A stretch of DNA of 64,000 nucleotides from Sulfurisphaera javensis. GTDB lineage: Archaea > Thermoproteota > Thermoprotei_A > Sulfolobales > Sulfolobaceae. The stretch covers positions 930,001 to 994,000 of the forward strand of contig NZ_AP031322.1 in the NCBI RefSeq assembly GCF_041154675.1, in the 5' to 3' direction. Numbering within the stretch: the stretch's first letter is position 1; every line of letters begins with the position of its first letter. This document shows positions 1 through 64,000 of the stretch, one piece after another. The position numbers were made by a program, and so were the translations under genes. Below the pieces are notes generated by a model. It searched no databases, was not told the DNA's origin, and saw nothing but the letters and a program-made list of their open reading frames with translations.

Positions 1-147
1 AAGGTAGGAGAGCTTTTAGAGGTTTTGACTGATCATCAACCAGCAGTAGATGTAACATTACCTTCATTAGCTAAAAATCTAGGATATCCTTACTTAGTAA
101 TTAAGGATGGGGAAATTTACCGTGTAAGGATATTAAAGGTGAAATAA
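1..147 (+). CDS. tusA: TusA-family sulfur carrier, C-terminal part
   Basis: The window opens inside an open frame that ends with TAA at 145-147, leaving 48 residues. They read like the second half of a TusA/SirA protein: a LLEVLTDH stretch followed by a short helix ([12 protein letters not shown]) and a closing strand ending VRILKVK. TusA proteins carry persulfide sulfur on a Cys in a CP motif near the N-terminus, which lies outside the window. The next gene, a YeeE/YedE sulfur transporter, begins three bases later and its AGGTGA ribosome site is inside this gene, so the two are almost certainly cotranscribed. Family call is good; the active Cys cannot be checked. Confidence 0.75.
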
Positions 148-150
148 CTT

Positions 151-1380
151 ATGCCACCCAGTATGGTATTGCAGCCATTTTATAACGAAAGTTGGGCCCT
201 TATATATGGACTATTTGGTTTAAGCGGGTTTATTTTAGGTTGGGTGGCTCAAAGGGGTAATTATTGTTTTGTAAATGCAATGACTTCTATTTTTACAACA
301 AAAAGTTATGAGAGATTTGGAGCACTTTTAATCTTATTTGGTCTTTCCGCTTTAGGTTGTGGTCTTTTAGTAGCATTTGGAGTAATTCCAGCAGTTGATC
401 AATACTTTTTTAATTATTTTGCTGGTTGGTATATATTAGTAGGTTCCTTTATTTTCGGATTTGGTGCTGCCTTGGCTGGTGGATGTAATTTATCAATGTT
501 ATATAGGGCTTCAAGTGGTTATGTTCAGAATTGGATTGAATTATTTGGAATGATGATAGGTACTTATATATTTGCAATAGGCATTTGGCCATTCCAACAA
601 TATACAATGGAAAAAGGAATTTTTTCAACAACAATGGGAGGATATGTCGAGTATTTACCTTATGTAATATTTCATTCAGTTTCTCCGATGGCTGTTTATA
701 TTACTACACTTTTGCTCTCTTTACCTTTAATCATACTAGGAATATACCTACAACAATATACGAAGAAAAAATGGGGAATGAATTTTAGAGTGAATTTACC
801 AGGAACTATGGCATATAGACCACCAGGAAGCGTTGCCCTAGGAAAAGAAGAAGAGAAAAAGAATTGGAAAAAAGAAGCATTAGATATGTTATTATTAAAG
901 AAGCCTTATGGAACAAACTTGTCTACAGTAATTTTAGCGTTAGATATGATCTTTGTGTTTATTGTAGGAGCCGGTTATACATTCAATTATTTGGTAATTA
1001 CTTCCTCTGATGGAGGGAGATTCTTTGAATACCTTCTGATGTTACCTGGAGTAAACTTATTCTTAACTACTCCATGGTTTAACGATGCATTGCCAATAGT
1101 TGATCCTAGTACTCTAATGGTAGTTATGCTTTGTGTTGGAGCTTTTGCCGCATCTTTTTTAAGTGGTGATTTTAAAATAAGAATTCCAAAAGAGAAAAAG
1201 AGACTTTTAATAGGTTTTGTTGGTGGTATCTTAGTAGGAATTGGTGTTAGAATGGCATTAGGTTGTAATGTTGGATTAATGTGGACCAATTTTGCTCAAT
1301 TAGGATATGATGGTATAATATTTCTATTTGGAATGTTAGGAGGCGTATGGTTAGCTGTAAAGATTCAAGAGAGGTTATGA
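151..1380 (+). CDS. YeeE/YedE-family (TsuA-like) sulfur-compound transporter
   Basis: 409-residue polytopic membrane protein. It has the two pseudo-repeats of the YeeE/YedE family, with GGCNLS near residue 110 and LGCNVGLMW near residue 370, plus an N-terminal RGNYCFVN. The three cysteines C39, C112 and C372 match the spacing pattern of the three conserved cysteines that relay thiosulfate in the bacterial YeeE/TsuA structure. A charged cytoplasmic loop (about 215-255) separates the halves. An AGGTGA site sits 8 bases before the ATG. Neighbours are tusA upstream and a small membrane protein and DsrE downstream, so import of thiosulfate or a related sulfur compound feeding cytoplasmic sulfur carriers is the likely role. 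Substrate is inferred. Confidence 0.88.
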   Translation: MPPSMVLQPFYNESWALIYGLFGLSGFILGWVAQRGNYCFVNAMTSIFTTKSYERFGALLILFGLSALGCGLLVAFGVIPAVDQYFFNYFAGWYILVGSFIFGFGAALAGGCNLSMLYRASSGYVQNWIELFGMMIGTYIFAIGIWPFQQYTMEKGIFSTTMGGYVEYLPYVIFHSVSPMAVYITTLLLSLPLIILGIYLQQYTKKKWGMNFRVNLPGTMAYRPPGSVALGKEEEKKNWKKEALDMLLLKKPYGTNLSTVILALDMIFVFIVGAGYTFNYLVITSSDGGRFFEYLLMLPGVNLFLTTPWFNDALPIVDPSTLMVVMLCVGAFAASFLSGDFKIRIPKEKKRLLIGFVGGILVGIGVRMALGCNVGLMWTNFAQLGYDGIIFLFGMLGGVWLAVKIQERL

Positions 1381-1383
1381 AAA

Positions 1384-1656
1384 ATGGTGGAGACCAAGTA
1401 TATTAGAAAATTACTAGCCCCACTAGTCCTATCCCTATTTGCGATTGGATGGTATCAATTTAGTAAAATATATTTGACTCATGCTGATAGCTTAGCGTTA
1501 AGCAATGCTAACTTTGCAGTTTACGTTCAATCTCAGGAGTTCAATGGTTACCTTACAGCTACGAAGTATATCTGTTACGCAATAGTTTACGTTGGACTTC
1601 TACTCTTTTGGTATAACTTGGTGAAATTCGTGGAGGTGAAAGAGAACCATGGTTGA
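1384..1656 (+). CDS. small two-helix membrane protein of the sulfur operon
   Basis: 90 residues with two predicted membrane helices (about 10-28 and 60-80) joined by a polar loop. It starts three bases after the YeeE stop, with a GAGGTT site just before, and its end overlaps the DsrE start by 8 bases. I do not recognise a named family. Tight placement between a YeeE/YedE transporter and a DsrE protein suggests an accessory subunit of the transporter or a membrane dock for the sulfur carriers; that is inference from position alone. Confidence 0.7.
   Translation: MVETKYIRKLLAPLVLSLFAIGWYQFSKIYLTHADSLALSNANFAVYVQSQEFNGYLTATKYICYAIVYVGLLLFWYNLVKFVEVKENHG
1632..1639 (+). promoter_or_regulatory. 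strong internal ribosome binding site for DsrE gene
   Basis: GGAGGTGA, complementary to the CACCTC end of archaeal 16S rRNA, 9 bases before ATG 1649. Its presence inside an operon contrasts with the leaderless first genes elsewhere in the window. Confidence 0.75.
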
Positions 1657-2008
1657 TTATGCCATAATGATGGTTTCTGGAGATAATGAGAAAATATATA
1701 TGGGTATTATAACTGCAATTGGTTTGGTCTCTGGAGGAAATAAAGTTTACATGTTCTTTACGATGGATGCATTAAAGGCTTTGACTCCTGAGAGTGAAAA
1801 AATAATATTAACCAACGCTAAACCATTAAAGTATTACATTGATAACCTTTTAGAATTAGGTGGCGAAGATGTAAAGATTGTTGCATGTGAATTTGGTATG
1901 AAAGTAAAGGGAATAAAAGAGGAGCAATTTATTTATCCAGTTAAGCCTAGTGGAGTATCTGAATTTGCTCTGAAAGCTAATGAAGCAAAAGGAGTTCTAA
2001 TTTTCTAA
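1649..2008 (+). CDS. DsrE/DsrF-like sulfur carrier protein
   Basis: 119 residues with the DsrE/F/H alpha-beta fold: an N-terminal strand (DYAIMMVSGD), a GNKVYMFFTMDAL second strand/helix, and a late KIVACEFGMKVKGI segment whose Cys (C80) is at the usual persulfide position of DsrE-type carriers. Start choice is firm: a full GGAGGTGA ribosome site at 1632-1639 lies 9 bases before ATG 1649. The frame overlaps the preceding small membrane gene and ends 12 bases inside the convergent photolyase gene. Together with TusA and YeeE it forms a persulfide relay set; direction of sulfur flow is not deducible from sequence. Confidence 0.85.
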   Translation: MVDYAIMMVSGDNEKIYMGIITAIGLVSGGNKVYMFFTMDALKALTPESEKIILTNAKPLKYYIDNLLELGGEDVKIVACEFGMKVKGIKEEQFIYPVKPSGVSEFALKANEAKGVLIF

Positions 2009-3283
2009 ACTCCTATATTTTTCTCTTACATAGTTTACTCTTTCTCTCCAATCTACAATAGGAGGAGGATAACCTTTGACCCTCCTCTTATCCAATGAGT
2101 GTATAACTGAGGGTGGGTAATCTCTCAACTCCTCTACCCAATCTTTTATGAACTTTGCTTCTGGATCAAATTTTTCTTGTTGCTTCCATGGATTAAAGAT
2201 ACGAAAAGTGTAATCTACTCCAGTTGAAGCAACCCATTGCCAATTTCCATTATTTATAGCTGGATCATAATCTACAAGTTTGGTTGCAAAATACTTTTCT
2301 CCCCATCTCCAGTCGACAAACAATACCTTAACCAGGAAAAAAGCTACAATCATCCTTAATCTGCCATTAATGTAACCAGTTGAATTAAGAGCTCTCATTC
2401 CAGCATCGATAATCGGGTATCCAGTAATTCCTTCTTTCCAAGCGTTAAAATACTCAATATTGTTATCCCATTGTATATAGTTATACTTCTTTTTAAAACT
2501 ATTACCAAAAACGTAAGGATTGTAATAAGCGAGAAGAGTAAAAAAGTCCCTCCAATATAGCTCTCTTATAAATTCTTCATTATATATCTTTTTATAATAA
2601 ACTTCTCTAATCGATACTGTACCAAATTTTATATGAGGAGATAAATGAGAATTACCATTTTCAGAAGGAAAATCTCTTTTAGTATAATCTATATCCCTCT
2701 CAAGAAGTTTTAATGCCTCTTTTCTTCCACCTTGAAATAAAGGAGATTCAAATTTCTTAAAAGAGATCAAAAAGTCAGTTGATAAAGAATCAATAGAGCC
2801 AAATTTTCCTTCTATAGTAAATGGCTCTCTAACCTTTAATTTTTTAGCATCATTGTAAAACGATGTGAAGGTTTTATGATGAAAGATTGACTTAGTAGTT
2901 AACAGATAATCCTCAAATACCTTAAACTCTATTCCTTTATTTTCACATACCTTCTTAATGTTTGAATCCCTAGTTATAGCAAAGGGCGTATAATCCTCAT
3001 TTACATAAATTGCATCAACTCCTCGAAAATTTGAGATCACATTTTCTGCTTCTCCAAAGAATATATGCAGTTTACTACCCTTTCTTCTTATTTCACTATC
3101 AAGTTCTAATAAAGAATTAATCATAAAAGAGACTGCAAACTCAGACTTGTAAGGATTATTAATAAGCTGCCTAGGATCTGCAATAAAAATTGGGATTACT
3201 TCTTCGCATTCATTAAAAGCATTATTTAAACCAGAATTATCATAAAGTCTCAAATCTCTTCGAAATATAAATGCACATCTCAC
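1997..3283 (-). CDS. phr: deoxyribodipyrimidine photolyase (class I CPD photolyase)
   Basis: 428 residues, normal length. The N-terminal Rossmann antenna domain starts with FIFRRDLRLYDN; the C-terminal FAD domain has ELYWRDFF, GYPIIDAGMR, the RLRMIVAFFLVK helix, and NNGNWQWVASTGVD with DPAINNGN, all hallmarks of class I CPD photolyases. Uses blue light via reduced FAD to split UV pyrimidine dimers. It resembles the S. tokodaii photolyase as recalled. A T-rich TATA (TTTTTAAGG on the gene strand) about 25 bases before ATG suggests a leaderless mRNA. Ends convergently over the DsrE gene. Confidence 0.95.
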   Translation of the reverse strand: MRCAFIFRRDLRLYDNSGLNNAFNECEEVIPIFIADPRQLINNPYKSEFAVSFMINSLLELDSEIRRKGSKLHIFFGEAENVISNFRGVDAIYVNEDYTPFAITRDSNIKKVCENKGIEFKVFEDYLLTTKSIFHHKTFTSFYNDAKKLKVREPFTIEGKFGSIDSLSTDFLISFKKFESPLFQGGRKEALKLLERDIDYTKRDFPSENGNSHLSPHIKFGTVSIREVYYKKIYNEEFIRELYWRDFFTLLAYYNPYVFGNSFKKKYNYIQWDNNIEYFNAWKEGITGYPIIDAGMRALNSTGYINGRLRMIVAFFLVKVLFVDWRWGEKYFATKLVDYDPAINNGNWQWVASTGVDYTFRIFNPWKQQEKFDPEAKFIKDWVEELRDYPPSVIHSLDKRRVKGYPPPIVDWRERVNYVREKYRSLEN

Positions 3284-3336
3284 ATGTTATAGTTACTTAA
3301 TACCTTAAAAAGAGTTGTAAGATTTATTAGAATATT

Positions 3337-3855
3337 TCACATTTTCTTTATAGCCTTTAAAGCTTTAATTAAGCTTTGAGCAAAATATGGTAAATCTCCA
3401 GGATGCCTTGATGATATTAGGTTCTCGTCTTCTACGACTGGGGCATCAATGTATTCTCCACCAGCTGCGATAACGTCATCTTTTATTGATGAAACGGAAG
3501 TAACTTTTCTACCTTTAATTACTCCAGCTGAAATTAATATTTGAGGACCGTGACAGATTGCTGCAACTGGTTTCTTTTTCTCAAAGAATTTTCTTGTAAT
3601 GTCCTTAACTTCTGGTAAAGTCCTAATTCTTTCCGGCCCTCTTCCACCTGGAATTACTAATGCAAGATAATCGTCTATATTAACATCTTTAAATGCAATA
3701 TCTGCAACAACTGAATAGCCATGTTTTCCTACTATTTTCATACCGGCTTCTTTGCCAGCTATTACTGGTTGGAATCCTTCTTCTATAACCCTATAAAAAG
3801 GGTAAAGTAATTCGATATCTTCATATTCGTCTCCAACTATGAAAAGAACTTTCAT
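3337..3855 (-). CDS. DJ-1/PfpI family protein
   Basis: 172 residues from the start chosen here. Starts with MKVLFIVGDEYED, the usual family beginning, has the GYSVVADIAF and LVIPGGRGPERIR segments, and the nucleophile elbow AAICHGPQ with Cys101-His102. The family includes intracellular peptidase PfpI and glyoxalase/deglycase DJ-1 enzymes; which activity applies is open. An ATG eight codons further upstream is in frame, but a TATA-like AAATAAGTTTA (3878-3888) sits 28 bases upstream of 3855, which fits a leaderless message starting there. Confidence 0.9.
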   Translation of the reverse strand: MKVLFIVGDEYEDIELLYPFYRVIEEGFQPVIAGKEAGMKIVGKHGYSVVADIAFKDVNIDDYLALVIPGGRGPERIRTLPEVKDITRKFFEKKKPVAAICHGPQILISAGVIKGRKVTSVSSIKDDVIAAGGEYIDAPVVEDENLISSRHPGDLPYFAQSLIKALKAIKKM

Positions 3856-3901
3856 ATTAAAACTTTTGCTCAAAAGCAAATAAGTTTATGGTAAATAAGA
3901 T

Positions 3902-5104
3902 TCACTCATTAACCGAAATATACTTAACTTTCTTTTTAGCTTGAGCTTCAGGGACATTCCAAAAGAACTTATAATACAGATATAAATTAATCATATTTAC
4001 TACAAAGGAGGAGATAAAAGGAATTGATAAAGCAATAGTTAAAAGGAAGCCAGAGGTTACAGTTGAGACTGCTGATGGTAGAAGTCTAGCTGTCTGATTT
4101 ATTCCACTAGCTGTTGCTCTTCTTCTTTCACTTACTAAATTCATCATTAATGCTTGTTGAGATGGTAAAGCAAATACTCTGAAAGTTGTGAAGGCTATAT
4201 AGTCTAATTCAGCAAATAAAGTATAATGAAGAAAAGGAAATATAAGTACTAACATAGAAGAAATTCCTCTAGTAATTATAATAAATTCCACGAAACCTAA
4301 AACTTCTGTGAAATATGGTGTTAAAAACATAATAGTAGCTGAGACTATTCCACCTAAAAACACAATAACTCCTATTTCATCCTGTGCTAAACCATAAAAT
4401 TTTTCAAAAATTACTGGAATAAATGGGGTTATTAAGCCTTGAGCTATACCATTAAAAATGCCAGTATATGTAAATTTTTTAATTATTTGTATGTCCTTAT
4501 CTCTTACTTTTATTTCTTCTTTTTCTTTTTTCACAGGTAGAACTTTAATTGGTATTGATGACAAAAAAGATATCAAAGATAAGATAAGACCTAAGATAAA
4601 AAGTTCATGATAATTTTTTATGTAAGAAAGCAAAGCCCCTCCAGCGCCTGCATATGTGGAAGCTAATGTAAAGATTGAATAAATCTGAGTTCTATTTTTC
4701 TCATTAGTTTTCTCTGCAAGGATGGCTGTTTGTATAGGAGCTACAGTTGCACCTACTCCACCGCCAACTAATCCTCCAGCAATTCCAAATCCTCCCAATG
4801 CGGAGGCTATAGCAAGTAAATAAAAGTTAGTTGTTAATAATATAATAAGAATACTTAGAGGCAAGAAAAATAAGGTAATAAGAAGAGTAAATTTTCTATC
4901 CTTCATATCAGCATAGATAGAGAAAATGAATGCAATTAACGGAGAAGCAAAAGCTCCGATACCGAAAAGAATTCCAATTTTTACTAAACTTAAACCTATA
5001 TGTAAAAAGTATAATCCAATTACTACTGATATGAAGCCAGCAGTTATGCTTCTCGTAATTCTCGAAAGTAAAAGTAAAGCAATATCTATCTGATTCCTAT
5101 CCAT
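3902..5104 (-). CDS. MFS transporter
   Basis: 400-residue membrane protein with about 12 hydrophobic segments and a central charged loop (KVLPVKKEKEEIKVRDKD). The loop after helix 2 carries ADMKDRKFTLL, a version of the major facilitator motif A. Gly-rich helix 4 region GGLVGGGVGATVAPIQ. Substrate cannot be predicted. Divergent from the alpha-glucan phosphorylase gene; a TATA-like ATATATATC is 28 bases before its ATG. Confidence 0.85.
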   Translation of the reverse strand: MDRNQIDIALLLLSRITRSITAGFISVVIGLYFLHIGLSLVKIGILFGIGAFASPLIAFIFSIYADMKDRKFTLLITLFFLPLSILIILLTTNFYLLAIASALGGFGIAGGLVGGGVGATVAPIQTAILAEKTNEKNRTQIYSIFTLASTYAGAGGALLSYIKNYHELFILGLILSLISFLSSIPIKVLPVKKEKEEIKVRDKDIQIIKKFTYTGIFNGIAQGLITPFIPVIFEKFYGLAQDEIGVIVFLGGIVSATIMFLTPYFTEVLGFVEFIIITRGISSMLVLIFPFLHYTLFAELDYIAFTTFRVFALPSQQALMMNLVSERRRATASGINQTARLLPSAVSTVTSGFLLTIALSIPFISSFVVNMINLYLYYKFFWNVPEAQAKKKVKYISVNE

Positions 5105-5227
5105 AAAAGTTATTCTGACCGTTAAGGATATATATCTTTCGGAACCTAACTGAGATAAAAAAACAATTCTGAGAAATTTATTATTTAGGGAAAGTCTTAA
5201 AATACGTTATAAGGATAGAGTTTAATC
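5105..5227. promoter_or_regulatory. divergent promoter region, MFS carrier / glucan phosphorylase
   Basis: 123 bases between divergent genes. On the minus strand a TATA-like element at 5128-5136 lies about 28 bases before the MFS ATG; on the plus strand CTTAAAATAC at 5196-5205 lies about 28 bases before ATG 5228. Both spacings fit leaderless transcripts. No clear operator palindrome was seen. Confidence 0.5.
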
Positions 5228-6631
5228 ATGATAGTTAGTATAACAGCCGAGTTAGGTTTGGACATTGGAGAGAATTTTGCTGGTGGTTTAGGAGTTTTAG
5301 AGGGAGATAAATTTTATGCTTCTGCTAGATTAGGTATTGACTACGCTGTTATTACTTTATTTTATAGAAAAGGATATACTAGAAAAGAAGATAAACAAAA
5401 AGAGTTATTGTCTCATGTAATAAAAGAATGGGAAAGTGAAATAGAGTTCAACAAAAAGGGAAAGGTAAAAGTCGAGTATTTAGCTTATAAATTAAATACT
5501 GCCAAGGCTATATTTGTTAACGTTATTTCACCCGAATGGGCTAAAAAACTAAATGAACAGCTTTACATAGAGAATTCTGAAGAGGAAAGATTTTACAAAT
5601 ATTTACTTCTATCTAAAGCTTCAGAAAAATACATTAGTCAGATAATAGGCTGGGATAAGATAAAATATGTAGATTTACAAGAAGCATATCCTTCTTTTCT
5701 TCCTCTATTAAGGTATTTCCCTAGGTATAGGATAATCATTCATACACCAGCACCATGGGGTCATCCAACTTTTTCAGCAAAATTCTTTAAGGAAGAATTT
5801 GGATTCGAATTTCCTTACGATCCAGTAGTAATGACAGAAATTGGTCTTTCAGTTGCTACTCAAGGTATTGTAGTTTCTAAGAAAATGATAAAACATGTAA
5901 GTAAGGTTTTTCCACATCATATGCATAAAATAAAGGCTATAACTAATGCTGTGGAGATACCTAGATGGAGGCATCCATTACTAAATAACGTTAAAGACCT
6001 TGATGATTTTATTAGAAAGAGAAAGGAGATAAAGAAAGAAAGTCTTAAAAAATTGGGTAAAGAGAGTGAGAAACCAGTTATAAGTTGGGTAAGAAGAATT
6101 ACACAATATAAGAGACCAGAGTTTATTTTAAGGTTAATAGATGAATTAAAAGATGACGTTATTTTTATTATTGGTGGAAAAGCTCACCCCTTTGAGTATT
6201 ATGGAATAGAACTGGAGAAAAAATTTAAGGATTATGCAGGGACAAGAAATAACGTGATTTATGTGCCCGGAGTGGATATAAATTCCATGAAACTAGCAAT
6301 ATGGAGCAGTGATATATGGACCTTTACACCATTTTCCGGTTGGGAAGCTAGTGGTACTAGTTTTATGAAAGCTGGGATTAACGGTGTTCCTTCAGTCGCT
6401 TCAAGGGATGGTGCAGTTCCAGAAATTATAAGGGATGGATACAATGGTTGGCTTTATGGCGAGGATAGAGACGAGTTATTACCCTTAACTTCTTATGACC
6501 ATGAATATGAAGAGTTTAAAAAGAAGATTAAAGAAGCATTAAACAATTACTATGAAATCGGATATAACGCTTATCTTACTTTCTCAGAATTCTGTTCCAT
6601 GGATAGACTTATGAGAGAATACGTTTTATGA
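5228..6631 (+). CDS. glgP: short archaeal alpha-glucan phosphorylase-like protein (GT35)
   Basis: 467 residues, about half the length of classic glycogen phosphorylases. The N-terminus AGGLGVLEGDKFYAS is the GT35 entry motif; the C-terminal half has VRRITQYKRPEF, IIGGKAHPFE, and GWEASGTSFMKAGINGV. K381 in the SFMKAG stretch lines up with the lysine that binds pyridoxal phosphate (GNMKF in the rabbit enzyme). Predicted to release glucose-1-phosphate from alpha-glucan. The other carbohydrate enzyme nearby is the GH15 gene at 8449-10152. The last 23 bases overlap the convergent thermopsin gene. A GT5-like glycogen synthase is the alternative, but the EASGTS-MK motif favours phosphorylase. Confidence 0.8.
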   Translation: MIVSITAELGLDIGENFAGGLGVLEGDKFYASARLGIDYAVITLFYRKGYTRKEDKQKELLSHVIKEWESEIEFNKKGKVKVEYLAYKLNTAKAIFVNVISPEWAKKLNEQLYIENSEEERFYKYLLLSKASEKYISQIIGWDKIKYVDLQEAYPSFLPLLRYFPRYRIIIHTPAPWGHPTFSAKFFKEEFGFEFPYDPVVMTEIGLSVATQGIVVSKKMIKHVSKVFPHHMHKIKAITNAVEIPRWRHPLLNNVKDLDDFIRKRKEIKKESLKKLGKESEKPVISWVRRITQYKRPEFILRLIDELKDDVIFIIGGKAHPFEYYGIELEKKFKDYAGTRNNVIYVPGVDINSMKLAIWSSDIWTFTPFSGWEASGTSFMKAGINGVPSVASRDGAVPEIIRDGYNGWLYGEDRDELLPLTSYDHEYEEFKKKIKEALNNYYEIGYNAYLTFSEFCSMDRLMREYVL

Positions 6632-8417
6632 GAAAAACTATAAGTATGATAACTATTATTATTAGAAGAAACATTATACTAGAGTAATTCAAAATCTTAA
6701 CTTCTTTTTCTATAATGGGAGAATTTACCTCAATTACACCTCCATTACTTACATTATAAGTTCCTACCCATTTAACATTAAACAACAAAAATGTGGGACT
6801 ATATAGGATTATTTTACTACCTTGATTCAACCATTCAGTGATATTATTAATAGTAGCTTTATATTGCAATACATATTCTGGAGTATAATTAATTAAAGGT
6901 TGTGATACTATTAAAGTAGAGTTATTTTCAAGAACATATCTTTCTTCAGTATTTAAGTAGATTACTTTAGGAATGTTTATTTCGCTTCCTTCTTTAAACC
7001 ATCCTTTAATAGTACTTCCATTAGGCAACATAATATTCACGTAATAGTAGTAAGTATAGTTAACATCAACGTAAACCTCTCTCGGTAAATCCGGATAAGG
7101 TATTACATACCCATTATTAACAGTTTTTCCATTAACAGATATGTAATTAAGCCGTGCGAATTCATATTTCCCTGAAATATTTTCCGGGAAATATATTTTA
7201 TAACTAGAATTTAGATAAAATGAATAATTATACGGAATTATAAAAACGTAAAGAAATAAGGGTGAGGGAGGATTAAATTTCTCAGTTAATAAGCCTAAAT
7301 TCTCATTTCCCACATAAACATTGGCATATGAATCTCTAATACTCACATGTAGATCAGTTGTTCCTTCTCCGGTATTTACACTGTAAGTGTATAGAGATCT
7401 AAATGGTTTCCATCCATAAGTTGAATTATAATATAAAGCTAAAGAGGCGTTTAATGAGACAAATGACGTTATTTCTCCTCCACTATAACCACCAAATACC
7501 AATTCAGCGTCATAAGCATGATAATCCCCAGTTAAGTTATAAGGATCAATAAGTAGATATCCCTTGAAGGGGAAAAAGACTGTATTGAAAAATTTTATAT
7601 CTGGTTTTACAAAAGTTCCGTTCTGTATTATAACATATCCAAAAGATATCCTCATCCCATTACTTACATTACTAACATTTATTATAAGAAAACCCGCTAA
7701 CGGAAGTTTATAACTATAGAAATGTGTGTAATTACTATAAAAGTAACTATTGTTAAGCAACGCAGAGACAGAGCTTACATTCCATACGTTTGCGACAAAT
7801 TGTAATTGGTTTTCAGATGTGATAAAACCTATAACATCCTGTAAAAATAAACTCTGATTATCTTCCCCATACAGAACAGTATTAAGCTGGAGGGATGCTC
7901 CACTTTGAGGATTGTATGAGGAGTTATATGCGTAGAGAGAAGTAATATTAAAAAATCCTAGTATAGCATTTGTAGAAACACTGCACACACTTTTATTTCC
8001 TACTCCATATGCAACAATTCCAATAGCTGAAGAATTTCTAGGCTGGGATAAGAGTGCTAACGCATTATAAGGAACAATGAATATCTCATAGTTTTGAGGA
8101 GAGGGATATGAATTGTTAGCCCCATCTATAACAACCACATAGTTACCCGGATTTAAGTAAAATGAGTAGCTTCCTTTCGAAATATTAGTTAAGATAACAG
8201 GTTTAGAGTTTATACCCTTTATCCAGTTGTTAAACTGCTGTAAAGTAAAGATTAATAAAGGAAATTCCTGCGAAGAAAATGATATTATATTTAATTTGTA
8301 ACCTTCTGGTAAGTACAAATTAAAATAAACATATTCATGAGAAGGCAATGGTATATAACCAGCTACCACAATCGAGAAAAGAAATAAAATAAGGATAAAG
8401 ATCGAATAAAATCTCAC
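6609..8417 (-). CDS. thermopsin-family (A5) acid protease, membrane anchored
   Basis: 602 residues. N-terminal signal segment (about 1-19), a secreted body rich in N-x-S/T sequons, and one C-terminal membrane helix (about 580-598) followed by KRI. The first third has thermopsin landmarks: IGIVAYGVGN, a short NAILGFFNITSL strand, SGASLQLNTVL, and FLQDVIGFIT. Thermopsins are extracellular acid endopeptidases of the Sulfolobales; this one appears tethered to the cell surface. Catalytic residues of the family are not well enough known for me to check. The gene runs towards the phosphorylase gene and overlaps its end. Confidence 0.85.
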   Translation of the reverse strand: MRFYSIFILILFLFSIVVAGYIPLPSHEYVYFNLYLPEGYKLNIISFSSQEFPLLIFTLQQFNNWIKGINSKPVILTNISKGSYSFYLNPGNYVVVIDGANNSYPSPQNYEIFIVPYNALALLSQPRNSSAIGIVAYGVGNKSVCSVSTNAILGFFNITSLYAYNSSYNPQSGASLQLNTVLYGEDNQSLFLQDVIGFITSENQLQFVANVWNVSSVSALLNNSYFYSNYTHFYSYKLPLAGFLIINVSNVSNGMRISFGYVIIQNGTFVKPDIKFFNTVFFPFKGYLLIDPYNLTGDYHAYDAELVFGGYSGGEITSFVSLNASLALYYNSTYGWKPFRSLYTYSVNTGEGTTDLHVSIRDSYANVYVGNENLGLLTEKFNPPSPLFLYVFIIPYNYSFYLNSSYKIYFPENISGKYEFARLNYISVNGKTVNNGYVIPYPDLPREVYVDVNYTYYYYVNIMLPNGSTIKGWFKEGSEINIPKVIYLNTEERYVLENNSTLIVSQPLINYTPEYVLQYKATINNITEWLNQGSKIILYSPTFLLFNVKWVGTYNVSNGGVIEVNSPIIEKEVKILNYSSIMFLLIIIVIILIVFLIKRILS

Positions 8418-8448
8418 AACTATTATTTATTCCTTAAGTTAAAAAGAA

Positions 8449-10152
8449 TTAAGGATATTCTCTATCTAAAGATTTAATTTCTTTAATAGCTAATATTCCT
8501 TGCGCATGGACAAAAGCTTGTGGATAATTCCCTGTATATTCATTTCTTTCTATGTCTATATGCTCTCCAGCTATATAAAGTGAAGGTTTAAAGACATTTT
8601 CAATTATTTTTCTTGAGTCTATGCCGAGCTTCGTATAAACCCTAGCTAGCCATAATGTTGTTAAAGCAAATGGATGTTTCGCCTCCCCTAGCGAATCGGA
8701 CTTATATCTTTTCACGTATATTTCTTTAACTACTAGATCTTCTTGTATCTTCTTCAACGTATTTAGAAATATCCGATCTTTTTCTGAAATAAATCCGTAA
8801 AGTGGTAAGGTTAATAAGCTAGCATCAACTTCCATAGTTTCAGTATGCTGAACGAAATGTCCATCTTTTACACCATTTTCTAAAATCCACTTTTTCAATT
8901 CCTCCTTATCCCAGCTAACTTCCTTGTTTATTTCTTTTGCTAATTTTTCAGCCCTATCCATTGCAACCCACATCATAACTTTAGAATGAATATAATGTCT
9001 AGGCTTTCCCCTGTCTTCCCAAATTCCAGCATCTTTTAATTTCCAATTTTTATCTTCCCATTCTGCGATATATTTTATTGCTTCCCAATTTTCTTCTAGG
9101 AAGACTTTATCTTTAGTTAGTGAATAGTATTGATACACAGCATCTAAGAAAAAGCCTTCAATATCTAATTGAATTTGCATTGCAGCGGCATTTCCAATCC
9201 TTACTGGCTTTGAGTTCTTATACCCAGATAACCAATTTATTTCAATCTCTGGAGGAGGATCATCCCCATCAATAGTATAAAGAGGATGAAGAAATGGCTT
9301 AGATGTAAAGTTGACTAACCCAAAGAAAAAGTTAATTATTCTCCTAGCTTCAACTATGTATCCAGCTTTTAGTAAGGCTTCAGCTATTATTGAAGAGTCT
9401 CTAACCCAAGCATATCTATAATCCCAATTTCTACCTCCACCCTCAACTTCTGGCAAAGAGGTTGTAGGTGCAGCTATTACAGCTCCTGTTGGCGAATAAA
9501 TTAAGCTTAGCAAAATCCATATAGAAGTCTCATAAATTACATCTAATATATCTTTCTTATTTTTAATTTTATTTTTTTCATAAAAATTTTTCCAATAAGT
9601 AAATGACCTTCTGAAACTATGCTTCAAATCATAAATTAAAGAGGAACCTTTGTTAAAAGGACCATATTTCTCGTCGGAGGAGTAAATGAGATAAATATAA
9701 ATTTCTCCGGGTAAAATTTCCCATTCAAAATATCCAGTACGTTTTATCTTATCTGAAATCAAAGCTAAACAATCGTTATCGATAGGATTTAGAAACCTAA
9801 AGCCTCTTTTTCTTTCTTCAATAATTGGCTTATATAAGCCATAATTAAAAAGTGGTTTTATTATGGCTTTTAGTGGTTTTTCTGTCTTTATATATCTAAT
9901 TATTCCACTTTCTCCTTTAGGCATGATATCAATTATTTCTACGCCTTGAGCTTCAGTCTTAAGTACGTTAGGATATACATATGACATTTTAGGTTCTTCT
10001 TCTAAATATATAGAGAACTCTCCTCCTTCTTCATCCAAGAGTCTAGTAAATAGTGAGGGAGAATCAAATCGTGGTAATGGTAGCCAAACAATATTTCCTT
10101 TATCTATCAGTGCAGACGTTTTGTTATTTGATATAAACCCTAATTGTTTCAT
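8449..10152 (-). CDS. GH15 glucoamylase / trehalase-like glucosidase
   Basis: 567 residues. N-terminal super-beta-sandwich begins LGFISNNKTSALIDKGNIVW with WLPLPRFDSPS; the alpha/alpha barrel has NWDYRYAWVRDSS, GIWEDRGKPRHYIHSK and GNYPQAFVHAQG. Candidate general acid E379 (GIWE) and base E530 (GEHID) are both present. GH15 proteins of Sulfolobus include glucoamylases and trehalases; the two cannot be separated here. With the nearby phosphorylase it suggests glycogen or trehalose breakdown. No signal peptide, so cytoplasmic. Confidence 0.9.
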   Translation of the reverse strand: MKQLGFISNNKTSALIDKGNIVWLPLPRFDSPSLFTRLLDEEGGEFSIYLEEEPKMSYVYPNVLKTEAQGVEIIDIMPKGESGIIRYIKTEKPLKAIIKPLFNYGLYKPIIEERKRGFRFLNPIDNDCLALISDKIKRTGYFEWEILPGEIYIYLIYSSDEKYGPFNKGSSLIYDLKHSFRRSFTYWKNFYEKNKIKNKKDILDVIYETSIWILLSLIYSPTGAVIAAPTTSLPEVEGGGRNWDYRYAWVRDSSIIAEALLKAGYIVEARRIINFFFGLVNFTSKPFLHPLYTIDGDDPPPEIEINWLSGYKNSKPVRIGNAAAMQIQLDIEGFFLDAVYQYYSLTKDKVFLEENWEAIKYIAEWEDKNWKLKDAGIWEDRGKPRHYIHSKVMMWVAMDRAEKLAKEINKEVSWDKEELKKWILENGVKDGHFVQHTETMEVDASLLTLPLYGFISEKDRIFLNTLKKIQEDLVVKEIYVKRYKSDSLGEAKHPFALTTLWLARVYTKLGIDSRKIIENVFKPSLYIAGEHIDIERNEYTGNYPQAFVHAQGILAIKEIKSLDREYP

Positions 10153-10243
10153 GAATTATAATATTAGCTCCAACGTTTAAGATTTGTTATTACTAAGACT
10201 ATCTTATATTAAATTCATAATATTGTACAAGAATGTAATTTCC

Positions 10244-10450
10244 ATGAAACTGCCAAAAGAAATGAAAGAGAAAATGAGCAAATATAATGTTAATTGGGAT
10301 CAGCTAATTAAAGATTTCATATCAAAGAAAATTGAAGAGTTAGAAAGAGAATCTCATGCCGAAAAAGCTAAAGAAATTTTAAGTTCAATAGAGCTATCCA
10401 CTAATGGATTCGCCTTAAAGGAGGTGAAGAGAAATAGAGAAAGTAATTGA
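10244..10450 (+). CDS. vapB: VapB-type antitoxin
   Basis: 68 residues starting MKLPKEMKEKM, a predicted helix-rich protein with a ribbon-helix-like N-terminus and charged C-terminal helix (KKIEELERESHAEKA). The open frame extends 20 codons upstream but that extension is not antitoxin-like, and ATG 10244 gives the expected size. Pairs with the PIN-domain gene that overlaps its 3' end. As in other VapBC modules it should bind and silence the toxin and repress its own promoter. Confidence 0.8.
   Translation: MKLPKEMKEKMSKYNVNWDQLIKDFISKKIEELERESHAEKAKEILSSIELSTNGFALKEVKRNRESN
10420..10427 (+). promoter_or_regulatory. ribosome binding site that decides the vapC start
   Basis: GGAGGTGA lies inside the vapB gene, six bases before an ATA codon at 10434. 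No ATG, GTG or TTG occurs in the vapC frame between this site and ATG 10476, which is 48 bases downstream of the site and would be badly spaced. Confidence 0.7.
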
Positions 10451-10856
10451 TGCAAGTGTAATTTCTGCGGTTATAATGAAAAGTGAAAATTGGGAGAAAA
10501 TTATCGAATACATTCCTAATGGAACAACTCTAGATATTGCATATTTAGAAGTTTTAAACGTTATATACTCTGCAAGAAGAAAAAGAGTTATAGATAAAGA
10601 AAAGAGTAAAGTTCTGTTTGACGCTCTAAATGAGTTGATGAAGTCAATGAAAATTTATGATTCATCTAATTATCTTAAAGACGCTTTCATACTATCAAAT
10701 GAATACAATATATCAATATATGATGCTTTATATTTAGCTTTAGCTTTATCATACAATGCTGAATTAATAACCTTATCGGATAGGCAAGCTAAAGTAGCTA
10801 GCAAACTTGGGATTACTTATAGAAAAGAACTAATGAATCTTTTAACTGGTCATTAA
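10434..10856 (+). CDS. vapC: VapC-type PIN-domain ribonuclease toxin, probable non-standard start
   Basis: Read from ATA 10434 the protein begins (I/M)EKVIDASVISAV, which contains the first metal-binding Asp of the PIN fold (VIDASV). The first normal ATG (10476) would drop this Asp. Later PIN landmarks are present: the NEYNISIYDALYLALA helix with its Asp, and LITLSDRQAKVAS. VapC enzymes cleave tRNA or rRNA. The frame overlaps the end of vapB and a GGAGGTGA site is six bases before ATA. Either translation starts at a rare AUA codon or the toxin is N-terminally dead. About 140 residues from ATA, the usual PIN size. Confidence 0.75.
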   Translation: MEKVIDASVISAVIMKSENWEKIIEYIPNGTTLDIAYLEVLNVIYSARRKRVIDKEKSKVLFDALNELMKSMKIYDSSNYLKDAFILSNEYNISIYDALYLALALSYNAELITLSDRQAKVASKLGITYRKELMNLLTGH

Positions 10857-11082
10857 TAATAAGGTAAGGCTTTACATTATTTTTTCCTATAGCAATTCCT
10901 TTTATTTTCTCTATTAAGTCTTTGTTTCCGACTATACAAATTTCATTCTTGTCCCTCGACACAAAATTAATGAATTTCTCTGGATCGACCACTATATTTA
11001 ATGGAATAATTAAGTATTTTTCAAATCCTAATTTTTTTACAAGCTCAATAGAAGATTTATCAAGTATAACATCAATTTCGAT
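10813..11082 (-). CDS. possible small protein with non-standard start, opposite vapC
   Basis: A minus-strand open frame of 89 residues starts, as written, at ATC 11082. It reads IEIDVILDKSSIELVKKLGF and continues with alternating hydrophobic/charged pattern and an NKDLIEKIKG segment, which looks like coding sequence. A perfect GAGGTGAT ribosome site (11088-11095) is five bases upstream, and a TTTAAAAATA box about 30 bases further up, yet there is no ATG, GTG or TTG before the middle of the frame. An ATG overlapping the ribosome site opens a five-codon frame one base out of phase, so a single-base frameshift is the alternative. Its end runs 44 bases antisense into vapC. No family recognised. 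Confidence 0.4.
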   Translation of the reverse strand: MEIDVILDKSSIELVKKLGFEKYLIIPLNIVVDPEKFINFVSRDKNEICIVGNKDLIEKIKGIAIGKNNVKPYLIINDQLKDSLVLFYK

Positions 11083-11087
11083 TGAGC

Positions 11088-11095
11088 ATCACCTC
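11088..11095 (-). promoter_or_regulatory. ribosome binding site of minus-strand small ORF
   Basis: GAGGTGAT on the minus strand, five bases before the ATC codon that opens the 89-residue frame. Its quality is the main argument that the frame is or was translated. Confidence 0.5.
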
Positions 11096-11335
11096 TATAA
11101 AAATATGTAAAATTATTTTTAAATGTTTCGTTAAACGTTGTTAATATAACTAATACGAGAAAAAGATGGAGTTGGAACTTTTTGACAGTTTTTTACCTCT
11201 ATATTTCACAAATATAGCATAGACAAATAAAGTTGTAAGACATAGTAACGTAAATGTAATTTGTGAATTTCTTCAAGGTAAGTTAATGTAGACGTGTAAG
11301 GAAAAGAATATATATATTAAATCCTAAATATAAGT

Positions 11336-11947
11336 GTGCAAATTAATAAAAGTTTGCTAAAGAGAGACGTTGAAAGAATTGAAATTAGAGACTTAATTAA
11401 AGATAAAAAAATTAATGACATTGATGGAGATTGGATAAGAATAACTGACTATTTTTCGTTTAATAAAGATACAATATTGTTATTAGCTAGTGAATACAAG
11501 AAGAAGTATGGCTCTCTTGCCCCTACGATATCTTTAGCTTTACTTATTTATGGATTAGGATTAGATAAACGAGAAGAGTACATGAACGATGAAAGTGACT
11601 GGGAATATGTAAAAAATGCAATTGGTAAATTTCCTTTTGAAGAGTATTATGATTATGAAAATAGAATGTATGATATTCATATTAAAACTTTGAAAACACT
11701 ACACAAATATGAATTCTTAAAATATAGTAGAAACGATTTTGTGCATTTACAAACGTGGATATTGGCAACATATTTGGCAATGTTAGAAGAGAATCATTGC
11801 ACTATTACTCCAGTAAGGGAAAACAGAGTTCTTGTTTCATTAAGTATAAAAGGAAACAAAAAAGATATAGAAAATGTTGAGGAACAAATAAGGAAAAGAT
11901 ACGGCGTTTTATTTGATTTGAACGTCGGTTGGTTCACATATTCTTAA
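11336..11947 (+). CDS. unknown 203-residue protein
   Basis: Starts at GTG 11336, about 23 bases after an ATATATATATTA box, so probably leaderless. No signal peptide or membrane helix. The middle is a helix-rich stretch (SLAPTISLALLIYGLGLDK, then a Glu/Asp/Tyr-rich region), and the last 60 residues look like an alpha/beta unit (NRVLVSLSIKGNKKDIENVEE). I recognise no family. It precedes a GC-rich RNA-like island and a protein kinase gene, with which it may or may not be functionally linked. Confidence 0.7.
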   Translation: MQINKSLLKRDVERIEIRDLIKDKKINDIDGDWIRITDYFSFNKDTILLLASEYKKKYGSLAPTISLALLIYGLGLDKREEYMNDESDWEYVKNAIGKFPFEEYYDYENRMYDIHIKTLKTLHKYEFLKYSRNDFVHLQTWILATYLAMLEENHCTITPVRENRVLVSLSIKGNKKDIENVEEQIRKRYGVLFDLNVGWFTYS

Positions 11948-11969
11948 ATATTTTTAAGAATAATAATAT

Positions 11970-12026
11970 TTGGCGCTGGGATGCTGAATGGTGATTGACG
12001 ACCACCGGCACTGATGTGTGATGCCA
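11970..12026 (+). ncRNA. GC-rich island, possible C/D-box-like small RNA
   Basis: This stretch is well over half G+C in an otherwise AT-rich setting. Ends TTGGC and GCCAA are complementary. Inside are CTGA (11984-11987), a C-box-like GTGATTGA (11991-11998), twelve bases CGACCACCGGCA, and a second CTGA (12011-12014), the D'-C'-guide-D order of archaeal methylation guides. A proper first C box is not evident, so the call is weak. The island overlaps the start region of the kinase gene. Confidence 0.3.
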
Positions 12027-13916
12027 ATGCAAAAAATAAAAAATAAGAAGCTTTTTTATTCTTCTATTGCAAATATAATTCTAATTCTTATTTTTAGTTT
12101 AAATTTTAAGAACTCTCTTTTTGGCTTAATATCAGTTCCTTTTACGATTCTTTCCTCGATAGATAAAAAGTATGTTAAAATAGCTTTAGTTACGTCTTTT
12201 TTATCAAGTGTTTTAGAATTTCCAACTCCTTTTTATCCTCTATCCATACTTTTATCAATAGTTACACTTACTAACCTATTTGCAGGAGTTTTGATTATAG
12301 GAATAACTGATATCTCAGTCCTCCTAGTATTTTTAGCTTATAAGATAACTAATACACCACTAAATGATTATCTTTTACTACCACTTTCAGCAACCTCAGC
12401 TTTTTTAGGATTTTTATGTATTAGGGCATTAAAAGGGCTTGATTATGATATTATTACATTTAACATACATGGTTTACCTAACGGTGAAACTTGGTATCTA
12501 ACATTTAATAGTAAAACTTTTCAAGTTAAAGAAAATCATGTAGAAGTAATAGCTGATAAAGGGACTTGGATAATTTGCCCAATACAAAAAGCAAATATGT
12601 ATTTCATTCCTGATAACCATGTCGGAGAAGCTAAAGGTGGGGATATAATAAATGTCAAGTTTTCAACTACTTATACTATTGATTTAAGAAAGTACCCAGA
12701 ATGCACTATATTATTTGTAGGCAAAAACATCCCTACTGATTTTTTAATTAAGATTAATGGGAAAAAGTACAAAGGAAAAGAGATAATTGTTCTTCCAGAA
12801 ACTCAGAGCGTAAACTGGATTGCTGAAGATTTAATTATCGGAGACCTTCTTTTTGAACCAAAAGTAAAATCCGGAATAGCATTAAGGGGACAATATGTTG
12901 AAATTGAATATGAACCAAAACTGCTAAGAAAAAGTCTTGATGTATTTAATTGGGATCCTAAAAGTTGGATTAACGAGAAAATTTACGGTTATAGAGTTCT
13001 CGAAGTTGTTGGAGAAGGGGGAGGTAGTTATGTATTAAAAGGAGAAAAAGAAGGGAAATATTACGCTATAAAAGTACTTAAAATAGAACCTTCTAAATCA
13101 CAAACTAAAGCTATAAGTGATTTTATTGATTTATTTAAAGAATCAAATAATTTAATTGAGCTAAGCAATAATGAAGGTTTAGTAAAACTTTATGGTATAT
13201 TTATTGATATAAACCAGATTGGTAGTATTATGAGAGGGGATAGTGAAACTTACTTAAAATATCCACCATCCATTGTGATGGAATTTATGGAAGGAGGTAC
13301 TTTAAAAGATTTAATGAAATTTTATAAAACTGATAGAGAATGGTATGAATTAGTTAAGATAATTTTAACTAGAATTTCATTAGCCTTAAGACACATTCAT
13401 AATTCTGGTTATGTTCATTTAGATATTAAACCTCAGAATGTTTTCTTCTCTGAAAAATTACCAGACAATCTTAGCAATATATTATCTATATTATTCTTAA
13501 AACCACAGATAATAAAATTAGGAGATTTAGGTTCATCCTCTAAAATCGGAGGAAAAATAACGCAAATAACACCAGAGTATAGCTCACCAAAACAACTAGA
13601 GAATGCCATCCTTGGTTTAGGAGCCACAATAGATATGGACATATTTTCTTTAGGAATGATTGGATATTACTTATTAACTGGAAAAACAAGTCCCATATCT
13701 ACCTTATTAGATGAAGCGTTAAATCTTTATAATAATAATAACATTAGAAACTCACTCCTAAAAGTGGACGAGGCAAAGAAATTTTTATCTACATGGAATA
13801 TTGATTTTCCTCCTAATGCACCTCAGAGTCTGAAACAATTAATTGAAGATTGCATTAAGGGAAAAATTAATAATTCCGATGAATTTTTCAATAGACTTAA
13901 TTTGATTGTAATTTAA
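12021..13916 (+). CDS. membrane-anchored Ser/Thr protein kinase
   Basis: About 630 residues. The first ~140 residues hold several hydrophobic segments; a beta-rich middle region (about 150-310) follows; the last ~310 residues are a eukaryotic-type kinase domain. Visible motifs: Gly-rich loop VVGEGGGSYVLKG, ATP-binding YYAIK (about K351 from ATG 12021), catalytic HLDIKPQNVFF (about D468), DLG in place of DFG (about D502), and TPEYSSPKQ as the activation-segment end. All catalytic residues are present, so it should be active. GTG 12018, ATG 12021 and ATG 12027 are all possible starts. Upstream lies the GC-rich island; downstream a secreted beta-propeller gene starts 57 bases later. Confidence 0.88.
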   Translation: MPMQKIKNKKLFYSSIANIILILIFSLNFKNSLFGLISVPFTILSSIDKKYVKIALVTSFLSSVLEFPTPFYPLSILLSIVTLTNLFAGVLIIGITDISVLLVFLAYKITNTPLNDYLLLPLSATSAFLGFLCIRALKGLDYDIITFNIHGLPNGETWYLTFNSKTFQVKENHVEVIADKGTWIICPIQKANMYFIPDNHVGEAKGGDIINVKFSTTYTIDLRKYPECTILFVGKNIPTDFLIKINGKKYKGKEIIVLPETQSVNWIAEDLIIGDLLFEPKVKSGIALRGQYVEIEYEPKLLRKSLDVFNWDPKSWINEKIYGYRVLEVVGEGGGSYVLKGEKEGKYYAIKVLKIEPSKSQTKAISDFIDLFKESNNLIELSNNEGLVKLYGIFIDINQIGSIMRGDSETYLKYPPSIVMEFMEGGTLKDLMKFYKTDREWYELVKIILTRISLALRHIHNSGYVHLDIKPQNVFFSEKLPDNLSNILSILFLKPQIIKLGDLGSSSKIGGKITQITPEYSSPKQLENAILGLGATIDMDIFSLGMIGYYLLTGKTSPISTLLDEALNLYNNNNIRNSLLKVDEAKKFLSTWNIDFPPNAPQSLKQLIEDCIKGKINNSDEFFNRLNLIVI

Positions 13917-13972
13917 CAATTAGCTTATAAATTAGTTAAATATTAATCTTTACTTATCCTCTTAATTTATTG

Positions 13973-15562
13973 ATGATAAGGAAAAAATTGATTTTAGGGA
14001 TATTCCTAGCAATAATAATAATAGTAAGTAGTTTATTCATAGTAAGAGGTCAATTTTTCGATGATACTCCAACTGTTCAAATCTTCACATACACTAGTTA
14101 TAATGGAACATATTTTCCTTATACGATAAAAGTTGTCTATTATCCTGGGAATATGAGCATTAATATAAATATGAGTTTCCCTTCTGTTTGGCCAGTAACG
14201 AATTCACAACAAGATCATAATGCTGTAGTCCAAACAACTTGTAAAGCAATTTTAGAGGGAGTTAATTGGGATCTTCCAGCTTCCCAAATTGCTGGCGGAG
14301 TTTCAATTCCATTATCAACTCCTATAAATCAATTACCTGGAGCTAACGTTATGGGAGCTAAAAAAGCCCTAGTAATGTTAACTCAAATGGTCGGACAGCC
14401 CTTAGGAGTAACATTAGCTGACAATTTGTTATTTGTTGAAATGGATAGCCTTCCGGGTAGTATTTTTGCTATCAACCCAGTTACTGGAAAAATAGTCTGG
14501 TATGCTACTGGATTAGCAAGTTATGCGATGAATAATCCAATAGTTTACAATGGAATAGTTTACGTAACAGTAGGAGATGTAGGTTTTAATTTCGCTAATT
14601 TCGTTCATTACGAGAAAGGACAATATGACCAAATAGTAAGAGGAATGGGGTATGGAGCAATTTATGCCTTCAATGCTACTGACGGTAGACTAATTTGGAT
14701 GAGATTTACTATGGGAGAAGCAATGCCAGCACCAGCAGTTTATGATGGAATTTTAGCTTATACTACTGGTGCTGGATGTTTTGTAGGAGTAAATGCAACA
14801 ACTGGACAGGTTATTTGGATGGATAGATTTGCTGGATTATTTGCAAGTATGAGTAGCGTTAATTATTACATCTTACCAAACGGAACACCACTGTTTGTTG
14901 GAGGATTTACATCTTTATCTAAACCTTATGGATTACTAATTGCCGTTAATGGTTATAATGGAAAGGAAGTGTGGAATGCAACTTTGCCAACTCCTAATCA
15001 ACCTTATAATACTGGAATGGGTGATGTTCCACCAGCCGTGTCGCAACAATACGGAATAGTTGTACAAAGTACAGTAGCTAATGCGGAGCCAAACGGAACA
15101 GTTGACACTATGTTATTAGCAGTTAACGCAACAAATGGGAAAGTATTATGGGCTACTAATCTAGGGAGAGGATATACGCCACCAGCATTTAAAGGAGGTA
15201 TTCCATTAATAATAGGAAATACTGTCTACGTAGGAATTCCATCATTAGGAAGTGTTGCAGCTGTTAACTTACTAAATGGTTCAATATTATGGGAGACCAG
15301 ATTACCAGATTTACAAATTCCGCCATCATATCCTGGTGGTCCTAGAGGTAGCCCTACATATTATCGTGGTTTGCTATGGGTTGCTGCTGGACAATATATT
15401 TATGTCTTAAACCCACACACCGGGAAAGTGATTACTATGTATTACGTCGGTGGTAGATTTGGCATTGTAAACCCTGTTGTTGCTGGAGGAACAATGTATC
15501 TAGCAAATTCATATGGCTGGGTTATCGCTATTCCATTAAGTGAAATTTATCCAGCAATTTAA
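13973..15562 (+). CDS. secreted PQQ-type beta-propeller, candidate tetrathionate hydrolase
   Basis: About 529 residues with an N-terminal signal/anchor helix (RKKLILGIFLAIIIIVSSLF). The body has repeated propeller blades of the AINPVTGKIVWYA, AFNATDGRLIWM, GVNATTGQVIWMD, AVNATNGKVLWA and VLNPHTGKVITM type. Sulfolobales and Acidithiobacillus tetrathionate hydrolases are secreted proteins of this size and fold, and the RGMGYGAIYA and EAMPAP segments fit my memory of them. That activity would split tetrathionate to thiosulfate, sulfur and sulfate outside the cell and suit the thiosulfate-type transporter operon at the window start. A different PQQ dehydrogenase-like or structural propeller remains possible. 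ATG 13973 follows an in-frame TTG. Confidence 0.65.
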   Translation: MIRKKLILGIFLAIIIIVSSLFIVRGQFFDDTPTVQIFTYTSYNGTYFPYTIKVVYYPGNMSININMSFPSVWPVTNSQQDHNAVVQTTCKAILEGVNWDLPASQIAGGVSIPLSTPINQLPGANVMGAKKALVMLTQMVGQPLGVTLADNLLFVEMDSLPGSIFAINPVTGKIVWYATGLASYAMNNPIVYNGIVYVTVGDVGFNFANFVHYEKGQYDQIVRGMGYGAIYAFNATDGRLIWMRFTMGEAMPAPAVYDGILAYTTGAGCFVGVNATTGQVIWMDRFAGLFASMSSVNYYILPNGTPLFVGGFTSLSKPYGLLIAVNGYNGKEVWNATLPTPNQPYNTGMGDVPPAVSQQYGIVVQSTVANAEPNGTVDTMLLAVNATNGKVLWATNLGRGYTPPAFKGGIPLIIGNTVYVGIPSLGSVAAVNLLNGSILWETRLPDLQIPPSYPGGPRGSPTYYRGLLWVAAGQYIYVLNPHTGKVITMYYVGGRFGIVNPVVAGGTMYLANSYGWVIAIPLSEIYPAI

Positions 15563-15595
15563 AGTTATTTTCTTTTTTCTTCATTCTTTTTCATA
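15563..15595 (+). terminator. T-rich stretch between convergent genes
   Basis: After the propeller gene the plus strand reads TTATTTTCTTTTTTC and continues T-rich into the end of the convergent peptidase gene. Pyrimidine/T-rich tracts terminate transcription in Sulfolobales. Confidence 0.35.
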
Positions 15596-16888
15596 TTCTT
15601 TATAAAATTCTAAGGAGTGTTGAATTGCTTTATAAAAGTTTTCAATTTTTATGTTCTCATTTGGAGCATGAGCATTTGACGAGGGAGTTCCAACGCCTAT
15701 TGCACTTACTATTTCCCTTATTCCTAAATCATAAAATACACCCATAGGTTGTGTACCAGCAGAGTTTGGTAAAATAACTGGATCTGTCTGGTAAACCTTT
15801 ATAGCAGAACTCACCATAGCCTTAACTATTTTTGTGTTTGGACTAGTTCTGACTGGTTTTTCTAAACCATGATTGATAATCTTTACGTTCTTAAAATGAT
15901 TTAAATGATCTACTAATAAGTTATATATTTTAACAGGGTCTTGATTAGGAACAAGTCTGAAATCTATTTTCACTTTAGCTATAGATGGTACTATTGTTTT
16001 GCTCCCTTCACCAATATATCTTGCAACAATACCATCAATATTACAAGTTGGTTCAGTAAAAAGTGAGTAAACTACTGATTCTTTATCCTTATACTTAAGT
16101 TCATAAGCACCTAATGATTTCTTAAAAGTCTCTATATCAAGATCATAACTTTCTAATAATCTCTCTGTCTCTAAAGGGAGTTTCTCTATATTATCATAAA
16201 ATCCTCTTAATTTCACTTTTTCACCATCATAAATTGAATTAAGTATTTTGATTAACTCCCAAACTGGATTATATATTACTGGGGCATTAGAAGAATGAAC
16301 ATCTCTTTCTCCAGTCTTGACTATTATTTCCACGTATACCAGCCCTTTTACTCCAAGAACTATCATAGGTCTACCCTTCGAATCTAATCCAGCACCTTCC
16401 ATAATTACTCCATCAGCATTAAGCTTCTCCTTATTCTTTTCGACAAATTCTGGTAAATGGATACTTCCAATCTCTTCTTCCCCTTCTATTACAAACTTAA
16501 AGTTAAGGTTGCCCTTGTATTTAGTTAAAGCTAAAAGTCTTGCCATTAATGTACCTTTATTGTCTGAAGCACCCCTTGCATAAATATAATCTCCATCTAT
16601 AGTTGCTGAAAATGGTGGATATTTCCACTCATTTAAAGGATCAACTGGTTGTACGTCGTAATGATTATAAACTAAAAGCGTTTTATTACCACCGTTGTTT
16701 ATTTCACCATAAATCACCGGATGACCATTAGTTTCTACAATCTCACTTTTTATTCCTAATTCTTTCATAAACTCTTTTAACCAACTTGAAGCTTCTCTTA
16801 TTCCTTCTCCAGTAGCTGAAACTGAGGGTATTTTTAGGAAATCAATTAATTTTGAAAGAAAATATTTCCTTTCTTCTTCATTAAACAT
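15581..16888 (-). CDS. M20 family metallopeptidase (dipeptidase/carboxypeptidase)
   Basis: 435 residues. Metal-site motifs: LLVYNHYDVQPVD (His and Asp), RGASDNKGTLMARL (bridging Asp and following Asn-Lys), VIEGEEEIGS (catalytic Glu-Glu), and late VGTPSSNAHAPNENI (His). The lid domain lies around residues 190-310. Hydrolyses small peptides or acylated amino acids with two zinc ions, in the cytoplasm. It lies 20 bases after the wreck of a DUF1028 gene on the same strand, which suggests the two once formed an operon; DUF1028 and peptidase genes are often neighbours. Confidence 0.92.
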   Translation of the reverse strand: MFNEEERKYFLSKLIDFLKIPSVSATGEGIREASSWLKEFMKELGIKSEIVETNGHPVIYGEINNGGNKTLLVYNHYDVQPVDPLNEWKYPPFSATIDGDYIYARGASDNKGTLMARLLALTKYKGNLNFKFVIEGEEEIGSIHLPEFVEKNKEKLNADGVIMEGAGLDSKGRPMIVLGVKGLVYVEIIVKTGERDVHSSNAPVIYNPVWELIKILNSIYDGEKVKLRGFYDNIEKLPLETERLLESYDLDIETFKKSLGAYELKYKDKESVVYSLFTEPTCNIDGIVARYIGEGSKTIVPSIAKVKIDFRLVPNQDPVKIYNLLVDHLNHFKNVKIINHGLEKPVRTSPNTKIVKAMVSSAIKVYQTDPVILPNSAGTQPMGVFYDLGIREIVSAIGVGTPSSNAHAPNENIKIENFYKAIQHSLEFYKEYEKE

Positions 16889-16908
16889 AATTAAAATAAG
16901 ATGTTTGC

Positions 16909-17663
16909 CTATTTCAAGCTTTCTGCTTGAGAAATTAACACGTTTAGAACGCTTTTACCTATTCTATCTCCAGTATATTTTCCTTCAAAATTATTTATTT
17001 CTATCCACTCTTTTAAAGATTTATAACCTAGTTTAGCTAACGCTGATGAAATTATATCCTCATAGTCTTTCACATTTACCATTTCTTCTTCTACAAAAGT
17101 GGCTATCCATAAGTTAAGTATTCTCTCTAATTCCTTTAACGGTTCTTTATGGTCATCAACTCTTATATCAATGTATTTTCCGACATTAAGAGGATCAAAC
17201 TCCTTTTCGCTTTTCTGCTCTTTTTTTACTACAATTATTGAAGCACTTTGCTTACCTCTTCTATCTCCTCCTTTTTCCTCACCAGCCTTTAATGCTCTAA
17301 GGATTTTCTCATATATTTTTCCCTTACCCTCAGCCTCTTTAGCCATTGCTTCTATAACTTCTTCACCAGCGAGTATATTTCCTTGAACAGTGAAGTTGTT
17401 TCCTATAATATGTCCAGCATAAGGATAACAATCTTTTCCAGTAAAAAGCTATACTTTGTCCTTTCGAGTCAACTATTCCTATTTGTCTTTTTTCCTTAAA
17501 GGATCTTGAGAAAGAAGTTTTTGCAAAGTTTCGTTCGCTGAATATTTCTCTAACAACTCTAACCCTTTTTTACCATACTCTAAATTTGCTAATGCTTGAG
17601 TTGCAATTGCTCCTACACCAGGCTTTAACCATGGAACAAAAGCACCAACAGCTAAGAATTTAC
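16909..17663 (-). pseudogene. DUF1028 (Ntn-hydrolase-like) gene, C-terminal part, frameshifted
   Basis: From the insertion point the frame reads KFLAVGAFVPWLKPGVGAIA, classic DUF1028, down to an in-frame TAG at 17481-17479. Homology continues in another frame (QIGIVDSKGQ) from an A6 run at 17488-17493, which has lost a base, and returns to the first frame after a run at 17443-17447 that has gained one (TGKDCYPYAGH, VQGNILAGEEV). The rest, from MAKEAEGKGK with KAGEEKGGDRRGKQSAS and YIDIRVDDHKEP, is intact for 145 residues. The N-terminus lies beyond the inserted element at 18926-18986. The family is thought to be Ntn-hydrolase related; function here is lost. Confidence 0.85.
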
Positions 17664-17681
17664 AATAAATGTGGGCAGAAA

Positions 17682-17691
17682 GCCTTTAGGC
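17682..17691. repeat. left-end palindrome of the insertion sequence
   Basis: GCCTTTAGGC, three-base arms around TTTA, 18 bases inside the left border. Its core resembles that of the larger right-end hairpin (GCC-TTA-GGC), as expected for the hairpins bound by the Y1 transposase. Confidence 0.55.
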
Positions 17692-17707
17692 GGGGATGAA
17701 TACCCAC

Positions 17708-17720
17708 AATATTTAAATAA
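17708..17720 (+). promoter_or_regulatory. TATA box of tnpB
   Basis: ATATTTAAATAAT is centred about 28 bases before ATG 17742, the spacing of a leaderless transcript. If so the messenger begins essentially at the start codon, inside helix P1 of the fold described for 17742-17835. Confidence 0.55.
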
Positions 17721-17741
17721 TACTCATAATTAAAATCCATT

Positions 17742-17835
17742 ATGGCTCCAGAGCGAGCTGTCCGTGAGGACAGTTCTATCGAGGAGGAAATCGCGACTGT
17801 AAGAATGAAGATTTCCTCCTCAGCTCTGGAGCCAT
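17742..17835 (+). other. predicted three-way-junction RNA (or cruciform) over the tnpB start
   Basis: Three helices close a 94-base unit. P1: ATGGCTCCAGAGC (17742-17754) pairs perfectly with 17823-17835, 13 bp. P2: 17755-17763 with 17768-17776, 9 bp including one G-U, capped by a GTGA tetraloop. P3: GAGGAGGAAAT (17781-17791) pairs perfectly with 17811-17821, 11 bp, with a 19-base loop that displays in-frame ATG 17805. Only TATC and one A are left unpaired at the junction. P1 buries the tnpB start codon. Such complementarity is far beyond chance for coding DNA. Confidence 0.75.
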
Positions 17836-18893
17836 TAGCTGAAAAATACATGAAGGCAAAACGTTATGTCCTTCGTTGGTTGTATGAGAATAAAACAACT
17901 TCTCGTAAAGAAGTACACAATGCATTATATAAGGTACTAAGAGAGGAATATGGCCTACCATCAAAGCTTGCAATTGATTGTTATCGTGATGCTATAGCAA
18001 CATACAAAGGATGGTTAAAGAACCCAAGAAGAGGAAGATTTCCAATAATGAAAAACATCTCCTTATGGTTAACACCAAAAGCAAGCTACACAATTGATCT
18101 CAAGAGCATGAAAGCAAAAATTCTTGGTCAAGAAGTTGAGATTGTGGGATATCCTCACAACCTGGATTTCTACAAGGATTGGGAGATTAAAGAAGCTAGG
18201 CTTGTTAAGAGGGCTGATGAGTGGTATCTACATGTGAAAATGGAAAAGAAGATGAAAATAGAAAGGGAAGTCAAAGGTCTTATAGCTGTTGATATTAACA
18301 TGGATTTTATTACTTTAGGCAATGATAAGCAAGTAATCAAGATACCAACTAGGCTAGATGACGCATACCACTACAAGAAATTAGCTGAGGGATTACAGAG
18401 GAAATACCCTAAAAGATGGAAGGAGAACAAGAGGATTTTGAATAGGATAAGACACTTTCACATAAAGGCAAGTAATATTCTCACAGACTTTGCTAGGAAA
18501 GTTGGTAAGTGGGTTATTGATGAGGCTATTAAATTTAGTGCCAACTATGTAGTACTTGAGAGACTAAACAGAATGATTTCTCATGTCAAGGAGTTAAAGA
18601 GAGACTATAGAGACAAATTATACTTGATGCAGTATAACCGTATTCAATATTGGATTGAGTGGGAGGCAAGGAAACATGGTCTTAATGTGGTTTATGTTAA
18701 TCCTAAGTATTCATCTATTACTTGTCCCAAATGCGGATCAAAAATGATTGAATCTGGTTATCGTATGCTTAAGTGTTAAAAGTGTGGTTTTGAGGATCAT
18801 CGTGATTATATAGCCGTAATGAACTTGTATGGGAGGGGGTCTCTGACCCTCTCAACTGCCTCCCAAATGAGAGATGTAATCCCGAATCGATGA
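17742..18893 (+). pseudogene. tnpB: TnpB RNA-guided nuclease gene with premature stop
   Basis: Reading from ATG 17742, the frame runs 345 codons to TAA 18777-18779, then continues open for 37 codons to TGA 18891-18893. RuvC-I Asp (LIAVDIN, D184) and RuvC-II Glu (VVLERLNR, E273) are before the stop; so is the first zinc pair CPKCGS. The second zinc pair (LKC-stop-KCGFED) is split by the stop, and the RuvC-III Asp in [10 protein letters not shown] is lost. A single CAA to TAA change explains it. TnpB proteins cut DNA guided by a right-end RNA; this copy should not cut unless the stop is read through. The first 21 residues before VRMKI look like an extension of the usual N-terminus. Confidence 0.88.
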
Positions 18894-18899
18894 GGGGAA

Positions 18900-18918
18900 C
18901 CTCCGCCTTAGGCGGAGG
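18900..18918. repeat. right-end hairpin of the insertion sequence
   Basis: CCTCCGCCTTAGGCGGAGG: eight-base perfect arms with a TTA loop, seven bases inside the right border. It is the likely transposase-recognition hairpin and would also lie near the 3' end of the TnpB guide RNA scaffold. Confidence 0.75.
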
Positions 18919-18925
18919 AAGTCAG

Positions 18926-18986
18926 TAGCAACACCAACTCCCCAAGCCTCCTCATTTGGATCATAAATGACTATTGAATACGTCAT
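18926..18986 (-). pseudogene. DUF1028 gene, N-terminal fragment
   Basis: Starts at ATG 18986 and reads MTYSIVIYDPNEEAWGVGVA before the insertion border. This is the standard N-terminus of DUF1028 proteins; Thr2 is the presumed N-terminal nucleophile of an Ntn hydrolase. It joins to the fragment ending at 17663 once the insertion sequence is removed. Confidence 0.88.
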
Positions 18987-19007
18987 ATTATATCCTCATA
19001 AGTTCTG

Positions 19008-19018
19008 ATATAAAAAGG
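19008..19018 (-). promoter_or_regulatory. TATA box of the split DUF1028 gene
   Basis: On the minus strand CCTTTTTATATC is centred about 27 bases before ATG 18986, which fits a leaderless message. The P450 gene diverges from the same 81-base gap. Confidence 0.5.
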
Positions 19019-19067
19019 TATAATAGATATATCTAAAATTTATTAGGATATAATTGTAACTAATATT

Positions 19068-20177
19068 ATGTATGACTGGTTTAAGGAGATGAGAAAAGAA
19101 AGCCCAGTTTACTATGATGGTAAAGCTTGGAATTTATTTAAGTATAGTGATTGCAAAATAGTTCTTAATGATCACAAAAGATTTTCCTCTAATTTAACTG
19201 GCTATAATGATAAGGTTGAGCAACTTAGATCTAATAGATTATTATTTGATATACCAACTAGATATACTATGTTAACTTCTGATCCTCCACTTCATGATGA
19301 GTTAAGAAGTATCGCTTCTGACGTTTTTACTCCATCTAACTTATCTATATATGAAGGATTGATAAGGGAAACTGTCACAAAATTACTTTCTGAAGTAGGT
19401 GAAGAGTTTGATGTAATGCAAAACTTAGCAATACCTTTACCTATAATAGTTATTTCTAAAATTCTAGGGATTGAAGCGGATTATAAAAAGATTAAAGATT
19501 GGTCAGATTTAGTGGCTTTGAGACTTGGTAAACCTAATGAGATTTTTTCTATTGGAAGAAAATATCTTGAACTAATAACTTATGCAAGAAGAGAAATTAA
19601 AAGCAGAGAAGGGAATAAGATAAAAGATTTAACTTCAAGAATAGCAAACTCCAATTTATCAGATATTGAGAAAGAAGGATATTTTATTCTTTTAATGATT
19701 GCTGGAAATGAAACAACAACTAATTTAATTGGGAATGCGATCGAAGATCTTACAATCTATGACTCATGGAATTATGTAAGAGAAAAAGGAGCAGTAAAAG
19801 CAGTAGAAGAAGTATTAAGATTTTCTCCCCCAGTAATGAGAACCATAAGATTAACCAAAGAGAAAGTTAAGATTAGAAATGAAGTTATTGATAGTAATGA
19901 ACTTGTTAGAGTATGGATAGCCTCAGCTAATAGAGATGAAGAAGTGTTTAATAATCCAGATGCTTTTGAACCAGATAGAACTCCTAATCCTCATCTTAGC
20001 TTTGGGTCTGGTATACATCTTTGTTTAGGTGCCCCATTAGCAAGATTAGAGGCTAGAATAGCACTAGAGGAATTTTCTAAGAAATTTAAAGTTAAGGAAA
20101 TAGTAGAGAAGGAAAAAATAGATAATGAAGTACTTAATGGTTATAAAAAATTGATAATACGCGTTAATAAATACTAG
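19068..20177 (+). CDS. cytochrome P450 of the CYP119 family
   Basis: 369 residues, the compact size of thermophilic CYP119 enzymes. Begins MYDWFKEMRKESPVYYDG; has RYTMLTSDPPLHDELR, the I-helix threonine in AGNETTTNL, the ExxR-type VEEVLRFSPPVMRT, and the heme loop LSFGSGIHLCLGAPLA with ligand C319. It strongly resembles S. solfataricus CYP119 and even more the S. tokodaii P450st as I recall them. Those enzymes hydroxylate fatty acids in vitro with peroxide or an archaeal ferredoxin; the natural substrate is unknown. An unknown gene follows 18 bases downstream. Confidence 0.95.
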   Translation: MYDWFKEMRKESPVYYDGKAWNLFKYSDCKIVLNDHKRFSSNLTGYNDKVEQLRSNRLLFDIPTRYTMLTSDPPLHDELRSIASDVFTPSNLSIYEGLIRETVTKLLSEVGEEFDVMQNLAIPLPIIVISKILGIEADYKKIKDWSDLVALRLGKPNEIFSIGRKYLELITYARREIKSREGNKIKDLTSRIANSNLSDIEKEGYFILLMIAGNETTTNLIGNAIEDLTIYDSWNYVREKGAVKAVEEVLRFSPPVMRTIRLTKEKVKIRNEVIDSNELVRVWIASANRDEEVFNNPDAFEPDRTPNPHLSFGSGIHLCLGAPLARLEARIALEEFSKKFKVKEIVEKEKIDNEVLNGYKKLIIRVNKY

Positions 20178-20195
20178 TAAGCATATTTTTTAATA

Positions 20196-20813
20196 ATGAG
20201 GTTTATTTACTGTATTAAAGGGAATTATCTATTTCCATGCGACAAGCCAAAAAAGAATGAAGAATATTACATATTTGAGTATACTAAGGATCTTCAATTA
20301 CTTATATCTAAGTGTAAAGGTGAACATTGTAATGAAATTGAAGTTCAATGCTTAAACTTAAAATTCGATTTGCTTGAAGCTTTAGTTGTAGAAGAAGAAT
20401 TAAATAAGCTCTCTGCTTTTAGATCCTTTCTACAAAAGTATAATGCAAAAGTTTACTTCTTGGAGAACAATAGTGTACTTGAAGCTATAGTTAATCCTAA
20501 GCTTTTTTACTACAAGTACCTAGGTATTAATGATAACGAGATAAGGATGAAAACTATTAATGAACTTAAAAGATGGGTTTCAAGATTTTTATTCCTCGTT
20601 AACATCCTTGAAGATTTAAAAGTAATTAGATTCACTTCTCACTTAGATAGTCTTGATGGTAGATATGCTTTATGGATAAAAGAAAACTGTGAAGACCCAG
20701 CATTTACTTTAGTTACTGAAAAAGAAGGAGAAATAAAGATATGGTTAGGATATAAAGATTGTGATATTTTAATAAGAAATAGAGATGAAAGATGTTACAA
20801 AATAAATCAATAA
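20196..20813 (+). CDS. unknown Cys-containing protein, 205 residues, behind P450
   Basis: Soluble, about nine cysteines in scattered positions (FPCDK, SKCKGEHCNEIEVQC, KENCEDP, KDCDI, RCYKIN). The first half has short beta segments; a helical piece around 125-150 (NELKRWVSRFLFLVNILEDL) precedes a beta-rich end. No family recognised. It starts 18 bases after the P450 stop on the same strand, so cotranscription is likely. The cysteines could be metal ligands or structural; nothing in the pattern identifies a known cluster. Confidence 0.65.
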   Translation: MRFIYCIKGNYLFPCDKPKKNEEYYIFEYTKDLQLLISKCKGEHCNEIEVQCLNLKFDLLEALVVEEELNKLSAFRSFLQKYNAKVYFLENNSVLEAIVNPKLFYYKYLGINDNEIRMKTINELKRWVSRFLFLVNILEDLKVIRFTSHLDSLDGRYALWIKENCEDPAFTLVTEKEGEIKIWLGYKDCDILIRNRDERCYKINQ

Positions 20814-20820
20814 AATATAT

Positions 20821-20829
20821 TATTTTTTA
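20821..20829 (+). terminator. T-tract after the P450 unit
   Basis: TATTTTTTA follows the stop of the unknown gene by seven bases and could end the P450 transcript. Confidence 0.3.
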
Positions 20830-20906
20830 CGATTTATATTAATTTCGTTTTACCACTGAAATTTGATATAAGTAGATTTATAAGTTACTAATATACATGA
20901 TTATTG

Positions 20907-22232
20907 ATGAATAAGATAAATGAGTTAATAGATAAATCAAAATGGACTTACATACATACACTAATGTTTGCATCATTGGCTGTAGGTTTTTTTATGTGGG
21001 GAGTAATAGCTTCTATTGCTCCCTTGGTATATCCATCAATCAATAACGTACTTTTCCTTTTAACTCCAACATTTGCTACAATAGCTGGAAATTTAGTATT
21101 ACCTTTCTTTTCAGATAAAAGATTAGGAAGGAAAACTACTTTTTTCATTACTATGAGCTTATACTCTATAGGTACATTATTCATAGTGCTTTCAGCTGTT
21201 TTAGCTGGTTTTAATAGTAATAATATGGCTAACATGCCTTATCTTGCTTTACTAGTTATTGGTATAATTTTAGGTGTATTAGGAGTTGAAGGAGAAGTGC
21301 CAGTTATGTTATCTTACACTGCTGAGATGATGCCGTTAGAGTATAGAGATCAAATGTTAGTTCTTGCACCTAATTTTGACAATATTGGCGCAATGATTGC
21401 TTCCCTCATTGGATACATTACTTACAATTTATCAAATTCATATGCAATAGAACTTATTTCTCTTTCAGCAGTAGCTATAATAGGAATAATAACTGCGATA
21501 ATAATTAGACTGTTATTACCCGAATCTGTGAGATGGTTAACAACTAAAGGCTATATTACTAGAGCAGAAAAAGAAGCTGAAAAAATTGCAAAAGAAATAT
21601 TAGAAATAAGAGAAAATGAGATAAACAGAAATTTAAGTTTAGGATTTAGATACGCATTTCTTGCAATTATTGGTATATCTCAATATCTAACTTATGGGTT
21701 AATGGCTTTTGTAGTAGCCGACTTTTACTTTACTGGCTCAACAGTAGACTTTATAGTGTTTATAGCAAACTTAGGTGCAAGCATAGCTGGGGTAATAGCT
21801 GGATTTATTATTAAGAAATTCAAGACTAGAATCTTTGCATTATTCTCATTTCTAGGTGGTACATTAAGTATGATACCAATAATCTTGCTAACATTTAATT
21901 TTAACATAGTAGCATTTTACATTTTACTTCTCATTAATATGCTATTTAGCGAATTTGGCTGGGCTACAAGAACAATTTACGAACCAACATTAATGCCAAG
22001 TAATTCAAGAGCCTTTATGATTGGTTTAATTAGATTAGCTCCAGTTATTGCTTATGCAGTATCTGTCTATACACTTGGCACCTATCTTTCGAATAACTTG
22101 TTATTATACTTAGTTTATAATACTGCACTTTGGGCAATAGGAGGAATAGCAACAATACTATGGTTTTATAAAGGAGTTGATGTAAATTATGTAAGTTTAG
22201 AAAAATTAGACTTAATTAGACATCAAAGTTAG
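20907..22232 (+). CDS. MFS transporter (sugar-porter/metabolite type)
   Basis: 441 residues with about 12 membrane helices. Motif A after helix 2 is SDKRLGRKTTFF; MMPLEYRDQMLVL and LPESVRWLTTKGY in the central part match the sugar/organic-acid branch of the MFS. A long charged loop (about 205-240, AEKEAEKIAKEILEIREN) connects the halves. ATG 20907 follows an in-frame TTG. Substrate unknown. Its end overlaps a convergent metalloprotease gene by four bases. Confidence 0.85.
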   Translation: MNKINELIDKSKWTYIHTLMFASLAVGFFMWGVIASIAPLVYPSINNVLFLLTPTFATIAGNLVLPFFSDKRLGRKTTFFITMSLYSIGTLFIVLSAVLAGFNSNNMANMPYLALLVIGIILGVLGVEGEVPVMLSYTAEMMPLEYRDQMLVLAPNFDNIGAMIASLIGYITYNLSNSYAIELISLSAVAIIGIITAIIIRLLLPESVRWLTTKGYITRAEKEAEKIAKEILEIRENEINRNLSLGFRYAFLAIIGISQYLTYGLMAFVVADFYFTGSTVDFIVFIANLGASIAGVIAGFIIKKFKTRIFALFSFLGGTLSMIPIILLTFNFNIVAFYILLLINMLFSEFGWATRTIYEPTLMPSNSRAFMIGLIRLAPVIAYAVSVYTLGTYLSNNLLLYLVYNTALWAIGGIATILWFYKGVDVNYVSLEKLDLIRHQS

Positions 22233-22645
22233 ATATACGTATGAGGTCTAAGCGTTTTTTGAGATTCTTTAAGGTAAATATCTCTGGGGTCTGCTAACTC
22301 TAATGCTAACCTATGTGCATAACTTCCTTCACCAAATTTTTCTTCGACGATCTCAAGATCTATCCTTCTAACTTCTCTTTCGTCAGCAATTCCTAGTAAA
22401 TGAAGATATTCATGAAGAAGTATTACAAATAGGTATTCATACTCATGACCAGCATTTTTAGCCTTTAAATATTGCTGTGCATTGACATAGATTGTTGTGT
22501 CATTAGCTTTTACATAAGCCAGAACAGTAGGTGGTAAATACTCAACTAACTTTACAGTAGCATTCGGTATATCTTTCCATCTCTTTTTTAACTCTTCTTT
22601 TAAGTCCTCTAATACTATATCAATTGATATTAACGGAAAAGGCAT
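22229..22645 (-). CDS. small zinc metalloprotease-like protein (HExxH)
   Basis: 138 residues. The key feature is LLHEYLHLLGIAD, with His78, Glu79 and His82 forming an HExxH zinc site, followed by DEREVRRIDLEIVEEKFGEGSYAHRLALELADPRD. The N-terminal half has a strand segment VKLVEYLPPTVLAYVKANDTT. No signal peptide, so probably cytoplasmic. Minimal metallopeptidases of this kind are common in Sulfolobales, with unknown substrates. Third zinc ligand is not certain. Confidence 0.8.
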   Translation of the reverse strand: MPFPLISIDIVLEDLKEELKKRWKDIPNATVKLVEYLPPTVLAYVKANDTTIYVNAQQYLKAKNAGHEYEYLFVILLHEYLHLLGIADEREVRRIDLEIVEEKFGEGSYAHRLALELADPRDIYLKESQKTLRPHTYI

Positions 22646-22722
22646 AATACTAAACTCTCATTTCATCCTTAAATTGTTTTGTAAGCATAACTATATTTAA
22701 CACAAAACAAAGCAATTTCATT

Positions 22723-24024
22723 ATGAAATACGATGTTATTATAATAGGTGCTGGACATAATGGCTTAGTCTCAGCAAACTATTTAGTTAGTAAAGGTCTT
22801 AAGGTACTTGTTATTGAAGCTAGAAACAGGCCAGGAGGTATGGCTGATACAGCTGAGTATAAAGGTATAAAATACAGTAGAGCATCTTACGTTTTAGGAT
22901 TAATGCCTAAAAGGATCGAAGAAGAGCTAGGAATTCATTTTCCAACATTTGATTCAGAAATTGCTGACATTTATGTAACTGATGATAATGAAGTGCTTTA
23001 TCTCTGGAGAGATAATGAAAAAAGGTATGAGGAATTTAAAAAACATGGTCAGAATAAGTATGTTGAACTTGATAGGTTAATTTTTAAACTAAAGAAATTG
23101 GTAGAAGAGAAACTTCTATTTCTTCCAAAACCACCTTCATATGACGACTTTGAGAAACTAGTAGAAGGTACTGAACTAGAAATATTTTTAGAACCTACTA
23201 AAAAAGTCCTTAGTGAATATTTAGATAGTAAATTTCATGAAGCTATAGCATACGCATTTATGTTCAGCTTACCAGCTTACATAATGGCATATTACTTTAG
23301 TTTAGATTGGAAAATTGTCAGAGGTGGTATGGGAACTGTAGGACAAATATTAGCTGAAAATGCTAAGAGACTAGGAGTTGACATAATGTATAACACAGAA
23401 GTTAAAGAGATAATAATTAAAGAAGAGGAAGCAAAAGGTGTAATTACTAGCTCTGGAAAGAGTATTGAAAGTAAAGTAGTTCTTCATGCAGGAAGCCCAG
23501 TATTATTAAACAGACTAACTAATGGGCTCTTAAATGTATATCACCCTAATTTTAGGCCAGCATGGAAAAGATGGACTATACTACTAAAGAATCCACCAAC
23601 ATTACCAGATTACATTAAAAACCATTTAGATGTTCTTTTCACGTTACCAATAGGAGAAATCACAATTCCGTCTGGTGTTGATGAGACTTTAGGTGCACAT
23701 GTGATAACAAGCATGGGAGGAGATATTGAAGAAATTAAAGAGTTCTTTAAAATTAAAGATGAAAATGTAATTTATATCGATTTACTTACTTCTGACAAAT
23801 TAGAGAAAGAATACTTAGCTCCATATGGAGATATGAATCATATGCCTATGACTCCAGATTTCATGTTTGATAGCAGACCAGTAAAAGGATGGGGATATTC
23901 CACACCAATAAAGAACCTTTACATAACCGGCTCTGGTACTTATCCTGGAGGACAAGTTACCGGTATCCCTGGAAGAAATACAGCAATGAAAATATTGGAA
24001 GATTTGGGGAAAAAGTTAATTTAA
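22723..24024 (+). CDS. FAD-dependent oxidoreductase, phytoene-desaturase-like
   Basis: 433 residues. N-terminal dinucleotide fold VIIGAGHNGLVSANYLVSKG with VIEARNRPGGMADT, then YKGIKYSRASYVLG, the GGMGTVGQILAENAKRLG motif of the phytoene desaturase/PYROXD2 group, and a C-terminal FAD segment NLYITGSGTYPGGQVTGIPGRNTA. Such enzymes oxidise isoprenoid or other hydrophobic substrates. There is no phytoene synthase nearby, so carotenoid synthesis is not supported. A TATA-like ATATTTAAC lies about 30 bases before ATG. The next gene starts 19 bases on. Confidence 0.85.
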   Translation: MKYDVIIIGAGHNGLVSANYLVSKGLKVLVIEARNRPGGMADTAEYKGIKYSRASYVLGLMPKRIEEELGIHFPTFDSEIADIYVTDDNEVLYLWRDNEKRYEEFKKHGQNKYVELDRLIFKLKKLVEEKLLFLPKPPSYDDFEKLVEGTELEIFLEPTKKVLSEYLDSKFHEAIAYAFMFSLPAYIMAYYFSLDWKIVRGGMGTVGQILAENAKRLGVDIMYNTEVKEIIIKEEEAKGVITSSGKSIESKVVLHAGSPVLLNRLTNGLLNVYHPNFRPAWKRWTILLKNPPTLPDYIKNHLDVLFTLPIGEITIPSGVDETLGAHVITSMGGDIEEIKEFFKIKDENVIYIDLLTSDKLEKEYLAPYGDMNHMPMTPDFMFDSRPVKGWGYSTPIKNLYITGSGTYPGGQVTGIPGRNTAMKILEDLGKKLI

Positions 24025-24043
24025 ACTTTGAAGACTTTTTCAC

Positions 24044-25078
24044 ATGAAAAATGAAATTTTGATCTTTTCAATAATTTTATCAACAGTTGCTCCCGGAATT
24101 ATTGCCACAACTCACCTTTCAATTTATATTGCACTTCCCTCATTTCTTTTAGGTCTTATAATAGCTTATTTAACTTATCTTCTAGTGAACGTGAAGTGGG
24201 ATTATCAAGGACTTTATGGTTACGCTAAAGATACTCACCCTCTTCTGGGTTTCATTTTCTTAATAAGTTGGCTTATTAGTTATTACCTTTATGTAGTATA
24301 TACAGCAATATACATCCCATATTACGTTCTTAATTTAGATAACATACAAGCAACAATAATTTCTTTATTTGTTGGCATTTTAGTAATCTTAGCTTTAATT
24401 ACGAATCCTTATTATGCTTTTCCTGCGATTGCGTTCTCTCAAATTATTTTAGCAATACCACTTGGTTGGAAATTACAGTTAGGCTATACACCGCCAATAC
24501 CAGAGTTATTTACTAACATTCTTTCCTCCTCTCTTCTCGTTGTATGTATAACCTTATCTACTTTTATAAAAGGAGAAAAGAAATATTCACCATATATTAT
24601 ATATGCCGTTCTCATTTATGGAATAGCATTATTATATGGTTCTTTCTTATCACCAGATTTAATAGGAGTTTATGCTTCGGCAATAGGTAATTTCGGATTA
24701 ATATTAGCAGAATTTACAATGATAAGAAATCTTTTATTTTCGATTAATAAGATTAGGTTATACAGAGTTCTTGTGTTATTATCATTACCAATAATAGGAA
24801 TAGGAAATATCAATTATTCTCTATTCTATAATTCTTTGATATTTCCATCAGTTTCATTACTCTATCTAAGTCTATTTGTATCTTTCCTCTCTTTATATAA
24901 ATATTTTTCCTCTGCATTTGTTAGAGTACTCACGACTATTTCTTTAGTGTTATTTATTTATGGAGAATACAGTATTATTACTATAACAAAAAGCTATCTA
25001 TTTTACGAGTCTGTAATAGCAATTACGTTAAGTGTGATTATAGCTTTGATTTTATATTACAGAAAACTTTCAATTTAA
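24044..25078 (+). CDS. polytopic membrane protein, permease-like, unknown
   Basis: 344 residues, nearly all hydrophobic, with about 10 predicted membrane helices and very short loops. The N-terminal STVAPGIIATTHLSIYIALPSF and GLYGYAKDTHPLLGF stretches faintly recall amino-acid permeases of the APC type, but I cannot place it securely. It follows the flavoprotein gene by 19 bases and precedes a surface-anchored protein gene by 46 bases on the same strand; a membrane complex of the last two is plausible. Confidence 0.65.
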   Translation: MKNEILIFSIILSTVAPGIIATTHLSIYIALPSFLLGLIIAYLTYLLVNVKWDYQGLYGYAKDTHPLLGFIFLISWLISYYLYVVYTAIYIPYYVLNLDNIQATIISLFVGILVILALITNPYYAFPAIAFSQIILAIPLGWKLQLGYTPPIPELFTNILSSSLLVVCITLSTFIKGEKKYSPYIIYAVLIYGIALLYGSFLSPDLIGVYASAIGNFGLILAEFTMIRNLLFSINKIRLYRVLVLLSLPIIGIGNINYSLFYNSLIFPSVSLLYLSLFVSFLSLYKYFSSAFVRVLTTISLVLFIYGEYSIITITKSYLFYESVIAITLSVIIALILYYRKLSI

Positions 25079-25124
25079 TTATTGATTTGGGTAAAAGTAT
25101 ATAAGTTTAACAAACTACTAAAAA

Positions 25125-26723
25125 ATGATAAAAATGAATAAAATAATTTTAGTTTCTATAATAGCAATTTTAATAATAATTTCAGGTATAAGTGGATATT
25201 TAATAGCCTTACAAAAAAGTCATGGTACTCAGATAGCTACAGTCACTACAACCTCTACAGTAACACAAACTATTACATCTCAACAAGTAATTTCACCACT
25301 AGTAGATCCAGCTAACTTAGGAAATGGTGAAGACTATTTAATAAATCCAGTCTTCCCAGATCACACAATTGCTTCACAATATGCCTATGTTACTCCAGGT
25401 GAAGGTTTAGTTTTTATTGGTAATCCTTACCTTTCTGGAAATGGATATCTAGCTGGAGCCAAAGGGGCTGCTGTAGTAGCATCAATGCTTGCTTACCAAC
25501 CATTAACAGTTTACAATTACTATCTTTACATTAATTCTCCATCATGCATTAATGTTCCCGGAGCGGTAAAAACTGACTCAGCTACAGTAATGTATTTAGC
25601 TTCAATGTTAAATCAACAATCTTCATTAGATAAATCCCTTTACTTCTTAGGCGATGTAGGTCTTGAAGGTTATATGTATTCTACTGGTGTAGTATATCAA
25701 AGAATTGTACAGTTATATCAAGGAGGAATTTACTATCTAGTTGTTCCACAAATGATGGCTTTAGCTGAAGGACAAAACTATCAAATGGCCTTACAATTTG
25801 CTAAAGAACATAATGAAGTCCTTTATACAGTTTCATCAATACCACAAATATATCAAATAGTTACTGGAACTAGTTTACCTCAACCCAAAGGTTACATAGA
25901 TTTTCCAATTAACTTTTCTGTTGGTTACTATTACTTAGCTAAAGTTTATGAGGAACTATACAACGAAAGCACAAATACCACTGCAAAACAAATGGCTAGC
26001 CAATATTGGAGTGAAGCTGAAAAGTTAGCAGAAGAAGGAAATTATACAGCATTTTACTTCTTACCTAATCCTGCTGTATCAGCAATTGAAATATTATATC
26101 AACCAAGCTATAACTTACAGTCTGAAATACAACTTGCTATTCAGGATGCAAGTAATTTAACTAACTTATGGAAAATAGAAACTGCGTCTGAGGCAGCTTA
26201 CTTAAGTCAAGGTAATATATCTGAAAAAATATTGGCAAATGCTTGGGCTGCATTAAGCATTTCCATTAACGCTGGTCCTTCAATAAGTCCTTATGGCTTT
26301 TACCAAGGGTTATATAATGAGTTCTTAGTAGATTTATATGCTGCTGAATATCTAGATTCAGTTACCAACTCTCACTATGGAAACATTACATTATTACTAC
26401 AAGTTTATAGAAATCCTAACGTAATATATGATTTTGGATTCTTTGCAAATTACTATGCACAACTAGCAATACAGTTTAGGAATTATTTCTTAAAACAGTT
26501 AAATTCTACTGATGAACAATTAGTATTAAATTCCATTTATTCTTATATGGCTAATGAAACACAAATACTTGAAGACGCTGCTGCATATTATGATGGACCA
26601 TCAGTTGTAGGATACTTAATGATGGAGTATGGTTTACAGACACACAATTTAAATCTATTATATTATTCTATGCCATTTGATAGATTTGTTATGAATACAG
26701 AGGAATTAAATTGGTATATTTAA
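25125..26723 (+). CDS. surface-anchored protein with Thr/Ser-rich linker, unknown
   Basis: 532 residues. An N-terminal membrane helix ([20 protein letters not shown]) is followed by a Thr-rich linker ([17 protein letters not shown]), typical of Sulfolobales extracellular proteins, and a large outside domain rich in Tyr, Gln and Asn with N-glycosylation sequons. The domain is probably mostly helical ([20 protein letters not shown] and similar) and may be built of helical repeats. No catalytic motif recognised. A TATA-like GTATATAAGTTTA lies 24-30 bases upstream; ATG 25125 or ATG 25134 may be used. Confidence 0.7.
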
Positions 26724-28078
26724 TCTACACAACAACTTATTTTTTCCACATTTCTATAGAAAGCCATACTTACTATTTTTAAGCTTTCACTCATTGTAGG
26801 AAAAACGTGAACTGTATCAATTATATCATCAATTGTAGCTCTCATTTTTATTGCTAAAGCGGCTTCATTAATAACTTCAGCAGCATATTTTCCAAACATT
26901 TGAACTCCTAAGATTTTCTTAGTTTCTTTTTCTATGTTCATTTTGATTAATCCTTCTTCTTCTCTCAATATTCTAGCTTTAGAAACATTTTTCATCTTTA
27001 CAGTTCTTGAGTCGACGTTAATTTTCTGTGACAAAGCCTCTTGATAAGTAAATCCAACTCTAGCCACATTGGGTTCAATAAATATAGCTTGAGGAATACT
27101 TAATTTATCAATCTTTTTATGCGATCCTAAAATTGCATTTTCAGTTGCTATTGCCCCTTCTTTTCCGGCTAAAGCTTCAAGCATTAAATCACCTATTACG
27201 TCACCAGCTGCATATACATTAGAATTTGTAGTTTGTAGTTCCTCATTCACTAAAATTCCGCCCTTATCATTTAATTTAACTCCAGCAACTTCTAAGTTAA
27301 GATCAACATTAGGTTTTCTACCAGTTGCTAAAAGTATCTCATCTACTTCAACTTCTCCCTTATCAGTTATTATTAGTTTTCCTTCATTACTTTTCTTTAT
27401 TTCTTTTATCTGTATATCTGTTGCAATGTAAATTCCTTCATTTTCAAGATATCTAGTTACAGCTAAAGATATTTCTGGCTCCCAATCCGGTAATATTCTT
27501 TTGCTTCTTTGTAAAATTATTACATCTACTCCCAATCTCTTATACATTTGTGCAAACTCTAAAGCTTGAGCCCTACCACCTATAATGGCTAATGAACTTA
27601 CTTTCCTATTCGGAGATAAAGCTTCTACATTAGTCCAATATCCGTTTTCTTTCAAACCTTTAATATCTGGTATGTAAGGAGAAGAGCCAGTTGCAACAAT
27701 AAATTTATCTCCTTCTATTACTCTACTGTTAACTTTCACAGCTTTAGGAGAAATAAAATAAGCTTTACCCTCAATATATTCAACGTCATAAGAAGATAAC
27801 ACGTCTTCATATTTTTCTCTCTTTAGAGAATTTACAATTTCCTCTTTATCCTTAAAAGCTTCTTCAAAATCTGGAAAAACTTGCTTTCCTAAAGTTTTAG
27901 TAGTGTAGTAATATAATTCTCCTATTCTCAATAGTCTTTTTGAAGGGACGCATCCAACATTGACACAAGTACCTCCAATAGTACCATAACCTATCATTAT
28001 AGGCTTTACTCCTAATTCATTAGCTCTTATGAGAGAAGAAAAAGCTGCTGCTCCATTACCTATTATAACTAATTTCAT
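26720..28078 (-). CDS. merA: mercuric reductase
   Basis: 452 residues of the disulfide oxidoreductase family without the N-terminal metal-binding domain. FAD motif [13 protein letters not shown], redox pair [13 protein letters not shown] (C38, C43), NAD motif around [14 protein letters not shown], and FAD segment [10 protein letters not shown]. The C-terminus ends [13 protein letters not shown]; the paired C449-C450 is the hallmark that separates mercuric reductase from other relatives. Reduces Hg(II) to volatile Hg(0) with NADPH. merH is immediately upstream on the same strand, and a repressor gene diverges beyond it. Confidence 0.93.
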
Positions 28079-28088
28079 TTTTACTCAC

Positions 28089-28253
28089 TTAGTAACAAGC
28101 AGAATGTCCTTTTCTTTCATATGCATCTGCACAGTGAGAACAACAGAAATGATGTTCCTTTCCATCTATTACTCTAACATATATATTATCCTCTGTGAGT
28201 TCTGCTCCACAATATTCACACCTTAACTCTGTTAAATTCATTCTTAATTTCAT
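28089..28253 (-). CDS. merH: MerH, small TRASH-domain metal-binding protein
   Basis: 54 residues, MKLRMNLTELRCEYCGAELT continuing with DGKEHHFCCSHCADAYERK and ending GHSACY. The CxxC...FCCSHC pattern is the TRASH zinc-ribbon-like motif of metal-trafficking proteins, and MerH precedes MerA in the Sulfolobus mer operon, where it helps mercury handling and signalling. Stop TAA 28091-28089 is ten bases before merA, so the two form an operon. An in-frame ATG at 28241 is an alternative start. Confidence 0.9.
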   Translation of the reverse strand: MKLRMNLTELRCEYCGAELTEDNIYVRVIDGKEHHFCCSHCADAYERKGHSACY

Positions 28254-28298
28254 TTTTGGTCATATTTTCTTATTCTTTTTTCCTATTTAAATTTTTCA

Positions 28299-28316
28299 TA
28301 TGAACATTTGTTCATA
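28299..28316. promoter_or_regulatory. palindromic operator between merH and merR
   Basis: TATGAACATTTGTTCATA has seven-base perfect arms around ATTT. It lies just upstream of the merH TATA (TTTAAAT at 28285-28293, minus strand) and just before the merR TATA (ATATTTAAAAG, 28322-28332), so a bound repressor could affect both promoters. The merR GTG at 28352 is about 25 bases past its TATA. Confidence 0.65.
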
Positions 28317-28351
28317 GAAAGATATTTAAAAGAAATTTCCATATTTAAATC

Positions 28352-28702
28352 GTGGAAGCATTATTAACTGAATTGGAAATGTTCTTTTCAGCACTATCAG
28401 ATAGAACAAGACTAAGCATAACGTTACTATTAATGGATAAAGGAGAGATGACAGTAGACGAAATAACTAAACAGCTAAGAAAATCTCAGTCATTAATTTC
28501 ACATCACTTATCTTGTTTGAGAAATTGTGGAGTAGTAAAAGTTAGGAAAGATGGAAAATATTCCTATTATTCTATATATGATGAAAATGTTAGAAAGTTA
28601 ATAACTATTGCAATAAATATTGTTAAAGAACATAGTCAGTCAATCTTAGGTTGTGAAGTGCTAGCTGAAGAAAAAGGAATTAAAGTAAGTGAGCAGAAGT
28701 AA
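28352..28702 (+). CDS. merR: ArsR-family mercury-responsive repressor
   Basis: 116 residues starting at GTG, with an ArsR-type winged helix: LSDRTRLSITLLLMDKGEMT, recognition helix KSQSLISHHLSCLRNCGVV and wing KVRKDGKYSYYSI. Cys55 and Cys59 in the recognition-helix region and Cys101 near the C-terminus (ILGCEVL) are good mercury ligands. It faces merH-merA across a palindrome. The Sulfolobus mer regulator called MerR is likewise of ArsR type, not bacterial MerR type. Confidence 0.87.
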   Translation: MEALLTELEMFFSALSDRTRLSITLLLMDKGEMTVDEITKQLRKSQSLISHHLSCLRNCGVVKVRKDGKYSYYSIYDENVRKLITIAINIVKEHSQSILGCEVLAEEKGIKVSEQK

Positions 28703-28748
28703 TTTTCTTTTGAAGAATTTTATAAGCATTCTAGTCTTCAATATACTT

Positions 28749-29204
28749 ATGGAAAAACTTATTGTTATTCCAATATTACTTATCTTAGTTTTATTATCTC
28801 TAATCTCCTTAAGTTATTTTTACCCTTACATAGTTGGTATTTCAGTAAAGTTAACTAACGAGAAGTTCTATTATGACTTAGTATGTTTTACATTAGTTGT
28901 AAACGTGAAAAAGCCTTTTGATTGTTATTACCTTATAAATATCACTGGAATAAAAATCTTGAATTTCACTTATAATATATCTAATTCATTCTATATTTAT
29001 AGTACGCATATAAGTAAAAATATAAGTTTTAATATCCCTAATAATATAGCGAATTTAATATCTAATGAAACTTATGTTAACATGACCTTAGAAATAAAAG
29101 TTACTATAATAAGTAGTATAAATACAAAAGTAGTTAGACATTACCAAATACAAGGTAACTTTACAAATACATATTTAGAATATTTAAGAGAAGCTTATTT
29201 ATAA
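28749..29204 (+). CDS. membrane-anchored extracellular protein, unknown
   Basis: 151 residues from ATG 28749: one N-terminal helix (IVIPILLILVLLSLISLSYF) then about 120 beta-rich residues with many N-x-S/T sequons, probably outside the cell. The frame is open further upstream, but TTTATAAG (28718-28725) is 28 bases before this ATG, supporting a leaderless start here. No family recognised. It runs convergently into the zinc-ribbon gene. Confidence 0.65.
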   Translation: MEKLIVIPILLILVLLSLISLSYFYPYIVGISVKLTNEKFYYDLVCFTLVVNVKKPFDCYYLINITGIKILNFTYNISNSFYIYSTHISKNISFNIPNNIANLISNETYVNMTLEIKVTIISSINTKVVRHYQIQGNFTNTYLEYLREAYL

Positions 29205-29205
29205 A

Positions 29206-30162
29206 TTAACTTTGTTGAGCTTGTGCTTGCTGTAAATTATATCCACAATTCGAGCAGAATTTTGCTCCAGCAGAGTTTACATAACCGCATTTTGGACACT
29301 TTATTGGAGTTAAAGGAGCTCCACAATTTGGACAGAATTTGGCATTGCTATCAACTTCTTCACCACATTTCCAACACTTTATTTTCTTTATAGCTTGTTG
29401 CTGAGTAGATATTTGTTGCGGAGTTGTCTGTGGTGAATACTGTTGAGTTATAGGTTGTTGCTGTGGATAAGTAGAAGATTGTGGTGGATATGGAGCAGGC
29501 TGGGAGGGATAAGGTTGTGGATACATGCCAGGTTGTTGAGGATACATTCCGGGCTGTTGAGGATACATGCCAGGTTGATATAAAGGAGGTGCACTCATTA
29601 ACGCCATCATAGCTATATTAATTAATTGTTGCTCATTAGCGTAATCTTTATATAAATTATATGCATCGTAAGCAGTTACTCCTCCTCCTAAAAGTTCAGC
29701 TAACTTACTGTGTAAAATATCGTCACCTACTAAAACAGTGCCTCCAGCAGCAGCACCCAAGGTTAATAAATCTTGCATTAAATTTGCAATTCCAGTTTCA
29801 ATAACTGCCACCCATTGGCCTCCCATATTACCTTCACATATCCTTATAGTATAACTTACATTCTTATCGGTTAACATACCTAAAAGACTATTATGTTGAG
29901 CTTGAATAACTGCCATATTTTGACCTACGAAAGGGAAAACGTTAAAACCTTGCCCCATCAAGTACATTTGAACTTGCTGGACTACGTACTGAAGATTTAC
30001 TGGATACTGCAATGGTACCATCTGTTGCTGCCCACCTAAACCCATACTTTGTTCGCACATGAACATTGCCATTGGATTATTAGAAGGTGGACCTCCATAA
30101 GGTTGTGGATATCCCCCTTGTGGAGGGTATCCTCCACCATATCCATAAGGATTGTAAGCCAT
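29206..30162 (-). CDS. Gly/Pro/Gln-rich protein with C-terminal double zinc ribbon
   Basis: 318 residues in four parts: a Tyr/Gly/Pro-rich head (GGGYPPQGGYPQPYGG); a globular domain about 50-190 with VQMYLMGQGFNVF and a Gly-rich helix region; a Pro/Gln linker with three near copies of QQPGMYP; and two zinc ribbons, CWKCGEE...FCPNCG and CPKCGYV...FCSNCG. The low-complexity segments look disordered and may drive self-association. Alone on its strand. Role unknown; double zinc ribbons usually mediate protein or nucleic-acid contacts. Confidence 0.75.
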   Translation of the reverse strand: MAYNPYGYGGGYPPQGGYPQPYGGPPSNNPMAMFMCEQSMGLGGQQQMVPLQYPVNLQYVVQQVQMYLMGQGFNVFPFVGQNMAVIQAQHNSLLGMLTDKNVSYTIRICEGNMGGQWVAVIETGIANLMQDLLTLGAAAGGTVLVGDDILHSKLAELLGGGVTAYDAYNLYKDYANEQQLINIAMMALMSAPPLYQPGMYPQQPGMYPQQPGMYPQPYPSQPAPYPPQSSTYPQQQPITQQYSPQTTPQQISTQQQAIKKIKCWKCGEEVDSNAKFCPNCGAPLTPIKCPKCGYVNSAGAKFCSNCGYNLQQAQAQQS

Positions 30163-30291
30163 TAATTACTATTATCATTACGCTTACTTATATATTTTGT
30201 TAATTCTTTTTTACTCAGATTTCATTTAAAGAACACAAAGAATATTTTTATTGCCATATAATCTTAAAAATAACTAACAGGATGTAATATT

Positions 30292-30558
30292 ATGGAATGG
30301 AAATTTAAGAACACAAATAAATTAAATGCAAATTCAGAAAAAACTTGTACAGTAGATGAAGCAATTAAAATACTTAAAAATAAGTATAATATTGATATAG
30401 ATTTGTTAACTAGCATAACTAGTGATGTTTTAATCAAATACTTGACTGAGCATAAAATTGGAATTGAGGAAATAAAAAAGAAATACTCAAACATAAGCGA
30501 AATAGAAAATATTATAAATGATATATTAAAGGTTGATGAGGAGAAAAACAAATTATGA
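30292..30558 (+). CDS. small charged helical protein, unknown
   Basis: 88 residues rich in Lys, Ile, Asn and Glu, mostly helical, with a TVDEAIKILKNKYNIDI segment. It overlaps the dehydrogenase start by four bases (ATGA), so the pair is translationally coupled. A TATA-like AATCTTAAAAATAAC lies about 30 bases upstream. No family recognised; possibly an accessory of the next enzyme. Confidence 0.6.
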   Translation: MEWKFKNTNKLNANSEKTCTVDEAIKILKNKYNIDIDLLTSITSDVLIKYLTEHKIGIEEIKKKYSNISEIENIINDILKVDEEKNKL

Positions 30559-31493
30559 AAATAAAAGTAACTGATTTAAGAGATTTACTACTTGAGATCT
30601 TAGAGAAAAGAAACATAGAAGGAAAAGAAATTATAACAAATCACTTTATTGAAGCAGAACTAAGAGGGCACTCTTCTCATGGAATTCAAAGAATAATCCC
30701 ACTCATAAAAGGAGTGGAACTAGGAACTATTAAGAGTAAGCTAGATTACGAGGTTCTAATAAGGAGAGATAATCAAATACTTATTGATGCTAAACATAGC
30801 ATAGGCATTGTACTTTGGGACAAACTAATAGATGAGTTCATTGCTAATGTAATAGCAGTAAAAAATGCCTCTCACATTGGCTTTTTAGGATATTATACTA
30901 GGAAAGTTGCTAGAAAAGGAAGAATTGGAATTATGTTTGGTAATGCCGAACCAGCAGTAGTCATGCCAGGCACAAGCAAGAAAATACTTTCAACAACACC
31001 TCTAAGCATTTCAATACCAACAAATCCTCCAATAGTCTTAGATATGGCATTAGCGTCAACTGCTAGAGGTAAGATAATCGAGGCGTTAAGGAAAGGAGAA
31101 AAAATACCATATGGTGTCGCTGTAAACGAAAAAGGAGAAATAACTACTGATCCTAACGAAGCATTAAAAGGTGGAATTCTTCCTATAGGCGGTATGAAAG
31201 GCTTCTTCCTTATGTTAACTTTAGAACTTTTAACTTCATTCTTAACTGGTTCTGCTGTGGGACCAGAGGTTAGAGGAGTACTAAATACTGAAAATCCTCC
31301 TAATAAAGGAGAAGTTTTAATTACACTAGATCCTTTAGCTTCAGATACTCACGGAGTTGAAATATTCAAAGGTTTCACAGACTTACCAGGCTGGCATAGT
31401 GAAAAAATGAGTACAAGGGAATATCTAGATATAGATGATATTTTATATAGACAATTAGAAGAACTTAATAGAAAAGTTCCGTATTTTCGCTAA
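30555..31493 (+). CDS. Ldh2-family malate/L-lactate-type dehydrogenase
   Basis: 312 residues of the Ldh2/YlbC/YbiC group, unrelated to classical Rossmann malate dehydrogenases. Landmarks: RGHSSHGIQRIIP with His39/His42, KNASHIGFLGYYTRKVA, FGNAEPAVVMPG, LDMALASTARGKI and GILPIGGMKGFFL. These NAD(P)-dependent enzymes reduce 2-oxo acids such as pyruvate, oxaloacetate or sulfopyruvate. Substrate is uncertain. Coupled to the small gene before it. Confidence 0.88.
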   Translation: MKIKVTDLRDLLLEILEKRNIEGKEIITNHFIEAELRGHSSHGIQRIIPLIKGVELGTIKSKLDYEVLIRRDNQILIDAKHSIGIVLWDKLIDEFIANVIAVKNASHIGFLGYYTRKVARKGRIGIMFGNAEPAVVMPGTSKKILSTTPLSISIPTNPPIVLDMALASTARGKIIEALRKGEKIPYGVAVNEKGEITTDPNEALKGGILPIGGMKGFFLMLTLELLTSFLTGSAVGPEVRGVLNTENPPNKGEVLITLDPLASDTHGVEIFKGFTDLPGWHSEKMSTREYLDIDDILYRQLEELNRKVPYFR

Positions 31494-31503
31494 GTTTATA
31501 TTT

Positions 31504-32292
31504 ATGAAAGGATTTACTAATGTTATGAAAAGAATTTTTATCATATTAATTATAGTCTTAGCAATACTAGTGGCAGGAATAGTATCATATGCATATTTCA
31601 ATGTTTATTTGCCTAGGGAGTATCAACAAGAAGCGGTAAACTACTATAACCAGCAGTTAGAATATTATGGTTACTACGGTGGAGGAGGAATGATGGGAAG
31701 TGGTATGATGGGTCAAGGAGGAATGTATCATATGATGGGATATTATGGAGGATATACTGTAATGTATGAACAAACAATACCAATAAATGAAGCGATATCT
31801 ATGATGAAAAATGTTCCAAATTATGTCAAAGTTTTTCCTGAAAATGATACGCTAGTTTTTAATTCAACGGACATTACACTAGTAGTATTATCAATGGGCC
31901 ATGGAAGAGCTATAAACTTAACTGATTATGTTCCGCCTTCCTTTGCTCATGCTCAAGATAATGTCTTCGTAATTTACGGTTTAATTAATCCTACGATCAT
32001 AATACCACAAGGAGCAGTTGTACATATAATACTAATTAATTTGGATGCCGGAGATTATCATAATATTGCAATTACTCCGGTTCCTCCACCTTATCCTTAT
32101 TACGTTATGATGTATATTAAAATGAATATTTTAGGAATGGCTCCTATGTTACCACCAGCTAATTATAATTCTGGACAAGCATACACATTCAGTTTTACCA
32201 CAACTTTTAGCCAAACTGGAACTTATTATTATTTATGCGAATATCCTGGACACGCAGAAATGGGAATGTATGGAGAAATAATAGTGAGATAA
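31504..32292 (+). CDS. membrane-anchored blue-copper (cupredoxin) protein
   Basis: 262 residues (or 255 from ATG 31525). N-terminal helix RIFIILIIVLAILVAGIV, then a Gly/Tyr/Met-rich stretch (GGGGMMGSGMMGQGGM), a small domain, and a C-terminal cupredoxin. Type-1 copper ligands are all visible: His in GDYHNIAIT, and Cys, His and Met in YLCEYPGHAEMGMYG. Sulfolobales use such proteins (sulfocyanins) as electron carriers to terminal oxidases; this one has a longer front domain than sulfocyanin. The next gene, starting one base after the stop, shares the Met/Gly/Tyr motif. Confidence 0.85.
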   Translation: MKGFTNVMKRIFIILIIVLAILVAGIVSYAYFNVYLPREYQQEAVNYYNQQLEYYGYYGGGGMMGSGMMGQGGMYHMMGYYGGYTVMYEQTIPINEAISMMKNVPNYVKVFPENDTLVFNSTDITLVVLSMGHGRAINLTDYVPPSFAHAQDNVFVIYGLINPTIIIPQGAVVHIILINLDAGDYHNIAITPVPPPYPYYVMMYIKMNILGMAPMLPPANYNSGQAYTFSFTTTFSQTGTYYYLCEYPGHAEMGMYGEIIVR

Positions 32293-32293
32293 A

Positions 32294-32632
32294 ATGGAGA
32301 CCTATCAAATTTTAGGATTAATTGGTTCTTTACTATTAATAATAGTTCTAATTATTCCCATTTCATTTTTCTATTATCATTATAGTATGATGGGGTACTA
32401 TGGAGGAATGATGGGATTTGGAATGTTTTATGGAGGGTTCTTTTTCTTATTCTTACCTATTTTAGCTTTTATTCTTGGTATTATAGGTTCTTTAATTTCT
32501 GATAGAACAATTGCTGGCGTACTATTAATTATAGCTTCAATATTTTCCTTAACTGCTATGTTTTTTGGAATAATTCCTTTTATACTTCTCTTAATTGCTG
32601 GTATAATGGCTCTTACATACAAAAAGACTTGA
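32294..32632 (+). CDS. Met-rich small membrane protein, cupredoxin partner
   Basis: 112 residues, about four membrane helices, with YYHYSMMGYYGGMMGFGM in the first loop. This resembles the MMGYYGGY stretch of the preceding cupredoxin. Starts one base after that gene's stop. Met clusters often bind Cu(I), so a copper-delivery or electron-transfer partner is a fair guess. No family name recognised. Confidence 0.65.
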   Translation: METYQILGLIGSLLLIIVLIIPISFFYYHYSMMGYYGGMMGFGMFYGGFFFLFLPILAFILGIIGSLISDRTIAGVLLIIASIFSLTAMFFGIIPFILLLIAGIMALTYKKT

Positions 32633-32640
32633 TTTTTTGT
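32631..32640 (+). terminator. T-tract after the cupredoxin operon
   Basis: GATTTTTTGT overlaps the stop codon of the small membrane gene; T-rich and placed before a convergent carrier gene. Confidence 0.3.
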
Positions 32641-32667
32641 TAATAACTATTTTAATATAAAATTAGG

Positions 32668-34011
<1,344 letters not shown>

Positions 34012-34095
34012 ACTTTTAAATTATTAAGGATAGACAAAAACTTTTTTTAAGGAACTATGATATTATTTTTAAATTTCCTCTAGTAGAAGAGAATA

Positions 34096-34659
34096 TTAAT
34101 GACAGAACGTTAAAACTAAGATAAAAACGCTTAAAATTAGTAAAATTAATATTTCTAAATAATCTAAGTTATACCTAGATAAATTTAGTGGTATATTCTT
34201 GCTAATGCAAAAAATTAATTCTCTTGTTAATAAATTTGATATAAAATATAATATAAAGAATAAATTACTAAAATAAGAGATAATTATGGGATAAATTACA
34301 TTCATATTTAGTATGGAATTTATAAGAGACCACTTAATAACGTTTAAAATTTTTGGTTTTATGCTACTATTATAATGGATAAAATTACCCATTATAAGTT
34401 TCATTCCAATACTCATATATATCATATAAAGTAGTATCAATTCAGAAATTATTGAATGGGAAATTCGAATTAAAACTATTATAAGGATTCCAATAAGATA
34501 ATAAAAAAATGTGATAAAAAAAGGTAATAGGTACGATTCTTTAACTTTTTTGAAAGAAAAAAAGTAATATGAAAAAAGTAAACCTTTATGAGGATTCACA
34601 CCTTCAATTACTCCTAGACTAAGGATAGCAGTAAGAATCAGAGGAAGCATCTCCACCAT
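34096..34659 (-). CDS. membrane protein coupled to selenium-binding protein
   Basis: 187 residues, about five to six helices. N-terminus LILTAILSLGVIEGVNPHKG; the ExxNPHKG turn is reminiscent of small transporter-like proteins, but I cannot name a family. Its first 41 bases overlap the end of the SBP56 gene, so translation is coupled; ATG 34650 is an alternative start. Very AT-rich. Probably works with the neighbouring protein at the membrane. Confidence 0.7.
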   Translation of the reverse strand: MVEMLPLILTAILSLGVIEGVNPHKGLLFSYYFFSFKKVKESYLLPFFITFFYYLIGILIIVLIRISHSIISELILLYMIYMSIGMKLIMGNFIHYNSSIKPKILNVIKWSLINSILNMNVIYPIIISYFSNLFFILYFISNLLTRELIFCISKNIPLNLSRYNLDYLEILILLILSVFILVLTFCH

Positions 34660-36007
34660 TTAATCTCACCTGATGAGCTCTAGCATTGCCAAACTCAACA
34701 AAAAACTCTTTATCAATTTCAATTCCTCCTTCTTGGTCGACATTTAGTTTAACTAACCATCCCTTAATTCCTTCTGGGTAAAACTGATTATCCCAAGTGC
34801 TATATAGTGAGTTTGTAACATAAACTCTCTTTCCATCTCTACTTATTTCTATCATTTGCGGAGCTCCACTAAGTTTATGTCCAGAAGGATGATCAGCCCT
34901 ATGTAATATTCCTCCTAATTTAGCCTTTCCAGTTAAAACTGGTTTAAATGGATTGCTAACATCATATTGTCTAACTTCACCAATACCCCATAAACTAACA
35001 TATAAGTACTTGTCATCTAAACTAAGATCAATATCAGTTACTAATGGCGGCACTGCTTTAAATGGTTTTAATATTTCTGGTAGCTCACCCTCAGTGGGTT
35101 CAGCTGGAATTTCAATAACTTTTTCTGCATTCCATTTTCCGTCTTCATAAAACCATAGCCATATAGAACTACTTAAGTCTCTTAAGCTGACCACCATATT
35201 CACGAATCCCATCAATTTTGTAGGATCATGTAAAGGCCTTAGCTCTAGTGCCATTCTATTCTCTTCACCTAAAACCACACTTGAAATTCTTTTCCTTTTT
35301 CTTAAGTCCCAGAAATGAATTCTATTCCCATATCTGTCCTTTAAATGTTCAAGTTTTAACCCATCTTCGATCGTATTTGGTACAGCCCATTCGCTTGTAA
35401 CCATCACCTCATTAGGTAAATTCCACCAAAAATCATATGCTAAATATTGATCTCCTCTATCAATTTCCCATTTACCTAGAGGTTCAAAACTATAGTGATC
35501 AAGCATTAATATTCCTCCAGGTCCTTCTCCCATCTCATTCCCTAAGGCACTAATATATATTCCATCTGGACCACAATGGACTGTATGAAGTCTACTGTAG
35601 CCAGAAGTCTTAGTTATCTCATCAGGTTCAATGATTTTTTCTATCTTTGGTTCTCTTGGATTAGGTTTAGTATCAATAATATAAATTCTAGATGATCTTA
35701 AACCTGGAACTATTAAATATCGTCTTTCCATATTTGGTCTACCGTTTGGACATAAAGCAGAACTGCATGCATTCCAGCCAAAATGATGTAACTCATCTTT
35801 TATATAAGGTAATTCTACTTTATGGACCACTTTCGAATAAGTTTCTGATTTAGGGTTTACATCAACAACTGCTACAAAATCTGGCCTTTCTATTCTAGTT
35901 CCAGTATACAAACATGCTACATACGCTAGATCTTCTGGCGGAGACTTCATAGCCATTTTTGGTGAGGGATAAAATGTTGGATCCCTTTTAAACGGAGCTA
36001 AAGCCAT
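34619..36007 (-). CDS. SBP56-type selenium-binding protein / methanethiol oxidase
   Basis: 462 residues, full length for the 56-kDa selenium-binding family, a seven-bladed propeller. Visible family segments: DELHHFGWNACSSALCPNG (with the Cys that binds selenium in the human protein), RSSRIYIIDTKPNPREPKI, SRLHTVHCGPDGIYISALG, DFWWNLPNEVMVTSEW and ILHRADHPSGHKLSGAPQM. Human and bacterial members oxidise methanethiol to H2O2, formaldehyde and sulfide. In a sulfur-using archaeon that or a related thiol chemistry is plausible. Coupled to a membrane protein downstream. Confidence 0.93.
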   Translation of the reverse strand: MALAPFKRDPTFYPSPKMAMKSPPEDLAYVACLYTGTRIERPDFVAVVDVNPKSETYSKVVHKVELPYIKDELHHFGWNACSSALCPNGRPNMERRYLIVPGLRSSRIYIIDTKPNPREPKIEKIIEPDEITKTSGYSRLHTVHCGPDGIYISALGNEMGEGPGGILMLDHYSFEPLGKWEIDRGDQYLAYDFWWNLPNEVMVTSEWAVPNTIEDGLKLEHLKDRYGNRIHFWDLRKRKRISSVVLGEENRMALELRPLHDPTKLMGFVNMVVSLRDLSSSIWLWFYEDGKWNAEKVIEIPAEPTEGELPEILKPFKAVPPLVTDIDLSLDDKYLYVSLWGIGEVRQYDVSNPFKPVLTGKAKLGGILHRADHPSGHKLSGAPQMIEISRDGKRVYVTNSLYSTWDNQFYPEGIKGWLVKLNVDQEGGIEIDKEFFVEFGNARAHQVRLNGGDASSDSYCYP

Positions 36008-36289
36008 TAACTAAATTCTAGTTAAATAATTTATTAAGGTTTATTGTAAGTGCAATTATATCAATTATTTTTTGTTATTAACTTAGATTATGTTATTTTA
36101 GGTATAATCTAGTTTGATTTCTGAACCTTAATTTAAACTGTGATCGTTTTCAAATATCTTTTCCTTTCTGTTTTAATATGCATATACAGCTCTATATAAT
36201 ATATATTCAATCCTTTCTTTTTAAAAGTATCTAGATTTAAACATGGCAAACACGTAAGATTTTTTTCTTTCATTAAACAATAGATTTCT

Positions 36290-36709
36290 ATGGATTTACA
36301 AAAAGTGCTTGAAAATGCTGATAGAGTATTTAAATATTTAGAAGTAAAAATATTAGAAATTAAACCAGGCTATTCTAAAATTCAAATACCTTATAAGGAA
36401 GAGTTTTGTCGAAGAGGTAACGTATTAAATGGTGGAATAATAATGACTGCAATGGACTTTGCTGGTGGGTTAGCATGCCTTTCAGTAAATGATGGAATAG
36501 ATCAAGTAACACAAGAACTAAAGATTAATTTTCTAGAACCAATGTACAAAGGACCATTTACTATTGAAGGAAAAGTTATAAGGAAAGGAAGAACTGCAGT
36601 AGTTGTTCAGATAGAATTTAAAGATAATGAAGGTAAAATAGGGGCTATTGGTTTAGGTACATGGTATATAATAAGAGATAGAATTGTTAAGAAGGATGAA
36701 AATAGTTAA
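36290..36709 (+). CDS. PaaI-like hotdog-fold acyl-CoA thioesterase
   Basis: 139 residues. [20 protein letters not shown] is the PaaI-type active-site helix (N-G-G-x-x-x-x-x-x-D), followed by strands [21 protein letters not shown] and [21 protein letters not shown]. Hydrolyses acyl-CoA or aryl-CoA thioesters, recycling CoA. It opens the fatty-acid region and ends four bases inside the convergent acyl-CoA synthetase gene. The 282-base gap upstream is AT-rich and shows nothing further recognisable. Confidence 0.87.
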
Positions 36710-38250
36710 ATAATATTTTTAAGCATTTCTCTTATCACTTTCTTATCTAATTTCCCAGTACTTGTTTTAGGTATTTCGTCAACGAAAATTATTTTATCTG
36801 GAATCCACCATCTAGGAAATTTATTCAGTGATAAGAGATATTGTTTTATTTCATTTTCTGTGATATTACCCTCATATTCTTTCTTAGGCTTTACTAAAGC
36901 TATTGGTCTCTCGCCCCATTTCTCATCTTTAACTCCGACTACTGCAGCCTCAAATACTTTATAATACCCCGTAATTGCGTTTTCTAAATCAATACTTGAA
37001 ATCCATTCGCCACCACTTTTTATCAGATCTTTTGCTCTATCAACAATTTTTATATATCCTTTATTGTTTATTGTTACTATATCCCCAGTTCTCATCCATG
37101 TCCTACTATTTATCAGTTTAAATGTCTCTCTTGTTTTTTCAATCTCTTTGTAATACTCTTTAGCTATCCAAGCTCCACTAACCCATAATTCACCTATACT
37201 TTTGCTATCCCATGGAAGTTCTTCTTCTCTATCTAAGCCCATTAATTTAATCTCAATCCCAGGTAATGGAATTCCTTGACTACTTATCATTTCTTGATTT
37301 TGATTTACAGTAGTTATTGCTTCTGTTTCTGTCATACCCCATGCATGATATAGATGAACTCCCATTTTATTAAACTTCTCAGCAATAATTTTTGGTGGCT
37401 CTGCTCCTCCAGTAACAACTATCTTTAAAGACGAGATATCATAGTTTTCTTTCTCTATAAAATTAAGAAAGTCGATCCACACAGTAGGAGCACCAGCAGC
37501 AATAGTTACTTTTTCTTTTTCAATTAACTCAGCTAGATCCTTAGGCTTTGGCCTTGGTCCCGGTAATACCAATTTAGATCCAGTCATTAAAGCTGAAAAT
37601 GGTAAATCCCAACCATTTATATGAAACATAGGTACAACAACTAATACACTATCTTTCCTTGAGATCCCTATAGCGTCCTTAGCAAGTAAAGTTAAAGAGT
37701 GCAAATAAATTGTCCTATGAGTATATACAACTCCTTTAGATCTTCCAGTAGTCCCAGATGTATAACACATTATAGCTTCATCTCTTTCATCAATTTGAGG
37801 GAACTCGTTAATTGGCTTCTGCATATCTATTACTTTATCAAAGTTATTATCTAGCAAAAATATTCCATTTAGTGACGTTTTCAAATTTTTTGTTAAACTT
37901 TCAAATTCTGGTGATATAAAGGCATATCTGTCATTCGCGTGATTAATAACATATTCAATTTCATTAGGATGAAACCTAACATTTATCGTATGCAAAACAT
38001 ATCCCATGTTAATCGTAGCAAAATATAGCTCAAGATGTCTTCTAGTATTCCATTCAATTGATGCAACTCTATCTCCTTTGCTTAATTTAAGAGATTGTAG
38101 AAAAGAAGAAAACTTTCTTACTCTTGTAGCAAATTCGGAATAAGTCTTCCTTTCAATTCCCTCTTCAGATCGTGATACTATCTCACTATCACTATATAGT
38201 TTTTCAATTCGCCAAAAAATATGTTGCATTGTTAATGGAAAATCATTCAC
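36706..38250 (-). CDS. AMP-forming acyl-CoA synthetase
   Basis: 514 residues of the adenylate-forming superfamily. Phosphate loop [38 protein letters not shown], the hinge region [34 protein letters not shown] and the catalytic lysine in [11 protein letters not shown] are all present. Activates a fatty or organic acid to its CoA ester. A second paralogue lies at 46956-48566. Chain-length preference cannot be told. Confidence 0.92.
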
Positions 38251-38299
38251 AATATTTAATAATTTATCTTAAAATTTAAGTATTGCGTATAAAAAGAAA

Positions 38300-39697
38300 C
38301 TAACTTGAAAGTATCTTTTTCACAATTTCCTTGCTCTCATTAAAATCATAGGTCCTAAATAACTCGATTTTGCTAGCCTCTATTGATCCTTCAGCATGTA
38401 TCATAGTAGTTAGTAGATATCCTACCATTGAACTACTACCAGCTATTTCCTTTACAAGTTTCAAAATATTGATCCTTTCTTTTCCATCAATCGCACCTCT
38501 TAAATACTTAGTTATAACTTCGCTTTCCTCACTTCTTAAATCTTCTTCTGATGGTAAAGTAGCAATGATTCCTCCCGCTATATCTATCAAATCTTTTACA
38601 ATTTCATGGAAATGAGTATTAGTATATAATTTTCCAATATTAGTGAAAACAAAATTAGGAATAGCAATTTCTTCATCATTTTCCGGGTATATAGATGATG
38701 AGATAGCTGACATCCTTAATATTTCTTTATACATAACAATGTCTATTATATCATCTCTAACATGTTTCTCATTTAAGATACCGTTAGCTTCTGCTGCTAG
38801 AATTGCCGAGCCTAAATAAAGATTAGCCATTGCAGCTCTATATGATATTGCAGTAAATCTATGATAAGTTGCGAATAACCTAGCTACAGTCCCAGAAAAC
38901 TCATATTCTTTAAAAAGAAATACCCTATCCCATGGAACAAAGACGTTATCGAAAATCGTTAAAGTTTCTAGTTCATAATCTTTTGAATTTAATATTGAGG
39001 ATGTATTACCCTCTACCTCATCTATAGGTCTTACTATCATTTTTAACCCTGGAGTATTAGCTGGAATTGCAAATGCTATAGAATATTCTTTATCTTCTTC
39101 TCCCATAGCTCTAGTAGGAATTACAATTATTTCATCAGAAACAGCTGATTGAGTAGTGTGTGCTTTTGCTCCTCTTACTATTATTCCATCATTTCTAACA
39201 TCTACAACTCTAACATACATATCTGGATCATCTTGCTTAGAGGGTCTTTTAGATCTATCACCTTTAACATCTGTTTGAGCAGTTGCCAGTGTTAAATCGT
39301 TTTTAATTATATATTCATAAAATTTCATTACTCTATTATAGTAATCAGTTCCATATTTTTTATCAACTTTTTTAGCAGTTATCATTAACGCAAAAAGAGC
39401 ATCACTTCCTATAGCTTGCGATATATTAAAAATACCGTTACAGAAAATTGTTGAATCATAAATTAATTTATGCCTATCTATTAAATCTTGGGAATTTCTT
39501 GGGATTTTAAAATATTTACTTATTTTACCATATTTAGGATCATCATATAATCTATTAGGAAAATCATAAATTTTTGATGCATGTAAAGCAGCTATTCTTA
39601 ATACTGGATGTTGTAAAATGTCTGTAACGTATTTTCCTCGGTACATTATTTTTCTTCCATCATTTAGTGATTTTAGATAATCTTCTTTACTTCTCAT
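38300..39697 (-). CDS. HpaB / 4-hydroxybutyryl-CoA dehydratase-family flavoprotein without iron-sulfur ligands
   Basis: 465 residues. AQTDVKGDRSKRP, VRGAKAHTTQSAVSDEIIVIP and DNVFVPWDRVFLF are signatures of the family that includes 4-hydroxyphenylacetate 3-monooxygenase and 4-hydroxybutyryl-CoA dehydratase. The dehydratase needs three Cys and one His for its 4Fe-4S cluster; at the matching places this protein has NISQA instead of CxxxC and a His (TYHRFTAIS) without the later Cys. It should therefore be an FAD enzyme acting by another chemistry, perhaps on an acyl-CoA given the neighbours. Divergent from the fused hydroxyacyl-CoA dehydrogenase gene. Confidence 0.8.
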   Translation of the reverse strand: MRSKEDYLKSLNDGRKIMYRGKYVTDILQHPVLRIAALHASKIYDFPNRLYDDPKYGKISKYFKIPRNSQDLIDRHKLIYDSTIFCNGIFNISQAIGSDALFALMITAKKVDKKYGTDYYNRVMKFYEYIIKNDLTLATAQTDVKGDRSKRPSKQDDPDMYVRVVDVRNDGIIVRGAKAHTTQSAVSDEIIVIPTRAMGEEDKEYSIAFAIPANTPGLKMIVRPIDEVEGNTSSILNSKDYELETLTIFDNVFVPWDRVFLFKEYEFSGTVARLFATYHRFTAISYRAAMANLYLGSAILAAEANGILNEKHVRDDIIDIVMYKEILRMSAISSSIYPENDEEIAIPNFVFTNIGKLYTNTHFHEIVKDLIDIAGGIIATLPSEEDLRSEESEVITKYLRGAIDGKERINILKLVKEIAGSSSMVGYLLTTMIHAEGSIEASKIELFRTYDFNESKEIVKKILSS

Positions 39698-39719
39698 ATT
39701 ATTTTTTTCCCATAAAGCG

Positions 39720-39727
39720 TTATATAA
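39720..39727 (-). promoter_or_regulatory. TATA box of the HpaB-family gene
   Basis: Minus strand CTTATATAAC is centred about 26 bases before ATG 39697, indicating a leaderless message. A separate GTATATTTTTTA at 39752-39763 fits the divergent gene starting at ATG 39789. Confidence 0.55.
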
Positions 39728-39788
39728 GCCTTTTACAAAATTTGTGCAAACAGTATATTTTTTAGCCCCAGTTTACTCTCTTTACTTA

Positions 39789-41756
39789 ATGAGATTAGAA
39801 GACATCAAAAAGGTATTAGTAATTGGAGCCGGAACTATGGGACATGGAATAGCAGAATTATTTTCTATGTCTGGTTATCAAGTATATTTGAGCGATATAA
39901 GTCAAGATATACTTGATAATGCTTTAAACAAAATTAGATGGAGTTTAGAAAAACTACAAGAGAAAGGGCAATTAAAAGAAGATATAAATACAATTTTATC
40001 AAGGATAAAAACAATAGTTGGATTAAATACTATTGTAAGTGATGCTGATTTTGCAATTGAAGCAATAGTAGAAAGAATTGATTTAAAAAGGCAAATTTTT
40101 TCTAAATTAGATGAGTTATTACCTCCACATGCTATATTAGCAACTAACACCAGTAGCTTATCAATAACTAAAATAGCTGAAGCAACTAAAAGAGCAGATA
40201 AAGTAGTTGGTATGCATTTCTTTAACCCTCCAGTATTAATGCAGTTAGTCGAAGTTATGAAAGGAGAAAAGACAAGTGATGAAACGGCTAAATTAACTTA
40301 TGATTTAGCTAAAAAACTTGGCAAAACACCTATAATGATAAACAAGGATATACCAGGTTACGTAGTTAATAGAATTCTCGGAGAGATAATATCTGCCTCC
40401 TGTATTCTTATTCAGAGAAATTTGGCTGATTATTTAACTATTGATTCAATAGCTAGATACAAATTAGGATTTCCTATGGGAGTTTTTGAATTAATCGATT
40501 ACACTGGAATTGATGTTAATTACCACGTCTCAAAATCATTAGAAGAATATGGCATTAAGTCTCCTTGTGTCACGTTATTTGAAGAAAAAGTAAAGAAGAA
40601 TGAATTAGGAGTAAAGACAGGGAAAGGGTTTTACACTTACCCAGTACCAGGAAAATATAATAAACCTAATATACCTAAAGAATTAGCTGATAAACTCGAT
40701 CCGGCTTTACTCATAGCATTAGGAGTAAATGAAGCAACTAGACTATTAAAAGAAAGAATAGTTAGCAGAGAAGATTTAGACTTAGCTGTTAGATTAGGAT
40801 TAGGTTTCCCTAAAGGAATACTTCAGTATGCGGATGAGATAGGAATAGATAACATTATAAAAGCAATTGACTTTTTGGCTGTAGAAAAACCAGACGAGTT
40901 ATTACTACAAATGGCAAACGAAGGAAAATTAGGGTTAAAAACTGGAATAGGATTTTATCAGTACGGGAAAGTAGAGACAAAAACACTAAATACACTTATA
41001 GTGCGTATTGAACCACCGTTAGCATGGATCATTTTAAATAGACCAGAAAGGTTAAACGCACTTAACATGGATCTTGTAGAAGAATTAAGTAAAACCCTAG
41101 CTGAATTGGAAAATGATAACAAGATAAGAGTAGTAATATTGACTGGAAATGGAAGAGCTTTCTCAGCAGGAGCTGATATTACTTCATTTTTAACATTAAA
41201 ACCAATAGATATTATTAGGTTCAGAAGCATTCGTGAGTTAACAAACAAGTTACAGTTTTACACTAAACCAGTTATTGCTGCAATAAATGGTTATGCATTA
41301 GGTGGAGGATTAGAGATAGCTATGGCATGCGATATTAGAATTGCATCTGAAAGTGCTCAGCTTGGACAACCAGAAATAAATCTAGGAATAATACCGGGTG
41401 CTGGGGGAACTCAGAGATTACCTAGAATTATTGGTAAAGGTAAGGCCAAATTACTTATCTATACTGGAGATATGATACCAGCAAAAGAAGCTTATAATAT
41501 AGGATTAGTTGACATGGTAGTTCCAGATAATAAGTTTGAGGATGAGGTAAGGAGGATTGCTTTAAAAATTGCTGAAAAATCACCACTCTCATTACTTGCT
41601 GCTAAACTAGCTATAGAACTAGGTTACGAATCTAATATATTTACTGGAGAATACCTAGAATCAAGTCTCTTCGGATTGTTATTTACTACTAAAGATGTAC
41701 AAGAAGGAGTAAGAGCGTTCTTAGAAAAGAGAAAACCCGAATTTAAAGGAGAGTAA
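39789..41756 (+). CDS. fused 3-hydroxyacyl-CoA dehydrogenase / enoyl-CoA hydratase
   Basis: 655 residues from ATG 39789. Order: NAD-binding VLVIGAGTMGHGIAELF, dehydrogenase core with NTSSLSITKIA and VGMHFFNPPVLMQLVEV, C-terminal helical dehydrogenase domain repeated twice (KTGKGFYTYP, KTGIGFYQYG), then a crotonase domain from about residue 400 with RPERLNALNMDL, GNGRAFSAGADI and NLGIIPGAGGTQRLPR. Same order as the crotonyl-CoA hydratase/3-hydroxybutyryl-CoA dehydrogenase of Sulfolobales. It can serve beta-oxidation and the hydroxypropionate/hydroxybutyrate cycle. The frame is open 15 codons upstream from a GTG, but that lacks similarity. Confidence 0.93.
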   Translation: MRLEDIKKVLVIGAGTMGHGIAELFSMSGYQVYLSDISQDILDNALNKIRWSLEKLQEKGQLKEDINTILSRIKTIVGLNTIVSDADFAIEAIVERIDLKRQIFSKLDELLPPHAILATNTSSLSITKIAEATKRADKVVGMHFFNPPVLMQLVEVMKGEKTSDETAKLTYDLAKKLGKTPIMINKDIPGYVVNRILGEIISASCILIQRNLADYLTIDSIARYKLGFPMGVFELIDYTGIDVNYHVSKSLEEYGIKSPCVTLFEEKVKKNELGVKTGKGFYTYPVPGKYNKPNIPKELADKLDPALLIALGVNEATRLLKERIVSREDLDLAVRLGLGFPKGILQYADEIGIDNIIKAIDFLAVEKPDELLLQMANEGKLGLKTGIGFYQYGKVETKTLNTLIVRIEPPLAWIILNRPERLNALNMDLVEELSKTLAELENDNKIRVVILTGNGRAFSAGADITSFLTLKPIDIIRFRSIRELTNKLQFYTKPVIAAINGYALGGGLEIAMACDIRIASESAQLGQPEINLGIIPGAGGTQRLPRIIGKGKAKLLIYTGDMIPAKEAYNIGLVDMVVPDNKFEDEVRRIALKIAEKSPLSLLAAKLAIELGYESNIFTGEYLESSLFGLLFTTKDVQEGVRAFLEKRKPEFKGE

Positions 41757-41787
41757 AGTTATTTTTTATCTTTTTATACTCTAACTT

Positions 41788-42546
41788 ATGTATTCATTAA
41801 AAAATAAAGTAGCAGTTGTAACTGGTAGTGGAAGGGGAATAGGAAGAGCAATTGCTGTAAGATTATCGTCAGAAGGGTCATTAGTTGTAGTTAACGCTAA
41901 GAAGAGAGTTGAAGAAATGAACGAAACTATAAAGATAATTAAAGAAAATGGAGGAGAGGCAATCGGAGTTTTAGCTGACGTTTCAACAAGGGAAGGTTGT
42001 GAAAAATTGTTAAAGGATACACTTAAGAATTATAAGGCTGTAGATATTTTAGTAAATAATGCTGGGATAGGTTTGTTTTCACCATTTCTTAATGCTGACG
42101 ATAAACTTATTGAAAAGCATATAACTACTGATTTCCTTTCTACTCTATATTGTTCACAAATATTCGCTAAAGAAATAAGAGAAGGCGGTGAAATATTAAA
42201 TGTAGCATCAGTAGCAGGAATAGTACCAGCTTATGGATTATCCATCTACGGAGCAATGAAAGGGGCAGTAATTACATTAACTAAATACTTAGCATTAGAA
42301 CTTGCACCAAAAATAAGAGTTAATGCAATTGCTCCAGGTTTTGTAAAGACTAAAATGGGTGAAAGTATGTATAAGTTGCTAGGAATTAGTGAAAAAGAAT
42401 TTGCTGAAAGAGTTACTATTATGGGAAAACTCCTTGAACCAGAAGAAATAGCAGAATTTGTGGCTGCAATACTAAAAATAGAATCTCTTACTGGTCAGGT
42501 GTTCGTAATAGACTCTGGTGAAAGCCTAAAAGGTGGATTAAAATAA
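41788..42546 (+). CDS. short-chain dehydrogenase/reductase
   Basis: 252 residues. VTGSGRGIGRAIA (NAD(P) loop), VDILVNNAGIGLF, catalytic Ser in NVASVAGIV and YGAMKG (Tyr-x-x-x-Lys) are intact, and APGFVKTKMG follows. Reduces or oxidises a hydroxyacyl or similar alcohol substrate. It follows the fused beta-oxidation enzyme by 31 bases and may supply a 3-oxoacyl reductase step. Substrate not predictable. Confidence 0.9.
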   Translation: MYSLKNKVAVVTGSGRGIGRAIAVRLSSEGSLVVVNAKKRVEEMNETIKIIKENGGEAIGVLADVSTREGCEKLLKDTLKNYKAVDILVNNAGIGLFSPFLNADDKLIEKHITTDFLSTLYCSQIFAKEIREGGEILNVASVAGIVPAYGLSIYGAMKGAVITLTKYLALELAPKIRVNAIAPGFVKTKMGESMYKLLGISEKEFAERVTIMGKLLEPEEIAEFVAAILKIESLTGQVFVIDSGESLKGGLK

Positions 42547-42556
42547 CTTTATTTAC

Positions 42557-43471
42557 CTAATATCTATCGTAAAATATTTTTCTCAAGGAGAATCCAATCA
42601 GTCCTATTGCATCTTTACCTTGTCCAATTACTGGGAAAAACGATAAGAAACCATGAATTACATTGTTAAACCTTACACTGGTGACTTCAACGCCGGATTG
42701 AAGTAATTTATTTGCATATGCCTCTCCTTGATCTCTTAATGGATCGTGTTCAGCTGTAATTATTAACGCTGGAGGTAGCCCAGAAAGGTCAGCTAAAATA
42801 GGAGAAAATCTCAAATCTAAAACGTCTGCAATTGAACGTAAATATTGTTGACCAAACCATTCTATGTGAGCTCTATCCAAGAAATATCCTTCTCCGTATT
42901 CATAAATTGATTTTGTAACTAAATCAAAGCTTACTGCAGGATAAATTAGAACTTGATACCTTAATCTAATATTTTCCTTCTTAGCCAAAATAGCCATTAC
43001 AGCTGTAAGATTACCACCAGCACTATCTCCACCTATAGCTACTCCATATTTACCGTTAAATTTTTCTGCGTTAATATAAATCCATTTTAGTGCATCAAAT
43101 GAATCAACTACTGCAGCTGGAAATTTGTTTTCTGGTGCAAGTCTATAATCAACTGATATAACTAAACAATTACAAGCATTAGTTATAGCCCTACACAGGG
43201 GATCATAACTTTCAATATCACCTAAAACAAATCCTCCACCATGATAATAAACTAATATACCAAATGGTCCTTCAAATTTAGGGTAATACACTCTTGCTGG
43301 GATTTCTGTTTCACTTCCTGGTATTTTTATGTCCTCAATTCTTCCTACTTCTTCTTTTGGTGCTAAAGAAGCCATTTGCCTGAACGTTTTTCTTATTTCA
43401 TCTATTGATGCCTTTCCTATTGGTATCTGCAATTGAGTCTCTAAAAGTTTTTTAATCTTTGGATCTAACAT
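42557..43471 (-). CDS. HSL-family carboxylesterase/lipase
   Basis: 304 residues, alpha/beta hydrolase. Oxyanion motif YYHGGGFVLGD, nucleophile GDSAGGNL, acid in TAEHDPLRDQGEAYA and His in VIHGFLSFFPV. Typical thermostable archaeal esterase, cytoplasmic, hydrolysing short to medium acyl esters and so feeding fatty acids to the neighbouring enzymes. Divergent from the TetR regulator, the same arrangement as in the FadR-controlled lipid cluster of Sulfolobus acidocaldarius as I remember it. Confidence 0.93.
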   Translation of the reverse strand: MLDPKIKKLLETQLQIPIGKASIDEIRKTFRQMASLAPKEEVGRIEDIKIPGSETEIPARVYYPKFEGPFGILVYYHGGGFVLGDIESYDPLCRAITNACNCLVISVDYRLAPENKFPAAVVDSFDALKWIYINAEKFNGKYGVAIGGDSAGGNLTAVMAILAKKENIRLRYQVLIYPAVSFDLVTKSIYEYGEGYFLDRAHIEWFGQQYLRSIADVLDLRFSPILADLSGLPPALIITAEHDPLRDQGEAYANKLLQSGVEVTSVRFNNVIHGFLSFFPVIGQGKDAIGLIGFSLRKIFYDRY

Positions 43472-43561
43472 CTTGTATTTAATTAGCCTTATTACTTTTT
43501 ATTTTTTCATCATAATTGGTTCATGCCGTTTATATAATAAAAATGAACTTTTTACAAAGTC

Positions 43562-43573
43562 GATACTAGTATC
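43562..43573. promoter_or_regulatory. 12-base perfect palindrome in the esterase/TetR gap
   Basis: GATACTAGTATC is its own reverse complement. It sits between the divergent esterase and TetR-regulator promoters, where a TetR dimer site would be expected. A wider inverted repeat AGATTTA (43581-43587) and TAAATCT (43601-43607) lies just downstream. Confidence 0.45.
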
Positions 43574-43626
43574 AAATTTTAGATTTAATAATTTTTATTA
43601 TAAATCTATTGAACTCAAATTAAAAC

Positions 43627-43640
43627 TTTTATTAATAAAA
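43627..43640. promoter_or_regulatory. palindrome over the TetR-gene promoter
   Basis: TTTTATTAATAAAA is a perfect 14-base palindrome 17 bases before ATG 43657, at the place of the TATA box. It may be both promoter and self-repression site, or simply AT-rich chance. Confidence 0.35.
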
Positions 43641-43656
43641 CTCATATAAAAAGATT

Positions 43657-44244
43657 ATGATTACGCCTAAAACAAGAAAAGGGAATAGAACACTAGAAAA
43701 AATCTTGAACGCATCGATAGAAGTGATAGAAGAGAAAGGATTTATGAACACTTCTGTCTCAGATATAACTAAAAGAGCTAATGTAGCTTATGGACTATTT
43801 TATTATTACTTTAAGGATAAGTATGAGTTACTAGACCAATTAATAGTTAAGGCAAATAGGGAGATGAGATATTATCTTAAAACTCACACAGAAGGAATTG
43901 AAGATAGAATAGAAAAGGAGAAGGTAGGTATGAGAGAATTTTTAAGATGGATAAAAGAGAATAAAAGATATTACAAGATATTTATAGAAGCACACGTACA
44001 CAGACCTCAAATGTTGATATGGCATTACAATAAATTAGCGGAAAGATACTCTATTGGATTGAGAGAGGCAATGAAAAAAGGAGAAATAATCACTATAAAT
44101 CCAGAATTATTATCTTATGTCTTAATTGGAATTGGGGAAATATTAGGTAAAAGATATATTTTATGGAGTAATAACGATATTTCGCAAGAGCTTTTAACTG
44201 AGGTTAATAAAATCATTGAGAAATTACTTATACCTCAAAATTAA
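43657..44244 (+). CDS. TetR-family regulator, FadR-like
   Basis: 195 residues. N-terminal helix-turn-helix RTLEKILNASIEVIEEKGFM with NTSVSDITKRANVAYGLFYYYFKDKYEL; the rest is the helical ligand domain. The size, the divergent esterase and the surrounding acyl-CoA genes match the archaeal FadR of S. acidocaldarius (Saci_1107), a repressor released by acyl-CoA. By that analogy it should silence this gene island until fatty acyl-CoA accumulates. Operator not proven; two palindromes lie upstream. Confidence 0.8.
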   Translation: MITPKTRKGNRTLEKILNASIEVIEEKGFMNTSVSDITKRANVAYGLFYYYFKDKYELLDQLIVKANREMRYYLKTHTEGIEDRIEKEKVGMREFLRWIKENKRYYKIFIEAHVHRPQMLIWHYNKLAERYSIGLREAMKKGEIITINPELLSYVLIGIGEILGKRYILWSNNDISQELLTEVNKIIEKLLIPQN

Positions 44245-44285
44245 TGAAACAAAATTTTTTATTTTATGATTCATAAACTGTAATT

Positions 44286-44687
44286 ATGTCTTCTAATGTC
44301 GAAGGAAAAATTTACGCAAATAAGTCTATTGAAGAAATATTAGGGAACTATCAGAATTTTATAAGTTGTATACCTAGTGTAAAAGATATAAAAGATAGGA
44401 AATTCAAATTAGATGCTCAAGTGGACGGATTTAATGTAACAGTAGATGGTGAATTATCTACTTTTCAAAAAGAAGGACAAAGTTACATATACGGATTAAA
44501 GATCAGTGGCCCCGGTGTTACAATAACTATTACAACTACATACAAAGTTCAGGGTAATGAAATATCGTGGTCTTCACAATACAAGTATGAAGGATTTGCT
44601 GTAACAATGATAGGTTCATTATTAGATACTACAATCCAAAATATGATAACGACTACAAATGAATGCATTAAAGCTAAGCTGACATAA
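44286..44687 (+). CDS. CoxG-like SRPBCC-fold protein
   Basis: 133 residues. Starts with a strand-helix pattern (EGKIYANKSIEEILGNYQNFISCIPSVKDI) and ends with the long C-terminal helix (GSLLDTTIQNMITTTNECI) around a beta sheet, the START/CoxG layout. CoxG proteins bind quinones or lipids near molybdenum hydroxylases; a molybdenum hydroxylase large-subunit gene begins at 63098, far away. Here it sits 41 bases after the TetR gene and before an alcohol dehydrogenase, so lipid or acyl binding is possible. Confidence 0.75.
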   Translation: MSSNVEGKIYANKSIEEILGNYQNFISCIPSVKDIKDRKFKLDAQVDGFNVTVDGELSTFQKEGQSYIYGLKISGPGVTITITTTYKVQGNEISWSSQYKYEGFAVTMIGSLLDTTIQNMITTTNECIKAKLT

Positions 44688-44721
44688 AAATATTTTAAAT
44701 GCAGTAGAAATAAAGTAAATT

Positions 44722-45657
44722 ATGAAAGCTGCAATTCTTTATAATTTTAATCAAGATTTTAAAATAGAAGAGACCAAGCCAAAAGGAGTAGGCGTTAAAG
44801 TAAATGTAGCGGCTACTGGAATTTGTGGAAGGGATATAGTAATTTGGAAAGGGGGATTTAGGAATCTTAAGACACCGATTATTCTGGGCCATGAAATTGT
44901 AGGTTATTATAAAGATAAGCCAGTTGCTGTCTATCCTAATATAAATTGTGGAAAGTGTGAATATTGTAAAAAAGGTAAAGAAAATTTATGCGACAATAGT
45001 ATTATCATCGGAGAAAACCAAGATTTTACTGGCGGATATGCGGAAGAAGTAATAGTGCCAGAAAACAACCTAATATCATTACCAGATGAGGATTTTGAAA
45101 AATATGCTGCTGCTTTAGATCCTTTAGCTACTTCTATTCATGCAACAAAATTAGTAAACATAAATAAGGATAGTAAAGTTTTAGTTACTGGTGCAGGAGG
45201 AGGGGTTGGTGTCCATTTAGTTCAGTATTTAAAGTATCTAGGTATTAATAACGTATATGCATTAACTTCTAAAGGAGAAAAACTTAAAGAATTCACAGAG
45301 AATGTTGTCACTGATATTAAAAGTCTTAAATTTGATATTATATTTGAATTAGTAGGATCAAAAACCATAAATGACTCTTTAAGAGCTCTTAATAAAGAAG
45401 GTACTTTAATACTTATTGGAAATGTGGAAGGAGAACCGATAACCTTACTTAGACCAGCTTTATCGATAATGAGACAACATAAGATTATAGGTTCAGCATC
45501 TTATACTAAGAAAGAGTACGAAGAAGCAATAAGATTAATTCATGAGAAGAAAATAAAACCAATTTATCAGACATATGATCTTTCTGACATAAATAGAGCG
45601 TACAAAGATTTACAGAATAGAAAAGTTTTTGGAAGAGCCGTGCTTAAAATTAGATAA
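44722..45657 (+). CDS. zinc-dependent medium-chain alcohol dehydrogenase
   Basis: 311 residues. Catalytic zinc residues in ATGICGRDIVIW and GHEIVGY; structural zinc site CGKCEYCKKGKENLC with four Cys; NAD loop TGAGGGVGVHLVQYLK. Acts on alcohols or aldehydes with NAD(P). It lacks the usual longer loops and is slightly short (about 340 is common). Overlies the fatty-acid island between CoxG-like and acyl-CoA dehydrogenase genes, with 34 and 44 base gaps. Confidence 0.9.
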   Translation: MKAAILYNFNQDFKIEETKPKGVGVKVNVAATGICGRDIVIWKGGFRNLKTPIILGHEIVGYYKDKPVAVYPNINCGKCEYCKKGKENLCDNSIIIGENQDFTGGYAEEVIVPENNLISLPDEDFEKYAAALDPLATSIHATKLVNINKDSKVLVTGAGGGVGVHLVQYLKYLGINNVYALTSKGEKLKEFTENVVTDIKSLKFDIIFELVGSKTINDSLRALNKEGTLILIGNVEGEPITLLRPALSIMRQHKIIGSASYTKKEYEEAIRLIHEKKIKPIYQTYDLSDINRAYKDLQNRKVFGRAVLKIR

Positions 45658-45701
45658 TCTAAAGAAAGAAAGTTTTTATTTACATGTATCACACATAAAT
45701 T

Positions 45702-46904
45702 ATGGTTTTGCCATTTAATTCAGTAGAACTATTCTCTATTGAGATATCGGAAAAACATGAATTATTTAGAAAAGCTATAAGAGAATTTATGGAAAGAGAT
45801 GTTGCTCCTTTTGTTGAAAAAGGAGAAAGAGAAAAGGAAGTGCCTAAAGAAATTTTAGAAAAAGCTAAAGAACTAGGCCTATACGGAATTACTGTTCCAG
45901 AAGAATATGGTGGACAAGGAGGAGATATGTTAATGTCAGCTTTAGCACAAGAAGAGATATCTAGAGTTTGGCCATCATTCGCTACTAGAGTTTCTGCTGG
46001 TGCTCTATTTACAACACCAATCTTGCTTTTTGGATCTGAATATTTGAAGAAAAAATACGTTCCTTCTGTTGCTAAAGGAGAAAAAATTGCTGCATTAGCC
46101 AATACTGAACCCGTAGCAGGATCCGATGTTGCTGGGATAGAAAGTACTGCAAAGAAAGCTAACGGAAAATATATACTAAATGGAAGGAAAATTTTCATAA
46201 CTAATGGTGGTATAGCAGATTATTATGTAGTAACAGCTAGAACTTCTCCACCACATCCGGAAGCAAGATGGAAGGGAATTTCAATGTTTGTAGTTGAAAG
46301 AGAATGGAAGGGAGTTAAAGTAGTTAGCAGAATAGATACATTAGGATTAAAGGCTTCAAACACAGCAGAATTAGTGTTTGAAGACGTAGAAATTCCAGAA
46401 GAGAACTTAATAGGAGAAGAAGGTTTAGGTTTTAAATATGCTATGGCAACATTTGATAGAACTAGAGTCGGAGTTGCAGCTCAAGCATTAGGTGTAGCAC
46501 AAGCGGCTTTAGAGAAAATGGTAGCTTATTCAACTCAAAGAGTAGCATTTAAAATGCCAATAATTATGTTTGAATTAGTTCAAGAAAAAATAGCAGAATC
46601 ACTCACTGAAGTAAATACTGCCAGACTTTTAACATATTGGGCTGCAACTTTATTCGATAAGGGTTTAGAAAACGAGGCTATAGTAGCTGCTTCAATGGCT
46701 AAATATTATGCAACTGAAATAGCTGAAAAAGTGGCAATAAGAGCAATTACTGTTCATGGAGGATACGGTGTAGCCACATCAACAGGAGTAGAGAGATTAT
46801 TAAGAGACGTAGAAGTTATGAAAATCTACGAAGGGACCAACGATGTACAAAAACTGACAATAATTAGGGAGACTGCTAGGAGACTTTTAGGTATCAAATT
46901 ATAA
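45702..46904 (+). CDS. acyl-CoA dehydrogenase
   Basis: 400 residues, full length. N-terminal helical part RKAIREFMERDVAPF, GITVPEEYGGQGGD, FAD-contact FITNGGIADYYVV, AELVFEDVEIPEENLIG, and C-terminal RAITVHGGYGV followed by VMKIYEGTNDVQ. The Glu of YEGT is the catalytic base of butyryl/medium-chain type enzymes and is present. Introduces the 2,3 double bond in beta-oxidation. Followed 51 bases later by an acyl-CoA synthetase. Confidence 0.95.
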   Translation: MVLPFNSVELFSIEISEKHELFRKAIREFMERDVAPFVEKGEREKEVPKEILEKAKELGLYGITVPEEYGGQGGDMLMSALAQEEISRVWPSFATRVSAGALFTTPILLFGSEYLKKKYVPSVAKGEKIAALANTEPVAGSDVAGIESTAKKANGKYILNGRKIFITNGGIADYYVVTARTSPPHPEARWKGISMFVVEREWKGVKVVSRIDTLGLKASNTAELVFEDVEIPEENLIGEEGLGFKYAMATFDRTRVGVAAQALGVAQAALEKMVAYSTQRVAFKMPIIMFELVQEKIAESLTEVNTARLLTYWAATLFDKGLENEAIVAASMAKYYATEIAEKVAIRAITVHGGYGVATSTGVERLLRDVEVMKIYEGTNDVQKLTIIRETARRLLGIKL

Positions 46905-46955
46905 TTTTAACATTAAGTAAAAAGATTTATTAATTCTTTATTCGATTTTCATAAT

Positions 46956-48566
46956 ATGAGTGAATATTACGAATATCAATTAACAATAGATAAAATTCTC
47001 GATAGTGGAGTGAGAAGTTTTCCAGATAGAGAAATTGTATATAGAGATTTGAGAAGATATACTTTCTTATCTTTTTCAGATTCTGTGAAGAGATTAATGA
47101 CTGGATTAAAGAAACTGGGTGTCAAAGAAGGTGATACGATAGGAGTTATAGATTGGGATACAGATGTATATTTACATTCATATTACGCTATTCCAATGTT
47201 AGGCTCAATTTTACATACTGTAAATATCAGATATCCCCCAGAATTAATATTAAAGACTATATTACAAGCTGAAGATAAGTTTCTTATTGTTAGAGACGAG
47301 TTTCTCCCTTTAGTTGAAAGAGCAAAAAACCTTTTACCAGTGGGGATTAAAATAATAACCTATAGTGATACCAAGGAGAAAGTTAAATCTTCAATGTCAG
47401 ATGCTGATTTTTGGGATTTAATAGATAATAGTGAACCTTCAGAAATACCTCAAATAAATGAAAATGCAAGGGCCACTATATTTTTTACTTCTGGCACTAC
47501 TGGAGAGCCTAAAGGTGTTTGGTTTACTCATAGGAAATTAGTTCTACATGCAATGAGTGTAAGCCTAGTAGGTGCAAGACCACCTTTAAATCTCTCAAGT
47601 AATGATGTATATTTAATTTTAGTTCCTATGTTCCATGTACATTCTTGGGGATATCCATATGTCTTTATGTTATCCGGAATAAAATATGTATTACCGGGTA
47701 AATATGACTATGGTCTTATACTAAGATTAATGGAAAAAGAAAACGTGACTTTCTCTGCTATGGTACCAACAATTTTGTATTTTATAATAACTCACCCAGA
47801 CGCTCAAAAATATTTACATGTTTTTAAGAGATGGAAAGTAGTAATAGGAGGGTCTGCTCTTCCAGAAGGATTAGCAAGAAAAGCGAAAGAATTAGGCATT
47901 ACAATAACTTGTGGCTATGGACTTTCAGAAACTTGTCCAGTTCTAACAGTTAGTTATTGTAATTCCTTAGCTGAGAAATTAGATGATAGCGTTAAGTTTT
48001 TAGAACAAATTACAGCTGGAGCTCCAATACCTTTAGTACAATTAAAGATAGTTGATCCTATTTCTAATGAAGAGAAAAAAATCAATGAAATAGGTGAAGT
48101 AGTAGTTAGAAGTCCTTGGCTAACACAAGAGTATTATAAAGACCCGGAAAAGACTAAAGCCTTATGGAGAGGTGGTTGGTTACATACCGGTGATTTAGGT
48201 TACATTGATGAATATGGTTATTTACATATTGTAGATAGAGAAAAAGATGCTATAAAAAGCGGAGGAGAATTTATACCCTCATTACTCCTAGAAAATGTAA
48301 TATCATTACATCCTAAAGTCTCACAAGTCGCAGTTGTAGGTAAGAAAGATGAAAAATGGGGTGAAAGACCAGTAGCATTTATAGTACCTAAAGAACCAGT
48401 TAGTGAAGAAGAGCTTAGGAACTTTCTCTTGGAAATGAGTAACCAAGGGAAAATACAGAAATGGTGGATACCAGATAAGTTTATCTTTATTCAGTCTATG
48501 CCGCTTACTTCTACAAATAAAATAGACAAAAAAGTATTAAGAGAGCTATTAGATAAAAATATGTAG
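46956..48566 (+). CDS. AMP-forming acyl-CoA synthetase
   Basis: 536 residues. ATIFFTSGTTGEPKGVWFTH, VPMFHVHSWGYPY, CGYGLSETCPV, GGWLHTGDLGYIDEYGYLH and the C-terminal SMPLTSTNKIDKK with catalytic Lys are all intact. Resembles medium/long-chain fatty acid ligases. Its stop abuts the GTG of the thiolase gene directly, so the two are one operon. Paralogue of 36706-38250. Confidence 0.93.
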   Translation: MSEYYEYQLTIDKILDSGVRSFPDREIVYRDLRRYTFLSFSDSVKRLMTGLKKLGVKEGDTIGVIDWDTDVYLHSYYAIPMLGSILHTVNIRYPPELILKTILQAEDKFLIVRDEFLPLVERAKNLLPVGIKIITYSDTKEKVKSSMSDADFWDLIDNSEPSEIPQINENARATIFFTSGTTGEPKGVWFTHRKLVLHAMSVSLVGARPPLNLSSNDVYLILVPMFHVHSWGYPYVFMLSGIKYVLPGKYDYGLILRLMEKENVTFSAMVPTILYFIITHPDAQKYLHVFKRWKVVIGGSALPEGLARKAKELGITITCGYGLSETCPVLTVSYCNSLAEKLDDSVKFLEQITAGAPIPLVQLKIVDPISNEEKKINEIGEVVVRSPWLTQEYYKDPEKTKALWRGGWLHTGDLGYIDEYGYLHIVDREKDAIKSGGEFIPSLLLENVISLHPKVSQVAVVGKKDEKWGERPVAFIVPKEPVSEEELRNFLLEMSNQGKIQKWWIPDKFIFIQSMPLTSTNKIDKKVLRELLDKNM

Positions 48567-49763
48567 GTGAAAAATTTGCGTAATGTTGCAATAGTAGGTA
48601 CTGGGCATACAAAATTTGGTGTTAGGACAGACGTTAATTTACAAGAATTAGCTTGGGAAGCAATTAGGCAAGCATTAGAAGAGGCAAATTTAGAACAAAA
48701 AGACATTCAATATTTTGTCGTAGGCAACGTTGGAAGTTGGAGCGCTGAGGAGCTACCAGCAGTTGTCATTGGTGAATATTCTGACTTAGTTCCAAAAGGA
48801 ACTATGAGGGTTGAAGCCGCATGTGCTACTGGAAGTGCAGCATTAAGAGATGCATACTTAGCAATAAAGTCTGGAGAAGTTGATATTGCCTTAGCTGTTG
48901 GAGTTGAACAAATGCATCAATCACCAAACCCTCAGGTTGTTGAATTAATTGGTAGAGCTGGAGACTATTTCTGGGAGTTTGAGAATTTTGGTTTAACTTT
49001 CCCAGGTTATTATGCTCTTTACGCTTCAGCTTACATGGCAAAATATGGAGCTAAAGAAGAAGATTTAGGAAAGATTGCAATAAAGAATCACTATTATGGT
49101 GCAAGAAATCCCTATGCGCAATTTCAGAAAGAAATAACAATGGAAGAGTATTTAAAATCTAAACCAGTTGCTTATCCCCTTAAGTTGTTGGATTCTTCGC
49201 CAATAACTGATGGTGCTGCTGCTGTAGTTTTAGCTAGTGAAGAGGTTGCTAAAGAATTAACTGACTCCCCAGTCTGGATAGTATCACAAGGAGTAGCTAG
49301 TGGTACAGCAAACTTAAGTAAGAGAAGTGATTTCACACATATCGATGCTGCTGAAATTGCGGCTAAAGAAGCTTATAAGAGGGCTAAAATTGAATTCGAA
49401 AATGCTTGGAAATATTTTGATGTTGCAGAAGTTCACGATTGTTTTACAATTGCTGAAATTATGGCTTATGAGGATTTAGGTTTTGCAAAAAGAGGCGAAG
49501 GATATCTTTTAGCTAGAGAAAAACAAACTTACATAGGTGGCAAAGTTCCAGTGAATGTTGATGGAGGTCTAAAGTCTAAGGGGCATCCAATCGGGGCAAC
49601 TGGGATTAGTATGGCAGTTTCAATAACTAGACAATTACTGGACAGAGCTCCCAAAGGAACACAAGCAGACATTAAAAATGGAATGGGATTAACGCACAAT
49701 GTTGGTGGTACTGGACATTATGCATATGTAACAATATTCTCAACTAGGAGGCCATCATCATGA
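48567..49763 (+). CDS. thiolase (acetyl-CoA acetyltransferase, SCP2-like)
   Basis: 398 residues, starting at GTG right after the synthetase stop. NVAIVGTGHTKFG start, nucleophile Cys in EAACATGSAALRDA, active-site VHDCFTIAE with His, and GLKSKGHPIGATGIS with the second His. This is the archaeal SCP2-type thiolase, which functions with a DUF35 zinc-ribbon protein. Cleaves 3-oxoacyl-CoA or condenses acetyl-CoA. The DUF35 gene overlaps its end. Confidence 0.93.
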   Translation: MKNLRNVAIVGTGHTKFGVRTDVNLQELAWEAIRQALEEANLEQKDIQYFVVGNVGSWSAEELPAVVIGEYSDLVPKGTMRVEAACATGSAALRDAYLAIKSGEVDIALAVGVEQMHQSPNPQVVELIGRAGDYFWEFENFGLTFPGYYALYASAYMAKYGAKEEDLGKIAIKNHYYGARNPYAQFQKEITMEEYLKSKPVAYPLKLLDSSPITDGAAAVVLASEEVAKELTDSPVWIVSQGVASGTANLSKRSDFTHIDAAEIAAKEAYKRAKIEFENAWKYFDVAEVHDCFTIAEIMAYEDLGFAKRGEGYLLAREKQTYIGGKVPVNVDGGLKSKGHPIGATGISMAVSITRQLLDRAPKGTQADIKNGMGLTHNVGGTGHYAYVTIFSTRRPSS

Positions 49764-50287
49764 TTAATGATATAAGGGAAAGATTACAGCAACAAATTTC
49801 ACAATTAATTATAGCCTTAGATGGGATTGTAAAAACAACTGGTATGCCAATAATTACTGATAAGTCTGGCAATCCGCTATGGGTGGACGTTAGAGAAATT
49901 ACATTAAGATATCAAATACCAGTTAAAAAAATTCAAAAATTTTTCGAAGGACTAAAAGAGGGTAAAGTGTTAGCAACAAAATGTCCTAAATGCAACACTA
50001 TTTACTTCCCACCTCAAGATGATTGCCCTAAATGCAAAATGAGTAATTTAGAATGGGTTGAAATGCCTAACGAAGGAGAATTAGTTGCTTATACTATTAT
50101 TAACGTAAAACCACCATCTTTCTCGCATTATTCAGATTACATAATTGGAATAGCTAAAATGGCAAATGGAGTTAATATAACTGCCTGGGTAAATTCTAAA
50201 GAAGTAAAAATAGGTATGAAGGTTAGACTTAAGGTAATAAGAAGAGAGCCAGAAGGATATATAACGTACGAATTAGAACCTATTTAA
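49760..50287 (+). CDS. DUF35 OB-fold zinc-ribbon partner of thiolase
   Basis: 175 residues. A helical front (about 1-70, RLQQQISQLIIALDGI) precedes a zinc ribbon ATKCPKCNTIYFPPQDDCPKC and an OB fold (GELVAYTIINVKPPSF). Its ATG overlaps the thiolase stop (ATGA), so they are coupled. In archaea DUF35 proteins bridge thiolase and HMG-CoA synthase to channel acetoacetyl-CoA; here, in a beta-oxidation island, it may simply stabilise the thiolase. The N-terminal helix is longer than in the minimal DUF35. Confidence 0.9.
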   Translation: MINDIRERLQQQISQLIIALDGIVKTTGMPIITDKSGNPLWVDVREITLRYQIPVKKIQKFFEGLKEGKVLATKCPKCNTIYFPPQDDCPKCKMSNLEWVEMPNEGELVAYTIINVKPPSFSHYSDYIIGIAKMANGVNITAWVNSKEVKIGMKVRLKVIRREPEGYITYELEPI

Positions 50288-50666
50288 CATTATATTATTT
50301 CCTACTTCAAATAATAAATATCGAAATACATTACTTTTTTTCACATATACATGGATCGATTTATGATAGTCTAGCTTTTATAATTATGGTAAAATATTCT
50401 CCTAAACTAAAAATAGTGCCGATTATTATGTTAGCTCAAGTGGAATACTCACAAAGGTTATACAAACGTATATTTTAAGCAAAAAGACTAGTAAAATTAA
50501 AAATCATTATATTTAATAGAAGGATTTTCATTTCAGATTATCTATATAAAGGATTATTTAACAATTTATAAGGACAAAGATTTTAAGGAATTTCCTAGAA
50601 CATTTAATTCTAAAAATATTATTAACTAACTATTTTTCCTAATTATTATTTATATATTAGCCTAGT
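50288..50666. other. 379-base AT-rich gap before formate dehydrogenase
   Basis: The gap is very AT-rich. It holds one 30-codon frame on the plus strand (50386-50478, MVKYSPKLKIVP...), preceded by CTTTTATAATT but without a ribosome site; I do not call it a gene. A TTTATATATT element at 50649-50658 lies only 13 bases before the next ATG, too close for a leaderless promoter. No operator palindrome stands out. Confidence 0.5.
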
Positions 50667-53597
50667 ATGTTTAAACTTGTGATAGTAACATTAAATGAAA
50701 GGCAAATAGAGTTAAATGATAATATTACTATTCTTGATTTGTTAAAACGAGAAAAAATCTATATACCTCACATATGTTATAATGAGGGATTAGTTCCAAT
50801 ACAGAGTTGTGATACATGCATTGTAGAAGTTAACGGAAGATTAGTGAGAGCATGTAGTACTAAAGTATCCGATAACATGAATATAGTAACTAATAGTGAA
50901 AAAGCAGTGAATGCTAGAAAAACAGCATTACAGAGAATTCTTAGGTATCATAAATTATATTGTACAATTTGTGAAAACAATAATGGTGATTGCGTACTTC
51001 ATGAGGCAGTAATTAAATCTGGTATTGTATCACAGAGTTATATTGAAAAGCCATATGCAATAGATGATTCTGGTCCTTTTTATGTGCATGATCCGTCGCA
51101 GTGCATTCTTTGTGGTAGATGCGTTGAAGCTTGCCAGGATTTTGCAGTTAATGAAGTTATTTGGATTAATTGGGATTTAAATCCGCCAAGAGTTGTATGG
51201 GATAATGGTAATCCAATAGGTAACTCTTCATGTGTTAATTGTGGAACATGTGTAACTGTTTGTCCAGTAAATGCACTTATGGAAAAATCAATGCTTGGAG
51301 AAGCTGGTTATTTTACATGGATAAATCCAGAATTGAAAAAGAAGATGATAGATTCCATTGGAAAATCTGAGGAAAACTTTAGTCTTTTAATGACAATAAG
51401 CGAATTAGAAGCTAAAGCTAGGGAAAGTCAAATAAAGAAAACAAAGACAGTATGCATATACTGTGGAGTTGGATGTAGTTTTGAAGTTTGGACAAAGGGA
51501 AGAAAAATACTTAAGGTTGAACCCAAACCTGAATCACCAGTTAATGGAATCTTAACATGCGTCAAAGGAAAGTTTGGTTGGGATTTTGTAAATAGCCAGG
51601 AAAGATTAACTAAACCATTAATCAAGGAAAATGGAAAGTTTAGAGAAGCTACTTGGGAAGAAGCAATTAACTATATAGCGCAAAGATTGAGAGAAATTAA
51701 GGAAAAGTATGGTCCAGATTCCATTGGATTCATTGCCTCAGATAAGATGACTAATGAAGAAGCCTATTTATTGCAAAAATTAGCTAGAGCCGTTATAGGA
51801 ACTAATAATATAGATAACTCTGCAAGGTATTGTCAATCACCAGCAACAATAGGCCTTTGGAGAACTGTAGGTATAGGTGCTGATTCTGGTACAATTAAAG
51901 ATATTGAAAATGCTGATCTTATTATTATTGTAGGTCATAACACAACTGAAAGCCATCCAGTTGTTGGAAGTAAAATTAAAAGATCAAAGAAAATCAGAGG
52001 AACTAAATTAGTCGTAATAGATGTAAGAAAACATGAAATTGCTGATTGGGCTGACCTGTTTATTAGACCAAAACCAGGCACAGATGCGGCTGTTTTAGCT
52101 GGAGTGGCAAAATATATTATCGATCAAGGATGGGAAAATAAGGAATTTATATCTAAAAGAGTAAATGGATATGAGGAATTTAAAGAATCGATAAAAGGCT
52201 TCACATTAGATTATGTTGAAAGCGTTACTGGAGTACCAAGAGAGCAAATAATCAAATTAGCCGAAATGATTCACTCTGCTAAAAGCGTTGCAATACTCTG
52301 GGGAATGGGTGTTACTCAACACTTAGGAGGAGCAGATACCTCTACGATAATCTCAGATTTGCTCTTACTAACTGGAAATTATGGTAAACCTGGAAGTGGC
52401 GCATTCCCGATGAGAGGCCATAATAATGTTCAAGGAGTTAGTGATTTCGGTTGTTTGCCTAACTATCTTCCTGGTTATCAAAAATTTGACGAAGCTACAA
52501 TAGTTAAATTTGAAGAAGCTTGGAGAACTAAATTAAATAGAAAACCTGGTCTACAAATTCCACAAATGATTGAAGGGATATTAGAAGGAAATATACATGC
52601 ATTGTACATTGTAGGAGAGGATACGGTAATGGTTGATTGTGGTACCCCATTAACAAGACAAGCATTAGAAAAAGTTGATTTCCTAATAGTTCAGGATATG
52701 TTCTTAACTGAAACAGCAAAGTTAGCTGATGTAGTTTTACCAGCAGCAGCTTCGCTTGAAAAGGAAGGAACTTTTGTAAACACTGAAAGAAGAATACAAA
52801 GAATCTATAAAGCATTTGAACCATTAGGAGACTCATTACCAGATTGGATAATAATACAAAAGATTGCTAACGCGCTAGGGGCTAATTGGAACTACTCTTC
52901 ACCAGCTGAAATTATGGAAGAAATTAGAAGATTATGTCCAATATTTGCTGGAGTTACTTATGAGAGACTTGAAGGATTTAAGAGCTTATTATGGCCGGTT
53001 AATGAAGATGGTACTGATACTCCTTTACTTTATGTTAATGCATTTGCTACACCAGATGGTAAAGCTATCCTATATCCATTGGAATGGAAACCACCACAAC
53101 TTAAAGATGAAGTACATAAAATAACTGTAAATACTGGCAGAGTATTAGAGCACTTTCACGTAGGTAATATGACTAGAAGAGTAGAAGGTCTAAGAAGAAA
53201 GGTTCCAGAAACTTTCATAGAAATTTCAAAGGAATTAGCACAGAAATATTCAATTAAATCCGGAGATTTAATATTAGTAAAGTCTAAGTTTGGTGGAGAG
53301 CTTATAGGAAGAGCTTTAGTTAGTGAAAGAGTTCAAGGAGAAGAGATCTTTATACCTCTTTATGCCTCTGACCCAATGAAAGCTGTAAACAATTTAACTG
53401 GAACTGTAATAGATAAAAATTCGGGCACACCAGCTTACAAAGATACTCCAGTAACAATTGAAAAAATATCAGAGGGAAATGAGACTCCATTACCCAGAGA
53501 TAATTGGAGGTTCCATATAAATGAAAGGAGGAGACAATTTGGAATAGAGGTGGAGAAAAAATGGAAGAGGGAAGAATTCAAACCATTGACAGAATAA
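50667..53597 (+). CDS. formate-dehydrogenase-like molybdopterin oxidoreductase, large subunit
   Basis: 976 residues. Cofactor sites in order: plant-type 2Fe-2S (CYNEGLVPIQSCDTC...RAC), NuoG-type His/Cys cluster (HKLYCTICENNNGDC), two 4Fe-4S sites (CILCGRCVEAC and CVNCGTCVTVCPVN), the 4Fe-4S of the molybdenum domain (CIYCGVGC...CVKG), and the molybdenum ligand in ARYCQSPAT (C389). C-terminal cap domain from about 840. The layout is that of FdhF/FdhA subunits. DUF1641 and FdhD follow in an operon, supporting formate dehydrogenase. The residue after the Mo ligand is Gln where formate dehydrogenases usually have His. Confidence 0.88.
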   Translation: MFKLVIVTLNERQIELNDNITILDLLKREKIYIPHICYNEGLVPIQSCDTCIVEVNGRLVRACSTKVSDNMNIVTNSEKAVNARKTALQRILRYHKLYCTICENNNGDCVLHEAVIKSGIVSQSYIEKPYAIDDSGPFYVHDPSQCILCGRCVEACQDFAVNEVIWINWDLNPPRVVWDNGNPIGNSSCVNCGTCVTVCPVNALMEKSMLGEAGYFTWINPELKKKMIDSIGKSEENFSLLMTISELEAKARESQIKKTKTVCIYCGVGCSFEVWTKGRKILKVEPKPESPVNGILTCVKGKFGWDFVNSQERLTKPLIKENGKFREATWEEAINYIAQRLREIKEKYGPDSIGFIASDKMTNEEAYLLQKLARAVIGTNNIDNSARYCQSPATIGLWRTVGIGADSGTIKDIENADLIIIVGHNTTESHPVVGSKIKRSKKIRGTKLVVIDVRKHEIADWADLFIRPKPGTDAAVLAGVAKYIIDQGWENKEFISKRVNGYEEFKESIKGFTLDYVESVTGVPREQIIKLAEMIHSAKSVAILWGMGVTQHLGGADTSTIISDLLLLTGNYGKPGSGAFPMRGHNNVQGVSDFGCLPNYLPGYQKFDEATIVKFEEAWRTKLNRKPGLQIPQMIEGILEGNIHALYIVGEDTVMVDCGTPLTRQALEKVDFLIVQDMFLTETAKLADVVLPAAASLEKEGTFVNTERRIQRIYKAFEPLGDSLPDWIIIQKIANALGANWNYSSPAEIMEEIRRLCPIFAGVTYERLEGFKSLLWPVNEDGTDTPLLYVNAFATPDGKAILYPLEWKPPQLKDEVHKITVNTGRVLEHFHVGNMTRRVEGLRRKVPETFIEISKELAQKYSIKSGDLILVKSKFGGELIGRALVSERVQGEEIFIPLYASDPMKAVNNLTGTVIDKNSGTPAYKDTPVTIEKISEGNETPLPRDNWRFHINERRRQFGIEVEKKWKREEFKPLTE

Positions 53598-53917
53598 TAG
53601 AAGAAATAATAAAGAATCAAGAAGCAATCATTAATTTTATAGAAATACTTAAAGAATTACAGAGAACTGGAATTCTACCATTTATGCTAGGAATTCTGCA
53701 AAAGAGTGAGGAAAATCTAGCATTTCTCATAGAACAAAACTCAAATTTAATAAAAAATATTAGCATTATTTATGCTATTCTTAATGGAGATGAAAAATCT
53801 GGGGAAATTCATTTAGCTGACATAATAAAATTACTTAATGACCAAGAAGTGAGAAGAGGTCTTTATCTAGTGTTGAGAATATTAAAGGCGATAGGAAATG
53901 CAAATAAAGAAAGTTAA
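53561..53917 (+). CDS. DUF1641 protein of formate dehydrogenase operon
   Basis: 118 residues, helical (RIIEEIIKNQEAIINFIEIL, EVRRGLYLVLRILKAIG). DUF1641 proteins occur almost only beside this type of formate dehydrogenase. It starts 37 bases inside the large-subunit gene, in another frame, with GGAGGTGGAG-like sequence just before ATG 53561. Probably a structural or assembly partner; no cofactor site is visible. Confidence 0.85.
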   Translation: MEEGRIQTIDRIIEEIIKNQEAIINFIEILKELQRTGILPFMLGILQKSEENLAFLIEQNSNLIKNISIIYAILNGDEKSGEIHLADIIKLLNDQEVRRGLYLVLRILKAIGNANKES

Positions 53918-54674
53918 AGTATTTAGAGTAAGAAATGAAAACACAGAAGACGAAGATTTTGTAGCTGTAGAAGAGCCATTAGAAGTCAGAACGTGTCATG
54001 AAGGCTGCCAAACTTTTGCTATAATTATGAGAACACCAGGGAATGATATTGAACTTACTTTAGGTTTTTTATATTCTGAAGGTGTTATAAATTCAATAGA
54101 TGATGTTAGTGATATCTCCATTATTAGTGAGAATGTAGTAGAAGTAAAACTGAGAAAACCAGTAGAAGTAAAAATAAGAGATCTGATTGTTAATTCTAGT
54201 TGTGGAGTTTGTGGAAGAGCATTTTTATATACACTAAACATTTTGAAGTGCAACACCAAGATTAGAAAAGATGTTATTTTTTCTTTACCAGAGAAGTTAA
54301 AGGAGCACCAGAAAATATTTAATCTCACTGGAGGTCTTCATGCTGCTGCATTATTTACCTCTTCGGGAGAATTAACTTATGTATATGAAGATGTAGGAAG
54401 GCATAATGCTGTAGATAAGTTGGTCGGTAGATTGTTGATAGATAGAAAAATACCAGCAAGTACATATATCATGCAAGTTAGTGGAAGGATAGGATACGAA
54501 ATAGTTAGTAAAGGAATAAAGGCTGGTATTCCAATTATTTGTGGAATATCTGCTCCAACAAGCTTATCAATTGAAATAGCTGAAGAAGCAGGGGTAACTT
54601 TAATTGGATTTTTAAGAGGAAATAGCTTTAATGTTTATACTCATAAAGAGAGGATTGTTTTAATCAGTAAATAA
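53898..54674 (+). CDS. fdhD: FdhD sulfurtransferase for formate dehydrogenase maturation
   Basis: 258 residues. VNSSCGVCGRAFL carries the CxxC pair (C102, C105) that receives sulfur from a desulfurase; TGGLHAAALF, EDVGRHNAVDKLVG and SGRIGYEIVSKGIKAGI are family signatures. FdhD passes sulfur to the molybdenum cofactor so that the dehydrogenase becomes active. Overlaps the DUF1641 gene by 20 bases. Confidence 0.95.
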   Translation: MQIKKVKVFRVRNENTEDEDFVAVEEPLEVRTCHEGCQTFAIIMRTPGNDIELTLGFLYSEGVINSIDDVSDISIISENVVEVKLRKPVEVKIRDLIVNSSCGVCGRAFLYTLNILKCNTKIRKDVIFSLPEKLKEHQKIFNLTGGLHAAALFTSSGELTYVYEDVGRHNAVDKLVGRLLIDRKIPASTYIMQVSGRIGYEIVSKGIKAGIPIICGISAPTSLSIEIAEEAGVTLIGFLRGNSFNVYTHKERIVLISK

Positions 54675-54701
54675 TTTAAGTAAAAAAAGAAATTACATAT
54701 T

Positions 54702-55508
54702 ATGTTACTTAATGTTGAAGAAAATGAGGATGTTAATCTTATCATAAATTCATTTAAAGAACTCCTTGATAGAGAATGGAACATACTTGGTAACAAAAAG
54801 CATGAGGCTACAAAAGAGAAAGTTCAAGATTTATTTTATAAAATTAAAGATTTGGGAATATTTCAGTTCCTGAAAGAAAATAGTAATATATACTCTTTCT
54901 TAATAAACGAGGTTATAGGACAGAACTTGCTTCCCGGAATTATAGCAACTACAGCAATTTCAAGGAGAGATTCTCCCACTACGATAGGTGTTAAATACGT
55001 ACCAGAAATAGATAAGGCAGAATTCGTAATAACTCCTTATGGTATAGCAAAAGTTAGTGATGTGGAGTATATCGAAGTTAAATCACCAGACCCTTCAGTT
55101 AAAATGTATAAAATAATTTCTGGCAAATGGGAAAAGAAAGAAGACTTTAATTTGATCCTACTTAACGCTTCATCACAAGTTATTGGACATGGAATATATT
55201 GTTTAACAAAAGCAATTGAGTATGCAAAAAATAGAGTAGCCTTTGGGAAGCCAATAGGTTCTTATGAGGCTATCAAACATAAAATAGTTGATGATGCGAT
55301 AGGGCTTGAATTAGCTAGATCAAGATATTTAGCAAATGTAGGAGAACCAGAATCAGTCTTCGAATATTCTTTTAAGAAATCATTTAAGGCAATATTGGAT
55401 TCTATTCAAGTTCACGGAGGCATAGGATTTACTACAGATTTAGATCTGCATTTACATCTAAAAAGAATAATAATGATACAAAAGATTTTAAGTCCTCTTA
55501 TTACTTAA
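54702..55508 (+). CDS. short acyl-CoA dehydrogenase-like subunit
   Basis: 268 residues, about two thirds of a normal acyl-CoA dehydrogenase. The C-terminal helical domain is recognisable (HGIYCLTKAIEYAKNRVAFGKPIGSYEAIKHKI, IQVHGGIGFTTDLDLHLHLKR), but the N-terminal and beta domains are abbreviated and FAD-contact and catalytic-Glu motifs are not seen. It starts 28 bases after fdhD and ends over a convergent MaoC-fold gene, beyond which a fuller dehydrogenase gene (55951-57024) lies. Such short and long subunits form alpha2beta2 dehydrogenases in other organisms; that pairing is my inference. Confidence 0.75.
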   Translation: MLLNVEENEDVNLIINSFKELLDREWNILGNKKHEATKEKVQDLFYKIKDLGIFQFLKENSNIYSFLINEVIGQNLLPGIIATTAISRRDSPTTIGVKYVPEIDKAEFVITPYGIAKVSDVEYIEVKSPDPSVKMYKIISGKWEKKEDFNLILLNASSQVIGHGIYCLTKAIEYAKNRVAFGKPIGSYEAIKHKIVDDAIGLELARSRYLANVGEPESVFEYSFKKSFKAILDSIQVHGGIGFTTDLDLHLHLKRIIMIQKILSPLIT

Positions 55509-55922
55509 AATTTCCATTTTAATCCTCATTACCTCTTCTTTATTCTGGTTAACAACTATAATTTGCAAATAAACTTTACCATCTTTTTCCCTTTCTTTTT
55601 TGTCAACTACCTCTACTATGGCTTTAAGTGTATCTCCAATCTTCACTGGTCTTTTTGCATCAATCTCTAATTTAGTTAAAGCCACAAAACCTTCACCAAA
55701 AGGATCTGAGGGCAACTGGTAAGTTAAGCCAACAGCTATTGAAGCTGTAAGTAAACCGGGTAATATTCTTGTTTTAAATCTAGTATTTTTAGCGTACTCT
55801 TCATCGAGAAAGAGAGGGTTTAAAGCTCCTGTTAATCCCGTAAATAAGACAACATCTGCCTCAGTTACAGTTCTTCCTTTCGTTTCCCACTTTTGTCCTA
55901 ATTGAAAATCTTCGAAGTACAT
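55488..55922 (-). CDS. MaoC-like hotdog protein lacking the hydratase dyad
   Basis: 144 residues. Overall pattern FTGLTGALNPLFLDEEYA followed by FKTRILPGLLTASIAVGL is that of R-specific enoyl-CoA hydratases (MaoC). The usual hydratase motif has G-D-x-N-P-x-H; here the Asp is Ala33 and the His is Phe38, so both catalytic residues are absent. It may bind acyl-CoA, act as a thioesterase, or be a non-catalytic partner. Ends over the convergent short dehydrogenase gene by 21 bases and lies 28 bases after the dehydrogenase gene at 55951-57024 on the same strand. Confidence 0.85.
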   Translation of the reverse strand: MYFEDFQLGQKWETKGRTVTEADVVLFTGLTGALNPLFLDEEYAKNTRFKTRILPGLLTASIAVGLTYQLPSDPFGEGFVALTKLEIDAKRPVKIGDTLKAIVEVVDKKEREKDGKVYLQIIVVNQNKEEVMRIKMEILSNKRT

Positions 55923-55950
55923 AAGATTCTCTTCTTCTTCTTTTTAATAT

Positions 55951-57024
55951 TTATTTCGGCAACTTAAGTAATTTCTCTCCTATTAGATTTCTGAGTATTT
56001 CTGAAGTACCACCAGCAATTGTTCTTCCTCTAGATGCTAACATGCCTAAATACCAGTTTTCTTCCATAATTTGCTCTAGGTCATATTCCGTAACTGCTAC
56101 TTCATAAATTTTCTGTAAAATTTCAGACGAAACTAGTTTAAGTATGGCGCCTTCGACATCTACGTCTTCACCCTTTCTTAGTTTCACTAATAATCTTCTA
56201 TAAAATCCCTCTAATCCCTCTACTTCATCTTTTAGTTCTCTTACGTTTATTTTGTCTAAGAGAATTTTCGAAACAAATAACATTGTTACTCCTAAGAAAA
56301 ACCTTTCATGGTTTAACACTGTCATTGCTACATTCCATCCTTCATTTACCTTACCTACAACGTTCTCTTTAGGTATTTTTACTTCATTAAGATAAACGAT
56401 ATTAAACTCACTTTTCCCCGTAATTTGGTTAATCGGAGAAACTTTAATTCCTTCTTGCTTCATATTTACAATAAACATTGTCAAACCTTTATATTTATCT
56501 TCTCCAGTTCTAGCTAAAAGTAACATAAAGTTTGCTAAATGTGCATAACTACTCCAGATTTTCTGTCCAGTAACTAGATAATAATCTCCTTTATCTTCTG
56601 CTCTAGTTTTTATGTTTGCTAAATCTGAACCAGCATGAGGTTCTGAAAATCCTTGACACCATATATCGTCTGCTGAAAGTATCCTTGGTAAATATTTTTT
56701 CTTCTGTTCTTCAGTACCATGTTTAAGTATTGCTGGTCCAGCAACCATTAGACCTATTGAACCTAAACTTCTTCCATAGGGTAAACCAGCCCTTATGAAT
56801 TCCTCATAAGCAATTATCTCATAAATAGGATCTAAGCCTTGACCACCATACTCTTTAGGCCAAGTTATTCCTATATATCCACCTTCATAAAGCTTTCTTT
56901 GCCAATTTCTTAGCTCCTCATAGTTTTCAATTTCAGCTGTATCGAAAAGTATCTTTAACCTATAAGGAGGAGCATTTTGCTTAATCCATTCCCTTATCTT
57001 TAACCTATACTCATCTTCATTCAT
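55951..57024 (-). CDS. acyl-CoA dehydrogenase
   Basis: 357 residues. YIGITWPKEYGGQGLDPIYEI, GFSEPHAGSDLANIKT, VTGQKIWSSYAHLANFMLL and VTVLNHERFFLG give a standard FadE-like enzyme. The C-terminus reads TIAGGTSEILRNLIGEKLL, with Gly where short-chain enzymes have the catalytic Glu (YEGT), as in the FadE types whose base lies elsewhere or that work as heteromers. Same operon as the MaoC-like gene (28 bases apart). Confidence 0.92.
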   Translation of the reverse strand: MNEDEYRLKIREWIKQNAPPYRLKILFDTAEIENYEELRNWQRKLYEGGYIGITWPKEYGGQGLDPIYEIIAYEEFIRAGLPYGRSLGSIGLMVAGPAILKHGTEEQKKKYLPRILSADDIWCQGFSEPHAGSDLANIKTRAEDKGDYYLVTGQKIWSSYAHLANFMLLLARTGEDKYKGLTMFIVNMKQEGIKVSPINQITGKSEFNIVYLNEVKIPKENVVGKVNEGWNVAMTVLNHERFFLGVTMLFVSKILLDKINVRELKDEVEGLEGFYRRLLVKLRKGEDVDVEGAILKLVSSEILQKIYEVAVTEYDLEQIMEENWYLGMLASRGRTIAGGTSEILRNLIGEKLLKLPK

Positions 57025-57058
57025 AAATTAATATCACACTAAAATAAAATTAAGTTTT

Positions 57059-57880
57059 TTATGAAGTCATAGTTAAGTAAACTCCTATCAAAGTGATAGC
57101 TGATCCTATAATTTCTAAGAAAGTTGGTATTGTTTTAAAGAAAACATAAGATAGGATATAAGCAGTTACTGGAACTAGAAGCGACCCAGTACTCGCTTTT
57201 ACACTGCCTAAATATTTCACTGCGTTAAACCAGAAGAAAAACCCTCCAACTTGTGCAATTAATCCTAAAGTAATTAATAATCCTATTCCAGTTAGATTAA
57301 ACGCAAAACTAAAATCTATTGGTGTTATGGCGAGTAATATAGGAATTGATACTAGAGCCATAAAAGCATTCAGTTTAACTAAATCTTCCTTTAATAAATT
57401 TCTTCTGTAATATACTGTACCTAAAGCCCAAATTATTCCACCTATTAAACCAAATAAAAGACCTAAATTAAATGAGATAAAAGCTGATGCAGTTATTCCT
57501 ATAACTCCGATAATTATTCCAATAATTCCTTTCATCTTAATCTTAGTGCCTAAAATCAGTTCTATAACTAGGATAAATAAAGGCTGAGTATATATCATAA
57601 TAGCGACTAAACCCGGATTGCTAGAGAAGTAAACCCCTAAATTAAGAAAAGTAAGTAAGCCAACAAAATTCAATAAGCCATTTATAAATTGTTTAATCCC
57701 TACAGAAAGTCCTCTACCTAAAATATAAAAGAAAATAAAACCTATTGAAACCCTAACAACACTTATTATCATGGGAGATGCATATTCTGAAACTAACTTG
57801 GTAAGAGGATATGATAATCCCCAAACTATTGCTACTGGTATCATCCATTTTAAAAACAACGATCCAGTACTGGAAGACAT
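57059..57880 (-). CDS. EamA/DMT-family transporter
   Basis: 273 residues, ten predicted helices in two similar halves of five, as in the drug/metabolite transporter family. First helix PVAIVWGLSYPLTKLVSEYASPM, and ASTGSLLVPVTAYILSYVFFKT in the second half are typical of EamA proteins. Exports metabolites; substrate unknown. Probably independent of the dehydrogenase gene 34 bases downstream on the same strand, although cotranscription is possible. Confidence 0.87.
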   Translation of the reverse strand: MSSSTGSLFLKWMIPVAIVWGLSYPLTKLVSEYASPMIISVVRVSIGFIFFYILGRGLSVGIKQFINGLLNFVGLLTFLNLGVYFSSNPGLVAIMIYTQPLFILVIELILGTKIKMKGIIGIIIGVIGITASAFISFNLGLLFGLIGGIIWALGTVYYRRNLLKEDLVKLNAFMALVSIPILLAITPIDFSFAFNLTGIGLLITLGLIAQVGGFFFWFNAVKYLGSVKASTGSLLVPVTAYILSYVFFKTIPTFLEIIGSAITLIGVYLTMTS

Positions 57881-58008
57881 AATAATACTTCGACATTTTA
57901 TTATTTAAAAACTAACTTTACCTATGGAAATTTACTATATATTGGAAATTATATATTCTTTAATATTTATTTAAAATAAAACTTTTAAGTTAGTTTGAAT
58001 AACTATCA

Positions 58009-58344
58009 ATGATGGCAAAAGTACTCTTTTTGATAATGTCTGGCGATGAAAAGTTCGATTTAGCTATGAGAATGGCATATAACTCAATGAAAAATAAGAG
58101 GTATGAAGATGTCAAGATAATATTCTTTGGTCCAAGTCAAAAGAAATTAACGCAGATAGATGGCGATATAAAAAACATGTTCCAAGAGATGCTTAATAAT
58201 AAAGCTATAGATTCAGCTTGTATCGGTGTAGCTCAAGCAATGAATATAAAGCCTAATTTAGAAAGTATGGGAGTAAGCTTAATGCCTGCTGGTGAAAGAG
58301 TGTCTTATTATGTTAATCAAGGATACGAAGTTATAACTTTTTAA
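58009..58344 (+). CDS. DsrE-family small protein
   Basis: 111 residues. AKVLFLIMSGDEKFDLAMRMA and YEDVKIIFFGPSQKKL are the first two strand-helix units of the DsrE/F fold; SACIGVAQAMNI carries one Cys, at about residue 72. Related to the DsrE protein at 1649-2008 but not in a sulfur operon. Either ATG 58009 or 58012 can start it. The 242-base region after it is AT-rich, with nothing recognisable until the next promoter. Confidence 0.8.
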   Translation: MMAKVLFLIMSGDEKFDLAMRMAYNSMKNKRYEDVKIIFFGPSQKKLTQIDGDIKNMFQEMLNNKAIDSACIGVAQAMNIKPNLESMGVSLMPAGERVSYYVNQGYEVITF

Positions 58345-58586
58345 GACATAAAGATAAACTTTTTATTTCTATATCTATTATTTTTAGTTATACTTTTAAA
58401 TCTTATTTAACTAAACTATTTCTTAATCTATTATTTTTACATTCTACTAATAAAGTATATTTGAATATTTTTGTAAAAAACAGATATATAGTAATAGGTA
58501 TATGTGTTTATTTATATACTTTCACAGATTCTGATAATCATAAAAATTTATAAATTAGTGTAACTATATTATACATGTGAGAAAAA

Positions 58587-58781
58587 ATGGCAAAAATTGG
58601 AAAACTATGTGGCTGCAGTTCTTTGATAGCTATAGGCGCTTTCCTGTTTGGCGGTGGATTAGCTGGAATTGTTAAAGTAGCATCACCAGAATTTCCACTT
58701 TACTTGGGCGTATTATTAATGCTAATAGGTACTTTATCAGCTTCAGTCACTTTAGCTCCAGATAAATCTCAAGAATACTGA
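58587..58781 (+). CDS. small membrane protein, unknown
   Basis: 64 residues with two hydrophobic segments (SLIAIGAFLFGGGLAGIV and YLGVLLMLIGTLSASVTL) and an N-terminal KLCGCSS. An AAATTTATAAATTAG box about 40 bases upstream implies a short leader holding GTGAG. No family recognised. The flavoprotein gene follows 51 bases on. Confidence 0.6.
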   Translation: MAKIGKLCGCSSLIAIGAFLFGGGLAGIVKVASPEFPLYLGVLLMLIGTLSASVTLAPDKSQEY

Positions 58782-58832
58782 GTTTCTCAAAAGTAAGTTA
58801 GATTTATTTATTTTATTAACGTTTTTTGAAAT

Positions 58833-60476
58833 ATGAAGTTACTAGAACCTTTTTCTATTAAAGATGTTGAACTAAAGAATCGAGTAGTAATGTCACCAAT
58901 GATAACTAATTTAGCTACACCCGAAGGTTATCCTACCGAAGAACACATAATGTATTTTGTTAGAAGAGCTTCAGCTGGTTTACTAATAACTGAATACACT
59001 TACGTAAACAAAGTTGATGCAAGAGGTTCACCAAATCAATTAGGATTATATGATGATGAATTAATACCAAAATTTGCTAGATTAACAGAAGCTATACATA
59101 ACATGGACTCTAAAATTTTCGTACAACTTGTTCATGTTGGAAGAAAAACTAGAAAAAACCTAATTTGGGGAAATCAACCTATCGCGCCATCAAATATACC
59201 TCTTTTAGATCCCGTTAAAGAAATGACAGAAGATGATATAAATAGGGTCATAATGGACTTTGTAAAAGCATCTGAGAGAGCTGAAAAAAGTGGATTTGAT
59301 GGAATTGAACTCCACGGAGCTCATGGATACTTAATTGCTCAATTCTTATCGCCAGCAACTAATAAGAGAGAAGACAAGTATAGAGATGGAGTAATTTTCC
59401 TAGAAGAATTAATAAAGGAAATTAAGAGAATAGTTAGTATTCCAGTTGGAATGAGAATATCTGTAACAGAATTTGATCCTCAAGGATTAACTCCCGAACT
59501 TGTTAGCAAAATAGTGAAAAGAGTAGAGCATTTACTAGATTATGTACATCTCTCAGCAGGAAGAGATGGACCATTAGGTGGTTCTTCATCATTTTATTAT
59601 CAAAGACCAAGTTACGTAGAAGAGGCAAAAATTGTTAGAAAATCAGCCAATTTACCCTTGCTTTTAGTTGGTTCAGTTTCAACAGTTGAAGATGCAGAAA
59701 AAGTTCTTGAGGTAGCTGATGCAGTAGTCTTAGGAAGACAAATTCTAGCTGACCCAGATTGGGTAGTAAAAGTTCAAAAGAATTTGCCAATACGTCCATG
59801 TATAAGATGTAATCAATTATGTAGATTATTATCTACAAGAGAAGTAAGATGTGATGTAAACCCAGAATTAGGTTGGGAAATATTGCAACTGAAGAAAGGA
59901 GAAGGAGAAGTGAAAATCGCTGGCGGAGGAGTGATGGGTTTAGAGATAGCAAGGGTATTAGCTTTAAGAGGATTTGATGTTAAACTATATGAAAAAAGAG
60001 ATAAATTAGGTGGTCAACTAAATGAAATAAAAGATCCTTGGAAAAAGAATGAATTCTTACGTTTGATTGATTATTATGAGAAAGAACTAAAAAGACTTAA
60101 CGTTAAAATATACTTGTCAAGGGAAGAGAAAGATGTAGACATTGTAGCTATACCCAAAGAAAGACAACCAGAATTTAAGGAGTATAAAGGCCTTAGAATA
60201 TTAATAAATTCAAACCTTTACGCTTACCAAGATTATGTGTTTGAGTGGATAAAGTATAATGAAGTGTACGTGACGGATAACGTATTTAAGGGCTTAGATA
60301 GAAATAGAAGTTACTTACTTCAGCAAAAATATAAAGAATTAGGAGTTAACATAGTGAAAGAGAAAGTTAACGCAGATATAGTAATTGACGACATTAGAAA
60401 AAATCAACCTTCAATAGGTCAATCTATATCTAGAGGCTTTTGGCTAGCCATGAATTGGAACACTAGTCTCCTCTAA
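58833..60476 (+). CDS. 2,4-dienoyl-CoA reductase / old-yellow-enzyme-like flavoprotein, reduced C-terminal domain
   Basis: 547 residues; bacterial dienoyl-CoA reductases have about 640-670. N-terminal FMN barrel: [46 protein letters not shown]. Iron-sulfur linker CIRCNQLC...RCDVNP has all four Cys. The C-terminal part has one dinucleotide loop [21 protein letters not shown] with [10 protein letters not shown] for FAD, but the expected internal NAD(P) loop is not found and the end is short. Could reduce unsaturated acyl-CoA or another enone. Ends over a convergent carrier gene. Confidence 0.85.
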
Positions 60477-61721
60477 AGGTTTTTTAGCCGTCTCCTTAAA
60501 CATTATGATCGCTATTATATCTGCTATAATACATATAGTAGCGAAGAATAATAAAGAATGTGAGAAACTTAATTCTTTTTCTAAAATAGGAAAATAGAAA
60601 GTGCCTAACACACCACCAATTCTGCTCACTGCAGTTGCAAATCCCTGACCACTCGCCCTCACTGAAGTTGGATATAATTCTGTTGGATAAAATAATGTTA
60701 CAGCTCCAGCCCATTGCTCAAAAGCTACAAAGGTCATAAAATATGGTACTAAAATACTTCCAGATAGATGTAAGAGAGCTCCTACGTAAAGAAGAAGACT
60801 CATTAAAGATAATCCGATAATTAATGTCGGTCTTCTTCCTATAGGATCTATTACATTTATAGCTATTAGATAACCTATTAATGCTCCTATCGATATTGCT
60901 AAAGTACCTAATACAACTTCGTATTTGGAAGGAAAAGCAAACTGTTCTAACAAATAAGGATAGTAAAGTCCTATTCCGTAAGAGGCAACATCAAACAAAA
61001 ACCATACTGAAGTAACAAATAACGTCACTATTAAGAGCCTCCCCTTAAATATGTCTATAAATGATGATGCACCTTTAGTTTGCAATTGTCTTTCTCCTTT
61101 TTCTTTACCAACAGCTATTAACCATCTTGGTGACTCAATTAATTTTAATCTGAGTAATACTATAGGGATAGAAATTAATGCTCCAAATAAAAATACATAT
61201 CTCCAGAAATAAGGACCAATAGGCAGAAATGCTAGAGTAACTAAACTAGATATTGCTGTCCCTACCCAATACATCGATATAGATCCTACTAGATATTTTC
61301 CTCTTGTTAATGACGGAGATAATTCACTTAATATCGTACTACTTATTGGATAATCTCCACCAATTCCGAAACCTAGAAATAACCTTGAAAGAAATAGTTC
61401 CATAAAACTATTGGACAAAGCGGTTAAAATTCCAAAAACTAAAAAGAAGAATAAATCTATTCCCATTAATTTACTTCTTCCCAGTTTATCTGATAAGAAC
61501 CCAAAAACAATTGATCCAGGAATCATGCCGATTAGTGAAGACGCTACGAGTAATCCATATTCACTAATAGTTAATGAAAGTTCTTTAGATATTATAGTTG
61601 CAGCAAATGATATTATTGATAAATCGTATCCATCTAATAAAAACCCTCCAGAGCTTACAAAAAAGGCTCTAAGCTTTACTCCTAAAGGGATTTTTTCAAA
61701 GCTCACAAATATTCTCAACAC
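60444..61721 (-). CDS. MFS transporter (aromatic/organic-acid symporter-like)
   Basis: 425 residues, 12 helices. [37 protein letters not shown] (motif A), [19 protein letters not shown] and [19 protein letters not shown] are typical of the sugar/aromatic-acid porter branch. The last 33 bases overlap the flavoprotein gene convergently. Substrate unknown. Confidence 0.87.
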
Positions 61722-61851
61722 ATTATTCCTAAAAAGTTTTGACGGTTTAAATATTCTGATTTTTATAATTATAATTAATTATTGTAGAAATGAAACAAAT
61801 TTATTAAAAAGTTAAATATTTGCTTAAATAACATTTTATGTATGACCATTT

Positions 61852-63075
61852 ATGGAGAAATTCACTGACTACCTTATAATTGGTAGTGGAATAGCTGGAT
61901 ACAGTGCTCTAAAAGAATTAGAGAAAGAGAACGTAATAATGGTTACCTCTGATAGGTATTATCCTTACGACAGACCACCATTATCAAAAGAATACTTGAG
62001 AGGAAAGATTGATAGAGATTCAATATTTTTTGAACCGGTAAGTTACTATGAAAAAAGAGAAAATTTAAGAGTAATTTTGAATAAAGCAGTAGAAAGAATA
62101 GATCCTAAAGAGAAAGTAGCAGAACTTAATGATGGTTCAGTAATTCATTTTGATAAAGCCTTAATAGCTACTGGTGGAAGGCCTAGAAGGTTAAACATAC
62201 CTGGAGAAAACTTACAAGGAATCCATTACCTTAGAACATTAGATGACTGTGACAGTTTGAAGCAAGAAAAAGGAAAGGAAGCAGTTATAGTAGGAGGAGG
62301 CTTTATTGGTATTGAGGTTGCCTCTAGTCTTACTATGTTAGGAGTAAAGACTACTGTAATAGAGGTTAAGCCTTATATTTGGAACACTTTCGTGGATGAG
62401 AAGATATCAAGATTAATACAAAATTACTTCGAAAAACATGGCGTTAGTTTCGTACTTAATGAAGGAGTTAAAGAATTTCTAGGAGATAATAAAGTAAATA
62501 AAGTCGTTACACAAGGAGGCAAAAGTTTAAACGCTGACTTTGTTTTAATTGCAGTTGGTATTCTACCTAATGTTGAAATTGCACAAAAAAGTGGTATTTC
62601 AGTAGAAAATGGTATAATAGCAAATGAATATTTGGAAACTTCGGCGAAAGATATTTATGTCGCTGGTGATGTTGCTAACATTTATGATCCTTCAATTGGG
62701 AAAAGAAGGAGAATAGAACATTGGAATAATGCAGATTATACTGGCAAACTTGCTGCAAAAAATATGCAAGGAAAAAAGGAAAAGTATAATTTCCTCTCAA
62801 CAATTTGGTCTGACATATTTGATTTGCATATAGAATCTGGCGGTGAGACAACAGATTACGATGAATATATAATTAGGGGTAATTTCTCCATTGACAATCC
62901 TAATTTTAATGTAATATACTTGAAAGGAGGAGTTATAAGAGGATATGTGGCTATAAACAGAAATTATGAGGAGCTTTCAGCTTTAAATAAATTAATCATG
63001 GCAAAGGCATACGTTAATAATAAGAAGAAAGAGTTAGAAGACGAAAGTTATGATTTAAGCAAATTAAGTTTATAA
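61852..63075 (+). CDS. FAD-dependent ferredoxin-reductase-type NAD(P) oxidoreductase
   Basis: 407 residues. FAD loop [35 protein letters not shown] (the YxRPPLSK motif of BphA4/rubredoxin reductase-like enzymes), NAD loop [20 protein letters not shown] and late [12 protein letters not shown] with [21 protein letters not shown]. No redox-active CxxC. Such enzymes pass electrons from NADH to a ferredoxin, a Rieske protein or the like. A molybdenum hydroxylase subunit starts 22 bases downstream, so the two may be one operon. Confidence 0.9.
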
Positions 63076-63097
63076 AGAATCTTGCACTCTATTTTTT

Positions 63098-64000
63098 ATG
63101 TATATTGAAGGACTACGTGCAGTTAGTGGAGAAGGAGAGTACATAAATGATTTACCAGACTTACCAGGAACTTTGTACATGACTATTTATAGAAGTCCAA
63201 TAGCTCATGGGAAAATAAAGAAAGTTGATGTCTCTGATGTTTGGACTCATGGTGGACTTGCATTTGGACCAGAAGATTTACAGAAAGTTATTATTAATCC
63301 TTTTCCTAATACTATAGATGCTCCTATAAACTATTTCCCCTTTGCTAAAGATAAAGTAAGATTTGTGGGAGAACCATTAGCTGTAGTATTAGCTAAAGAT
63401 CCTTACAAAGCTATAGATCTATTAGACTACGTTAGTGTTGAGATAGATGAACTTCCACCAGTTATCTCAATAGATGACGCATTAAAAAACGAAATATTAG
63501 TGCATGAAGAGCTAAAAAGTAATGTTGCAATGCATAAAAATATGCGTTTTGGTGACACAGTTAAAGCTTTCTCTGAATCATCAGTTATAATAACTCATTC
63601 ATTTAAATTTGGTAGACACTCTGCTTTACCTCTTGAAACGTATGGACTATTAGTTAAATTTAGCGATGAACTTCAAGTTTGGGCAAATGTGCAAGGACCT
63701 ATGTTACAAGTCTACTTCTTAAGTAGAGCATTAAACATTCCATTAAATAAGATTAGACTTTTCTCTCCAAGGGATATCGGAGGAAGTTTTGGAAATAAAT
63801 ATTCTTTATACCCTTACATTACTTTAGCTGCAGCAGCATCTAAACTTTCTGGAAAACCAATAAGATGGAGTGAAAGTAGAACTGAGAGCTTTATTGGTAG
63901 TTCGGCTGGCGGTGAAAGAAAAGGGATGGTAGAAATTGCATCGACGAAAGATGGAATAATAAAAGGGATTAAATACACTTTTTATGAAGATGTAGGAGCA
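63098..64000 (+). CDS. aldehyde oxidase/CO dehydrogenase-type molybdenum hydroxylase large subunit, N-terminal part
   Basis: 301 codons from ATG 63098 to the end of the window, still open. [58 protein letters not shown] and [18 protein letters not shown] are classic xanthine-oxidase-family molybdopterin-binding segments; GGSFG contacts the cofactor. The active-site Glu region lies outside the window. Probably an aldehyde dehydrogenase (glyceraldehyde type in Sulfolobales) or related hydroxylase; FAD and iron-sulfur subunits would be expected downstream. Confidence 0.9.

Follow-up and report, generated by a model that had tools for sequence, protein, structure and literature searches.

Start codons that lie inside a stable helix raise the question of whether the pairing is maintained for its own sake or simply follows from the encoded peptide. 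We addressed this question for a tnpB gene of Sulfurisphaera javensis found in the window, i.e., the whole 64,000-nucleotide stretch of DNA that was analyzed. An earlier note had drawn helices of 13, 9, and 11 bp over the beginning of this gene. Folding nucleotides 17742 to 17835 as RNA yielded one dominant structure, a three-way junction with a minimum free energy of -59.8 kcal/mol (Table 1). P1 and P2 had the sizes proposed, and P1 indeed holds the start codon, while P3 comprises 12 bp and a 17-nt loop instead of the 11 bp and 19 nt claimed. Only positions 17777 to 17780 and 17822 are left unpaired at the junction. The P2 loop reads GUGA in the window copy and GCGA in other copies, and the P3 loop consists of the codons for the beginning of TnpB strand beta-1. 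Rfam gave no match above the gathering score in this region.

Two null models were applied, consisting of 200 dinucleotide shuffles and, for each gene, 200 synonymous recodings leaving the protein unchanged. The shuffles reached -26.8 ± 3.3 kcal/mol, and none of the 200 equaled the native sequence (z = -9.97). The recodings averaged about -28 kcal/mol, again without a single match among 200 (z = -6.8). When the first 108 nt of each of the 44 long open reading frames (ORFs) of the window were submitted to the synonymous test, tnpB had the lowest value (z = -9.7), the other 43 having a mean z of 0.10 and a minimum of -2.6. Windows further downstream in the tnpB ORF were ordinary in the same test. 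At 80°C the junction still had an energy of -18.4 kcal/mol, and because the fold persists at this temperature, we consider a simple RNA thermometer unlikely.

Table 1. Features of the tnpB element, in window positions
Feature	Position	Strand	Basis or remark
Solo-tnpB IS200/IS605 (IS1341-like) element	17664..18925	+	5' flank TTTAC (17659-17663); 3' end TCAG
Left-end hairpin region GTGGG...CCCAC, apart from the three-way junction	17671..17707	+	Kept in most copies
TATA box TTTAAATA	17712..17719	+	Sequence; centre 26-27 nt before ATG
tnpB ORF, 345 aa	17742..18779	+	TAA at 18777-18779
Three-way-junction RNA domain (start-codon lid)	17742..17835	+	Folding, covariation, synonymous test
P1 5' strand, holds AUG start codon	17742..17754	+	13 bp with 3' strand
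P2 hairpin (17755-17763/17768-17776), 9 bp, GNRA loop	17755..17776	+	Folding, alignment
P3 hairpin (17781-17792/17810-17821), 12 bp, 17-nt loop	17781..17821	+	Folding, alignment
P1 3' strand	17823..17835	+	Folding
Right end, presumed omega-RNA scaffold, ending ...GGAGGAAGTCAG	18823..18925	+	Nearly constant in family

The element carrying this fold has only tnpB, without tnpA, between its ends, which are common to other copies. Joining TTTAC to TAGCAACACC (an empty site reconstructed by eye at 17663/18926) restores an open minus-strand frame (...GVASKFLAVG...), and we take the interrupted gene to be DUF1028-like. The insertion lies 3' of a short TTAC-like motif, and a target duplication is absent. 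The window TnpB matched PF07282 (RuvC/zinc ribbon) above the cutoff (E = 4e-10) and solved TnpB/Cas12f chains weakly. Used as query against public genome and viral contigs at the protein level, it returned no matches. Its TAA comes ahead of the final pair of Cys residues and the third Asp of RuvC, and the frame runs on past the stop; judged from the sequence, the product is probably inactive, its C terminus being lost to the premature stop. Since its TnpB is truncated, the window copy may be decaying. Both ends and the 5' fold are nevertheless intact.

By analogy, the right end is presumed to be the omega-RNA scaffold, and a guide would begin at 18926. A subthreshold Rfam hit to HgcC covers positions 18833 to 18938 (17.2 bits, E = 0.39), and in other archaea HgcC may represent the omega-RNA of a TnpB. 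A 480-bp segment (window positions 18744 to 19223) recurs with 99.8% identity at about 858039 to 858519 of G000 C1 (L003) and comprises the 3' end of tnpB including the premature TAA, as well as the right end and around 300 bp of flank; joined there to another 5' half at another locus, L003 is a recombinant or duplicated copy. The truncated copy at 22672 to 22848 of G000 C1 (L006/L029) consists of the left end and the three-way junction only, followed by unrelated sequence. In L162 and L146, a second low-energy region was detected about 770 to 865 nt into the tnpB ORF (z = -4.0 and -3.3 versus synonymous recoding), within the coding sequence and 5' of the right end.

Further copies of the element are found in its own genome, and 13 to 14 in the genome of another genus (G026). 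A helix closing the start codon and showing compensatory changes was identified in about 15 related copies. We aligned the window copy with 16 relatives, in which the fold is largely preserved and almost always yields the same junction. Across this alignment, 91.6% of the cells were paired, and shifting the partner strand by 1 to 3 columns reduced pairing to 35 to 49%. Both sides of a pair had changed in 18 cells compared to 5.8 in shuffles (0/500), and the covariation score was 0.102 compared to 0.069 (0/500), with many copies sharing one genome, so that a single inherited change is counted repeatedly. Compensatory changes, proposed in the earlier note as a check, were present in all three helices: at the end pairs of P1, in P2 (G-C to A-U and U-A to C-G), and in P3 (G-C to A-U). 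The P2 change from GUC/GAC to ACC/GGU keeps the pairing while altering the amino acids (V to T and D to G). P1 was kept in a third genus (G025) despite much changed DNA, and the window copy differs from one relative (L139) by a 6-nt deletion near the start and a C-to-A change that enables CAU/AUG pairing. Because compensating mutations keep this kind of fold in related tnpB genes across thermophilic archaea, it is an RNA control element or an RNA product and no coincidence of the coding sequence, and its selection as nucleic acid is well supported.

TnpB proteins sharing 50 to 58% identity have different N termini but a common RNA plan. The MARRVKAIRATVSMKI genes (MARR branch) form P1 from GGCUAGGAGGG/CCCUCCUAGCC and have a short P3 and no P2, an added module; the MGRRAKK... 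genes build P1 and P3 from other sequences; and the MSSPVKG... genes form a three-way junction of unrelated sequence. In every group, the 5' strand of P1 starts within the AUG. Most genes of this wider family were significant in the synonymous test (z of -3 to -11). Whole-domain energies were weaker in the MARR branch (z of -1.1 to -3.9), the test being weak in some of its genes (-1.1 and -1.4); its P1 codons are nearly frozen, with a synonymous identity of 0.94 over the first 12 codons versus 0.66 ± 0.07 in the body of the gene. For several members, a test relying solely on the longest helix gave weak results, P1 being broken up by bulges and mismatches; the case is carried by energy, covariation, and codon conservation. 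We considered a 5'-3' switch based on pairing of the P3 3' strand with the right end (17810 to 17819 with 18914 to 18923) but abandoned it, since the MARR branch has not kept this complementarity (P3 arm GATCGC; right ends). The fold is a constant feature of this wider group and no peculiarity of the window copy. It was not clearly seen in the other TnpB lineages sampled in the phylum and is therefore no general TnpB property.

A second solo-tnpB family provided a link to published RNAs. For SSO_RS05855 and SSO_RS06560 of S. solfataricus, Bathke et al. report that the first ~150 nt give rise to RNase R-resistant circular RNAs (circRNAs) bound by the exosome, which rank among the most abundant exosome-bound circles (PMC7667871). 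For each gene, all four published primers fit tnpB genes starting with MPTLGFRFRAY in an S. solfataricus-like genome (G016), and by this sequence match we identify the circRNA genes as solo tnpBs of the second family. P1 of these genes, formed by UGCCCACCUUAGGGU...ACACCUUAAGGUGGGCA, has 15 bp and extends from the AUG to position ~114, with the convergent primers located on its two strands. Across relatives within the Sulfolobaceae, 98% of the cells were paired, double changes affected 6 of the 15 P1 pairs (one of which occurs as CG, AU, UA, and GC), and the covariation score was 0.336 versus 0.162 in shuffles (0/500), or 0.319 versus 0.170 once three further sequences were included, taken from genomes that belong to another family of the phylum. 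Synonymous z values ranged from -4.3 to -8. The fold was absent from two relatives (L180 and L183; ~36% identity) located after tnpA or what remains of it, and L182 was borderline in the synonymous test (z = -2.1). On inspection, in a comparison with bulge-helix-bulge circRNAs, P1 was uninterrupted both in the window (13 bp) and in the second family (15 bp).

The earlier note had also predicted a leaderless mRNA from the TATA box of the window copy, a view supported by the constant distance of this box across related elements. Nearly all of them have a TATA-like box centered 24 to 28 nt ahead of the start, which places the transcript start at the AUG; the tnpB mRNA probably lacks a leader and begins with P1. 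Leaderless mRNAs make up 69% of the mRNAs in S. solfataricus, where their recruitment relies on pairing between the AUG and the anticodon (PMC7531240).

As for the encoded peptide, the N-terminal extension varies in length and sequence in the protein alignment, and conservation begins at TVxMKI. AlphaFold assigned a pLDDT below 50 to residues 1 to 11 and placed the first strand at residues 12 to 24 (mean pLDDT, 77.7; pTM, 0.47). The coding role of the first 21 residues had been doubted, and an in-frame ATG had been pointed out in the P3 loop, where TnpB homology begins. The peptide encoded by P1 and P2 looks free to vary. The loop ATG is an unlikely start because Met22 falls inside the modeled protein fold, midway along the first beta strand, and this ATG is absent from the MSSPVKG...STVTFRI branch.

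Could the pairing be a chance product of the peptide, whose Glu-rich and then Ser-rich codons (GAG/GAA and TCC runs) are able to pair? We give this reading hardly any credence: none of the 200 synonymous recodings matched the native fold, compensations occur that alter amino acids, and unrelated sequences rebuild the helix. A DNA signal, in the form of a hairpin or cruciform on which a TnpA transposase acts in trans, was among the original proposals and is conceivable inasmuch as IS200/IS605 ends use DNA hairpins and the window element has no tnpA of its own. It is nonetheless very unlikely. The end hairpin GTGGG...CCCAC is distinct from the three-way junction and is also present in copies without tnpB, and the tnpA-linked tnpB genes examined have no fold. 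Moreover, the same genome contains scattered short elements that have both ends yet neither tnpB nor the fold, and mobility in trans therefore does not require the fold. Those at 923209 to 923411, 1020499 to 1020662, 2362968 to 2363134, and 1035461 of G000 C1 (L007, L009, L010, and L013) are mobile or once-mobile stand-alone omega-RNA-like cassettes. Finally, the P1 columns of both families contain 28 G-U but only 5 A-C cells (23:4 for the second family; 5:1 for the close family, counting the P1 core), which favors one strand, the coding strand, as RNA or top-strand single-stranded DNA. This asymmetry is uneven, P3 of the close family having no G-U and 4 A-C cells.

With selection on the RNA well supported, the two RNA readings offered at the outset, a switch on TnpB synthesis and a processed small RNA, remain the leading ones. 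With modest confidence, we favor an RNA lid, a structure that restricts the translation of TnpB and can also remain behind as a stable 5' RNA. A conserved cis-acting domain would be formed by the first ~95 nt of the tnpB mRNA. In a leaderless mRNA, the AUG would be the 5' end and the outermost part of P1, whose partner strand sits about 80 to 100 nt into the coding region. Folded at growth temperature, the closed domain would hide the AUG from the initiator tRNA, and since leaderless initiation depends on AUG-anticodon pairing, initiation would be throttled. TnpB would be made only rarely, while the remaining transcript could still supply the 3' omega-RNA, and the domain may survive cutting of the mRNA as a discrete 5' RNA. 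We infer such a translational brake, together with a benefit to the element and its host. A permanently closed lid would block all TnpB synthesis unless it were opened.

Selection might instead act on the released molecule, a stable and possibly circular 5' RNA working in trans on targets such as TnpB, other mRNAs, or RNA-binding proteins, with burial of the AUG as a side effect. The exosome-bound circles from two S. solfataricus tnpB 5' ends (PMC7667871) and the Salmonella IS200 tnpA 5' RNA discussed below speak for this reading, but P2, P3, and the loops vary freely between branches, unlike a shared binding site, and the constant point is the helix at the AUG. It is compatible with the brake, and we place it second, as rather unlikely to be the primary function. 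Alternatively, P1 could stabilize the 5' end of the transcript against decay. It lies at the predicted extreme 5' end and is stable at 80°C, and S. solfataricus is known to have a 5'-3' decay pathway that aIF2-gamma counteracts (PMC7531240). We regard this as improbable, since a shorter hairpin would suffice and the presence of the AUG in the helix in all groups would be left unexplained.

If the RNA lid is correct, a covarying coding-sequence RNA that closes a leaderless start would be a mode of control new to the papers we found, and compensatory P1 mutants should bring back both repression and the circle. It would also offer a structural explanation for the unexplained S. solfataricus circRNAs. 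Control of the TnpB dose matters because TnpB, from which the Cas12 nucleases descend, relies on guide-directed cutting for its maintenance in genomes. A broader idea, which we put forward tentatively and hold to be doubtful, is that solo-tnpB elements of the Thermoproteota have a two-ended design, with a guide RNA at the 3' end and a 5' domain that is cut off, circularized, and active as RNA, setting the dose of TnpB. Such a domain could bind, for example, TnpB or the exosome.

Structured 5' ends of insertion sequence transcripts are known in bacteria; in a search of open-licence papers, no covarying structure closing the start codon was found for archaeal tnpB mRNAs. The available portions of the circRNA papers (PMC7667871; PMC12558985), which concern the other TnpB family, report the circles and do not mention a fold, start-codon pairing, or conservation; a stable processed 5' RNA is reported there for this second family only (S. 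solfataricus; PMC7667871). The genes concerned, SSO_RS05855 and SSO_RS06560, are by primer match solo tnpBs in which P1, starting in the AUG, closes the first ~114 nt. The TnpB omega-RNA is likewise a structured RNA overlapping tnpB in the same element, but it occupies the opposite end of the transcript and contains a guide, which the 5' domain lacks. In ISPpu9, according to the available text (PMC8450116), mRNA structure also regulates transposase expression, but this bacterial system uses a 5' untranslated region (UTR) with two small RNAs and not the coding sequence. A direct parallel to both the lid and the released RNA is Salmonella IS200 tnpA, in which a stable structure in the first ~110 to 125 nt conceals the site of initiation and is, in addition, the source of a stable 5' small RNA of ~111 to 125 nt with targets (PMC12594629). 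Like 5'tnpA, the window element has, by prediction and covariation, a structured 5' end of about 100 to 125 nt closing the initiation site. The Salmonella structure, however, belongs to a bacterial tnpA and hides the ribosome-binding site from within the 5' UTR, whereas that of the window element belongs to an archaeal, probably leaderless tnpB, lies in the coding region, often forms a three-way junction, and has the AUG in its closing helix.
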